Shown piece after piece: positions 1 through 64,000 of a DNA stretch of 64,000 nt. The stretch covers positions 132,243,388-132,307,387 of the forward strand of contig NC_134644.1 of the NCBI RefSeq assembly GCF_030463565.1. The letters run 5' to 3'. Every line of letters begins with the position of its first letter. Positions within the stretch are counted from its first letter, which is position 1. The translations under genes and the position numbers were made by a program. The DNA is from Pelecanus crispus. Lineage: Eukaryota > Chordata > Aves > Pelecaniformes > Pelecanidae. The notes under the pieces were generated by a model, which was not told where the DNA came from, searched no databases, and worked only from the letters and a program-made list of their open reading frames with translations.

Positions 1-67
1 GATTTTTTTTTTGTTTGTTTTCTCCTTAAGAAGTTTCAGGAAAAGAAACTGAACTTGGAATGGGGCT

Positions 68-1043
68 TCATTTTTTTTGGTGGCTATCAGTACTATGAAG
101 GGATGTTATAATTTTTTCCAATGATAACATTGTCTCTTGTGCTCTAATAAAAGTGAGATTGCTGAGCTGGTGCTCAAAGGAACACAACTCCTTGGATCTG
201 GATTCTGCTATCCTAACTGAAAAGCCTATCTTTATCTTTCTCTTTTGTAAAATCAAAGTAGGTTGTCCTAAAGGAATATCAAAGACAACTTGTAAAACAG
301 TTGATTCTGGTGCTTTAAACTGGTCTTATTCGAATCAAATAGTAGAGTTCATCCATGATGGTATGGTAGGAAAAGTGCATTTTTATCTCTTGAAGTATGG
401 TCAAGATATTAAAAATTATGACTAACCATTATATACCCGAGTGATTCCTTTTAACTTAATGATTAAAATTAATTTAGTATCTGGATTTGCTAATGGCAAT
501 GTAAGGCAAAGTTGCTCTGAGAAGAACGTAGCAAGAAAATCGGTATGCTAGTGGTTCTTAGGCTTGCTTTCTTCTTTCAAGGCATTGGTCTTATCTAGCT
601 CTGTTAAAATTCAGTTTATTTTTCAAATCTAGTGTTGATTCTTCAGCTTTAAGACACAACTATTCCTGGGCAAATTCATCAGTCCAGGAAAGTCTTCAGA
701 CCTTATAAATGTTGGTGTAGAATCAGAGGAATATGAATGAGTGTAACACACTTTCAGCACTATCTTGAGGAGAATTTTGCATGAGTGTAGCCTGTAAAAC
801 TGAAAGATTTACAAGAGCTGAAGGTTCTTGATGTCTGATCTTTTCTACCACTTGACTTGCAAAAACCTGTCTAAGAAGTAGAGTATTTTGGGAAGATGGA
901 ATGCCATCACCAGAAGATACTTGCCTTTTAGGCACTTCTCCATTTCTTTTACTTTCCATAGCCTTTCCCTCTGTTGGTACAGAAAAGTGTGAATGACTAA
1001 AGAATGTGTAGAAATTTGGCACTGATTTCAGTGCAAAATTCAC
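68..1043 (-). CDS. Unrecognised candidate: 3' part of a two-exon reading frame
   Basis: An open frame runs from 1,043 down to 752. It can splice from a weak donor (GAAA then GTGTGT, intron from 751) to an acceptor after TTTTCAG at 217, and then continues open from 216 to a stop at 68-70. The phases match (1 nt plus 2 nt), giving about 145 residues. The product is polar with a helix-prone, Leu/Gln-rich middle and tail (RQVFASQVVEKIRHQ, then RAQETMLSLEKIITSLH), as in short coiled-coil proteins. I do not recognise a family. No upstream exon was identified, and the 535-bp intron with a poor donor could be coincidence. CHCHD7 is the gene expected in this direction from synteny, but this is not CHCHD7, since the twin CX9C motif is absent. 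It may be a real small gene, a pseudogene fragment or chance. Confidence 0.25.
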
Positions 1044-1099
1044 AGTGAAACATAATCTAAACAGAAAACTCTTGTTCTACCACCTGTATCAATACAATC

Positions 1100-2685
1100 T
1101 GTAGCACTGAATTGTCATAAATGTCTTATGATAACACCAGACTTTAAAGGAATCAGGAGCAAATTATCAAGGGTTTGGCAGATGAAGATTCTCCTTCTTT
1201 TCAGCGTGGAAGGTGGCATTGAGCTAATTTATGCACTAATGTGTTGTGGGCAGCGCTATAGGCTGCAGGTGGAAGCAGGCTCCACACGAGGTCCTGCTGA
1301 TGGTCCCCCACTGGTGGCAAGAGCAGTGCTGCTGCCCCAGTCCTGCTCTGCGAGCCCTAGTGTGGCTGGTTGGTAGGACGAGGACTTTGCATGCTGTTGG
1401 ATATCATGGCATAGGAAAGGTGTTGTGGTCCTCTGTTGTAAATGTGTGAGAGATGGGTTTTGGTGTGTCAGAGGGTAAAGCAATGATGTATGTGGTTTGG
1501 CTCATCCGAGAGAAGTGTTTTTGAATGGGATGAAGGTTAGCTTCCAGGCTGGCCCTCTTAGAGGCACTGTAGAAAGACCTCTGATTTTGTCATTGCTGGA
1601 TGCATTAAAACAAAGCAGGCTATGATATTTAGAAAAGAAATAGAACTGAACTGAGTGGAAAAGAAGAAATTTCAGTCTTCCCAACAGGGATGGACAAGGT
1701 CTACTGGTGCGATTGCCCCAAGTAATGGCGTTGGAAGGAGCACAGTGCATCCCCTCCTTTCAGCCTGTATGCACAGCTCAGTCAGACTCTGAAAAACTCA
1801 GTTCACCAGGAGAGTTTTCCATCCAGTAGGACAGGGCAAGAGACTGCCTGGTTATCCAGCAAAAACTTGGACAGTTTCGGCCTTAGTTGTCATGATTTCT
1901 GCTTCTGGTTGTTTTGTAACTAAATAGAAGTGGAGAATACAGAGTTCAAGAGCTTATTCCACAATTAAAAAAGAACAACATGGGCATAATATAGACACGG
2001 CTATGATGATGGGGAGAAGTCTGAGCAAAACACATACTGTCTGGAGAAATGATAGGAAAGAGGCACCATTTTTACTCAGAGCATCTGAGCAGTGCCCTGT
2101 GCTTGCTAACGTTGAAACATCAGAAGGGGGGGAAAGCACTGTCAAGGCTGAAAGTCTGGTGTGTGGTTTTCCAGGAATTTCACTGCAGATTTATAGTTGG
2201 TAAACTTGGCTTCAGAATTATAGGGATGTATTCAATTTTTTTTCTGGCTTCAGTATGTTGCTGATCTTCTGTGTACAATTTTTTCTTCAGAAAAGTTTCC
2301 AGTTCCTAGAGAATGCATTGTAGATTTAAGTTCTGTTTTCTTCCCTGCTGAAAATAATAGGCTGGTCTTCGACTGGTCTGCAAGAGCAAATCTAGCTTTC
2401 AACATACGTGCTACTTGGTATATACTGAAACAAACTGTCGAGTGATTGTGTAGTCACAGCCTCATACAGTATAACCAAATATACTCACAATCCCAGTGAG
2501 AGGCTGTTATCATTCTGAATCAGGTAAAGAACAGATTGTAATGGCAGTGAACAACTATATGATATCTTGTCATGAGACTGGCAATTTGTACAATGCTTGA
2601 GCACTGGAGAATACCCCACTTCACACATCTTATGTGGCAAATTTATGGAAACAAAGACATGCTCCTCTATCAGCAGAGGAGTATT
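1100..2685. other. Non-coding stretch, nothing recognised
   Basis: Only short reading frames with no splice context or family resemblance are present. No repeat was recognised. Confidence 0.5.
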
Positions 2686-2689
2686 TACT

Positions 2690-3065
2690 TACAGGCTGAG
2701 TAGCAGCCCTGCTTGAAAAGACCTGGGTGTTACAGGGGACAGTAGGAGTCACATTTGAGCCAAGACAGTGTTCTGGTGGACGGTAAGGCAAACTGCATAG
2801 TGGGCTGCACTGGGAGGAGCATGGCTGGCAGGTAGGTTATGGGAATTTATTGTCCTCTTCTAATCACCTAATTACAAGGCGCAATAACCACAGACAGTGG
2901 CCTGGGATGTTCAGGATGGACATTAGGAAAAACTTTATTACAATGGTAGTACAGGACTAGAGGGTGAGTCCGGGGAGATGGAGGAATCTCCTTCCAATTT
3001 TCAAGGGTCACATAGCCAAAGCCTGGCTGACCGTGTTGTGTTGAGTGGGAACTTGGGTTAGAAAC
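2690..3065 (+). mobile_element. Old CR1 LINE fragment
   Basis: The text matches diverged CR1 3' sequence in sense orientation: a 'gacctgggtgttacaggg' segment, then 'gggctgcactgggaggagca', then 'ggatggacattaggaaaaac', then 'gatggaggaatctccttcc'. The order follows the CR1 consensus as I remember it, with internal deletions. It has no octamer tail and no intact frame, so it is an old, 5'-truncated copy. Confidence 0.65.
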
Positions 3066-4439
3066 CTCCAGAGATACCTTGTAGTCAACATGTCCATGAG
3101 TCTGTGATAAGCCCTGTGAAAAAGCAAAGATAATTTTGCCTGCCTGAAATTAAAAGCTGGCAAAGTTCAGCTGCACTTACTACAGCCCATGAGTATTTTT
3201 CATGTGATTTAGGAACTACTCCAAACACAGTGACATCATTCACACAGCTCTGGACTGTACAATGGTTACAAAGAATCACTGCTATCATTCTTTGGCTGTT
3301 GATAGATGTCTATATGGTGCAAATTTAAACCAGAAATATCTATGAAGCCCCTACGGTCCTTGTCCCAGGTTACTTGTGGATATGTGCTTCATAAACAAGA
3401 ACAGAAAACACCGCTGCACTGTGAGTTTTTTAAATGGCTCTACAGCAAGTGGCCCATGAGTCACAAGAAGGAAGTGATCAGTCACCATGGCCTTCCCTGG
3501 CTCCCCTGGGACTGTGCAAAGGTGCATCATACCCTTGGTTTTCCTCTTCATCTATCAGTGTCTGCATCTGTACTAGTAAAGAAAACAGCATCAGAGCCTG
3601 AGCACTCTCCCATGGTCATCTATACTGTGGCATTATTTGTGGTTTTTGTCCTTACCAGTCAGCACTCTCCCAAACAATGCGTGGCCATGGTTTTGAGGAT
3701 AGTACAGGCCAGGGATAGTTCCCTGAGGCCACCCCGCTTTTGAGGGGAAGAGAATTTAAGTTTGTAGACCTCAGCAACTTGACATCCTACTTATTATTCG
3801 CATGCTTGTTGCGACACAAAAATGTCCAAAATTGTATATATCTGCAAGGAGTCAAGTAAGAGAATGTGGTTTCTCTGGTGACTTACTAGACGTAAATGAG
3901 ATTCAGTCATTGGACTGTTGCTGGTAGATTCAAGTACCATAAAAATGCTCATCTAGTGTCTAAGATTATTTCAGAGCTTGCAGCTGTCCTTCTAATGAAA
4001 AAGAAGCTGTAATGGTATACATGTTTGTATCTACAGTGCATTTGATGTCTCCCAGATGTTTTAGAATATGTTCTCTGTGCACCTTCTTCATGCCACCCTT
4101 GATTTCTAGACCTCTTATTATATTCCCAGCTGCCTCCTCACCCGGTTTAGTAATCCTAAGCTATTCTACCTCTTCTTTTTACGAAGGCCACTCTGTGGTT
4201 CAAAATTATCATTGCTAGGTTTCTCTCAACCTTTTCATTTCTGCTACGCCCTTTCAGTCACGCTGTTAGTATTCATAATACACATAATTGATTTTACCCA
4301 GTGGCATAATGACATTTTTTGTCTTGTTCAGTATTAATCTCCTAATAATTCATAGCATTTCCTTTAATTTTTTTTAATAAAAAATCATTATTCAACATTG
4401 TTATTTGATGTTTGTGTTGATATTTTCATGTAATCTTTT
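3066..4439. other. Non-coding stretch, nothing recognised
   Basis: A 145-codon open frame at 3,306-3,743 (+) shows no domain, signal or splice context and is probably accidental. No repeat was recognised. Confidence 0.45.
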
Positions 4440-4990
4440 ATATCTTTAAAATCTCACTCCCTAGTAGTCCTAGCCAATCTGGGGCCATCATTAGATTTGT
4501 ATGCAAAGTTAAGATTGTGTTTTCATGTATCATTTTACATTTGTTTACATAAATGTAATTTCCTCTGCTATTTTCTTACTTAGTCACTCAATCTCCCGAG
4601 GATCTTCTGTGGTTCATTTTCAGCCCTCATTCTTACGTGTATAACAGCATCAGCAGCATACCATGTCTCTTTCTGAGTCACACCTTTTTGTGGTCATTTC
4701 GGATATGATGAACACTTTGGATTTGAGCACAGGTCCTAGAGATGCTCCATGTAGTCTGTGACAGTTGACATTTACTCCTATGTCTCCTATTTTTCTGAAC
4801 ATTTGTAATGACACAAGGGCTTTTCCTGCTAGCCCTTGTCAGTGTGGTTTTTTAATCTTGTCAAATGGCTTTTTTGAATCTGTATAGATTATGTTAACTT
4901 TTTCTCCCTTGTCTCTAGGCTTCTTGATTCCCTCAAGAAGAACAATAGATCTGTGAGGCAATGTAGTAGCTTCCCTAAGGTATATGAAAT
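4440..4990 (-). mobile_element. Ancient LINE fragment, CR1/L3-like, antisense
   Basis: Phrases such as 'cttgtcaaatggctttttt', 'agaacaatagatctgtgagg' and 'tcctagagatgctccatgta' follow, in order, the reverse complement of the reverse-transcriptase region of ancient amniote CR1/L3 LINEs as I recall it. Divergence is high and no reading frame survives. Borders are approximate. This is a recall-based match, not an alignment. Confidence 0.45.
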
Positions 4991-7900
4991 TCTATCTTTA
5001 TTCTGTATTGCTGGTGTCAATCATTTACAGAAAACAGATATTGCCTCTGCTTAGTAGAGATATATTGAATGATATGAATGGAAATGGACACCTGAAACCA
5101 TGCAGAAGAAATATTTCTGGAGTATATAATTTCTTTGCTTTATTTTTACTGCTTTAATAATGACAGAATTGCAACAATGTATACATGTCACATTTACTAT
5201 TCACAGTTTCCTCAGTCAAGAAATATTGCTGAAGCAAGTTATATTTTCCAATCAAAAAAAATTCCTCAGTAGTTATGCAGAGGCAACTACTACTAGTAAA
5301 CAGATATTACTACTTTTTCCTATTCCATTGCAATGAATATGTGCAAAATATAACACAATGCTACAGAATATCTGTTGACCAGACACTAGTTTGTTCTGTG
5401 CTGTGAGTAAGAAAGTAAAGGACGCTCATTGTTGAAAAAGAATTGGAAAAAAAATCCTGACAGGCTCATTGTATTTAACTGTTTCAGTCACTAAATCTTC
5501 CATCTTCATTATGATCAATTAACTGAAGAAAATAAAATGGCAGACTTTACAGAGCTCAGGTGTGGACCGCATGTCAGCCCCTGTGGGTTCCAACAAGCAA
5601 GCGCTTATTCTACAGAAGAAATAGGATTACTTGACCTCAGGCCTGGCCATTGACCTACAGAGCCATTTACCCTGAGTGGCTAAATGTCACTGATATTAAT
5701 AGATATGACAACTTATAGAGAACTGGCACTTTCACACCCCCACATATCCTCCCACAGCACTTGAGATGGTCAGCCATGAAAATAAGTTGTTTCCGCTGAA
5801 AGGGAAGGATGCTGGGCAATGTGCTAAGTTGCTTTGAGTCCTTTGCGTAGGCTTGCAGTGATGAATAATTGCTAGGTACTATTGGACTGTTCACATGTGG
5901 AGTTCAAGAACAATCTCTCTTGGATCTTTTTTATCATCAAGCTAAACTGATCAGGTGGCATAAAGTCATGTACTAGAGAAAGGTAGATGATACACTGCTC
6001 TGTCTGTTACATACGCCATACAACCATGCTGCTGTTTCTGTCTTGTTGGCTCTCTACTTGGACAAAGTTAGCCCAAGGATGAAAAACAGCTGTGTGAAAC
6101 AGAACCCATGCAAGAATCATGATGTGAGGAAAGCCTTTCTGAGGAGTGCAAAATGCAGTCTACTTTGGAGTTAGTTGATCCACATCTGTAATTGATCAAC
6201 TGAATCTATAATTTAGAAGTCCTTTTGCATTCCTTGATTGTGCATTCCTTGATTGTGCTAAGTTCGGACATAGCTTTACCCATGAGTAATGCTTTCTATG
6301 AGCTTTGATTGGCTAGAAGACCCCATCCCATGCTGGCAGACAGTGACATGTTACTCAGTTATTCATGCTTCACTTGCTTCCTGGCTGGACTACAAGAGTC
6401 TGATGTGTTTGGTCACCAGGCTTTTCAGCACTTAGAACAATTCACCTAGAATAAAAAGCCCTCAGCCATGCTGTTTATTTTGACTGTATCATCAGACCTG
6501 TCCTCAGCTGTCTACAATCTCTTCCCACAAAGAAGTCAAAAGCAAGATTTGGTCCTTCTCATCACAGTGGGGTTTCCCACAATGGCCAAAAAGCATCTAT
6601 AGCTTAGTGTTGACAACTACACTCGTCTGTCCCTGCAGACCATTCCCTTTGCTCCCTATCTCCACCTCAGTAGGGGTAAATGCTGTCATAAAAGTTGCCT
6701 GTGCAGGAGACAGAATGTTCTTGGAGATCACTCTGGGATTGTGAAATAAATATCCTGGGATACAAGGACAGTCACAAACCTGCCCTTCCATTCAAAGTAC
6801 AAGACACATTTTTTTGACCTTCTCTAGGAAAGACACTGAGGCACCACACATATTTATAATAAAACCAGCTCTACCAAGATGCCCAAGCATCTTCCCTTGG
6901 GAAGAAGATGAGAGAACAAACAGCATGCAACAAGCAAAAAGTCATGCTGCTTAATGTATTTTCAAATGACTCTCCAATGCCATGCTAGTGAGTGAGGTAT
7001 AAAGAACTCTTGCAAAGCTGAGCAGAACGTTGCCTAATTCCCATGCTAAGCTGGTCCCGGTGCAACCTTGATGCCTGCTTCTTTGAACAACATGTAAATG
7101 GAGCTGAGAAAGTAAATGCACCCTTTCCTTCCAACACATTTGGTTCTGCCATGTGAACATTTGCGATACTGCCATAGGGCGTGACATACAAACTGTAAAT
7201 AGTCAGCATTTTTCTCTTGTAGAAGTTTTTATGATTGAGGCCTAAACCCTGCAAAAACACCACTAGTTCTGTGCTCAGCCCCAAACTCCTTACTCAGTGA
7301 ATTCCAGCCTCCACTCCCTCTACCAGATGCCAAATTTTTTGTCAAGCTTACAGCTTCCTTATCCATGACAAGAGCTCTTAGGCAGACTTGGCAAACACAT
7401 GAACACACAAACAAAAAAAGTGATTGTCATGCTGATAGGAAAGTGCAAAACTGAATACTAATAAAGCAATAAAACTAACTGAAGACAGTGCCTGTATTTT
7501 TATCTTCTGCCTTTTATAAGAATTTATCTTCTACCTCTTGAGAATTCAGCAGAAACTTAAAAAAATTTAACACTTAAGTTGTAAGGTGTTTTAGTGATAA
7601 AAAGATTTGTGTGGACTTAAAAGAAAAATGCGCAGTGGAGCCAACGTCTTGGAAACCTGGTGACACAGATTCCTGTCAAAGTTTCATGAAGGACCTGTGA
7701 AAGTGAGTGAATTTCCATGCCTCTTTTTCAATCATAAATAAATAAGTATGAACTCTGTCTCTCTATAGGAATACCTTTTTTACTGGTCATTGGTCATTTT
7801 GACCATTGCAGACAGTGCCATGCAAACACAAGTTATAATTGACATTTACCACTGTTTTGCTACAAAAATATAATTTTGTAGCACTCCCCCCCAAAAAACA

Positions 7901-10900
7901 TTCCCAGTTGAACTGATAGCTTCACAGCTTAATCTGCAGTTACTTAGCTCATATGGAGATTTACTGAACACTAAAGGCCAGGCTGGAGATCATAATTCTG
8001 GAACTTTAGATAGTAAAGAAGTTATCAAAGTCCAGCCACTGTTAGTTGAAGCTTATTTTCTTTTACGCTCTAAGTAAATTCCAGAGTTACCACAGAATCT
8101 TTCCTGGCACTTTTCTTGTTCTTTGTATGTTCTTACCCTTTCCCAGTGGGTCTCAGTATGAAGCCTGCAGGAGCTAGTATCCCATGCCGACCCACTCCAC
8201 CATGTTTGCATGCCATCTTGATTTTCCAGCTTCTTCAGGTGTGGGACTGAGTTTGGGATGATGGAGCCAGGAGGTACATTGGCAGAAGGCAGGTACAGCT
8301 GATCAGATGCCCACTGCCCTTCCCAGAGGCAAGATCTTGCATTTGCAAGAAGCTTTTTCTCCAGGCATCCTCTGCTACAGTTTTCAGAAATCAGTAAAAG
8401 ACTGAGGCACAGCAAATTAATTTCAGAAGTTGGCCAGGGTACTGGTTCTCTATTCTGAGGTAAAATGTGGATTGCATTGGGATTGTCTTTAGTTACTTTT
8501 GTGCATCTAGAATACTCTGGGACAGGAACTAACATTCTCTGTATTTAAACATGAAATTAGTGAGCATGTTATTTGACCCTGTGCATAACTGTGTGCATAT
8601 CTGCGCACACTGATGTGGAATTTGCAGCTGGATGCCATAACCCGAGGAATTCTTTTTGTGATTTCTTTCTATCACACTCTAATTTAAGAAATTACAAGTA
8701 ATTATAAAAACAAAGAAATCTTTAGAATACTCATTAAAAGAAAAGATAAATATGATTAAAGAGGGGAAATTTCATGGCAATAGTTTATTTTTGAGGACGT
8801 GGTTTTTTATTTGTTTTATACTTAAATCAGTTGAGAAAATTAGTTGCTAGAGAGGAAAGAAATTATGCCTGCTCCATAATAGCACATTCCCTTTTTCTTA
8901 TTTGATTCTTTATTTAATTATATGCTTGTTTGCATTCAAATATTTTCATGGCCTATTATTTGAAGGCAGTTATCTAACACCCTTCACAGCCCCATACATC
9001 ATCAAACAGAAGGCAAGAAATTACAGACAGGAGAAATTTTCAACTATTTACTGACAAATAGAGTACACAGTTTACAGAGTTTACACAGAGATTAGTTAAA
9101 AATAACCTTGTGTGAAAGTAATTCTTTTACTGTTTTACATGCAATGTGTAAATATATACTAAAATAACTTACTTTCTTTTACCGTTTTATGAGGAAGTGC
9201 TAAGAGTCCAGCTAGATTTAGTGTAAGACTCAATGTTAGTTATGTGTTTTTTAAAAAATAATGACTAGAACTGTATTTGTGAAAAAATAAAGAGAAATTT
9301 TCATAGTGTCATTTTTTTTAACAGACATTAAGAATAACATCCTGAAAAATCTTCAGTATCATACAGAAAATATTACCTAAGCAAGGGCTAAACCTAAGTA
9401 ACTCATTAATACTGCTAATGACTAGAGAAGTTTAAATTACTAGTACCAGTGTTTTAAAGCTATCTAGTTTCAGTCCATCCTTTTCTGAACAATGATGTTA
9501 TCTAGATAGTAGAAAATCCCAAAGTAATTCAAAACAAGAATTATTGTTTTCTTTGGTGCAAAACTGAGGTAGCAAATACAGAATTTGTGTTGGCCCATAA
9601 AACTGTAGAAGTCACCTTATCCTTCCTCAGCCTTAGTGATTCAATCTAAAATTAAAATGGTTACGTTATACTTCACAGTATTTCTTTATGTCTCAGTTTC
9701 GTTTCCATTTGATGTTTGCGATGTTGCACAGGAGGCAACAAAAATAGATGAATCCACATGACCAAGAATACAGGGTAGATGCAATCCTAGAAATTGCTGA
9801 ATTGCTGGCATTTAAGATCTTCAGAGCCATTTGCTTTCAGTCTTTTCTCTTTCCTTGACTGAATCTTCAACAAACTGAGTAATTTCACTCAATGAAAGAC
9901 TGCAAGGTAAATGAAAAAGTTTAGTATTGCTTTTGAAGGTGCTAAACTGAGGATATGTTTTTAAAATATTGTGTGTTCCTCTCACTAAAGGTATCTAAAA
10001 ACCCCTTAATTGTATCTAAAACCCCCTGTTAAATTCACAATATCTATATGTTAATATATAGTTATTGCAATATCCTATTTAGATATTACTATAATACTAT
10101 CTTCTTTAGTAATAAATTTGATGATATTACATTTACATTTCCAACACCATTCTTCATGATGTATCTGACCTTCTCAGGTTGCTGGTGAAGAAGGACCCTC
10201 ACTTCAGTTGAGCCCTGTAGTTGAGAGAACAGTCAGTAACAGAGGCTTCAGAAACTGGGAATTGTTGATTCCTCCCTTGGAGGGCATTTTGCCAGCAAAT
10301 TCTGCTTGAGACTCATGGAAATTCTTGGACTAAATATATGCATGCATGGGACTGGAAAAATATATATGAAGCATGTGTTTCTATAGGAATCCTATTCACC
10401 TAAAGCATAACAAGATTTGAAAACACTTTTTCTTTGTGACTCATATTGAAAATGACCGTGAGCTTGACAGTCTATCTTAAATTTTTACCAGGTTTGTAGT
10501 AGTTGATATTTGCTAATCAATATTTGGCAGAGAGAAGAAAGAGACCATGGAGAGGAAAGACACATTCTTAAGTGCTTAAGTAAGAGTGTGCTTGTGTTTT
10601 TCCACTTGAACTTCAAGCGTGATCTTTCTGACAGCGTACTCTATGCCTAAAGTAGAAAATGAAAATGTGCACCTGATAAAATAAGAAATGGGGATTTCAA
10701 AAAAGTGTAAAGTTTCACATTCAAGTTTCCTTATTTTAAAGCAAATTATTTCAGTATTGATTCTCCAGTCTCACAGAGTTCCCTCTCAATAAAAACCGTA
10801 GGAACAGCTGCAGACATTGTGAGATATTAACAATGAATAAATAACACTTCTTCCAGAGCCTGGTGAAATTTATAGGACTTTTTCCCGCAGCAACTGGCTT

Positions 10901-13479
10901 GTTCAAATGTTTACTAAGTCGTGCTATGTATAAATATTCAGGGTTCTACTTCTGTAAATGCATGCCTAATCTGGGCCAGCTGAAGGCGACTTTCCGTGTT
11001 CTGTTTCCTGCAGTGGTACGGACACTTTTCTGGAATTTGCACTTGCATACACAGAGGGCTCAAAATCTCAGCGGTACCTCAGACTAGTTACCTGCCTTCA
11101 GTCTCCTTTTCTTTGATCTTTTCACTGGCTGCATGGGGAATACATGCCTGCAATTATGATTGACAGTTCTCAGCAAATTTGTTAAATACAACGTGTTAAA
11201 AGCTGAAGCTCATGGCTGAACAGCTGTACCGCTTGGACAGACTGATGACACCTGAACCGTATCAACATTACCTGCGACATCTTCTATCTAGGTAACTAAA
11301 AAGGATGCCAGGGTTCCTGGGAAAGCCCTTTTTCTTTCTTGTGCTACGTTACATATCAGGAGCTATAACATGCTGTGAAATACTTGTGCCTTCCAATGGA
11401 AACTGAAGTAAAAGCATGAAGAATTGCAATGTCATTTGATGGGGTGTTCAAACTGAATCTCAGCTTGATGGGGAGAAAGCATTTAGTCAAGACTGAAGCA
11501 TATAGGGAGTGTACAAAGATTTTATTACAAACACCTGTAGCCGTGCAGTGGGTGTCTCTGCCCCAGAGAGCTACACGTTGGTTCCAGGTTATCTGCACGG
11601 TCACTCCGGTTTGGATATGCCAGTAAAACATATCCACACGCTGTGCAGGCTTCGCAGAGCCAGCCAGTGACAAAGCCTGTGGATGACTGTGTCTGTCTCA
11701 CAGTATCTGACCCCTTCAGGCAGGAGCACAAAAACACCTATGGTTTTTACACTGCATGTCTGCACAAGGACATATTTTTTTCATTTGTTTCTGAGGATAA
11801 TTCCTGAATAGCTGTTCTCCACAAGGAGCTTCATCTGCTTCATGAGAAGGATGAACTAAGCCTTCCTGAGCACTAGACCTGGACCACAGGGACATCACTA
11901 TTTTTTGACACTGCTGTACATTCTGGATGTCCTCATGTTTGCAACAGGTGAAAACCTCCATTCGGGACATCTCAGCTATGTAATGCCAAAGAAAACCTGC
12001 ATTGGAATGAGAATGATAGGAACTGTCTCCTGCGGTAGACCCTAAATACATCACTTTTCAGTGTAAATTAGACCAGTGATTTATTTGCCTCTTTATCATG
12101 CCCTGGAGGACACTATTTCTGTTATGTGCTCATAGATGTATCTTCATCACTCTTAGCATAGTCTATGCGCAGGGAGCTGTGGCTCTCCACCCACAACTCT
12201 TCTGCATTTTTCTGTGTTCATTCTTCTTTTCCCCCTATAAACATTGGGCAACCTCACTGGCTTTTGTTATTTCATCTTACCAAGGCTTTCCAAATTTGGC
12301 TCTGTCCCATGCCTAATCATCTGGATCCAGCAGTCTTCTGGGCATCTCTTTTTAAATATATTGCTGCACTTTTATAACAATTTGCCCTCCCAGTTTCACT
12401 CTTGCGCCCAGTCTTTTCTTATTGCCTGGCTTGCAATTAATTAAGGTATTATTAAGGATGTTGTCAAAAACCTTAAAGAAGGAATACAAGAAGTGTCACA
12501 GGTATATGAATGGCTCCGGGATGCTTTAGAAGGTGTATATGGTTTTTCTGATACAGAGGGTGGTTTTCTAAAAAAGCGAAAAAATAGGCTCAAAACCATG
12601 AAAATTTCACTTAAACTTTGAAATATTTGTGAAAAGGTATTGCTTTCAATATACAGATGTTGTTATTCAGTAGAGGGCACTCCCTTGTGCACAGTGCTTA
12701 TATGGCACGGTGCAGCCAGGCAAGATCTTAAAAGTATCAGCTGGATTTAGGATCTTACGGTTTTAGAACAGCGTTACGTGAATCTGTTTCCTTCAAATCG
12801 CTTTCTTGCTATACAACTCTATTGTGTCATTGAAAGGTGAACTCCTCGTTCTAGGAGTATGTGAAGGCAGGGGATAGAAGAAGGGAGTGAAAAGAGGACG
12901 GACCTCTCAGTCTCTTCCAGTGGTGAATGCTCTTGCCATAAAAACACATGCCTCAGTTTGAACGGGAAATATAAATCACCGGCAAATGGAAAAAAAAAAA
13001 AAAACAACCCTGAAAAATCAAGAAGCAGCCTGCCGTTTGCCTTTTAAGTTTTGGCTAGAGGATTTGAGGAGCAAGTGAAGAGGCTGTGAAGGCCCCTCTT
13101 ACAAACGCAGGGCAGGGGCTGCCTCTCCTTCCCAGGGGTTTCCAGCCCCGGGCGCTTCCCGATCCTGCTCCTGCCCGCCTCTGCTCTCCCAGGATAATCC
13201 CTCTTCTGCCTTCAGGAAAAGAGTGCTGCGGTCTGGGGCTGTGTACATTTGCTTGGCGAGTCTCTAAGGGTTTTCTTCTTCTTTCCAAATAATTGATGCA
13301 TCCAAGGAATTCTATGCTAGGGGGAAAAAAAGAAAATTAAGTGCCTGTATGGTGTTACATTAATAGATGAAATTCCTTGAGTGGAAGATGCCGGTTTAAT
13401 AGAATTAAGTATCCATGAATATGCAAAGAATGTGTTTATAAGGAATCTCAAGCGGCTACTGCTGATTGCTGCAGGGTTA
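4991..13479. other. AT-rich intergenic DNA without recognised genes
   Basis: Both strands were read for coding exons, RNA genes and repeats. A 160-codon open frame at 8,053-8,535 (-) is the longest, but it lacks any family resemblance or convincing splice sites. One small tandem duplication (6,226-6,255) is listed separately. Nothing else stands out. Confidence 0.5.
6226..6255. repeat. 15-bp direct tandem duplication
   Basis: TGCATTCCTTGATTG occurs twice back to back with no mismatch. This is a simple replication-slippage product. Confidence 0.9.
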
Positions 13480-13850
13480 ATGCAGCAGCTCAGGCGCTGA
13501 GGCGAGCACAGCAGGTCACTTCGATGGCAGCGGGGGCGGCGGGGGGACCCGGCGGGGCCAGTAAGGGGTCCGGCAGGGCCAGTAAGGGGTCCGGCAGGGC
13601 CGGTTGCCGCAGCAGGCCACTGCGGGCCTGGCAGGGAGCCGGGCAGCAGCAGGCCCCGGGCGGCAGCGGCCCCGCAGCGGCATGGCGGCCACGGCGGGTG
13701 CTGGGCACCGGTGAGAGCCCTGGCTGGTCCGCTTTTGGGGCGCACGGCCCTGCTCGGGGTGCGGGCTGGCAGCAGGGGGCTGCAGGCCTGCGGTGGCGTC
13801 CTCGTTAGGAGCTGGGGGAGTGTGCAGTTCCCCACATGCCAGGGAGCTGG
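13480..13850. promoter_or_regulatory. Orphan CpG island, possible promoter and first exon on +
   Basis: A GC- and CpG-rich block rises abruptly from AT-rich flanks. On the + strand an ATG at 13,682 in a strong Kozak context (GCGGCATGG) opens a short frame (MAATAGAGH) that runs into a canonical donor, CACCG then GTGAGAG, at 13,711. That is the anatomy of a CpG-island first coding exon, but I could not find a partner exon downstream. Open frames through the island on both strands are expected from its base composition. Alternatives are the promoter of a non-coding RNA, or a GC-rich repeat. Confidence 0.35.
13555..13596. repeat. 21-bp tandem repeat, two units
   Basis: GGGCCAGTAAGGGGTCCGGCA is repeated twice without mismatch, and a partial third unit starts at 13,597. 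It lies inside the orphan CpG island. Confidence 0.85.
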
Positions 13851-13854
13851 TTTT

Positions 13855-13939
13855 GGGCAGGTCTAGATTGAGGGCAGGTCTAGGTTTTGGGCAGGCCTAT
13901 GTTTAGGGCAAGTCTAGGTTTAGGGCAGGCCTAGGTTTC
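13855..13939. repeat. 17-bp minisatellite, five units
   Basis: Five units of the form GGGCAGGTCTAGGTTTA are arranged head to tail at 13,855, 13,872, 13,889, 13,906 and 13,923, each with one to four changes. Unit junctions create a TTTAGGG-like string. The array directly follows the CpG island and precedes a CR1 copy. Confidence 0.85.
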
Positions 13940-14084
13940 AGGCAGGGCTGTGGCCTCTCCTGCCCTCTGTGATTCCTGGAGCAGCTGGTGAGCTGAAGGA
14001 AGATCCAGCCGACAGTTCTGTATGGCAAGTGGGACAGTGTGTGGGAGAGAAACTCGGGTACCAGGTTGCAAACAGGTGAGGGGA

Positions 14085-14415
14085 TACCCTTGGCGTACGT
14101 ACTACTTGAAAGGAGGTTGTAGTGAGGTGGGTGTTGGTCTCTTCTCCCAAGTAGATAACGATAGGACAAGAGGAAATGGGCTCAAGCTGCGCCAGGGGAG
14201 GTTTAGATTGGATATTAGGAAAAATTTCTTCATGGAAAGAGTGGTCAAGCATTGGAACAGGCTGCCCAGAGAGGTGATGGAGACACCATCCCTGGAAGAG
14301 TTCAAAAAACAGGTAGACGTGGCACTTTGGGACATAGTTTAGTGGGCATGGTGGTGTTGGGTTGATGATTGGAATAATGATCTTAGAGGTCCCTTCCAAT
14401 CTCAATGATTCCTAG
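14085..14415 (+). mobile_element. CR1 LINE 3' fragment, 5'-truncated
   Basis: This is sense-orientation CR1 3' sequence: 'gaaaggaggttgtagtgagg', 'ggtctcttctccc', 'ttggatattaggaaaaattt', 'ggaacaggctgcccagagag', 'ccatccctggaagagttcaa', then 'gatcttagaggtcccttcc' at the 3' end. It is truncated at the 5' end like most CR1 copies. The open frames across it are remnants with no function. Confidence 0.92.
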
Positions 14416-14469
14416 TTTTTAGTTTCATTATAAATGATCCAGCCACCAAGCCAGGAGGTGTGGGGTTGT

Positions 14470-14577
14470 TACTCTACCCTTAATTGGTTTAGTGGTGGAC
14501 TTGGTAATGTTAGGTTAATGACTGGACTGCATGATCTTAAAGGTCTTTTCCAACCTAAACGATTCTATGATTCTATG
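14470..14577 (+). mobile_element. Second CR1 3' end in tandem
   Basis: A separate CR1 terminus in the same orientation contains 'ttggtttagtggtggacttg', 'gatcttaaaggtcttttcc' and the terminal octamers ATTCTATG ATTCTATG. Its sequence type matches the 44.3-44.7 kb copy better than its immediate neighbour, so it is an independent insertion. Confidence 0.88.
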
Positions 14578-17500
14578 TGTGTGTGATGTGGCGTTATTGC
14601 CAATGCCGTTGCGGCAGAGCACCCTCTGAAGTTTAGCGTATAGGCACCTGCCTATAGGTACGTGTAGCTGAGTGAGTTAGCTCATGTCCTAGTGCTCGGC
14701 TCAAAGGGACCATAATATGTTTCCTCCTTTTTGCCCACGTACCTATCACCCAAAAGAAAACTGGAGGTCACTGAAATGTATGATGACCTGTTGATCCAGC
14801 AGCCCTGGCTCACTGGCAATAATCTGCACACTTCTAGTTTTAACCCCTCCTGCTTTTTCCCCTTCAGCGTGTGGCTGGGTAGACATGGTGAGTACAGACA
14901 TCAGGATCTTTGCATCTAAGAACAAAAAACCAGAATGGGTACAGCTTGGCCATCGCTCCAGCAACAAAGTCTGAGCAATGCACGGACAGGAGGCAACCCA
15001 CCACCAAACCTGAGCCCTCTGCTCTTCAGAGCTGCAACATTGCGCTGTAAATGGAGGCAGACCACAGCAAGGGTCTCCCAAGCTTTCCCTGCCAGATTAA
15101 TCACCTTTAAATTGCTTTCAAAGTTAATTGAATTGACTTTTAATTAAATTAAATTGCTTTTCTCTTATAGTCTGGCCATGGTGCTGTCTACACCACCCCT
15201 GAGGAGTCACACCTTCAGTGAACTTACTTGAAAACTTCAGCTGGTAGCTACCTAGTACTTCTGCACTGTGGATGCCTGCAACACAAAGGTACCAAGCGAA
15301 GGAGTGAAATAAATTATTAGATTATTCTTAATATCATCAGTTGCTTTTGTTACTTCACTCTTCATCCTCAATTCCAGATCAGTAACAAATGCATGAAACG
15401 AGCACAGCCCCCCAGCACAGATCTCTCTGGGGTTCCCTGAGCAGCCCATCTCCACCCTGGAAATCAACTCTTCACTCTTGCTAATTGTCCCTATCTTTTA
15501 GGCAGTTATTTATCTATACAAGGACCTTCATTTTCTGTTCTAGGTTAGCTTAGTTTTTGTAAGTGAAAAAACAGCATTTCTAATTAATATAGAAACTTGT
15601 AAGGTACCCTAGCAATTTGCGTGATAATAAAGAGATTAAAAGTTCGGAATTTGAACACAAACTTCACATCTTCATCGGTATTTTTCCTGATGTTTGCCTT
15701 TCTGAAGTTGTAAATAAGAAATGGGAAGCAATCCTTTTAGCCAAGACCACACTCACTAAAGCTGTTTTAGAAATGGGAACTACTCATTCCTAACCTGAAG
15801 AGCATTTCTGAGAATAATATCCTGTAAAGCACGAAAATCTTTCACTTAGCATTGATCTCCATACAGAATGAGTGATGTGGGGCAGATTTTATCAGAGGGA
15901 GGTTGTTTACCTAAAATACTCATTTGAACACCTGTAGCTAATTCAATAATAATAGGAAAGACATCTGGTGTTTTAATGCTTAGGTTGCCTGCCACATTTG
16001 ACTCAGAATGTATTGTTTCCAGCTTGCCCAATTAGTACAAATTTATTAGTTATAAATAATTGCTAATCTACGAATTGAAGAAAGAAGGAATAATCCAACA
16101 TGTCAACAGCATTGTGATGTTTTAGCATTATATATAGTTATAGTATATATGTAATTTTTAATAACAGTTTAAACCTGGATATAAATTAGCTATATCCTTC
16201 CTGTCTGTTTTGTGATGAATATTAAAAGTCCAAATATTTGAACTCTTATCACTAAGAACATAGGGTGGAATTCCTTTACCCTGTTTTAGCCAATTAACTG
16301 GACATCTCAGGATAGGAAATCCATCCAAACTTCCTCATCTGCTGGTAGAAATAAATTGCTGCAAAGTGATTCATGCTATCAGAAACCGATCAGGCAATGA
16401 AATGAACAGGTTGGGTCTGCCACCTTGCTTCCAGATAACCAAAGTTAAGTGAGACAGATCACATACTTACTGCTGTGGGATCATTCAGGCGAGAAAACAC
16501 ATTTTAGTATAAATAAGCAAGTGCTGCACAGTTAGATCTTCAATTTAAATTGTGCTGCAATTCTACGTAACGTACTTCAAATTTTAATGAGCATCATCAA
16601 GAAATATTCCTTCTGCTATTTAAGCTCAGGAGACTGCTTCTATGATAGTCAGTGATGAAAAGGAAGATGTTTGTGTGCAAGCAAAGCAAACAAGCTCATG
16701 ATATTAACAGGTGAAAATTAGGAAAGACTATAATTGGTAATTAATATTCTTCATTCTGTGTTTTTGTGAGGAAAAATAGGACATCTAGGAATAAATGCCA
16801 TGGACATACTTAATACTTTATTTATTGAATCAGTTTCACCTTGACTGTTTTTACAAAAAAAAAAAAAAAAAAAATTTTTTTTTTTTAAAAAAAGCACCAG
16901 AAACCCCTGTATTTTGCCCACTTTCGGTCCAGCCAGAGAATTTTACTGTCAGGGAAGACAGCTTTGCTGCCTTTCTCAGGCTTGTGAAGCAGCATTTTTC
17001 AGAGGAGGAATCCTTGCCTCCAAACCAAAGGAACTATTTTACCTGTCCTGTTTGTGCTAAGAATGGTGGCAACCAACTTCAGACTGATCTTCCCTTTTTC
17101 TGAGTCACCTACTCCTTCCTGGGTCCCTTTTTCTCAGTCAGGATGGGAAAAGCTAACTGTGGACCAGCATTAGGCTAGGAATTTGTTGGGAATTTAGTGG
17201 TGTGGAACACTTCTAGCTTAAATGCAAATGTGTATAACTACTTCATTAGCCATTTGAGCAGACTATTTCTGTCAAGCAGTACGTAGTCTGGGGATACAGT
17301 GGTATCCAAGACCTTTCTCATGAGGCAAGACTACATATTTCTCAAAAAGACTGCAGGCTCCTGATTTTTTCCCCACATTTGTGGGGAGGCAGGAGGTCAC
17401 TGGTATCATGGACTTGGTGCCCAGCATGTTCCAGAGTACGCTGGGAGCTGCTGAATTAAACAAGATTTTCCAGGTGGTTGATACTGGCTAAGGCTAGTCC

Positions 17501-20500
17501 AATTCAAAGTGAGGAGGTCACATTCATGACTATCTGAATATAACTGGGATGATGCTGAATAAGGGAGATTTTTATAGAAGAATGCATTTTTTAATAAATC
17601 TTAAAATCAAGGGAAATGCTAAGAACCTTTTGCTTTTTGGAGCAGAGTAATCTGTGGGAACTATGGCAGGCTGAAGACCCAGACGTTCTGGCAAGAAGCA
17701 GCCATGATGTGGGCATCAGCCTTTGCCTGGCCTCCCTGTAACTGCAGGAGGCACCCAGGCGCGGGGAGCAATGGTGCCTCACACGTACCGGGCAGCCCCA
17801 TCTCCAGTGAGTAGGGAAAACCGGGAGGGCAGCCCTCTGCTATTTGATGTGACACACATTATAGGTATCCTTGCTGATACTTGGGGAATTCTGAGCAATT
17901 TCACGTGCTCTAATGTAAAGGGGGGAAGTGTGGTTGTGTGTTGGCATTTGTGAATGGTGATGGAAAATACTCCCATCGGTGTGGGGCACGAGGAGTTACC
18001 TGGTCAAGTCAAGCTCTCCAGCAGCCTCCACTGTGCTCTGGATCTCAGCATACTTCAGTAGGGGTCTGAATCCTCTTAACTTATGCAGAGAGTTTTTTGG
18101 AGGGGAGGGAAATGGCATAAACTGTTAGGTGTCTTTTAGTAGTTTTCCATGCCTTTCTTTGCTTAGATACCTGTCTGTAATGCAGAACTAGTAAATTATT
18201 CTGCCAACATCCACTCCAGATAAATCCTCTTTCTGCCAAATTCATAGCACTTTCTACCAAAATCGTTGACACGTGACTGTAATTGCTTGCTGTCCTTTTC
18301 CTTTGCTTAAAGGCATATCTCAGGGAAACAAACAAAAATGTTCTCCCATACCTGAGATTCTGCACACTGATTTGGCACAGGTGATAAAAAGAATTTTTTT
18401 TCCATGTATCTTTCTATTTTGTTGCTTTTCATTGCTCTTGTTGAGGCTTACAGTTTTAGGAAAACTGGTTAGTTCTTTCTGACTATGACAGGCTGAAATA
18501 AACATATCTGGAAACAAGTATTCCTTATAAGAAAGAGTCTTTGAAGTCTTTGCCTCTAGTAAATGGGCTTCATTTAATAGCCAGGAGAGTCTGAAAATGG
18601 ATCTTCTCATGTTTGCAATCAGTGGAATATTATTTTACTGTTACATTTTAGCAACATTTAGGTCCCAGCCAGCAAAGCTGAGGAGAAAGTGCATCTGAAG
18701 AGCAAAGCGGAGGCAGACGGCGCTCTGTCCTCAGGCTGTAGCTGTGGCGAATACCACAAGCAGAATTTTACCCTTGCTGTGCCACCCAGGCATAAGGCAG
18801 CAGCTAGGCTGAAACACTGATACCATCCTTGTTTCTAGTCACATCCCGGAAACCACAGTATTGCCAGGCACTGCTGCTGATAACACATTTGTCTAAACAT
18901 AAAGGACAAAAGCAGAAGTAAGTTTCCTGCTTTTTATTCTTTCTTGGTACTCTTTGACAATTTTGAGTCTCAGAAACCCAGCCAGAGGGGAAAACTTCAA
19001 TTTTTACATCTAATTCTGATCTTTGACCAAAGCAGCTAATCTGTTTTGCGAGCAAGCTTAGGTGAAGCAGTTTCCAAGGCACGTTAGACTATTACAGACA
19101 GAGTTTAAACGTTGTCTACAGCTTCCTTCTTGAATTAGAAAGAATCATAGTCCTGTTTGTTTAGTCCCCTTTTCCAAATGTCACAATTTAACAAAACATA
19201 ATCTTAGAAGATTTATTCTTCTAGGGAATAACAACACATAAGCAAGAAATCCCACCTTACCTGTGTGCCCCTCCTCCCTACTCCTGCAGATTTGCGCCTC
19301 CTTTTCTCTGGCTAGCCTAAGTGCCTCTTTTTACTTTCTTTGTCAGTGACCTAGAGCACTAGGGTAGCTCCAACCACACCACAGTTTAAGGCAAACTGCC
19401 TTTCAATCCCCTCTGAAGCTCTGCTTCTTCAGCAGTGCTCTTTCTGTCTGGAGGAAATACGGATAATACAAAAGAAGTATCGCAGGCATTGAAGTGTCTC
19501 CCAGTTAATTTTTAACTTGTGCATGAAAAACACAAAGGATAATTCTCTAACAAGAAAGCAAATGAACCAGAAGCAAAAATATTTCACTGAAACATAAAAA
19601 TACTAGGACAAAAAGAGGGCACATGCACTTAAGGGCTAAATATGTCCCACCTGTTTTGCATGCAGTGCTAGTTAATGTTAAATGCTTCTTCCACGTATGT
19701 CCCCAGAAAGATGACATTCCCTATTAATAGTACAAGAGAAACACAGTGCTGCAAGAGTAGTATCAAATTCTCCTAATATTAATCTTCTGTATTTCCCATT
19801 TAAATAAGTATCTGAATGCATCTATGTTGCAATAATAAAGAAGGAGCTATTTTAAAGGTATTTTGCATTTGGTGGAATACAAACTACCAAAATTAATTAA
19901 TTAGCATTAATGTAATTAGATATGATGCCATCTCCAAGCTGGAAACATGCCTTTCATTTACAAAGTGTGTGTGATGTGAACTTATCCCAACAATGCATCA
20001 GTTGCAGTTATGTGTGAAGTCACCTAAGTTTTACATTGTGATAAGTATACCACAACTCCTGAATTATGTAGGGTGTTCCCTATGTAGGAATTCTGTCTGT
20101 TGCATCTGCTGATATATAACAAACTTGTTTCTTATATTAAATAAATGATATTTCTTTTCCTGATTCTTACTTTAGTTATTGCAGTGGCTTCTGGCTGTCA
20201 TGTAAAAGTATGTGCCTTCTTTGGAAAGGAGATTATAAAAAATGAAAATTGAAGGAAATAATTAATGAAAAAGTCACAGTAAAGTCTTTGCATAGCAAGC
20301 AATCAGCTGTCATGAAATTATATGTATTAAAGAATTATATATATTAAAGAAACTCCACCAGTTTACCAGGTGGTAAACATATCTGTATAAGGGAAGCACG
20401 GTCCTATGGAACATAGCTTAAACACTGAAGGAAAACAATTTTCTTCCCATTTCCACTCCCACATGGGCCCATAGTGTGGGCGCTCACCTCTTGCGTTCGA

Positions 20501-23500
20501 AGGCATGGTTAGGATCATGGCTCTTCTCTTAATTGACAGATGTTAATTTATGTGGGGACTCTCAGATTTACCAGTTTAGCAGTTCAGGCTATTCCTTCAG
20601 CTTCCAGGGAAATGTAAGCTATAGATAATGAAGGACTTTAGATAACAAAGTAGACATCAGGTCTAGCCTGGTTTCCTACTTTAAGTTTATTTGCTGTCAA
20701 ACTCTAAGTAGCTCTCAAAGACCTTTTCAGGACTATCGCATTCTCTGGCTTCTTTCAAACTCTTCTCCTATTCTGGAGGAGTATCTATCTTTTTCCTTAT
20801 TTCCTGTTACCTCCTAGCATATCATCCCAGGCAGACTGGCAACACTGCTGGCTCTTGAACCAGCTCTACTTAGCCCACTCTATTGCAGAAATGAAAGTAT
20901 CTTTATGTGTGTAAATGTAAAAGAAGAATATATATGCTTGCATCAGCATGAAATTTGTATTTCTTTTAACTATGGGAAACAAAAAATTGAGAAAAGAAAC
21001 ATTAACTAATGTTTTGAAGAAGATGGTTTCAGCATATTTCTTAAAATTTAGTTTGTGTGGTTCAGAGAAATTTTAAGACATTTAAATCTTTTGGGGAAAC
21101 TACTTTCTGATACACATAAGATAGCGGCTACAACCATACCATTCATATTTATCCCCCCTTTTATATTTATGTACTTTGCTTTCATTATATATGTGCTCTC
21201 CTTCAACACTAGACTAAAATCCCTTGTGTCATTCTTTATAGGACAGTTGAATCTTGTGCACTTTCTGTAATGTCAAAAACTCAAGAAGCACATTAAAACA
21301 CGATAGAGCTGAAAATTACATTAGGTCTTTCCTGCTAAAAAAAAACCCAAAGGGTTTTAGAACCAAATTCATAACATCCATTTTGGATATACTCTTCTGG
21401 TGATGAATTGCCCTGAAAGCTTAGCCTTAGCAAGGCACACCGATGCAACTTGGCTGACTGTATGGTCAAAAGGAAGAGTAAAATAAACAAAAATATTTGC
21501 AGTATAGGGAGATGCCTAGAACTAACCCATGGGCAACACTGACAGCATCTGAAGAGCTACAGAGCTCTTAGTGTCTCAGAGCATGGAATTATTTCACAAA
21601 ATTTGCGTAGTTCTTAATTACCAGATAAAATGAGTTAGATAGTGGAAGATATTTGAATTTTATTCCTGGATGCTTTGTCGGTTTGTGTGTCAACATCTCT
21701 GTTGTTTGTATTGGGCTTATCACTGCTGCTACTTTACAACAGCTTTTTCTTGAAGCAGCTGAGTTTGGTAAAAAGTAAATCATTTAACACTGTAAGATAT
21801 TTATTAATGTCTTCATATGGAACTGATGATTTGCCTGTACTTCAAAAAATTTGTTTGTAAGGCCATTAATATGTAATCAAAAATGCTAATAATTTAAAAA
21901 TGCTAACATTGAAAAGATAATTTTCAATAATGACTTTTTAAGATTTGTGGGTCTTTTGACTGAGCAATTGAGAAATGGAGGAATAAAGCAATGGTTTCTG
22001 TCCTTACATCATCTTTTTGTCTCTCATGAGTGAAGAACAGGGACAGTATATTTACATATATGTTATGTCACTTATATTACTTGTTTGTGCTTCCCAGATT
22101 ACAAATGTGGATATCGGAACAGCAAACGTGTTTTCCCTGCATGTTTTCCCTGCATGTCTGAACTAGTTGTACAGGACAATTTTATGAAGAAGTACTTTTA
22201 ATCATCAGTCTGCGGCTTGATGGGATGACAAGCAATGCTTCAAGTGAAGAACTACTGCAACAGTGTAGTGAAAAAAATACCATTTGAGATTTCTGAATCT
22301 TCCCTCCATTAGATAGGAGGGCTGCCCTGCTATCTGGGGAATTCAGTTGACCCAAAGTAGGCATCTACATGATACACACCTGTAGACACAAGCTACCCAG
22401 ACTCCCTTTAATGACAACGCAACAGAGAAGGCATTCCTGTGTATGATTCATCTAAACCAGACAGCAATAAGAAATCAGGTGCACAGTGACTTAAATGGCA
22501 CCCAAAATGCATATTGAAAACATTAATGTGTTCATTTGTTAACCACATTTCTGAGAAAGAAGCAATGGAGTAGTTGACAGAGCAACTGCTAGAACGCTGC
22601 TTCCACCGAGACAATACATGTGATCAATGAACACCTGGGAAGCACGGAGTTTATGAAAGCATTGAGCAGTGCCTCATGTCTATGTGAGTCACTGCTACCT
22701 CAGGCAGTGCTGCCAGCTGAGATTAGTTAATGAAATGGATGGCCATCTGATCATTTATTTGGCTTCAGCAACAGTTCTGTGCAATGGTAAATGGCAATTA
22801 GATCTATATTCATTATTTTTTAAATTAAAACAGTCATCCTTTATTAGCAGCCTGTGGCATCCTGAAGTATCTGAAGTATTGAACAGAGGCACTGTATTGA
22901 ATGAAGAAAGAAACTAGAAAAATCCATAATAGTAATCAAGGTAGAATTTTGATCTGTTAATAACTGAGCTCTTTGGATTGATTTAGGCCTTTCTACCTCA
23001 TGAAATTATATTAAGTATTGAAAATCATAAGGTAATATAGAAAGTAAGAATGTTTTTCTAAGTATAAAAGTAAAAAGATGAAGATTCTATTTCTAGTTAG
23101 CCTGAAAAATTGTATAAACATGAAGCCTCCTTGTCCACAGCTGGTAACTGAAAAATAGGGACAGTTTATTTCTACATACTTTAAGCCACTTTCCCTATTT
23201 TCTTTGTTTCCCAGGGTAGATATGAGGATATCAGAACAGTGGGATTAAACCTTTTGGTCAAAGACAAAGGTAGTGACAGAGGATCAGGGAATTCCCTGAC
23301 TTCCACTCCCAGCCTATTCCTCCACAATTGTCCCATTGCTTGTGTGAACTGTGAACCAAACATTGTTCCACACAGAGGCTAAGAAGAAGATACAAGCTAC
23401 ACATGAATAAGATTTACTTCAAATATAGCAGAATTTAAAAATACACTTTTCACTATGAGTTAGTACATAAAACTAGCCTCAAATTGGCTTTGAGTATCTT

Positions 23501-24136
23501 GGTGTGTCTTTTTCTGAAAGCTGTCCTACTGAAATAAATTCCTTTCTTTCTCCCACTCTAACCTGTCTTGCAATAGATTCCCCAATTTCAGAAGTGCTGC
23601 TTGATAAAGCAGGAGAATAAGGTGACACTGGGAACTCCTAGTATCTAGTAAGCAACATACCTGTGTTTCAACACTAAATGAAATTAATGGGAATCTTTCC
23701 CACAGTGAGCCTCTCTCTCTTCTTCATGGTCTGGAGTTAAGGAGTCAGAGGGTGCCGTGTACCACCGAAACCACCTGAGCCCTTGCTTACGTGCTCAGAG
23801 AGTGTCACAGAGTGGCACTGAAATATCCAAGAGGTTACAGAAATTGCTGAGAAATTAAAGTTGCATGTGGTTGCCACTAAGAGTTATTTAAAGATGTTTG
23901 TTAGATTACAAGATGACCCAGCATCATTCAAATGTTTCTTTCCTCAGAATGCTTATAGAGTATGATTAAAGATCTTTATAAGATAGCTGATTCTACAACT
24001 TCCTACATAAGCAAAATATGCTCTGAAAAGGTATGTTGTACTAATGGGTATAAAACAAGAGCAAGAAATCGTATTTTATCTGACACCACAGATTATGTCT
24101 CTACTGATGCAGCAACACAGGTAGATTCAGCCCATG
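14578..24136. other. Intergenic DNA without recognised genes
   Basis: The block lies left of the decayed SDR16C exon. I searched the minus strand by eye for counterparts of SDR16C exons 2-6 and found none, though strongly decayed copies would escape notice. Small features: an A20-T12-A7 run at 16,855-16,893, a 14-bp duplication (GTTTTCCCTGCATG twice) near 22,130-22,157, and AT-rich tracts around 20.3 kb. Confidence 0.5.
16855..16893. repeat. Homopolymer palindrome A20-T12-A7
   Basis: Twenty A, twelve T and seven A follow one another without interruption. The A-T junctions are self-complementary. Such tracts are also common sites of sequencing and assembly error. Confidence 0.9.
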
Positions 24137-24330
24137 GCTAATCCTGCTAATCTGCTTGTCTCTTCTTCATCAGTTTTACAGAGAGCCAGGATTGCTCCCA
24201 AAGGAGAAAAAATGAAGATAAACTGCCCTTCAGTCCCATTTTCACCTTCAGAAATAACAGAATTTCCCCTGCAACATCATTTTTAAGTGGAGAAATTAAA
24301 AATAAGATGAACGCCTCAAAGAAGGAAAAC
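24137..24330 (-). pseudogene. Decayed first coding exon of an SDR16C paralogue
   Basis: The minus strand aligns along its length with codons ~22-85 of the intact SDR16C gene at 36.5-36.8 kb. Shared nucleotide blocks include 'aatctgcttgt' and 'ttgctcccaaaggag' on the + strand. At protein level FFEAFILFLISPLKNDVAGE matches the intact FFENFILF...FAGE region. After that point small indels shift the frame: the TGxxxGxG nucleotide-binding motif is destroyed (the frame reads EILLFLKVK instead of EIVLITGSA), and bases are missing where VLWDID should be. It lies about 3 kb downstream of the last exon of the intact gene in the same orientation, so it is the head of a tandem duplicate, not a processed copy. 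No further exons of this copy were found. Confidence 0.82.
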
Positions 24331-27124
24331 ACACATTTCTCAGGAGTTGTCAGTAACTCTGAGATACTTCTTAAGTGGCACACTATGTTTCAAAACACAA
24401 AAGGTGATTTTATATTAAAAACAGGCACGGCATCCAAGCGCTTCTTCTGAACTTAAATAGGAAGGTCTTGATTTACAGTTTTAGAATTGTGTTACAGGAT
24501 CCATCACATTTCTTTTTTGTAAAAATAAAAATTAAAATATTTTCCTGGTATTTTCATAGAAAAGAATGAGTTCCTGATTTCTAGGGCTGATAAGAAGATC
24601 TAACAGATCACTGTGAGACTTAGAAAGCATAAGCCTTACAAATTCCTTCTTGAGACAAGCAGATTAGCCAGAAGAAATGGAGCCAAAGGGTGCCCTTGGC
24701 TGAGATTGCGACAATACAGAATAAGGCTCTGCAGGGTGGCTGTACAGAGTAGGTGAAATATGGCTTAGAAAATAAAGCATTGTTTTCTTTGTATTATTCT
24801 TAATCTTCTCACATCCTGTGTATATAGATAGTAAACTTATAACTGCAATGTCAGCCGTGAGGTGGTCATATTTATTTTAAAGAAACTAAAAAAAATAAAA
24901 GGTACTGAAAGGAGAGCCCTTACAATGTGCTCTTTGGCTGCAAATATTTCATCCTGACATACCAGATTTTTAATGATGGCTAGTCCACCAAATCTTAATG
25001 TCACTAATGGGTAACTACTTCAAATGGGAGCCTCATTTTACAAAGCATTGTAAAATGTATGTCTTTCGCCTCGTGAACCCTGTTCATAAGCTCTACAGCA
25101 CAAGCAATGAAATTATGTCTTAAGCATATTCAGGCCCACAATACATTCACAAATACAATGTCATGCCAATTTGTATGGTCTCCTGTAACCACACTTAAAA
25201 CAATCATACATCTGGAGCCAAATTGCAACATTCATGCGGAATAAGGGAATCCCAATATTCAACATATTTGTTTGCAGTTGAGAAAAAGGATTGTTATTTG
25301 CAGGGAGCAATTTTGACTTTGTTCCTGGCTCATTAGTAGGAGGAAAGGCATATGGCAATTCCTAATCACCTAGAGAGCTTTTCAAAATAGAAACCAATAA
25401 ACCTTGCTTTCCAAAGAGCCAAACTTCAGATGGCTTTCTCCTTCTCTCAGCTAAAATTTTCCCAGTAATATCTACAGGGCACATTAAAGAATTTGCTGAA
25501 TGTATGTGTACTTTGAAAATACTGGGATTTTAAAAAATATTTTTTTAATTGGAGTGTGCACTCTTATAAGCATTTGCAGCTGGAAGGGAGTTTTTAAGTA
25601 TGGGGTTAGTTAAGTGCAATAAAAGTATGGTGACAAATGTGGGCAAGACATGACTGTTCAAGGTTCTCTAATTCCTTACAGTGGAGTTTTGTAAACTATG
25701 CTTTGTACATTTCCTATTCTGGTCTGCAATTTATTTATTTATTTTTAAATTAAACAAATTATGAATGTTTTATGTTAGCATTTTCTGGAAATTTGCGTGA
25801 GGATTGATTTTTGCCAATTAAGTACCAGCACATACTTTTGCATCACCGATCTTTGAACTTCTGCTATTGGGGAGCTTTTTCCTTTAGGACCTTTAAGTTG
25901 TAATTTCATTTAGAGACAGTTGAAGGAGATGCATGTGACTTCTCTCCAAATATAAGAAGAGATTTTGCCCAAGAGCCGTCCCATAATTGCTCAACGATAC
26001 ATGAGGTATTTCTCCTGTCTGTATTTCTTTTCCCATGATTTACAGCAGAGTTATGTTTCACCCTAACAAACAGCCTACCTCATTGACAAGTCAGTCTCTG
26101 AAAGCAATACAGTCCATGCAAAGTTGTTTCTTGGTCACTTAACATAATACCTATGTAATCTTAAATTTTAATTGTTTTTTTTTCAAAAATTACTCAGAAA
26201 CTGCCAAACAAAGATTTCTTGCATAGATTCCTCAGAATACTCTTAAGTCAACAATTGTCTGAGTAATTTTACTGAGGTCACTGAGACTTAAGAGAACTGT
26301 GTGGACCAGTTTGCAGGTCCAGATTCAGCTGCTGACTTCAGGGGCCTAACGTGGGACACAACACCTTAACCCGATTAGCTGGCATCAGCAGGGTGCTTCA
26401 AAGCCACGTAGGTCCCTATAGGGTCAGAGAAGGGAGTCAGATGCCTATGGACTTCACCAGTGTTCACCATGCAGCTGCTCACAGCAGATGCTCACTGTAG
26501 AGCCCATGTCTATAACATCCGACTGCTCTGTTGTAGGAACATTTTACAAAATTTATAGAGGCAATTAATTACCATATAAGTAATTTCTATAAGGGATTTG
26601 TTCCTCTCTGCTTCATCTGATTGTGGGCCTTCATCATCTTTCCCTTCTGAGTAGGCACATGATTTTTTGCTGCCACTACAGTTTTACAAATGCTCTTTCT
26701 AAGCCACAGCCTTTGATAAATGATCCGATATGAGCCTCTAGCCATGGATTAGAACCGAGGCACACACTTCCCGTGGAACTGTGTTTAGAGGAGTGTGCTG
26801 TGACTAACGAGGAGCGTGGTAAGCGGCACAGCACTGCACAAACTTTATCAGCGCTCACTGCAGTTCACTCCTCTTCAGAACACAGGCTCCCCACGCAGCT
26901 CGCCAGCCAGAGCACATCATCCCGCAGCGCCCTTCTTCATGGCAGCTTTGTGTGAACTGCAGTGCTATTTTGGCCCTGAAAGGGAAATACGTTAAATGCT
27001 TTGTGGTTTTTTTTCTTTCTGCATGAACAGTAGTGCATTTTTCCCATGCTTTGAGATTTTGCTCAGAAATTGAGAATTCAGAGTATGAAATGTAGTCAAA
27101 CATCCCTGCTTGGTGTTAATGACG
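24331..27124. other. Intergenic DNA between the SDR16C gene and the decayed copy
   Basis: No coding exon or repeat was recognised. Short open frames near 25.2 and 26.7-27.1 kb lack any family resemblance. Confidence 0.5.
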
Positions 27125-27130
27125 TTTATT
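27125..27130 (-). terminator. Likely polyadenylation signal of the SDR16C gene
   Basis: AATAAA occurs on the minus strand 224 nt beyond the stop codon, implying a 3' UTR of roughly 240 nt. It is the first canonical signal I saw after the stop. Confidence 0.55.
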
Positions 27131-27353
27131 GAGAGCTTAGATAAAAGCAGCATGCTGTCATGAAAGGAGAGAGAGAGTTGTGGCTAAAAATCAGTGATTA
27201 AAAGACAGTTACGAAGAATTAAATTACATGCTGACCAATGTCAAATATCATACAAGCAGCAAATTTTCTGTCAAAGAATAAACGTATTCAAAATTAATTT
27301 TTACTGAAAATTTTCAATTAGATAGCACTTGAGGTCTTCAGAATATTTTGGTT

Positions 27354-27447
27354 TCAATCCTTTTTTTTCCGACCAAAGGCTTTATCCAAGCTGTTGGCAA
27401 TCTTAAGGCAAGATTCAAAGAGTAGTACCATTTTCCTAGGAACAAGA
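27354..27447 (-). CDS. SDR16C5: SDR16C coding exon 6 (C-terminus)
   Basis: The acceptor is GTCTCATCAG. It starts in the phase left by exon 5, encodes [16 protein letters not shown] and a lysine-rich end, and stops with TGA at 27,356-27,354. It aligns with the human LPLKTGLL...MDGF...KKK tail. It was too short to be listed as an open frame and was found by phase and similarity. Confidence 0.82.
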
Positions 27448-30400
27448 CTGATGAGACAAACACCGAGTTAGCCTTATGTTTTTTTAGAAAAATGCACTCT
27501 ATAAATGATAAATTTGTTATATGTGCTCAATACTTCTAATGTCTGGCAACAACACATGTGGTGCTCCCATGTTATAAATGGGGGAAATGAATGACAGACC
27601 AGGCCATTTTGTGAAAGCCCAGCCAGTGGTGGAGGCAGTTACTGGAAGCAGACAGTTCTAGTCCAGTGTACCATCCCAGGAAAATTTTTGAAATCTCTAT
27701 ACCCAACTATAGCTTAAGATGTATATTAGAGACAGAAGTGGCCAGAGAAATGCTATTCACCCAGATTATTAAAAACTAAACCCACTGTTTCTTCATAATT
27801 GGGTGAATATAACTGGATTTACTGCAGGAATACTAATTAAAGGACTGTTTTTACTAAACTTTCCTGCTGATTTTGCAGGCATATGGCAAAGGAAAGAAGG
27901 CAATGGTAGAAGACGGGTCACATTCTTACAGTTTGAAAGCAAGAGTGCGTAAAGTCGGAGGCATGATTAGATAAAACTTTTCCTTTTGAATTGCATCCAT
28001 GATCTTGCTGGCTACATACTCTGCATCATAAACAGGAAGAAAAAGGTGGTTTCTGGTGAAACAAGAAACAAAGCATTATGAAATTATAAAACTTTACTTT
28101 TGAGACATAGTCTAACAGAGAAATAATTTAGTTAAATAATTTAAGAATTTTCCCGCTTCACCTCAAGTAGTCTTAAAAAGGAGTCTCCAATCCTCTCTGT
28201 TCCTGCCATCATCAAAATAAATTGAGAACTCTTTGGTGATGTTGTGAATTTTAGTGACTTTTGTGCAAGCCTTGCTCCGACCGTCATGCAATTAATGCCC
28301 ACAGTGATTCCGGCATTGAAAACTTCCAAGCTGAGCCGTACTGTACGCTGTTCTACACATAATAGTTCTGCCCTCCGCACACCTCCTCCTTTTCTACTGT
28401 AGATGTTGTGACGACAGCTAAATAGGTCAGGACCAGGCCTATTTCCAGCCAGGAGAAAGACTGTGCTCTGCACGATATACGCTACTACAGGATGATGAAC
28501 TTGTGGAAGCAGGAACAGAGCACTTGTATTGCACTACTGCAATGGCTAATTCGGTGCCTGCAGCATCTACCATCTCTACAACAATACACCAACCCACCAG
28601 ATACTGCCACCACAGCTATTCTCGCTCAGATAATACCTACTAATACAGTTAATAATGATAGGTCACAGATATCATGACAGCCATGACTGTAATCACTGTG
28701 CCAAAAGTACTTGGGGCAGAGAACCTCAACAATGCCCATTCTACTGGCAAATAAGATTGCCTTAAATATTGCTGTGCATCCGTAACCATTCCTTGACTGG
28801 GAGGTTATTATGCAGTTCCTCTTGCACGTCAGTTATTAATTGGATGACAAACTTGGATTCTTATGTCAAGAGACATGTGCCAATAGGGCAAAAATACTGA
28901 ATTGAAAAGCAAATCAACATTATAATAGCTAGAGACTGAATATGGCATATCTAGTGAGTAGTGATTTTTATTTTTTTTTTACATATGAAACAGCACATGA
29001 TCTAAGTTTTACTTACTGGGTTTGAAAACCTTTAGCTAATTTAGTGTTAACAAAATAAGGGCAAATGATTGTGGTTTTAATGCCTTGTTTTCCTCCATGA
29101 TACATTTCCGAATCTAAGGCTTCCATCATTCCAATGATTGCACATTTACTTCCAGCATAATCTGAAAAGTGAAGAAAGAAATATCCAAAATATGTCAAAA
29201 GCACCACAGTAAGTGTTATATACAGATTTTAATGTTTTGTAATACTATTTAAGCCCTGATACTACTTAGTTATATAATTAGCAGTCTTGTAATTAGTATT
29301 TTAAGGATGCTGTGCATGTTGGTGATGCTAACTCTGAAGGTTAATGGCTCTTCCCATGATTGAGGCACAGTTGTCTAAGGATAAGATTAATCCTTTACAG
29401 GTGACTTTTTTTCAGTACACTATAGGGAGATGTAGGAGGATGAGCTTATTCAACATTTTATGTACATTTCCAGATACTCATGTACAAGCCAGGCATTCTT
29501 GCAGTTCAGAATGTCTTCATCCTTTAATATCACAGCTCACATTTCAGTAAGAACTATTTCTAGTGGTTAAATCTAAATACCCTGCTTATAAATGCTGCTT
29601 CAACCTGTTACTTCTTCTTCTGATATCTTCAGAATATCTTCTACAATATCATTTTGTTTGCCTGGAAAGACTGAATCTTGTCTGATTTTTATTATTTGAT
29701 GAATATATGGAACTCCATCCTTGGAGAGAATAAAAATGTGGCTGCCCCACAAGGCTCTGTGCAACCTGATCTAAGTTGGGCCTGCTTTTATTTGGGGACA
29801 TGGACCAAATGACCTCCAGAGATTCCTTCCAACCTAAATTATTCTACAATTTTGCAACTGTAAGAACGTTATTTTAATATAGGAATTTACATGTGGTTTC
29901 CTAAGGCTTTTTCAAATGTGAGTGAAAATGGTTGTTAGATACAATGAAATCCAGTTTTGCTAAAAGAGTAACTTCAAAAACTGGCATCAGAGACAGTTTG
30001 TTATTCTTCAGAGATTCACCCATAGTGGATGATGGAACCATACAACTTAAAAATGCACAGCAAAAATGTAAAAAGTTATAATGCGTGGATGCGCAGGTCC
30101 ACTCTTACAAACCTTACAGTTAAATGATAGAAGCCGAACATGACCTATTATCAATACCGAATCTGACCCAACAATAACAGGTGGCAAATAAACACTACAG
30201 TAACACTATCAATCAGCAGAAGAAACAAGAGATACTTATTACATTGAAGTTCACATTCTCACAGAGTGACCTAAGAGATATGATCAGGATGTCAGAGAGG
30301 CTTGAGGAGAGACCGGGCAGCAGACCCAAGCTGATGAAATAGTCAGCTGTCCTGAGGGAAACAACTGAGAACATGGCAGTGTTTAATAGCTTAAAACGCA

Positions 30401-33400
30401 GTTCATTCAAATTAATTTTAATGAAAATTCTGCCAGAATGCCTTCTGGACCTGAAAACCATTTTCCAACTAAATGTATAGTTACAGGTATAACCCATGTA
30501 TGTCTCAGGGCTCTGAACACTCATCTGCAGGAAACCTGGCATTGAGAAAGTGTTAGACAACGTGTATGTAGGGCTCCCTCCCGCTGCACACATAGGAGCT
30601 GTATTGTCCTTCTGTGGAGATAAGACAAGCTGCAGTCAGACAGTAAAATCTGCAGTGAGGTCCGCGTGCCACTCAAGCAACATGCCACCATCATCTTCAA
30701 TACACCACCACCTTTTGTACCCACAGGCTCTTCCTGAGTGTTCAATATGACAGTACAAACTGCTTAAGCCAAGCATTTATGAGATCTCCATGAAAAGTTT
30801 TTAGCATGTAAATCTAATTTGTAATGGCACTTGATGATACTAACCTGACATTCTGTGGACTCCCAACAATCCTGCTGCACTGGCTACGCTAACCAGGTGT
30901 CCACGGTTATAGGTCATCATGGCTGGAAGGAAGGCCTTGCAAGTCTAAAAGACATATAAAAAAAACCCTTTATACTAGACATGCCAAAATTTTTTGCATT
31001 CCAAATTAGGCTTTACAACCCGATTTGCTTTCTGGGGCTTCAATACACAAGAAGCCAAACTGACCTTCTACCTCTGTAAGAATTTACAAATGAGAGATGG
31101 CATTTCCTTGAATGACTGCCCTCTCTCTGCAGATCCATCAGCATTAAAATCATGTTATTAAAAGCAGCAAAGTTTGTATTTTCTCTGCCTCCTGTTTCCT
31201 CACAGTTTGAGTCTTCTGACTGTTACCAAAGATTTGGTACACAAGGGGGAGCTAGAAGTTAACACATCAAGGGGACCTGAGCTGTCTGTGGGCCCTATTT
31301 GTTACAAACCTAAATGCCTGACAACTCCGGCACCCCAGACCACCACTGTGGGTGATACTAACTATATAAGGAAGGTGCTAGTGTTTTATGAGGGGGGAGA
31401 TAAGAAAAAAGACAAGAGCAGTAACAAAATTTTTTCAATAGCTGAGATGTGCTGCAATGCCTGTTTGACTCCAGATGTGTATGCCTAGTACACGTCTTTT
31501 TGGTTGAGGGCCCACTGTCACTCTACTCCTGCCCTATGTCTCTTCAGACCTGTCAGGAGGAGCGGGTCTCCCAGTCCCTTTGCTTCAAGTATTTGGAAGA
31601 ATGATGCACTGTGGGCTGGGAAATGATTAGAGGACTTCTATCTGCAATGATTTTCCATTGAGAAATGCCATTTAGTGAGAGAGCTGCAATGCCACATTTT
31701 CCCCTGATGCAGGCTGCTCACTCAGGCATGTAAACCGCAAATTCAAGAGGGGGCAAAAGTAACACTCCCTCTCAACAAAACCTCGTAAAGGTCGACTGAG
31801 ACCCCAAATAACAGCAAATTCCTTCAGAGGTATGAAAACAAAGCAAAGATAATACATACTATCCAGATTAGCTTTCTATGTACATTAAGCACACGGTGAC
31901 TAGGAATGAAAGCACAACCTGAAGACTGACACCAACACGTTCAGTGTAGAATCATAGAATCATTTAGGTTGGAAAAGACCTTTAAGATCCTCGAGTCCAA
32001 CCATAAATGTAACACTGCCAAGTCCACCACTAAACCATCGTTGTGCCTCCAGGAATGCTTCAAGTCTATTAGACAAAGCATTCTGATACCAGCAAACATC
32101 AGGAGCAGGGAAGTTATATGCCATCATGTCAGCACTAACTTCAGCCACAGCTGTTACAGATAAAGCATGTTTCACAATATGGTTGCACAAACTTTTGACT
32201 TACCAGAGTGTCCAGGCAGGTTTGTGTTAATATTACTGAGACATAGTGGGGAGACTGGCAATTTGGTGTGTCTCCATTTATAGGATGATTAAAAAAATGT
32301 ATCTTCCTGCATTCAAGGCCCTTCCAATCCCTATTCCAAATCGGGTTCCCCAGGTAGGTGCCACCTCTAAAATACTTGCCTGTACCTTTCAGTCACCCGG
32401 GAGTGAAAAAAATACATTACCCAGACTTGAGAGAGGAAGTTGACTCTTAAGGTCTTTTCAAAATCTGCATCTGGAATGTCACAAAACTTTTTCCCAAGCA
32501 GTATGCCAGCGTTATTGATTAGAATAGTAACATCCCCAACTTCTTTTCTAACCTGAATAAAAAAAGGATAGACAGAAAGCTTTAGAAGTTATTCTTGCCT
32601 CTTGTGCTTAGTTTATGAAAATGGTTAGTCATATTTGCAATTATTTATATCTCTGCTGGAAACATATGCACATAAGAACTGTTGTATTGCATCAGATCAA
32701 CAGCCCATCTAGCCCCATAGCCCTTGTCTCATGGTGGAAAGGAGTAAAAAAAGGTCCAGGACTCTAAGGTCTCCTCCAATGTACTCCTCAACTTTTCACA
32801 CTGCATCTTAGGATCTTCCTGAGACAGATAAGGTATCTATATCTTTGTATTTAATATATCCCAATGATTTTTTTTTCCCCCCAGGTATTTGTCTAATTGC
32901 TTCCTGAACTCCAGAATACTTTTTGTTTCCACAGGAACCTGAGGTAATCAGTTACAAAGCTTTAGTGTGCACTGTGAGCATGCTTTAATTGCAACCTGAA
33001 CATTTCTTTTGCCCTGTTTCTGGTATCGTGAGAACCTGTATTCCTCAGCCAAGCCTGTTCAACCCCTTTTCCAGATAATTTCTACTGAACGGGAAAGAAT
33101 TCAGCACAGATAGCAGGGGGATAGCAGTCCTCTGAGTACAGAAGCATGCATCATGAAATAGATAGATAACATCACTTGGAGAGAAGGCCAAAATCACCAT
33201 TAACTCCATTTGGGTTTCTTATAAAAAGATTTTATTCCATGATTTGGATTTATATCAAAGCAGATGGCCAAGATTTACTTATAATATTAAGAACAGGCTC
33301 ACTGCAGAGATTTCTGTGCTAGAGGCAAATGGTTATTTGGTGTCTCAAAAATTATAGAATGACTACAAAAACATAAAAATCCCAGATATGCTGCTGTCTG

Positions 33401-36400
33401 GGAATTTGGAAATAGGTGCTGGGATCTGTTGCCCCAACATTTGACTTTGCTTTGGCTCTTTCATGAAACCTTAGTGTTCAGTTTGACTCGTTTGATACTC
33501 CTCCAGCTGTATCAGGCTTTCTCCTTGTCATAGACAAGCAGGGCTCACATACTAGCACCTTTCCCTCTTGCACAAATGAATGCAAATCTAGACACTGCTG
33601 AGTATGGCAGGATTACCCAACTCTTCCTTTGTGGGATATATCCGTTCTTTCTCCCCACTTGCACCTTTTAACTACTGTGTCAGTCCAGATGATGATCCTC
33701 TTTTTCTTCACATGACAACAGAGCTTCCCCAATGGTAGAATTTTATTTAATCCAGCTTCATTTGACCTGTTCAGTCACTACCCCAAAAAATGTGGGAAGC
33801 CCAACTTCCATTTACAAAAAGTCAAACTGATTATTCTTCATTATGTATTTCTTTAGGTGTCTATTAATTCTTTTTATTATCATTTCTACTAATTTTCTGT
33901 AAGACAGGTTCGTAGCTTCTTTGTGTCCTCTCAAGTGCTCTTTAAAACTGGCATATTTGCTACTCTTTGTTCCTTGGACGCCTGTTATGGCAAAACACCC
34001 TCCACGCATTTCTAGCTCATCAGGTCCATATCTGATTTCCTTCAGAATTTCCAGGTGGACAGTGCCTGATCAGTGTCACTTCACCAGTTTATTCTAAAAC
34101 CTCTTCTTTATGGACTTCAATGATCTGATTTGCTTCCTAGAAAGAAAGCTTCCACTATGGGAAAGTGTTTTTCTGCAGTGAATATCTGAAATCAAAGCAA
34201 TTTAATTTAACTTTTCTGCTATTGCTTTATCTTCTGTGTCCAAGCTCAAGACTTTTCATATTACCAGTCAAAAAGTTACAGGTATTTCCAAGAGTAGAGG
34301 AGGCCCATGGCTGAAAAACTCCTGCTCTAAAAAAATTTCAGGCTCCTACATGACTGCTCAATTCATGCAAACACCTACAAAGGTGTTGGTAGAGTTAACA
34401 ATAAAATTTAACACCTTAACACCAACTGCTGAATTTGAAACAGCTCTTTGAGTTTCTGCTTGTAGGTCAGTCTGTGCACTTCAGAATACCCTTTGCTGAT
34501 ATGGTCAGAATACTCTTTGCTGATATGGGCACAGCAAATTCAGCAGGCTGGAGCCCTGTGGCTGATGTGGTTATTGTGTTTGGAGATTGAGAGCTACTTG
34601 AGTGCACAGAACAAACATTTTGAGACTCTGCTAAACTAAGAACAAACAAATAATTTCAAAACGTTCAGCATCAGCAGGAAAGTCTAACAGAGAAATTACT
34701 TACAAAAGCTTAAACTAATCATTTTGGTGCATGTCTTTGCAAGAAGCAGATAGTATTTATGGGAATAGAGATTTAATGCCAATTTAAAATGTTATTTTTT
34801 AAAGACATTTGATCTTGGTAAATTCTAAAGTGAGTTTTTTTCTTGCAAAAAGAGGATTCTAGAAGAATTGTCATTTGTTTTATAGTATCATTGCAAATAA
34901 AGATCAAGTGTTACATTTGAAGTACTGACCACAAGTTGCTCAGACTGACTTGTCATCTTGCTGGGAAGTGATAACAGATATTAAGATTGTTGAAATTACT
35001 GTCATTCTTACTTCAAAATTGCAGGAGTCATAATCAATGTCTTGCACGGTGAGGATCACATCATCTCTACTGCCTACGTAATTGACAAAGATCGCCCTCC
35101 TTGAACACTGCGTGTTGGGTCAGTACAGAACACTCAACTTGCTCATCTCTGCAGGCTTACTGTTATAATACGATATATATCCTTGCCTGCACTGCCCAAG
35201 TAATACTATAATACCACTTGTGGTTCTTAACATCTACAACCAGTGGGCCCAAATGGAATTTTTTTCTGTGCGTTGTTAGTTGGCTGTGCCCCAAATGCTG
35301 CTAACAAGTACAGGTAAAATAATACCTTGTTGACTGCAAGCATGAGAATTGCAGTTCCAGATACTTACAGATACTGAATACAACTTACCCCTTAGAAGTA
35401 CGCTTCACTGGGAACATTTCTTGAGGAAAAATACTTACTTCAGACTTTCATAGCCGTGTTCAGAAAGAATTAATCTGTTTTGGTTAAAATTAAAAGCAAC
35501 AACCACAAAACAAAGAGCCCCCCCCCCCCCCCCCCCCCCGACAACTCATGGAAAATTAATGTTACATTTCAAGACTATTCCAAAACACTCTATCAACATT
35601 CACGTGTCATGAAGTATTTTAGCTAATTTCTCTGATGTACGCCTTCAGACACAGAATGTCAAAGATGTGACTTGAGAGTCATGTATATAAGTACATATAC
35701 CGAGAATTTAACAAAAGAAGAATTTATCTTTGTATGAAATGGCAGAATGGATAACTGGATTATAAGTGAGGTTATGCTATATGTTAAAGGACAAGTAAAA
35801 ATTAATAATGTTAATTTAATGTCCAATTTATGGACTCTGTTAATAGAAAAAAAAAATAGTTTACAAAGCCTAGGTCAACACAGCAGAAGAATCTCATTTA
35901 AAATGGAGTCCTTCTCGTCCTTACTTTCCAGCTGGATTGACCAAAAAATAAGCTGAAGCTGAATCATCAATTTGACTGGAGACCAGCCATGTCCTGATGA
36001 TATTTCTAAAACCATTATACCCCACATCACCCTTACATACCTACAGTTTTCTAAACAAATGGACAAAGAAAAGGACCCCCCGCCCTCCCCTTACAATTTC
36101 CACTGTGGGTTTGTTTTGGTTTTTTTATCTCTTGATATCTTAAAGACATTTTAAAGCCTAAATAAGCTAATACATGCAGCTAACCTCTGCTGCATGTTTT
36201 ACCATGCTCTTAATCTAAAGAAGTTACCATCTCATAACAATGACTGGAAATGGATAAATGTCATCAGAACAGATTAAACTCAGATACTTTGTTGCAAACT
36301 TAGTTTAAGTTCCATCTAGAAGCTGCTTGTCGGAAAGAGAATGTTATTGCCCTACATGATTACTCCCCTTTAGTGAATAGTACTGTTTATAAAAAAAAAA

Positions 36401-36818
36401 AAAAAAATCCATAGCATATCCTATTAAAAAGAAGGAAAAATTCAGAAGTGAGAAGCCAAATCAGAAGCCAGAAGCTGTATCTTACCTTGTCTGCCTGTTC
36501 ATAGACCTCCTCCCTATTGCTGCAGTCACAGTGGTAGGCAAACACTCGTTTAGCTCCATTTTTTTGGGCTAATCTGCTTGTTTCTTTGTTACCTTCATCA
36601 TCAATGTCCCAAAGAACCAAGGTTGCTCCCAAAGGAGCAAAATTTAAGGCAATCTGCCTTCCAATCCCATTTGCGGAGCCAGTAATAAGCACTATTTCCC
36701 CAGCAAAAGTTTTTTTTTTGCATGGAGGAAATATGAATAAGATGAAATTCTCAAAAAATAAAAAAATCAATAATTTCAGGAACTGTAGTATCTTCAGGAT
36801 GCTTCTGAAGTTGAACAT
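27354..36818 (-). CDS. SDR16C5: SDR16C-family retinol dehydrogenase (SDR16C5/SDR16C6-like), six coding exons
   Basis: Six exons join as 36,818-36,486, 32,552-32,421, 30,944-30,845, 29,161-29,017, 28,052-27,930 and 27,447-27,354. The 308-residue protein compares with about 309 in human SDR16C5. Family members are membrane-bound NAD-dependent retinol dehydrogenases that make retinaldehyde for retinoic acid synthesis. Visible parts are a hydrophobic N-terminal anchor (~8-32), cofactor motif TGSANGIG (46-53), Asp71 at the end of strand 2 favouring NAD, NNAG (124-127), Asn149, Ser177 in SVASAAG, and Tyr190-xxx-Lys194. The C-terminus is lysine-rich (FGRKKKKD-type). An in-frame TGA three codons upstream fixes the start. 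Position beside PENK agrees with mammals, where SDR16C6(P) lies between SDR16C5 and PENK, so this copy could be the SDR16C6 orthologue. The symbol is tentative; the family assignment is firm. Confidence 0.9.
27930..28052 (-). CDS. SDR16C5: SDR16C coding exon 5 (residues 237-276 plus 2 nt)
   Basis: The acceptor is TTTCACCAG and the donor is AAACT then GTAAGA. It is 123 nt and encodes the region aligned with human 'EPKYAVEKIVEAI...MP'. The donor itself reads CTG TAA in frame, so intron retention would end the protein immediately after this exon. Confidence 0.88.
29017..29161 (-). CDS. SDR16C5: SDR16C coding exon 4 (residues 189-236 plus 2 nt)
   Basis: The acceptor is CACTTTTCAG and the donor is CCCA then GTAAGT. 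It is 145 nt, phase 1 to phase 2. It opens with the active-site motif (D)YAGSK and continues with [14 protein letters not shown], the conserved post-active-site strand. Confidence 0.93.
29705..29855 (+). mobile_element. Old CR1 3' fragment in SDR16C intron 3
   Basis: It contains 'atggaactccatccttggag', 'gacctccagagattccttc' and 'caacctaaattattctac', a diverged CR1 terminus. It is antisense to the host gene and has lost an intact octamer tail. Confidence 0.7.
30845..30944 (-). CDS. SDR16C5: SDR16C coding exon 3 (residues 156-188 plus 1 nt)
   Basis: The acceptor is TCTTTTAG and the donor is TCAG then GTTAGT. It is 100 nt and ends in phase 1. It carries the catalytic serine in [11 protein letters not shown]. 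Confidence 0.92.
31947..32040 (-). mobile_element. CR1 3' end in SDR16C intron 2
   Basis: Reverse complement of a CR1 terminus: 'agaatcatagaatcattta' followed by 'ggttggaaaagacctttaag' and 'gccaagtccaccactaaacc'. The octamer tail is intact, so the copy is fairly young. Confidence 0.9.
32421..32552 (-). CDS. SDR16C5: SDR16C coding exon 2 (residues 112-155)
   Basis: The acceptor is TTTATTCAG and the donor is TGG then GTAATG. It is 132 nt, phase 0 to phase 0, and encodes [16 protein letters not shown] followed by the segment with Asn149 of the catalytic tetrad. Confidence 0.92.
32690..33100 (-). mobile_element. Ancient CR1-like fragment in SDR16C intron 1
   Basis: The order 'tgcatcagatcaacagccca', 'tctagccccatagcccttgt', 'ttccacaggaacctgagg', 'gtgcactgtgagcatgc' follows the reverse complement of old CR1 elements abundant in reptile genomes, as I recall. 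It is highly diverged and borders are approximate. Confidence 0.5.
33640..34110 (-). mobile_element. Ancient LINE fragment (CR1/L3-like) in SDR16C intron 1
   Basis: 'gctctttaaaactggcatat', 'tctagctcatcaggtccata' and 'gatttccttcagaatttc' resemble, in order, the antisense of ancient CR1/L3 reverse-transcriptase sequence. It may belong to the same original insertion as the fragment at 32.7-33.1 kb. Confidence 0.4.
34481..34528. repeat. 24-bp direct tandem duplication
   Basis: Two adjacent 24-bp units beginning TCAGAATAC differ at one base. They lie in the first coding intron of the SDR16C gene. Confidence 0.9.
35518..35539. repeat. C22 homopolymer
   Basis: Twenty-two uninterrupted C residues lie within SDR16C intron 1; the transcript carries G22, which can form quadruplexes. 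Its length is likely uncertain in the assembly. Confidence 0.9.
36486..36818 (-). CDS. SDR16C5: SDR16C coding exon 1 (residues 1-111)
   Basis: It starts MFNFRSILK and ends EQADK in phase 0, with donor AAG then GTAAGA. It contains the membrane anchor and the whole NAD-binding front half, including TGSANGIG and LWDID. An upstream acceptor (TATAACAG, exon start 36,845) would add a 27-nt 5' leader. Confidence 0.9.
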
Positions 36819-37221
36819 GATTTTTCAGGCACAAACACCGCTCTTCTGTTATACAAACCCAGAAATACAGTATGTTACTGGCCTGTCAAAACACTGCGAT
36901 ATTCACTAAAAAAAAAAAAAAAGAGATTGACTTTCAAGCAGTTAGTTCTTTCACATTGTTCTTTTGTGCAGATACAAAATATAACTAAAGACTTGTTTTG
37001 TGAAAGCTGCCGGCTTCTGACTAGTAAGATTAAAGCAAATACCTTCTGCTAGATCCTACATGCCTGCTGTTTTGTTCCAGACTCCTCAGCTTCCACCTAG
37101 GTTTTTACAAAGGTTTAGTAACGTACATTTTATAGGTGTATGCTGTGGCAATGGCTATAGGGTACTTTGTTTTCATTACCAAGGTGGTACTAGCTGAACA
37201 AAAAAAGCACTGAAAACACTG

Positions 37222-37263
37222 GTGTGATCCTTCCAACCCAAAGCATTCTATGATTCTATGATT
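37222..37263 (+). mobile_element. Short CR1 terminus
   Basis: 'gatccttccaacccaaagc' is followed by 'attctatgattctatgatt', a CR1 3' end of only about 40 bp. Confidence 0.8.
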
Positions 37264-37479
37264 ATCGACCTTGGGCAGGCAGGTGTCCTCCTTAGCAGAA
37301 AATGCGATCTGCTGTTTCGGGAGGCAGGCAGCACCAACCTACCCACACCGCCTATGTGCAGCGTATTCCCATTTGTGAGCAAATTACCACCCCCACCCCC
37401 CCACCCCCCCCCAAAAGCGTGGCCCTGTCAGCTACGATCCTTGATTTTTTTTTTTTTTTTTTTAATCCTGCGTTTAGAC

Positions 37480-38130
37480 CCTACCATTCCCTTTACAGTA
37501 TTTCGGACGGGAACCGGCGGGCTCAGGGGAAGCGGCGCCCATCACCGGCCCGCCGGCCCCAGCCCGCTGCCTCCCGCCGGCCGCGGCCAGCCGGGCTGCG
37601 CCCCCGGGGAGGGGTCCCCCGTCTCCCCGCCGCTGCGGGCCCCCCACCCCCGGCCCCGGCGCTGCCCCTGCCCCTGCCCCTGCCCCGGCCGGCCCGAGCC
37701 CTCCCCTCCCTCCGCGGGCTGCCCCCGGCGCCGTCCCCTTGCGCGGCCGCCCCCCGCCCGGCCCCCGGCCCCGCAGCCGGCGGGACCCCCGCGCTCACCG
37801 CCGCCTGCCCCGCACCCGCCTGCCCGCCGCGGCCCGGGGGTGGCCCTGCCCGGCCCGGCCCGGCCCGCCCCCGCGGGGGGTTTGGCCCGGGGAGGGAGCT
37901 GCGGGGCCGGGGCCGGGGCGGGCGGTGCTAGGCGGCCGGGCGTGCGTGTGAGAGCGGCGGGGAGGCCGCCCGGCCCCGGGGAAGCGGGTGCGGGTCCTGA
38001 GTGGCTTCCCCAAAACCGGCTGTTGGGTGGCACCCTCTGCTCCCGCGTCACGAAACCGCGCTGCTGCATCACCTTCCCTCCCGCGCCCCACCTGCCCGAA
38101 GCAGGCGGGGGGCACGGCAGGCTGGCAGCT
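37480..38130 (-). promoter_or_regulatory. CpG island, probable SDR16C promoter and 5' exon
   Basis: An extremely GC- and CpG-rich block lies about 0.7-1.3 kb upstream of the SDR16C start codon. On the minus strand a donor-like GGCG then GTGAGC at 37,799/37,798 could pair with the acceptor TATAACAG at 36,846, giving a non-coding first exon and a ~950-bp leader intron. Tandem CCCTGC units lie at about 37,668-37,685. Long open frames on both strands here follow from base composition and are not genes. The assignment to SDR16C is by position. Confidence 0.55.
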
Positions 38131-41100
38131 CCTTAGCACTGGAGGAACGAGCTGGCCAAGGACTGGGCAAGCAAGCGCGCCTTCCTTCCGCTGCTGCTAC
38201 TTCGTCGTCGTTACGAAGTTAAACACTTCTTACTTGATATCACGAATTACCACTCTCCATCTTGCCCCCTTGCTGGAATGGGTATAAAAAGAGAGGTGCT
38301 GATCATAAATGTCTCCCTATAAACCAATGAAACCACCTTATTACCATTGTTTCACATCTTTAAAATGGCGGCTGCGGCTCCTCAGCTTCCCACGCGTGCA
38401 TATCCACCTTCAAAACTGCAGTCCCGCACTGCTGTAGCGTCAGTATTTTTTCTCCAAGACTGAACAGAAAACCGCGTTCCTACTTCGGCCCCTAAGACTC
38501 TGCTTCTCCTGTTATCTCCTCAGCCTGTCTCGATCACTGTGACATCTTCCACACGCTGTTTATGTAAAAAAGGCAAATGAAGAGAGTGCTACCTATTCGC
38601 TGTACTTTACATTTTGATTAAGTGATATTAAAAGTCTTGTCTCGTTTATCGGCAAGTCATAGAAGGAAAGAACCTTAATAAAGTCACGGTGTGCTCTGGT
38701 CCACGTATCTATGTTGTGCACACAATTCAGATTACAGTTTAGGGGGAATCGTGGGGCATTTTTCATTTCAGCTGAAATAAAATGGTAGTTCACGTAATTT
38801 GAGGGAACTTACACCAAGAAATACGGTGGAAAATTCTACGCTCTCAGTGCTAATAATAGTTGTATGGAAGTTATGTACTTCCATGCACAATTAACTGTTG
38901 CATATTCTGTTTAGATCCCAGCAAAAGGTGAAGCTGAAATACACCCATTGAGGCTGAAGGCAGATCTCAAAGCCTTGATGAACGGTGGTTCCAAACAAGG
39001 TGCCAACCGATGCGAAATAGGTGGGTAAGGTAACTCCAAGTGTCTTCCACTGTAGTGAGTAACTACATGGCAAAAGCAGCAGATTATGGAAAGGTGCAAT
39101 GATTCAGCCACGAATTCCTCATTACGAAACAAAGCAGACGGGATGCTTTTTTATCAGGACAACATTTCAAGCAAACCACATTGGTAAGGAATGGTGTTGG
39201 CACCGGAACATTGCAAGCTGTAAGGTAACAGGAAGAGCCTGTTTCCAAAGCACATGCTTATGCAAGTATGAAAACACATAACTTCTCTGCTCTTACACTA
39301 AACTGACTGACCTAAGGAGCAACAAGCTATCATTCCATAATAGCCAAAATGACAATGATGATTAATAATTTAGATCCCTAAATTAGTGGCTTCAGTGTGG
39401 TAGTGGAGGGTTACAGCTCATTGCTAGCTTTAGGTAGGGAGTGAACATGGTAAGTGACAAAGAACTTGGGGGATACAGTGTATTTAGGACAGGTCACGTT
39501 CTGCTTACCACCAGCTAGATTTGATGGCTCCTTTAGAGACTTGTTTAGCATTTGGAAATCATGCGCATGTGTGGCTTTTTGTCTCAATTTTGTCCCAGTG
39601 TTTCAGAATGTTGAATTTTGTTGTCAAACAGAAACTTACTCTTCTGGCTGCTGCACGCACAGTAACTAGCCCCAAACTTCTCTGCACTGACCTTCAAATG
39701 GCTTCTACCAAAAGCTCTATTTCATAAGTGATAGTAAAAATACAGTAATGAAATTGTCTACAATGTTTGACTGCATGGGGGCGGGGCGGGGGGAAGAAGC
39801 TACAGCCAGTGAAGCCATGCACACAGTTCTATGAGAGATGTTTTTATTATCGACCTTCCAGTAACAAACCTTCAGATGTCTGGCATTAATTTTAATTATA
39901 ACAAAGCTATTAAATACATGAAACAGGGAAAATGCACAAATAGATCAATTTAAAAGTTAAAGGTACCCCACTAACAAGATCAAGAACAGAAATAACCACA
40001 CAGCTGAGAATACCTAAAACTGACAGTACACCACCATCTTTATGCATCTCTTGTGTACTTTGTTTATACTCCATGCTATGAGAAGTTATAGCCAGCATAT
40101 TCAATTAAGCCTGTTAAGTGAGTCTATCACAATAAATCACTATCCTGATTTTTTGACTGTGTAAGAATTGGTCAAACACACATGCTAAAATCTACCCATG
40201 TAGTGAAGGATTCAGCTGAGGTTTTTTCATGGTGTAAATTCTCTGGCACACTTGCAGTTGACAAGGTGATAAAGATGACATAGTATTTCAGTAAGTATAT
40301 GTTTGTTGTGACACACCGAATTGTCAAAACTGCCATGCATAGTAAATGCAAGCGTAACTCAGTTTATGGGACACCAGATGAAATATGGGAATCTCTTATT
40401 ACACAGGTTATGTGACAACCTTAACTCTCCAGTCCTTCTTTAATAATTTTAGCTTTCAGACAGGCAGGGAAAACTGAAATTGTCTCCTAAATGTCTGTGT
40501 CAGAACATACTTTTGATCCATAGAGGTCAAAGGTGTCAGTTTGGAATCTCACCAGATAGCTAAGACTTAACCTAAACAAAATCAAAGTAGCAGTTTTATT
40601 AATTCATCAAAAGGAAATTAAATCCTCAGCACAAACTTAATGTATCCCTTGGATCTGTGCATATTGTTTCTAACAGCTTTGGCCAAACCTCATGCCCATT
40701 GGTAATCACAATGTTGGTCAAAGGGCAGCACCAGTCCATGACTGAGAAGGTGCTTGGAGAATACACCTAGCCAAAACCGGGTCTGTACTCCCTGTGATCT
40801 GGCAGTATCCAGATGTGGTATCTATGATAGTACAATCATAGCTGGCATAAGTTACCCAGGGCACCAATGCTTCTCTGCTGCTTCACTCCAAGGGAAAAAC
40901 ACAGCTGATGGTACTGTTCCTGAGGAAGAGGGCACAAAGCACAGAGCCTGGTGTTGCTGTGCCTAAAGACACTTAAGGATTTAAGCTGCAGAACCTCTAG
41001 AAATGTGTGTCCTTTGGGAAAAAAGCTACTGTTGACCGTGCTCTTCACAAGGAAAATGCCAGGCGTCTCAGAGACAGGTTTAGGCAAATGAGCAGAGGAG

Positions 41101-44100
41101 AAAAAAGTAAAGTTTTCCCTTGTATAAAGGCAGGTCAAAACCACCGTCTTTGCTTCCCAGGCTGAAATGTCCGTATTCCCCAGGAGGAGGAGCTGGGGAG
41201 GAGAATGATGTCTTCTGTGAGTTAGTCTGACATACAAAATCTTTTCTTAGGTAGTCTGACCATTTCTTTCTATCAAACAGTATTCCTTGTCTCCCAATTA
41301 ATTGAAAAGACTGAAATTATTTATGACTATGGAACTATATATTCTTTTCTCTCTTTAACACTTGTTAGCTTGAAGCAATTGGGCTATTTCACTAGGACTG
41401 GTTGTTTATTCGCATGTGGGTATAATGGCACTTGATCATACTCTTAATTAATTTGCCTTCCTTTTTGTATACTGAAAAAAAAGCTCTTACCTTAGTGACA
41501 GCAGTGCTGAGCACTACAGAGGTGGGTTCTCTGATCTTGTTAAGCCTGACTGGACAGTACCCAGTGTCACTGTACTGCTCTAGAGCCTAGTAGTGATGGG
41601 TAGGGGGAAGGAAAGATGTTTTTCCTGCTCAGGAAAGACTTTATAGGGACTCTGGACTCAAACAGTACTGAGATAGTACAGAGCAGAAGGCACAGGGGAT
41701 GTGCTGATGGGTATCTGGGCACTTCGGCAGACAAATTGTTGTTTTATAGTAGTTGGAGATTTCTCAAGGCATGACATGATGCACCTAATGAACTTTAACA
41801 ATCAAATAGTCTGAAAATCACCAAACAGAGAACAATGATGCCAGGAAGCAGTGCAAGCAGGCTATCAGAACAGCTGGAGTGTACGAACAGTGCCAGAGAA
41901 CCACAGAAGATCTCAAAGCTGTATAGGAATTGGAGGGGCATGTGTCTTCAATAGTGAGGGATATTATTCAAAAAGTTATTTCATCTAAACATTTCTTTTT
42001 ACCTGCTGCTATGTACATTTATTTTGCCTCAGGTTAAGGTTAGTTACTGATTTAATTACTCTTTTCATTAAGACATTTTGGAAATTGAATGATGATGGTA
42101 TTCACATTTACACGAAGAAGGTAGAGGAGTAGATATGCCAGCATGCTGCCATCCTTTTGGCCAGGCCTCACCAGTGACTTTAGCCTTTTGAGGGTCCACA
42201 AGGATTGGTGCTGGGGAGTGTAGGTTGATATGTTTAAAAGGCATTTGCAGGCACTACATGTTGTGAATGGTCATGATGCTGTGAACAGATTCATTTTATG
42301 CAGTGCCGGTGAAAATCCTTGAGTCTAAGGGATCACTGAACAATGCAGAAGGAGAAGCTATTGCTTCTGAACCTCTTAATCTAGCCTGTTTAAGTAATTT
42401 TTGTCTCAGTTACTACACAGAAACTCAGTATGATGGATACTTGGGTGTGAAACATCTCCCACATCTCAAGTCTGCTGATCTGCAGTTTGGTAAGCAAAGT
42501 TTAAGCATGCGTGGACTCGCATGGAAGTTCTTTGCTTTGACTAGTTTCTACTGCTTCTGTTCAGATGGAAGCTGACAGCTTTTTTTTCTGGCTGATGGGC
42601 AACGAATGAGTTAATTACTTTCTGAGATTGACTTTGTCACATTAACTGTGTCATTAGTTGTCATAGCATGACAACTATGCTGTATTAACAAAAAATAAAA
42701 TAAAAAAGATATTCTTCTATGGAATATTTTTCTAGGTGGAGAAATAGGATGCAGTTGAAATTTCAGGCCCTTTTCAGCCCTTGTCAGCTAGTTATTTGCA
42801 GAGATGAAGATGGAAATGTAGAGAAATACGAAAACCCCACTGTAAACCCCATTTATACTGCAGGTCATGATTGAAAAATGCTGGTCTATATGTTCTAAGA
42901 AAGGCTTATGTGGCTTATCTGCCTCAACTGCTTTTATGAGAGAAATTCACCTATTATTTATACTGCTGCTGCCATTGCCTTCTGCTCATGAGAGAAAGAA
43001 AAAGCATTACCTGAATAAGTGTTTTAGAGTATTTCCCAGAGGCATTAAGTCTAAGAGTTAAGATGCAGATTCTCATAGGAGTGTAGGAACAGTTTTCGTA
43101 ACTCAGCGTCCTGTAATTTTATATGGATTGGAATCAAGACGAACCCCCATCAGAGGTCTGCACACAGATCTCCCTGCAGACTTGGAGTGCAAGTCAATGC
43201 ACACATTTAAATTTAGTAGGAAAATAAAGGGTTGATAGGATCTTTTGCAAACAGTCACTGTTGGGCTGGAGAAGACTGGTGAGAAAGGGAGTAATGGCAG
43301 AAAAGCAAGAGGCAAAGGTCACGTATGCCCTTGTATACCTACGGGCATACGTAGCTATGGAAAGGTTTAACACTCATAATCTGCATACTGGGATATGCCA
43401 GCCTTCTCCTTGAGGAAGCGGTGCAGTGCAGTGCAGTGCTTTTAACAAATCATTTAGCAGAGTGATGGGCTTTTGTGATGACTGTTTAACCTTGAGAGAT
43501 TTCATTCCATGGTTTCAGCAAGGATTACAGTAAATGCTCAATTTAGGTAAAGTCACAATCTAATTAAACAAATTCAGTCTAAATCCCTGCTGGGCCAGTA
43601 AAGATTTTTCTGTCAAATACCTCTAAGCATTTTCATTTTCTATAGCAACAGTTAATTGGATATGCAACTGTCAGTTTAAATGCTTTAAATGAGGCTGATG
43701 GGATTAGTAATTGAATGCTCGGATTAATGATTTACAGCTGGTTTTGCTACGCTGTTCGTTGCTTACAGCTATGTTCACGACAGCTCCCTCCCCCTATCAG
43801 GTGGGTGGAGTAGTGGTCTGTAACTGCAATGTTAGTTATGATATTATGATATACAGTTGTGACACAGATATGATGAGTTAATCAGTGCATTCCTGTTGAT
43901 ATGTATAACTACTTTGAATACTGTGGGAAGCAAAGGATTATGATCGAAATATTAAAAGCAGAAAACCTAAAAATAGCCACCTAACCTCCAGAGTTAGGTC
44001 TGGAGGTCTCAGTCATTCTCCAATTAGATGTATACAATTGTCTTTCACAGTCTGAGTCAGAAAGCAAACCTCAGTGTTGTAGGTGGTGAAATTACAGCCA

Positions 44101-44284
44101 AGGCTGTGAGTGGAAGCTGACAAAGGGATTCCTACAAGAGGTGGTTGGAAGTGGAAGAGATGAAGTCTGTGTGCTGCCAAAGTGGCTGCTCTTGGAGAAA
44201 GAGACCAGACTGCAAAGCTTAGTCAGGTAGAGGGATCTCTTTGGTGATGCTTGAGCCACCCATCTTGGTGGCAACTGAAGAGAA
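38131..44284. other. Intergenic DNA between SDR16C and PENK, left part
   Basis: No coding exon or RNA gene was recognised. A perfect 10-bp inverted repeat lies at 43,321-43,352 and a GTGCA run at about 43,421-43,439. The remaining open frames are short and without resemblance to known families. Confidence 0.5.
43321..43352. repeat. Perfect 10-bp inverted repeat with 12-nt loop
   Basis: ACGTATGCCC at 43,321-43,330 is followed 12 nt later by GGGCATACGT at 43,343-43,352. The transcript of either strand could form a stable hairpin. No T-run or gene context gives it a function. Confidence 0.85.
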
Positions 44285-44746
44285 GCGTGGGTGAAGGGTC
44301 TGGAGCACAGGCCTTATGAGGAGCGGCTGAGGGAACCGGGATTGTTTAGTCTGGAGAAGAGGAGGCTGAGGGGAGACCTTCTCGCTCTCTACAACTACCT
44401 GAAAGGAGGTTGTAGTGAGGTTGGTGTTGGTCTCTTCTCCCAAGTAGTTAGTGATAGGATGAGAGGAAACGGGCTCAAGCTGCGCCAGGGGAGGTTCAGG
44501 TTGGATATTAGGAAAAATTTCTTCACGGAAAGGGTTGTCAAGCATTGGAACAGGCTGCCCAGAGAGGTGGTGGAGTCACCATCCCTGGAAGTGTTCAAAA
44601 AGCGGGTAGATGTGGCACTTCGGGACATGGTTTAGTCTAATCTACCCTTGATTGGTTTAGTGTGGACTTGGTAATGTTAGGTTAATGGTTGGACTGGATG
44701 ATCTTAAAGGTCTTTTCCAACCTAAGCCATTCTATGATTCTATGAT
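44285..44746 (+). mobile_element. CR1 LINE, the longest copy in the window
   Basis: Sense-orientation CR1 3' region: 'ggtctggagcacaggcctta', 'ctggagaagaggaggctgag', 'ctacaactacctgaaaggag', 'ggaacaggctgcccagagag', 'gatcttaaaggtcttttcc' and the terminal octamers. It is 5'-truncated. The 114-codon open frame at 44,291-44,635 is the 3' part of the element, not a host gene. Confidence 0.95.
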
Positions 44747-47700
44747 AGTTTTAAGACTCTGATAGGGAAGTGGTTTCACTGTTCTCTGTGTAACTTTTTA
44801 GAGCTCATTTCAATGTTTTGAAAGGCCGGAAGTGTTGTACGCTCCTTTGGGTTGTCCCAGAACATCACTGTAAATAAAATGGGTTTTGGGGCCAGCTAGT
44901 CCATGCCAGTAATTTCTTCATTCTCAAAGCAACCTAGGGTCAGGGAACTTAACCATTCGTTTGCCTTTTAAGTTGCAAATTCTGGGATGTTCCTTTTGGC
45001 ATAAGAAGGAATCTTGCTGTTTGTGTCCAGCTGAGCTCTGTAGTGCTTGAGGAAGAAGGCTGTAAAGAAAACTTTCTGTGGCACTGAGATCTATATGTAA
45101 ACTGTAGAGTTGTGCTATGAATTTGTCATTTCGCCTTATATGTAGGCCTCCAGAACCATCCTTAATGACAGAGACGCCCTTATACACCATCCATTGAAAA
45201 CTTTGGTTCTTGTTAATTAAGTTCCCTTCAGAATTAAAATGAGCCAATGCATATTTAGAGTCTATGCTGAACATAGTTTAATGATAACTTTTTTCAGTAT
45301 ATTAAATTAGAACATGTTTTTGTTCTTATAAAAATTCTATCTTGGGAAACATTATCTGAATCAGCTAACAACATTGATGTTATAATTACTTGTATTTATG
45401 ATATGGTTATAAACAATTATAAAGGTAATTATTATAATTATTTAGAAATATTTACAGAATAATTATTGTAATGATAATTTTGTAGTTATTTATATTTATT
45501 GTATATCATACTACGTATTCATTTACCAGAAAAAAAACCCAGGAAATTTGAAGTTATGCTCTGCGTATTTCAGCTCATACAATATGCCAGGTTCATCTGA
45601 GATGTAGGAATGGCACGATAACTTTTCCTCATTATCCCAAGGTTTAAGCTTATGTTTTCAGGCAGAGCTCCAGCCACATGCAGTTTGCTATTCAGAAGTC
45701 ATTGTATTCATCAGCTTCTCTCTCCCTCATGATCTGCTCCCGTATGCGAACTCCATTTGCTTCAGGAATTCCTTTTTTTTTTTTTTTTTTCTTCCTTCCT
45801 CTAATTAGTTCCTATTAAAAAGCCCCAAAAGCCCAACTGATCCTTGCCTCAACCTCAACTATCTTTTTCATTCTTTTGTTCCTCATGCAGAGGCGTTAGT
45901 CTCTTTGACTGGTCTAGGTCCTTCCACCATTCATTGTTCATATTCAGTTTTTGTTACACTTACTCAGTATTCAGGCCAATGATACTATATTTGATCATAC
46001 TCTAGAATACTGATCACTGTGTAAAAATGCCAAGACAATGATAAAAGCCGGGAAAAGAAAATGTAGAATCTGAATTTTGGTCTCAGGATGACATTTCTTC
46101 CTTTAGAATACTCTTGCAATTAATTTTCTTTCCAGACATCAGGCTTTCCTCCTTTCTGCTTTTATTTAGATAAAGCAATACAGCTGTTTCAATAATCTTC
46201 CGATGAAGTGACAGTTCTAGGAATGTATTGTAAGAGGAAAATTAGGGGATCCTTTCAGAACTTGGACCAAGAGCGAGATGCCCTTTTTCATCTCCCAGCC
46301 CAGAAGACCCTAGCGTCAATCTTAGTTTTGATTTGTGGTTTAGTAAAGTGAACTTCAGGAAACGCTGCTAAGTGATGGCATAACTGAAAGTCATAAGATA
46401 AAAAATTCCATGGCAACAGAGGAAATTAGATCTTATTCTAATTTTACATATTTTAAATTATAATTATTAAAGCAAGAAAGTGTCTGACTGGAGAGGTTTT
46501 CAATTATAATGGAAGGCATGAGGACTGTTCAGCTTTGCTATTTTATTCAGAGAATCAAAGTTGCGTCCCCCTTCCATGTACATTGCCACCTGCCTGTTCA
46601 ACGTTGGAAGAGACTTACTCCCCCACTTTGCTTGCCTTCACTCCTGTTTTGGGTTGCATGCGTTTATCCCAGTTAGATGTTTGTATCAAGTAATTTTTTA
46701 CTATATAAACTGATATAAATGGGAAGGTTTAGTAGATCAAAACACTTCATTCTGCAAGATACCTACTAGGTCTCTAGAGCATGAGGAGTTTTATTCCTCA
46801 TCAAATCACCAAGTTTTTGTTAACTGTGAAGGATGGGTGACAACAACTGGTAAACCTTTTGCATGTTTGTTTTAGTTAGAAGGCTGGCAAGGGCCTCTTT
46901 GACTAAATTAGAGGTAAGTAAGTTGTAGGGAAAAGTGAATAAATGTTGAAGTGAAAGATTAAGCATGCAATTGCATTGACATTTTAATTCTTTCTGGTGT
47001 GTATGTTTGAAGGAAACCTGTTGCTGACACCTGCATCCAATGCATGGGTTTGCGCTGCAGAGCAGGCTCAGTGTGCGCAGCCCGAGGTCCTTGTGGATGA
47101 AGCCACTCAGCTGATGTGTTCCAGGAGCCCGACCGATGTCCTCCAGCCACTAGTGGGCAGGTGCTATGGGGGGGAAGTACGGGAAGAAGACTTTTCCTGT
47201 GGCTGGTGGTATCTTGAAGAACTCTCTAGAAAGGTGATAGGGAACACAACTGAATCCTGAAAAGGCTGTGGAGATTCTACAGGCATCTGTATTTTCTGCC
47301 TTTTAAAATTTGGTATCATCAGTTCTGTACAGCAGGGAGAGGAAAACAGGTGCCCTGCTTTATTGAAGGAAAAGGAATGGCTTGGGGTTTATCAACTCTT
47401 CAGCAGGATTTTGGCCACTTCAGACCACCTATATTATCCTCTAAGCGCCAAGCCAAAAATCATCACAACTAATTGTATGTGATGAGGCTTTTAAGTGAAT
47501 ATTTAAACACAGCTTGGTTTTAAAAAGTCCTGAGTCCCTAGAAGAGCCCGTTGACTTGAAGTTAAAGAAGACCAGACCCTTAATTTGCCCTTTGTGTCAA
47601 TAGGTAGTACTGTACAAAACTGAAATACAGACACTGAATGCAGAGCCACAGATGGTTTTGGACATCTAGCTCCCACAAACTATTTCAGCAAGAATCAGGT

Positions 47701-48669
47701 ATCTAAACACCTTTGAGGATTTTGGCTGTAGAAACTTCAAACATTATACTTGTAGTTTTGTAAGTCTTGGTCATGTGTCTTGAAATTATTGTTACTGCCT
47801 GTGGTCAAAGTGATTTTTGTCATGTTAATTTAAGTGGGAAAGCAGCAGTAAGTGGGGGAAAAGTGCCCACAGATGCCTGCTTGAGGAAACTAAAGGGACA
47901 GAATTATGGAAGGAAGCATACACTGGGATGGGAGCTGGCCTTTGATGTAAGTGCCACCTATGTAAATGCCAAAGGATCTATAGTGTTAGTATTGGGTTTT
48001 CTGTTTGTTCCCAGATTTACCTATACTGCCTTTGTTTGAAATGGGAAAGACTGATCAGCAGTTTCCCATATTTCAGGAGTGCCAAAGTGATTTATACCAG
48101 CTGAGGAATCAAACACAAAGCTGTTCCATGGAAAACCATTTGTCAGGTGCTCTGTAAAACTAGGATTTTGAATTTTTTATGCAGCTTTGGGTCATGTTTA
48201 TTTTGCACAAACTGTCTTACTGTTTTTTTTAGCTAGTGCTTATAACTTTAAGGTCAACTGTACAATCCTATATTGAATGGATATAAAAGGTGTAACTAAT
48301 CAAATGTGGCAGTGTTGTGCACCAGAGAAATGTTTTTAGCGCTTTAAGTCAAACATGCTCATGATTTTTTTTTCATGTGAATTGGCTGAATGCTATGAAT
48401 TATAAATTTAGGCTTTAAATATTGATTCTGCTAACTGGTTAAAATGAGAGCAGTTAGAGCAAATACAGTTATATCCATTTTAGAGTATATTTATTATTCT
48501 AGTATTCTAAGAAACTGAGGAAACTAAAGACAAAAATTTGTTTCAGCTGTTGTGTGTGCAGTACAAATTCTGTAATTACAGAAAAGAGGTTGGCATTACT
48601 CTGCTTAAAAGAAAAATTCAGATGATGTTTGATTAAATGACTGAGAGAAAATAAATAGCATTTCAGAAC
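44747..48669. other. Intergenic DNA between SDR16C and PENK, right part
   Basis: No gene was recognised. An AT-rich low-complexity tract of TTATAATTATT-like words covers about 45,385-45,510, and a T18 run lies at 45,773-45,790. Confidence 0.5.
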
Positions 48670-48690
48670 TTATGCAGTTAGGATGAAGAA

Positions 48691-48696
48691 TTTATT
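48691..48696 (-). terminator. PENK: PENK polyadenylation signal
   Basis: AATAAA on the minus strand lies 289 nt past the stop codon, implying cleavage near 48,670 and a 3' UTR of about 310 nt. Confidence 0.7.
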
Positions 48697-48984
48697 GTAT
48701 ATACATTAAGCAACTCTACTGTAGATGTACTTCCCCTTTAAAGAAAATGGATACAGTAATCAAAATAGTTCTAGCATGGAAACTACAATACAGACTGAAA
48801 CTTGACTAAAACAGAAATTAGTTATTTGACTTGAAAGAACACAGAACCTGAAACAACAGATTGCAGGTTGCATCATTAACCAAGGACAGTAAAAAACTGT
48901 ACAATACAAGCAACACGTTACAATAAGTTATGACCAATAAGGCAGTCTTTCTGATTTAGGACAAAAGGGATGAAGGGAAAGGTA

Positions 48985-49650
48985 TTAAAATCTCATAAAT
49001 CCACCATATCTCTTTTCCATCTCTGGGACCTCTTTGGAATAAGTTTCCCCATCTTCTTCTGAAGGGAGAATGGAGTCAGCGAAGCGCTTAAGAAACCCAC
49101 CGTATCGTTTCTGGTAATCCAGCCACCATTCTGGCCTGCCCACTCTTCTCATGAAACCACCGTATCTCTTTTGCAGCTCTTTGGCTTCATCTTCCAATTC
49201 GGGGCTGCGCTTTACGCTTCTCATGAAGCCTCCATATCTTTTGCTGACGTCCCCGTCGTTTTCATTTATCTCTCGGTAATGCCCTGCTTCAGGATTATTC
49301 CCTGTTCCTAGAAGCTCCTTCAGCAGATCAGAGGAATTAGCAAGGGTATCGTCGTCCGAGTCTTTCTTCATAAACCCTCCATACCTCTTAGCCAGGATTT
49401 CTCCTCTGTTAGCTTCGTCCTCCGGTTCTACCCGATAGAGCTCATCCATCTTCTTCATGAACCCCCCGTATCTTTTCATGAAGCCTCCATACTTCTTTGC
49501 AAGCAAATGGTTTTCATCCAGCTCTTTCTTGTCTCCTGGAGCAATGTTGCCATCCTCAGAAAGATCCAGCTTTGCCAGTTGCAAGAGCTCCTTGCAGGTC
49601 TCCCAGGCTTTGGCAGAAGGCAGCTTTCCTTCACACTCTAGTGTGCATGC
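48985..49650 (-). CDS. PENK: PENK second coding exon (residues 47-267)
   Basis: The acceptor is ATTTTTCAG, and the first codons read ACTLECEGKLP. It encodes the last three cysteines and all seven opioid units and stops after YGGFMRF. The exon start is set by the splice site, not by a methionine. All enkephalin units in one exon is the standard vertebrate PENK layout. Confidence 0.98.
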   Translation of the reverse strand, partial: ACTLECEGKLPSAKAWETCKELLQLAKLDLSEDGNIAPGDKKELDENHLLAKKYGGFMKRYGGFMKKMDELYRVEPEDEANRGEILAKRYGGFMKKDSDDDTLANSSDLLKELLGTGNNPEAGHYREINENDGDVSKRYGGFMRSVKRSPELEDEAKELQKRYGGFMRRVGRPEWWLDYQKRYGGFLKRFADSILPSEEDGETYSKEVPEMEKRYGGFMRF

Positions 49651-52600
49651 CTGAAAAATGGATGTGGTTTACTGAGAACTATTCGAGATCAGCAAGCACC
49701 TCGCTGCCACTTTGTCTTAGCTTTACTTGTTTTTAAAAGACCACGAGTGAGCCTCTCTTTGTGAGCGGCTTGGAAGGACTGCTCTTTGTGAACAGCTGAT
49801 TTCCTTACTGTCTGTTCTGAAGTTCTTCATATCCCTCTCTGAAGGACATGCATTCTAAAGGAGAATATCCATTCTAAGAGACAGAATACTGGACAAGATG
49901 GATCAAGGATCCTGTATGTCAAGGTGCCCCTATGTTTCTGTTTCAAAGGAAGCCACATGTACCATTCCTGCACCTCCCTTACGCTCAGGTGCATTGTTAT
50001 GATCTTTTTTTTTTATTTATTTACTACTGGGAAGCTAAAAACCAATTGTGGTTGGCTTCATAATGAAAGTGTAGAAGTGTATTTGATCTTCATAATTAAA
50101 AGTAACATTCAGGAATTTTAGGAAAGAAGTTACATGGCATTGTCATTGCAAAGAAGCCATCTGTACTGTACTGCTCAGTATCTGCAACACACTGCACAGC
50201 TCTAAAGCTATATTTCTGTCTGTTGCCTTTAGTTTCTCTTTGTGGAACAGATCTTTCAAATGTGTGCCAATTCAAATGTAGAAATACAGGCTCTCTTAGG
50301 CAGGATCAAACTTCTGGTTTTGCTAGTTTGACATACAAAGTAGTGACAATCGGAAAGAGAAGAAAAATTCCTAAGCTGTTTTGCTTCTGACTGTAATGAA
50401 AAATTTTCAGGCTAAGACATAAAAAAAGTTTTCAATACCTGTATGCATATCTCGTAACCTGTCATGTAAAGATAATAATATACATATTAGCTACTACTAT
50501 CTCTGTTGTGTGAGGGAAATGTACTTCTTGTGAAGCCACACTCTTCAGTTGGGAAAAAAAGTGAATCCAGTGGTTTTCTTCCTTGCCTATGGTTTTTATA
50601 CCACAACAATGAAACAAGAAATCATCAATATTTTCAGTAAGAGAAACACTTATTCTGCCTACAGATTATGTTTTCTAGCGATCTGGATATGCTTTAAAAA
50701 TGCAAAGTTAAACCACAGCACCATTTTCTCTAATAGCTAACTGACCAGCTCTCTACCTCTGGCCTTACCTGTCTGTTGAGCCCCATTTTAGTCTGATAAA
50801 TTTATATATGGTTTTTGATATGACCAAAAGACAACTAAAGTGATTTATGAATTTTGCAACAATAATTTATCTATTTTAAATGGCACTACATGCTTGTTGT
50901 TATATTTACAGTTATGCCGAAAAGAGAATGTGATCTCAGCTTCAGTCTGACTTTGAAATTGCTCTAAATCAAAGCAAGCATAGATCATTCCCTTCCTCCT
51001 CCCTTCTCAATTAGTTTAAATAATGCCCTAGAGTCAAATCAACACATGCTATCTCATAGGTGTGAATGACCAGGTACAATGTGATAAAACTTGTATCTTA
51101 CAAGATACAATGAGATAAAATTCAGTGATGTTACTAGAAACATTTGTTTCTCAAAGCTATTTGTACGTGTATGAGGAATATATGGTCCCGCACATTGCTT
51201 ATTTTCCCATTTCAACTAGTAAGTGTTGTTACAGAATGAGGCTTTGATTCTTTCTTGAATAAATACTGAAGGTGTACAAAAGAGAATATCAATAGAGACA
51301 CCCACAACATACACTCCAAAAAGCATGCATCCCTCCCTCCAAGAGAGCAAACTACCACTTTTTTCCCTAGCTGACATTAAAGCTAAAGTTTGATTGAAAG
51401 CTAATGTAAGCGAAAAACTGTTTTGCCAGCCCTCCTAAGAATATTGCCCTTATGAACCTGCTGTGGCTAAGAGTGAGTCCTTGCTTTTGGAGTAAGCAGA
51501 AGTACTCAGTGATTCCTAATTCTGCGTAAGAAGAGGGTCCAATCCTTCCTTTTGCTTGCTCCCAAATAATCGATGACTTCTTAGGAACAAAACTTTTCAG
51601 ATCATTCAGACGTGCTGAGAACATGATGCCTCAATACACATTTATTTGAGGTCAGGAACCGCAGGTGCCAATGGCAAAGGGCTTGGCAGCAGCCTGAGCT
51701 CCCAGCTTCAGGGAGGGCCGAGGGACCCCAGACTTTCACTGACCCCGACCCTTAAATTTCAAGTTGAGTTGCCTCTGTGACTATACTTTTAAATAATTTC
51801 AATATCATTAAAATTACAGATACATCCTCCCCTCCACCCCCCCGCATTCTGGAGTTGTCTTAGCATGATTTGTCTCGGGAGACAGCGGCAAAGGCATCTT
51901 TCACAGGCATATTCCTAACGCTGGGCAGCACCGTGCAAAGAGGAAGAGCGGCGGGAGGCATTGCTACTCTAACCAAGCTCGAACCCCGCTTTTTGTGAGA
52001 TTTCAGGCACGTCCACCGCTTTGCAGCTCGACAGCCATCCTGCCTGGAGAGAGCCCACCCTGCCGGGGAGCCTGCGCCCGGGGTCGGGACCCTCCACCCC
52101 TCCGGCTTTCCCCGGCCCCACCGACCACCTTTCCCTGCAGAGCTGCCCTCTCCGGCCACCTTTCCCTTTCCCTTTACGTTTTCACTTGGCTTTTTCCTTG
52201 CTCCCGCCGCGGGGTGCCCCCCCGAGAGCCGCCGCTCGCTGACGGGCAGCGGGACGGACGGACAGACGGACGGGGTGTCTCCTCGGGGCGCTGGGTTTGT
52301 GTCAGCGCCTCCCGCACCCCCCCCCCCCCCCCCCCCAGCGCCCCGGGGCCCGCTCCTCCCTCCCTCCCCCCTTCAAAACCGGGTCTTCCAAGCGAGCCCG
52401 GCCGCTTCCCCCACTATTAATTGTTGTTATTTCGCTCTTTTGTCCCCTTCCCCTTTTCCTCCCTCCCAAAGTTAAGGCAGGGCGGGGGGCCCGGCACAGC
52501 CAAAGGGGGGGGTCCTCCGGGGCGCTGAAGCGGCCGGGCGACCCACCCGGCCCCGCTCCCGCTTACCAGGGGGTGGAGGGGGGGGCCCGCTCCCGCTTAC

Positions 52601-52772
52601 CAGGGGGTGGAGGGGGGGGCCCGCTCCCGCTTACCAGGGGGTGGATGGCGGCGCGGGGTCCCAGGCGGTAGGCGCAGGCCGCGCAGTCGCGGCCGCAGTC
52701 CGCCCGCGCCCCGGCGAGCAGGCAGGTGCTGAGGGCTAGCAGCGAGCAGCCGAGTCTCAGGAGCAACGCCAT
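48985..52772 (-). CDS. PENK: Proenkephalin precursor, two coding exons
   Basis: Exons 52,772-52,635 and 49,650-48,985 join in phase 0 and encode 267 residues, the same length as human PENK. The precursor enters the secretory pathway and is cut at dibasic sites into opioid pentapeptides acting on delta and mu receptors. Visible parts: signal peptide 1-24 (cut after GARA), mature cysteines 26, 30, 33, 48, 52 and 65 forming the conserved six-Cys sorting module, then YGGFM at 100, 107, 136 and 209, YGGFMRSV at 185-192, YGGFL at 229 and YGGFMRF at 261-267. The segment from 209 (YGGFMRRVGRPEWWLDYQ) is the BAM/metorphamide region. Two differences from mammals: the first Met-enkephalin follows KK rather than KR, and the octapeptide ends RSV rather than RGL. 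The intron is 2,984 bp and its donor is triplicated. Confidence 0.98.
49651..52634 (-). other. PENK: PENK intron between the coding exons
   Basis: The intron is bounded by GTAAGC (52,634-52,629) and a pyrimidine-rich acceptor ending CAG at 49,651. It contains two further donor copies (see the 34-bp repeat) and a C20 run at 52,317-52,336, and its 5' third is part of the PENK CpG island. No other gene was seen inside. Confidence 0.85.
52317..52336. repeat. C20 homopolymer in the PENK intron
   Basis: Twenty C residues in a row occur on the + strand, so the nascent PENK transcript carries G20. Length is likely unstable or mis-assembled. Confidence 0.88.
52552..52645 (-). repeat. PENK: 34-bp tandem repeat triplicating the PENK exon-intron junction
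   Basis: Unit starts are 52,552, 52,586 and 52,620. The first two units are complete and identical and the third covers 26 bp before diverging inside the exon. On the minus strand each unit carries the last nine exon bases (CACCCCCTG) and the donor GTAAGCGGG. The exon-proximal donor (exon end 52,635) is the one that preserves the reading frame. The two distal donors would leave exon ends at 52,601 and 52,567. Confidence 0.95.
52635..52772 (-). CDS. PENK: PENK first coding exon (residues 1-46)
   Basis: The exon starts at 52,776 after TTCTTGCAG, leaving only CCCC before the ATG at 52,772. It encodes the signal peptide (MALLLRLG through GARA) and the first three mature cysteines, and ends IHPL in phase 0. 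Length and phase match the corresponding mammalian exon. Confidence 0.96.
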
Positions 52773-53288
52773 GGGGCTGCAAGAAGGAGAGGTCAGCCGG
52801 CAGCCAACTCCCCCCGCTCCCAGCCCCGGCACTGCCTTCCCCGCTCCCCCCCACCCCCCCTCAGCTTCGGGGCAGAAAAAGGCGGCAGGAAACTGTAAAA
52901 CCAAGTCCTGGGTCGCACGCAACTCCGGTAACCCACACGCTTTTTGCTGCCGGGGTGGGTGCGCTTGCGAGGTAAGCAGGCGCTTAAGGTAAGCAGGCGC
53001 TTGGCAGCTGCAAGGCAAGGGAGCAGGAGCGGACCCGAACGACGAAGCGCCCAGAAGCTCCCCGTCCGCTGAAAAGTGCTCGTCCCAAAACACTTCACCC
53101 CGCCCTTCCCGCAAAGCCCGCGCCTCAGGGCGGGGGGAGACCCGGCGCGGACGGGACGGCGGCCCCTCCCGGGAAGGGTTTCCCACCGGAGCGCCCCGAG
53201 CAGCCGCCCCGACGGCGGGCACCAGCCCCGGCAGAGCCGCCGCCGGGCCTGCCCCGGTCCCCGCCGCAGGCAGAGCAAGGTCACTCAC

Positions 53289-53350
53289 ACACAGGCTCCC
53301 CTCGGGGCTCCCCGCGGGTTGCTCGGGCGTGAGCTGCGCCTCGCTGGAGC
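53289..53350 (-). other. PENK: Possible PENK non-coding exon 2 (5' UTR)
   Basis: A donor GTGAGT (53,288-53,283) and an acceptor GGCGCCCAG (exon start 53,350; alternative GCTCCAG, start 53,343) define a small leader exon. I recall that the mammalian gene has a comparable short second non-coding exon between a very short and a ~0.5-kb intron. The boundaries are predictions. Confidence 0.4.
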
Positions 53351-53441
53351 CTGGGCGCCGGAGCCGCTGCTGCTGCTGCTTCGGGCGAGGCCGAGCAGCC
53401 CCTGGAGAAACCCCGGCGGGGGCGCGGGGGGCAAAACTCAC

Positions 53442-53540
53442 AGCCCGCGGCTGCTGGCAGCTTCGGGGAGGGCGGCTCCGGGGGGTCCGGGGGGCGCCGA
53501 GCCGAGCCGAACGCCCGGGCGCGCCGCTGCCGAGCGGAGC
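53442..53540 (-). other. PENK: Predicted PENK non-coding exon 1 (5' UTR)
   Basis: The start is placed about 30 nt downstream of the TATA box. A strong donor, GGCT then GTGAGT, begins at 53,441. The first bases hold a (GCC)n run. The transcription start is inferred, not observed. Confidence 0.5.
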
Positions 53541-53547
53541 GGGTGCG

Positions 53548-53565
53548 GGCGGCGGCGGCGGCGGC
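53548..53565. repeat. (GCC)6-type trinucleotide run at the PENK start site
   Basis: About six GGC units on the + strand (GCC in the sense of PENK) lie directly after the TATA box, around the expected transcription start. A CTG/CAG run of about five units lies at 53,365-53,380. Confidence 0.85.
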
Positions 53566-53566
53566 A

Positions 53567-53645
53567 CTTTATAATTAGTGAACGCGGGGAGAGCGTGGCC
53601 TCCCCCAATCGCCGTCGGGCTCCCGCTGACGCAGCACCTACGCCA
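53567..53645 (-). promoter_or_regulatory. PENK: PENK core promoter: TATA, CCAAT, ENKCRE-2, ENKCRE-1
   Basis: Reading the minus strand toward the gene, TGGCGTA (ENKCRE-1, 53,645-53,639) is followed after 5 nt by TGCGTCA (ENKCRE-2, 53,633-53,627). Then come AGCCCGACGGCGATTGG with the inverted CCAAT box (53,609-53,605) and TATAAAG (53,573-53,567). Order, spacing and sequence follow the cAMP- and Ca-inducible mammalian PENK enhancer, where ENKCRE-2 binds CREB and AP-1 family factors and the segment next to CCAAT binds NF-1. This supports conserved activity-dependent control. Confidence 0.93.
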
Positions 53646-53791
53646 TCCCCCCCCGGCGCCGCTGCCCCGCCGTCAGTGACTCCGCCGGGGCTTTTGGGGG
53701 GTGGGGGGTGTGCCCCTGCCGTCGGGGGCGGCGGCAGCGGGAGGGCTACCGGGGGGTTTCGGCGGGGGCGGGCGGCGGTGAGACACCGCCG

Positions 53792-53798
53792 TGAGTCA
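53792..53798. promoter_or_regulatory. AP-1 consensus upstream of PENK
   Basis: TGAGTCA, a perfect AP-1/TRE heptamer, lies about 220 bp upstream of the PENK TATA box. A single heptamer can occur by chance; position is the only support. Confidence 0.4.
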
Positions 53799-53908
53799 GG
53801 CGGGGGGGAGAGGAGCCCCGGGGCTGGCGGCAGCCCCTCGGCCGCAGCCCCGCTCCCCGCGCCGGCGGGCGCCGTTTCCCTGCAGGGCGTTGCACAGCGC
53901 CGGGGAGC

Positions 53909-53939
53909 GGGGTTGGGGTTGGGGTTTTTTGGTTTGGGG
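53909..53939 (+). promoter_or_regulatory. G-quadruplex-type motif upstream of PENK
   Basis: Four GGGG tracts at 53,909, 53,915, 53,921 and 53,936 are separated by TT, TT and a T-rich loop. The strand is opposite to PENK transcription. The motif fits the usual quadruplex pattern; function is inference. Confidence 0.6.
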
Positions 53940-54470
53940 TTTTTTGGTGCTTTTTTTTTTCCTTTGCCCCCCTTGGTCCTCTTCTCTCTCTGCCGTCCTG
54001 CCAAACCCCCAAGGCGCTGGTGCTGAAAATGCCGGCTGCGTGCCTTCTACCTCCCTCCTTGGGCCTCAGGTGTGAAACACTGTTTGGGGGAAAGCAGTTT
54101 TTACTAGAGTGAGCGAGAAGACAAGGTTTTCGATTTGCAAATACCAGAATTTCACAAGTATGGATAGATTTGCCTTGTTTTCACAATGTTGGTGACCAGC
54201 AAAACGCAAATAGAAAGGAACCGGACAGAGGCAAAACCCCAAGCACTTCTGCACGGTTCTCAAGCCCAGCAGCTGGGGCAGCTCGCTGCTCCGCTCCGTT
54301 TGACGTCCTGGAGACGTGGCGTAGAGCGGTGACGCTGATCGCTGTCACCTCTTGTTTGCAGAGGGCTCTGCCCCAGCCGTGCTAAGCTGCATTTCTTTGA
54401 CTGTCAGAAGCCACCTTCTATTTCCAGCCCCAAATTATTTCTAGCTCGTTTATATTTATTTGTTCTTTCA

Positions 54471-54525
54471 CAGAATCACAGAATAGTTCGGGTTGGAAGG
54501 GACCTTTAAAGGTCCCCAACCCTCT
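54471..54525 (-). mobile_element. CR1 3' end
   Basis: 'cacagaatcacagaatagtt' followed by 'gggttggaagggaccttta' is the reverse complement of a CR1 terminus. Only about 55 bp remains. Confidence 0.88.
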
Positions 54526-57500
54526 TTCAGCACTGTCCTTCAGTTTCAAGACCATTTTTCCCCTTCCCGGTGTATTTCTGGGTTGGGATTATTTTCCTCC
54601 CTAGTCCTCATTTTGCTGAAGTGAACAAGCTGTGCTCTTCAGCTTTCTGTCTCGAGATGGGGCCTTTTCATGTAAATGTTCTTCTCTGCGTTTGCTATAC
54701 TTGGAGTTCATCATTTCTGGGCATAAGTGATGGGAACACTACACAGTATGTTAGTTGAAATTTCATTAGGGCATTAATGCATAATTATCTCCCCTGGAGG
54801 AGGAAGACACCTCAATTTATACCTTCTCAGATCTAATTTGCCTTTCCTAATGCTGCAGTACATCGATGTCACACACTCATCTGGTAACTGAGATACGGCC
54901 AGGTCTTTATCCTTCAAAATTAACACAAAATCCAGTACTATTATTGTATGGAAATTGCGCTTTCTGCCACCTGTTAGTCTTTACATCAGCTATCTGACTC
55001 AGATTAAGGGTGCTCAAATGAATGTCTGGTTTGTCAGAGACACATCTATTCAAGCCAAAGACATAGCTCTTGTGTATAATCAGTGTATGTGAGAAGAGAA
55101 TCAGGCTCTCTGTTTACGTAGTAGTATCAGCCAACTTTGTAAGTGAACCCTCAAGAGAAGAGGTAGACATTTGAAAAATCATCCCAGTGGGTGTATTTAT
55201 GTTAGCATTTGAGGGATCTGCATTTGGAGCAACGAGCAAATTGCCATGCCACTGAATCAGCAGGAATGCTATAAGGTTTGTTCCTAAGATGGTTAGGGAA
55301 GGACTGACTAACTCCAGAGGTGACACATTTGGTGCCTCTTTTGCTGTAAGGATGCTCTTTACAGGCAGAGCTTTTTCTGACGGACACCATCAGATGAGTC
55401 CTCTGGGTCAATTATTGACCCTCAGCTCTGCCATCATTTATTGGCTTGCACTGTAACAGTCAGCATGGCATGATAGGACTGATAGCCCGGTAGCCTCCTG
55501 ATTATTCCTCCTGCAGTGTACATCCCACGTCCCTGGGCTGACTGACTCCTGCTTTCATCGTTCTGCACACAAGTGGCCATGCTCAGCCTGCCCACTCAGC
55601 TACTCAGTCTGCCATGTCCTTCATTACTTTGTTTAATGTAACTTATTGTGTTTAATCTAGTCATGATGAAAACCCAGCCAGTGTCAGAATCTCACTGTAT
55701 ACAGAGATGCAGATGGTCCCTGTAGATAAAAATACAGACTATAACAGGAAAAGACAAAGGATGAAGCAAGAGTAAAGCATGTAAAAGGAGCAAACAAAAG
55801 GCATGTAAATTCTGTGTAGAAGAGGAGTAATGGGGAGGGTTATTTTACAGTGGATAAGTCTTATGGCTGCTGGTGGGGACCAGGGAAGAGGAAAAGATGG
55901 GAAGAGATTGGGTGTTGTATGCGCAGGTACAAGGACACCGTAAGAGAGAGAGGAGAGGTATCTGTGCACAGCCAGCACCGGACAGAAGAAACCCAGCTGT
56001 GGCTGCTGGAAGCGCTGCAGATATCCCTGACACTTTGGTTCATCCGCTTCTCCATATCCTCTGTGGTTTGAATCTTTGGCTGGTTCCTCTCTATTGCTGG
56101 TCCTCACCCTGCCTCCTTACAGAGGTTGTATGAGGGTCCCCAGGGCCTGGCAGGGTGGGGAGCGGGAAGAAGGTCGCAGCCAGACTCTCGTTTTACCCTT
56201 TTCCCACTAGGTGTAGCAGTGCCTGCTACACAGAGTCCTCTCCTTCCTCCTGAAAGACGCTAATATTCACAGAGAGTGAGTAGTAATACAAGGAAGGAGT
56301 AATTAAGAAAATATTTCTTGAAAAGCTCACTTTTCCCACTGTCAGCAGATGAAAGCTCCATAATTCCCAGTCTGAGTTCAGCTGTGTATGGGGAAAGCAC
56401 TCTTTGCAAAGAGAGGATGAAGACAGGAGAGAATTTGGAAAATTTTGACAAAATACTACAAAGCAAAAACTACATGAGGAAAATTACTCACGGTAGGAGT
56501 GGAAAATAATATTTCCTCAGCAACGGAGGACTGAGAAACAAAGAAATAGGGAGGCATAAAAAGAAAGAGAACACTTTTCACAGCAGTAAAGATGATAACT
56601 TGTTGCTCCCTACTAACTTCATAATAAAAATGTCCTGGTGTTGATGAAAGCTTTGGCATTTATATAATCCAGAATTACCGCAGACACCAACTGCTTTTTA
56701 TCTGTCATCAAAGTATACCCGCCAAAAGAAACCTGTTTGTATTAGAGCAGTGCTTGCAGCCCCAAGGGTCTTGTTGTCCTACGGCTCATCCAGACTCCCA
56801 GACCTAAGCCAGAACAAGGTGAAGCCAAGATGAAATCATCTTCATTTTACTGATGGAGAACACAATTTGAGTGACTTTACAAAGTCTTACCAAAAGTGAG
56901 CAGCCGAGTTAGAAACTAAATGTCTCGCTTGGATTTCACATCAGTATCTTTACTGCAGGACCAGCTTTCCTTTCCAAACTGTACTCATCATGCTAATTGA
57001 GCTGCTACAAAATCATTAAATGAAGATGGATTTACAGAAATATGAAATAAACATGCCGTTAGCACCCCAAGCAAGCCTTCTCGCAACACAGAGCCTTTTT
57101 GATAGAATTGAAATGAGGAATAGGAAATGTAAAACAGCATGTTGATTATTTTCTTCAGCTCAGTGCAAAAGTTTGCAGCATTTCTTAAGACTAACCAGGC
57201 AGGTTCCATTTAACTCAGTCTAAATGGCCTTAATTTGTAATGGGGACATATATAACTGATATGAGAGCTGAGAAAGGCATTGCTGGTCAACTCTCCTATA
57301 CCAAACTTATCATCAAAGTAATTTAGAGACATGAGTTAGTAATCTACAGATACAAGGTATGCATTGATACTTTTAAAATATCTTTACTAAATTATGTCTA
57401 ATGTAAGCAGAGAGGAACTGCAATACAGAGAGACGCTCAATGTACAGTTCGTATGCCATTGCCCAAAATGTACCTTCACAGGACAGAGATGTTCCAGTGC

Positions 57501-60500
57501 TTCCCATATCTGTATATCCCTTAATATATATCTAGGCCTATCACTTAAGATATGAAGAAGTAAGAAAGATATCAGTAATGCAGGCATTTCTGCTCACAGC
57601 TGCTGAGGACAATCTTGTATGAACAACTGGAATGCTGAACTTTCACCTCAGACAAAGTTGGGTCTTCTTAATAATATTTTTGCCCTTGAACAAATTACAT
57701 GTTTTTTAGAAGGCAAAACCATGCACTGATCTAGTGGTGATGTTTTCACTGAAAGAGCACTGACAGCTACTGTCCCTGTCTCATGGCTGATGCCATGCAG
57801 TTTTCGAAAGAGGAGGAGGTTTCACACTACTTTCTTTGAGTGAAATACAGAACGTGACATGTGTTCAGTATCAGCATACAACAAATACAATTTTTGGTGC
57901 ATTTGTTTACCTGCAATTGTGTCAGACAAGATAAGAACGAAGCAGGGAAGTTTATACTGTTCTGTGGAGATACATGGAGATTCACTTTATTACATGCTTC
58001 TCTGTTTCTCACAGGCACACGAATATGTGTACTCAAAGATTTCTGAGACCAGGTCTGAACTGCAGTAAGTAGAATGCGCTGCAGAGTAAGTAGAACAAAC
58101 TGTACAAAATCTGTATTCGTTATAAAAGCATTATGTTGCTCATTTCCACAGAGGCCATGGGAGGGGTATTTCCAATACAATAAGAAGAAAACAGAGTGCT
58201 CAGTAGCAAAATACATTGTGATGGAATCCAGGCACAGTGATTATTATTTAAGACAATAACTGCTCCACATAAGTGGAGTGATTTATTCTCATTTTTTTAA
58301 TTAAGAAAACTCATCCATGAATTACAAAGGAAGTATTAGATTCCATCTATGAAAAGGATTGCAGTGTCTAATGCGTATGTGGAAGGATTAGCTGAAAATT
58401 GTAAATGGGAGATTTTGATTACTTCAGTCATACTAAGAAAAACAAACAAGCAGAGTCTAAATAATGTATCTGGAATGCAAGCTTCAACTATTTTCCCATT
58501 ATTCACATTCATACAGCAGAATTTTGGAGCTTTTTGCCAGTTCCAGCCTTACATTTTCATTGCTAGTATTTTATTGCCCAGTTGGGGAGTGCTGTGTTCA
58601 CACTTTAGCACAACATTCAAACCAAGTTGTTTTTGCAGAGTGGAGCTGTAAGGAGAGCCTGACACAGACAGGGTAAAGGCTGGCTGGATTCCTTGTTGCG
58701 CTCCTTGGGGGGCACAGCTTGGCGCTGCAGGGCAGGTAGAGGCGACTTGAAACTCCCATATTTTGGGCAGTTCAGAAACGTAAATTAAAACTGTGTCGGT
58801 GGTTGCTGTGATTTCCAGCAGCCCGACAGGGAGTGTTTTACGGCCGAGCACCAAGCCCTCTCCTTTCTGCTCCCACCATGGCCTGAGCACGACCTCTCTC
58901 TTGCTGTCTTGGGGCCGTGTAGGGAGCGGCAAAGGGCCACGTGTGATCTTACCCTTCTGCTCTTGCACAGGAGGGATTCCCCAGAGGTGATTTGGATAGC
59001 AATGGGGGTCATACTTCATTTTGTTATACCTCTGCTGGCAATTCCCTTGTCCACACTGGGAATCTGTCTGCCTTGCAGCCTGCTGTGGCTGTAGCACACA
59101 GCCTGTGTGCAAGCAGCATTGAGCCTCTTGTGCTCTTACGACATACCTTGATCTAATGGTGGGATAAATTCCTCAGATGCAAAAGCAACTTTATGCTCAT
59201 TTACGGTAGAGTTCACTCTAGATAGGCTACAGCCACAGTTGTAGTCCCTGCGGAACTGCAAATACTGAACAGATGACGTTCATGCAAAAAATTGAGTGGG
59301 AAATGTGCACAAAGCACAGGGTTCTCACAAGCACCATGTGAAAGGTCCACCATTTTTCTTTCAATGTAAATGATTTTCAGTTGTTTTACATGAATTAGGA
59401 CTTCAGTTATGTTCCAGAAAGTGTTTTCCATCAGAAGGAAAGCTGGAGGTTAATTAATCAAGTTATCTAGCTGGGACAGGGAAGAAGATGTGGACATAAG
59501 AAGACATCCTAAAAGCATTTGAAAATAAAATAAGAAACATTATCATCACATTCCTTCATTTTACACATATTTGACCTGTTCCACTGGCCATTGTTTGTGC
59601 TTTGTATTTCTATTAAAAAGCCTGGAAACTGAACTCTGACCTTTCCCTTCTCAGTTTACCGGTCTACATTCCTTTTCTTTAAAGCTGCTTGCTTTATACT
59701 TGAAAGTCATTTCATTTCTGCTGCTGCATAATTGAACACTCCAGAAACTAAAAAGTGACCTCAGCCAGCTGAGTCCTTATTGCTTTTCCTGTACAGAACC
59801 GGTGAACATATTTCATGAAATTTGAAGCTGCAAATTTGACTGGGGCCCAGGTTTAACCTGAAGACTGAATTTACGCAGAGACTGAGAAGATTCTGAATGA
59901 TTTTGGAAGCAGAAGAGTCAAGTGAAAATGTAGGTGCAGTGACAGTGCATAGTAAAGGAAAATGACAGGTGTGGTAAAATATTATTTTAAAAATATTATT
60001 TAATATTTAATATTATTTTAATTTAATATTAATTTAATATTATTTTAAAATATTATTATTATTTTGGGATGGCATGAATGTATTGGAGGAGATTGCCTTG
60101 TGGTTGACTCCTTTCCCACCTTCCAAAGATACATCTTGCATTTTGGTTGTTATATCATGATACCTAGCTTTTCGTTTGACAGGTTTGAAAGCTTATAAAA
60201 TCAGGGTGGCAACCACTGCCAGAGTGGAGGTATAATACAAAGTTTGTTTTCAATATGAAAGTGGTCAGAATGACATTGTCACACAGCTAACCAGTGCTGT
60301 CAGGTCTTTTCTAGTTTTTCCAAAAGCTTTTTCTGTCACCTCAAACAATCATCTGAATTCACCACTTACCTCTAATGTAATGTAAATGCTATCAGTTATC
60401 ATCTGATAATACCTGGCTTGGCAGCATTTTGCTAGACAAAACAATTGATGCTATTTCATAGCCTTTGATTGAGTTCATTCAAAGTATCAGGTACAGTATT

Positions 60501-60884
60501 TATATCTCTAGGACAGGACTAAAGTATCAGATATTTTAGACTTTTAACTTAGTGACTTGGACTACCTTTGGGGTGTCCCTTGTCTATACTGGTATGCTAG
60601 GATTTAATCAGCTGGGTTCAGACACATCTAAGGTAAACTGATGTGTGCTAAGATTTCAGAAAAAAAGACATAGAATATAAAATAATGCAAACCTCTCAAT
60701 ACTAAAATACTAATATATTTTAAGCAGAAATAAGTTGTCATTCAACTTATTCAAGTGCACCAGCACTTTGGGTATAGAGAATGAGTACTGTAAGCAAATA
60801 ATTCACAGAGAAGAAAAACTGAGTTTAGGATGAGGTAGAATGGGGAAAGTCACAGTTGTGAAGTTTTTATGAGATTAGACTAGT
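54526..60884. other. Intergenic DNA upstream of PENK
   Basis: No gene was recognised. A 187-codon open frame at 58,549-59,112 (-) is long for this composition but has no signal peptide, domain or splice context I can identify. An AT-only tract lies at 59,976-60,064. Confidence 0.45.
59976..60064. repeat. AT low-complexity tract
   Basis: Overlapping TTTAATATTA and AATATTATTTT words form a self-complementary, nearly pure A/T block of about 90 bp. Confidence 0.85.
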
Positions 60885-63426
60885 TTACAGCATAAAACAT
60901 TCCGCAAGCTGATCATCTTCCTCTGACTCTTCTTTTGTTGCCTGGTGTGTATTCTCCCTTTCTCTGTGGGCAGCAGTGCTGCTCGGTGGCTGAGGCAGAC
61001 TCTCCGCCTGCTTCTGAGAGCATCCTAGTAACTGCCTTGTCACCTCACCCAGATCTTCAGGATGAGGTGGAGTTTTATCATGGGACACGATGACTAGAGA
61101 GAAATCATTTACTGAAATAAGGACTGCTCTCCAAAAATGCAGCAGCAAAGTTTCTGTGCTATGAAGTTGACTGAAGTGTTTTCTTGTGGTAATAAATAAA
61201 ATGACTCGTTTGTCTAATCATCTTGTTTCTTTATGATTAAACTAGGCTGCAATTTCCAGAATATTTAGGATTGGTCTGGTGTATACTTTGTGCTAAAACT
61301 GGATATAGTGTGTGTGCCAACAGAGTGATGCCAGAAATTGGAGGAGCTTTTTGCATTGGTGTTTTCCTGCTGTTTCTTTTAATGTCGGTTTCGTTTTGAA
61401 AAGCAGTAAGCTTGTTATTCGAAAAACTGCAAAAATAAATATTAATGAATATCTTTAAAATGATAGAAAATTGAATGATGTGGCAAAAATAACTGTCATC
61501 TGTATTGCCTGGTCAACTGATCGACATACCACTGCAACCCGACAGCAGGAAGAGGGAGGCTTTCAAGGAGGCCAGGGTGCTTCTGGGCAAGGGTGACGGT
61601 GGTCACCACTCTGGTTGTTCAGCTCTTGGCTTCAGCACTTGAGGGCAGAGCTGCATGTTGTCACACAGCTGCTTTGCTTCCCTTTGAAGATGGGGTGTAT
61701 AAAGTAATTCTCATACGTACGAGCTGACGGTCATTTTGAGCCTCAGCCCATTGTTTTTAACCCTGTTTAGGCAGTGCAGAAACACAGGAGTACCTGCAGG
61801 TCGTGGAGGGGTCCCCAGGGGACCCATGTGAGGTTTCATCACTGACAGAATATGCAGGCTGGTTGCCTTCTAAATATGTCTGAGATGTGGAGTTTTTTTC
61901 TCCAGGATACATTCTGGTTTTGTTAGGACAACAATGGAGGCTCTGACTGTACTCAGCAGCTGAGCTTCTGGTTCTTCTTCTGTTAAGACCATGTATGAAC
62001 TCAGGAACAGAGTTACAGATGGGATGCCCAACACAACTTGAATACATGTAAACCTACAGAAAGGATGTGTGAAGTAAACTAACTATAAATCAGTAAACTA
62101 TAACCAGTAAACTAACTATGTATTTAAAGCTCAAAGTTAGAACTCATGAGGAAAAACGTCAGACAAAATACTTCATTAATGTAATTTCCAAGTTTTTGAA
62201 AATGAAGTGCTTGTGGAGGTCTGCTAGACAGTTACAGTTCCAGTGAATTCTGTTTTATTTTGTCTGCAGACTCATTGTCTTCTGGATGTTTGATGGCCTC
62301 CAGGTTCTCTATGTCCAAGCTGGACCTCCCTGTCTTTGCATGTGGTGGGCCATGGCCAAATTACAATCTCCTCTGATTAGCTCTTATGAAGAATGGAGCT
62401 GCAGCAACAGAAAATAAAAGCAGGAGAAAGTATAAGGCACATCATGTTTTTCAATTTTGCCAGTTGTTTTATTTTATGGCGAAAAACTTCTACCCATCAT
62501 CAGGTTTAGTCTGACATCCATGTTTCTCTTTTCCTTTGTCACAGGCAGTTGAAAGGAGCTTTGGAGGGGAGAAGTGTTGCTCTCTTCTTTTGCATAGTCT
62601 CAATGTGCACTTGAGCCTGAGAAATCCATTTTAACAAAAATGTGCTCTGCGTGGACATAGCCAACAGTTTGAAATCCAAGGCTGGTGCTTTGGGCTTGGT
62701 TTGGCTGCTTAACTGTGATGAACCCCACTGATTGCTTCTGAACCTCAGTATTTTGAGTCAAAATTGTATCTTCCTTTCTCCCATAAGCTACCTGCCTTCT
62801 CTGCTAACATTCACAGGAAAGTACATTTTCTATTTTACACCTCCAGAGTTTTCCATCAAAAAGTTAGACAACAGAATGCTAATTGAAAACTAGTGACCGG
62901 GAGACCCTTTAGAGATTATCATAATTTTTAAGCTAATAAGGAGAAAAATTAAAACAAAAGACAGTGTTAATTTATTTGACATCTGTGGCGAGGGTATTAT
63001 TTATGAGAATATTTTGCAGTACAATACAGTAATTGTATTATTGCATATTCATTCAAAAAAGGAAACTGTAGTATGAGACTGCAAATACTCAGCAAAATGG
63101 GTTGAGAATAATGGAGAGAGGTGTAAGTTTTATTTTTTTAAAGGATAAGTAAATTTTTAATTTATCAGATATGGATTAATGAGTTTTATCAAGTATCGCA
63201 ATAAAAATGCTAAATTAATGGAGCAATATGAAGTTCAAAGAAAGGAGGTGACTTTACCTTTTAATAATGTCTTCAGTTAAAAGTTTAATTAAATTATGAC
63301 TTGGAGCTTCTGCACAAGCTTACCATTAGGATTGTGCAGAAATCAGTAATGACCACCAGTGCACACACAGAAATGAGTAGTGCATATGTTTTTACAGGGT
63401 AAGAACTTTCCTGTAAGCCTTTGTCT
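60885..63426 (-). CDS. Candidate 3' exons of an unrecognised single-pass membrane protein
   Basis: Three minus-strand segments join in phase. 63,426-63,324 has acceptor TTTCTTTCAG and donor ATG then GTAAGC, and encodes a hydrophobic span TYALLISVCALVVITDF. 62,053-61,762 has acceptor TTTCTGTAG and a weak donor CAGG then GTTAAA. 61,111-60,885 has acceptor CTTATTTCAG and ends in acidic EESEEDDQLAECFML and a stop. Together they would give about 206 residues: a short outer stalk, one membrane span and a Ser/Thr-rich tail, a layout seen in receptor 3' ends. I recognise no family. The middle segment is also open in another frame (VVLGIPSVTLFLSSYMVL, stop at 61,870), which would need a different upstream exon, perhaps at about 62.25-62.33 kb. 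The 5' exons would lie beyond the window. It may be a non-coding transcript or chance. Confidence 0.28.
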
Positions 63427-63618
63427 CTGAAAGAAAAATACAATCAAACCGAATCTGGTATTTTCAAATGCATTTTACAAACACAGAATTAATGTAATTC
63501 TGCAAAGCTCTCAACTTCTGTAGAGTTTTATGGCTAATTTATATGTGGCTATGTGATATTCAGTTCCAGGAGGCCTATTTAAAACAGAGGTTCAGTTTTA
63601 ATCATGTCCTCCCTCCTT

Positions 63619-63702
63619 GATCTTCTGAAAAGAAACTCTTCACTTTGTTTGAGTTGTGATGATCTTGTGAAAAGAAACTCTTCACTTTGTTTGAGTTGCG
63701 AT
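63619..63702. repeat. 42-bp direct tandem duplication
   Basis: Two adjacent 42-bp units beginning GATCTT differ at two bases. This indicates a recent local duplication. Confidence 0.92.
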
Positions 63703-64000
63703 TGGTATCTGTTGTGCAGTTAGCTGAGTTATAAATTAGAACATACAAAAGTTGTGGGGGAATACTATCTGAAATACAGTGATCTAAGTATTAAATAATT
63801 GCTTCTTTAATGGATCATTACTTCTTTAACATCGACTTAAAGTAGAAAGCAATTACAATATGTTACAGAAAAGAAACTCATGGAATTAGTACCCATGCTA
63901 ATATTTACTCTTCGTGTTACTCTTCCTTTTTGTTCCACCTTTTCTGAGAGGGAGGAAAGGGTTACAGGTAATTTAACTGTGCTGGGTAATCTGGGCTTCT

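Follow-up and report, generated by a model that had tools for sequence, protein, structure and literature searches.

The minus strand of the window, by which we mean the whole 64,000-nucleotide stretch of Pelecanus crispus DNA analysed here, carries a proenkephalin gene (PENK) whose first coding exon ends at 52635 with ...ATCCACCCCCTG, directly followed by GTAAGC. A tandem array extends across this exon end and repeats its splice donor, so that three donors, termed D1, D2 and D3 from the exon outwards, stand in a row. The key features are:

52635..52772, minus strand: coding part of the first PENK coding exon, from the ATG (52772) to D1 (sequence)
48985..49650, minus strand: exon 3 of PENK, coding for the enkephalin copies, from the acceptor to the stop codon TAA (48987-48985), apparently the last exon (sequence)
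52552..52645, minus strand: perfect 34-bp tandem array of 2.8 copies across the boundary between PENK coding exon 1 and the intron (TRF, lag-identity simulation)
52612..52645, minus strand: unit 1, with 11 terminal exon bases, donor D1 (exon end 52635) and 23 intron bases (sequence)
52578..52611, minus strand: unit 2, with donor D2 (exon end would be 52601) and a 63-residue frameshifted product (sequence)
52552..52577, minus strand: partial unit 3 (26 of 34 bp), with donor D3 (exon end would be 52567) and a 72-residue frameshifted product (sequence)
52542..52560, minus strand: cluster of G-runs just past D3 with a G3 quadruplex pattern, on the intron side that would have belonged to the ancestral donor (pattern search)

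Splicing of D1 to the acceptor at 49650 yields a 267-residue opioid precursor with enkephalin repeats, which contains YGGFM, YGGFL and a terminal YGGFMRF as well as VGRPEWWLDYQ, a sequence on record as a PENK peptide of the zebra finch. The product matches PF01160 completely and across the splice junction (profile positions 1-47 of 47, 66.2 bits at a curated cut-off of 23.5 bits) and therewith combines the opioid-precursor N-terminal domain with YGGF repeats, as expected of a PENK ortholog. Translation and profile match together confirm an earlier note on this DNA, in which the 267-residue protein had been assigned to the exon-proximal donor. A TATAAA at 53573 and the motifs TGGCGTA (53645) and TGCGTCA (53633), which we take to be enkephalin CRE elements, lie upstream of the gene; an AATAAA is found at 48696, ca. 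300 bases past the stop codon, with further ones at 48495 and 48202. Given the reading frames, the full domain and the upstream TATAAA and CRE-like motifs, PENK looks like an intact gene. Among viral contigs the search for PENK returned 29 pattern stretches, none of which was confirmed.

When joined to the same acceptor, D2 encodes 63 residues and terminates at a TGA 18 nt inside exon 3, and D3 encodes 72 residues and terminates at a TAG 11 nt inside exon 3. Both products are devoid of enkephalins and cover only positions 1-24 of the 47 profile positions of PF01160, with scores (22.5 and 23.1 bits, respectively) just under the cut-off. The distal donors thus shift the frame and lead to an early stop ahead of any enkephalin, as the same note had read. 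Retention of the intron gives 69 residues, the terminating TAA (52565-52563) being made by the GGTAA of D3 itself. Since this TAA lies in the exon frame, no donor past D3, e.g. the GT at 52547, would be productive either.

The array, its three donors and their frames are present in the assembly sequence. Read from 52645 to 52552 on the minus strand, it consists of 34 + 34 + 26 bp with 100% match and 0 indels, and its TRF score of 188 is the highest among the 38 TRF rows of the 64-kb window. TRF and the sequence itself agree on three donors within a perfect 34-bp repeat at the first PENK coding exon, and only the number of exon bases repeated per unit had to be corrected from nine to 11 (TCCACCCCCTG). 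The donors, CTG/GTAAGC at 34-bp spacing (the slash marks the exon end), share the identical context CCCCTG/GTAAGCGG; 11 exonic and 15 intronic bases are common to all three and 23 intronic bases to D1 and D2. At lag 34 the identity run extends over 60 bases, compared with a longest run of 14 at any lag of 15-60, and a mean of maxima of 8.8, in 500 first-order Markov simulations modelled on the local 701 bases (52300-53000). The 19-base unit core, with up to 3 mismatches allowed, occurs three times in the window, each time exactly and inside the array, and on average 0.00 times in 100 shuffles. Run lengths and shuffle counts rule out a chance origin. A 241-bp query comprising array and exon found one matching place in this assembly, the single genome searched.

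Several other repeats were recorded in the window. On the plus strand, opposite to PENK, a 17-bp tandem repeat (52961-53003) creates two consecutive donor-like AGGTAAGC motifs; with respect to PENK it lies upstream of the first coding exon, ca. 316 bp from the 34-bp array. At 63618-63702 a 42-bp tandem duplication comprises two copies with 95% match, and at 13849-13946 a 17-bp repeat comprises about six copies with 80% match and a 51-bp higher-order period. Long C runs on the plus strand are located at 35518-35539 (22 bases) and 52317-52336 (20 bases), the assembly reading through both. One other minus-strand GTAAG triplet within 60 + 60 bp exists in the window (35438, 35388 and 35368), which by eye is not a tandem repeat.

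The cores of D1, D2 and D3 are equal, each with a PWM score of 9.35 and a U1 duplex of -8.0 (donor PWM and U1 end sequence are approximations, not MaxEntScan). The previous description of the donors as equally strong therefore holds for the cores but not for their settings. The array splits the surroundings of the presumed ancestral donor, leaving the native exon side at D1 and the native intron side at D3; D3 is followed by four G-runs, D1 and D2 by two each, and the G3 motif at 52560-52542 may form a G-quadruplex. Inside the array no G-quadruplex pattern was matched; the sole match begins within unit 3 and runs beyond its end. The predicted mean unpaired values of D1, D2 and D3 are 0.50, 0.53 and 0.45 in a short fold and 0.46, 0.46 and 0.31 in a long fold. 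RNA structure was rejected as a clear discriminator between the donors, as the predicted accessibility differs only slightly, with D3 being lowest. The fourth GT at 52547 (CGG/GTGGGT) is weaker than the array donors by PWM (7.62) and stronger by its U1 duplex (-10.7, unconstrained). By PWM the array donors rank about 14th among 3168 minus-strand GTs. A GT far inside the intron (50769, CAG/GTAAGG) reaches 11.43; because this intronic GT outscores the array donors, a good PWM score alone does not define a used donor.

Classical duplicated-donor experiments reportedly favour the intron-proximal site. SRSF1 can likewise favour the intron-proximal donor, according to the available part of a report on DOK7 (PMC5585400). 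For human tandem splice sites of near-equal strength, the accessible text of another study describes a higher usage of the upstream minor site, a trend that applies to sites a few bases apart and partly concerns acceptors (PMC8055015). On balance, D1 would most likely dominate splicing, but this expectation is not certain because of the richer G-run setting of D3 and the ability of SRSF1 to favour intron-proximal donors.

Both the sequence and the structure of mammalian PENK suggest exon 3 to be the final exon of the gene. As both early stops lie in this apparent last exon, the D2 and D3 mRNAs should escape classical, exon-junction-dependent decay. In NMD-coupled unproductive splicing, according to the accessible text, the premature stop precedes the last exon junction by more than 50 nt (PMC2423196). 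Neither the D2 nor the D3 stop takes this position, and a switch operating by NMD is rejected on these grounds. Decay may still be triggered by a long 3'UTR; ca. 940 nt separate the D2 stop from the end of the first AATAAA. Short stubs that lack any opioid peptide and carry an apparent signal peptide are the likely products of the D2 and D3 mRNAs. The term unproductive, formerly applied to them, hence calls for qualification, as these mRNAs are not expected to undergo exon-junction-dependent decay and might be translated into truncated peptides. The D3 frame (52563-52645, minus strand) contains, 3' of the apparent signal peptide, the sequence PPPPPPGKRER, whose GKR we take to resemble an amidation and dibasic processing signal.

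We infer that the array is real DNA, and likewise its age, the use of its donors, the stability of the mRNAs, its variability and its effect on fitness. Our best explanation, for which we see about an even chance, is a recent expansion of minisatellite type with D1 dominant, a minor leak and probably neutral or mildly harmful consequences. In this scenario a 34-bp unit would have expanded from one to nearly three copies and would have happened to cover the PENK exon/intron boundary. The exon-adjacent D1 would still take most of the splicing and provide normal proenkephalin. A minor share would leak to D2 or D3 and form stable mRNAs, which would encode the N-terminal region with the apparent signal peptide, followed by an aberrant tail without enkephalin. 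The array would probably be neutral or mildly harmful and variable in copy number. Its perfect copies and the 8-C runs, identical in both full units, suggest a recent origin or homogenisation. No 8-C run like the one between the units stands at either outer border of the array, a further one being located 40 bp outside it, at 52512; the run is therefore not explained by simply duplicating the flanks as they are now. Either the run was in the ancestral intron and the last unit has since been altered, or it was inserted during the first duplication.

The same perfect identity of the copies would also be compatible with an assembly or consensus artefact, by which one true unit was falsely tripled in a GC-rich stretch, a reading that we regard as rather unlikely, though a genuine concern. 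The GC content is 71% in the region and 79% in the unit with its 8-C runs, and a 20-base homopolymer is found 216 bp from the array. The 97 TRF rows obtained from 20 samples of 10 kb along the same contig include none with a period of 20-60, a 100% match and 2.5 or more copies, a rarity which we count against the recent expansion as it suits an artefact as well, but which is no proof in either direction. This repeat background comprises 20 stretches (200 kb) of one contig and one 10-kb stretch of another, picked irrespective of GC-richness and too small a sample for a rate. Arguing against an artefact, homopolymers of 20 and 22 bases are read through, the window is free of N and the contig extends over 176 Mb, which together point to a long-read based assembly of apparently good quality (1.31 Gb, 310 contigs). 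Moreover, the sampled contig stretches contain two-copy tandem duplications of 31 bp (100% match), 40 bp (97%) and 35 bp (97%), and such short, near-perfect duplications would be expected from ordinary mutation.

A hypomorphic allele, with a large share of the splicing going to D3 (or D2) and a constitutively lower enkephalin output, appears improbable. D3 might attract such a share because it retains the native intron side with the G-runs, four in number versus two at each of the other donors, together with the G3 quadruplex motif, and the SRSF1 preference for intron-proximal donors is consistent with it. However, this allele is at odds with the preference for upstream minor sites among near-equal human tandem sites (PMC8055015), with a one-unit retention near 2% in human ABCA7 according to the available text (PMC5954066), and with the predicted accessibility of D3, the lowest in both folds (0.45 and 0.31 versus 0.50 and 0.46 for D1); purifying selection on PENK should also oppose it.

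The tunable switch of the earlier note, by which tissue or state would pick D1 or D2/D3 and tune the opioid output without mRNA decay, is very improbable, for although identical donor cores and the early stop terminating D2, D3 and retention alike would suit it, no positive support was found, a simple duplication accounts for the layout, the unit length being, like two in three possible lengths, no multiple of three, and the perfect copies argue for the youth of the array. Literature combining proenkephalin, splice donor and tandem repeat was not found, and in a broader PENK/splicing/repeat search none among the matches listed combines the two PENK terms. We attach just as little probability to a copy-number-variable triple donor by which carriers would divert a set share of the PENK pre-mRNA to stable mRNAs, with short secreted peptides replacing enkephalins; the GKR of the D3 form might then be processed by prohormone convertases and amidating enzymes to a new peptide.

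If real, the array would be a natural setting for testing how three identical-core donors compete within a neuropeptide gene, and would join ABCA7 as another repeat that multiplies a splice donor. It would moreover represent a frame-shifting, decay-independent change of opioid output that is readable directly from junction counts. If an artefact, it would be a warning against taking such arrays as biology.

The PENK array shares features with several known systems, which are considered here as far as the accessible parts of the respective texts permit. Like PENK, GYNNGY tandem sites consist of close competing donors with a frame shift upon distal use (PMC8055015, PMC2423196), but their donors are only a few bases apart, typically 4, whereas those of PENK are separate sites at a spacing of 34 bp, produced by tandem duplication. 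DOK7 intron 4 also possesses competing donors, two in number, which give canonical and frame-shifted transcripts; they differ in strength and their regulation by SRSF1 is shown, in contrast to the identical donor cores of PENK, and a tandem repeat is not mentioned in the available part of that report (PMC5585400). The closest precedent found is human ABCA7, whose intron-18 VNTR is built of ca. 12 to 427 slightly varying 25-bp units beginning with the exon-18 donor GT (PMC5954066). Retention of one unit accounts for 2 ± 1% of transcripts (the second of two values given "respectively"); its level is about the same in two brain regions as in cell lines and, in the latter, independent of VNTR size (PMC5954066). 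As cycloheximide raised the PTC transcripts, this steady-state value may understate donor use (PMC5954066). The following exon was skipped far more often with longer VNTRs, so that donor-spanning arrays are not always silent (PMC5954066). Because the ABCA7 units vary slightly, their distal donors may be less perfect than those of PENK. The ABCA7 array starts at the GT with 25 bp, whereas that of PENK has 34 bp and 2.8 perfect units including 11 exon bases. Unit retention in ABCA7 is NMD-sensitive and the length effect concerns skipping of the exon that follows, whereas in PENK this following exon holds both stops and is apparently the last one, with no other after it. Polymorphism and RNA are shown for ABCA7, whereas the PENK array is known here from one genome sequence. 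Despite these differences, both arrays are C-rich, their units repeat the donor of the exon and have a length that is not a multiple of three, and the donor of the next unit shifts the frame. As judged by its sequence, the PENK array includes the donor of a coding exon and repeats it in each unit, which is the layout of a splice-donor-spanning VNTR as already known from human ABCA7.
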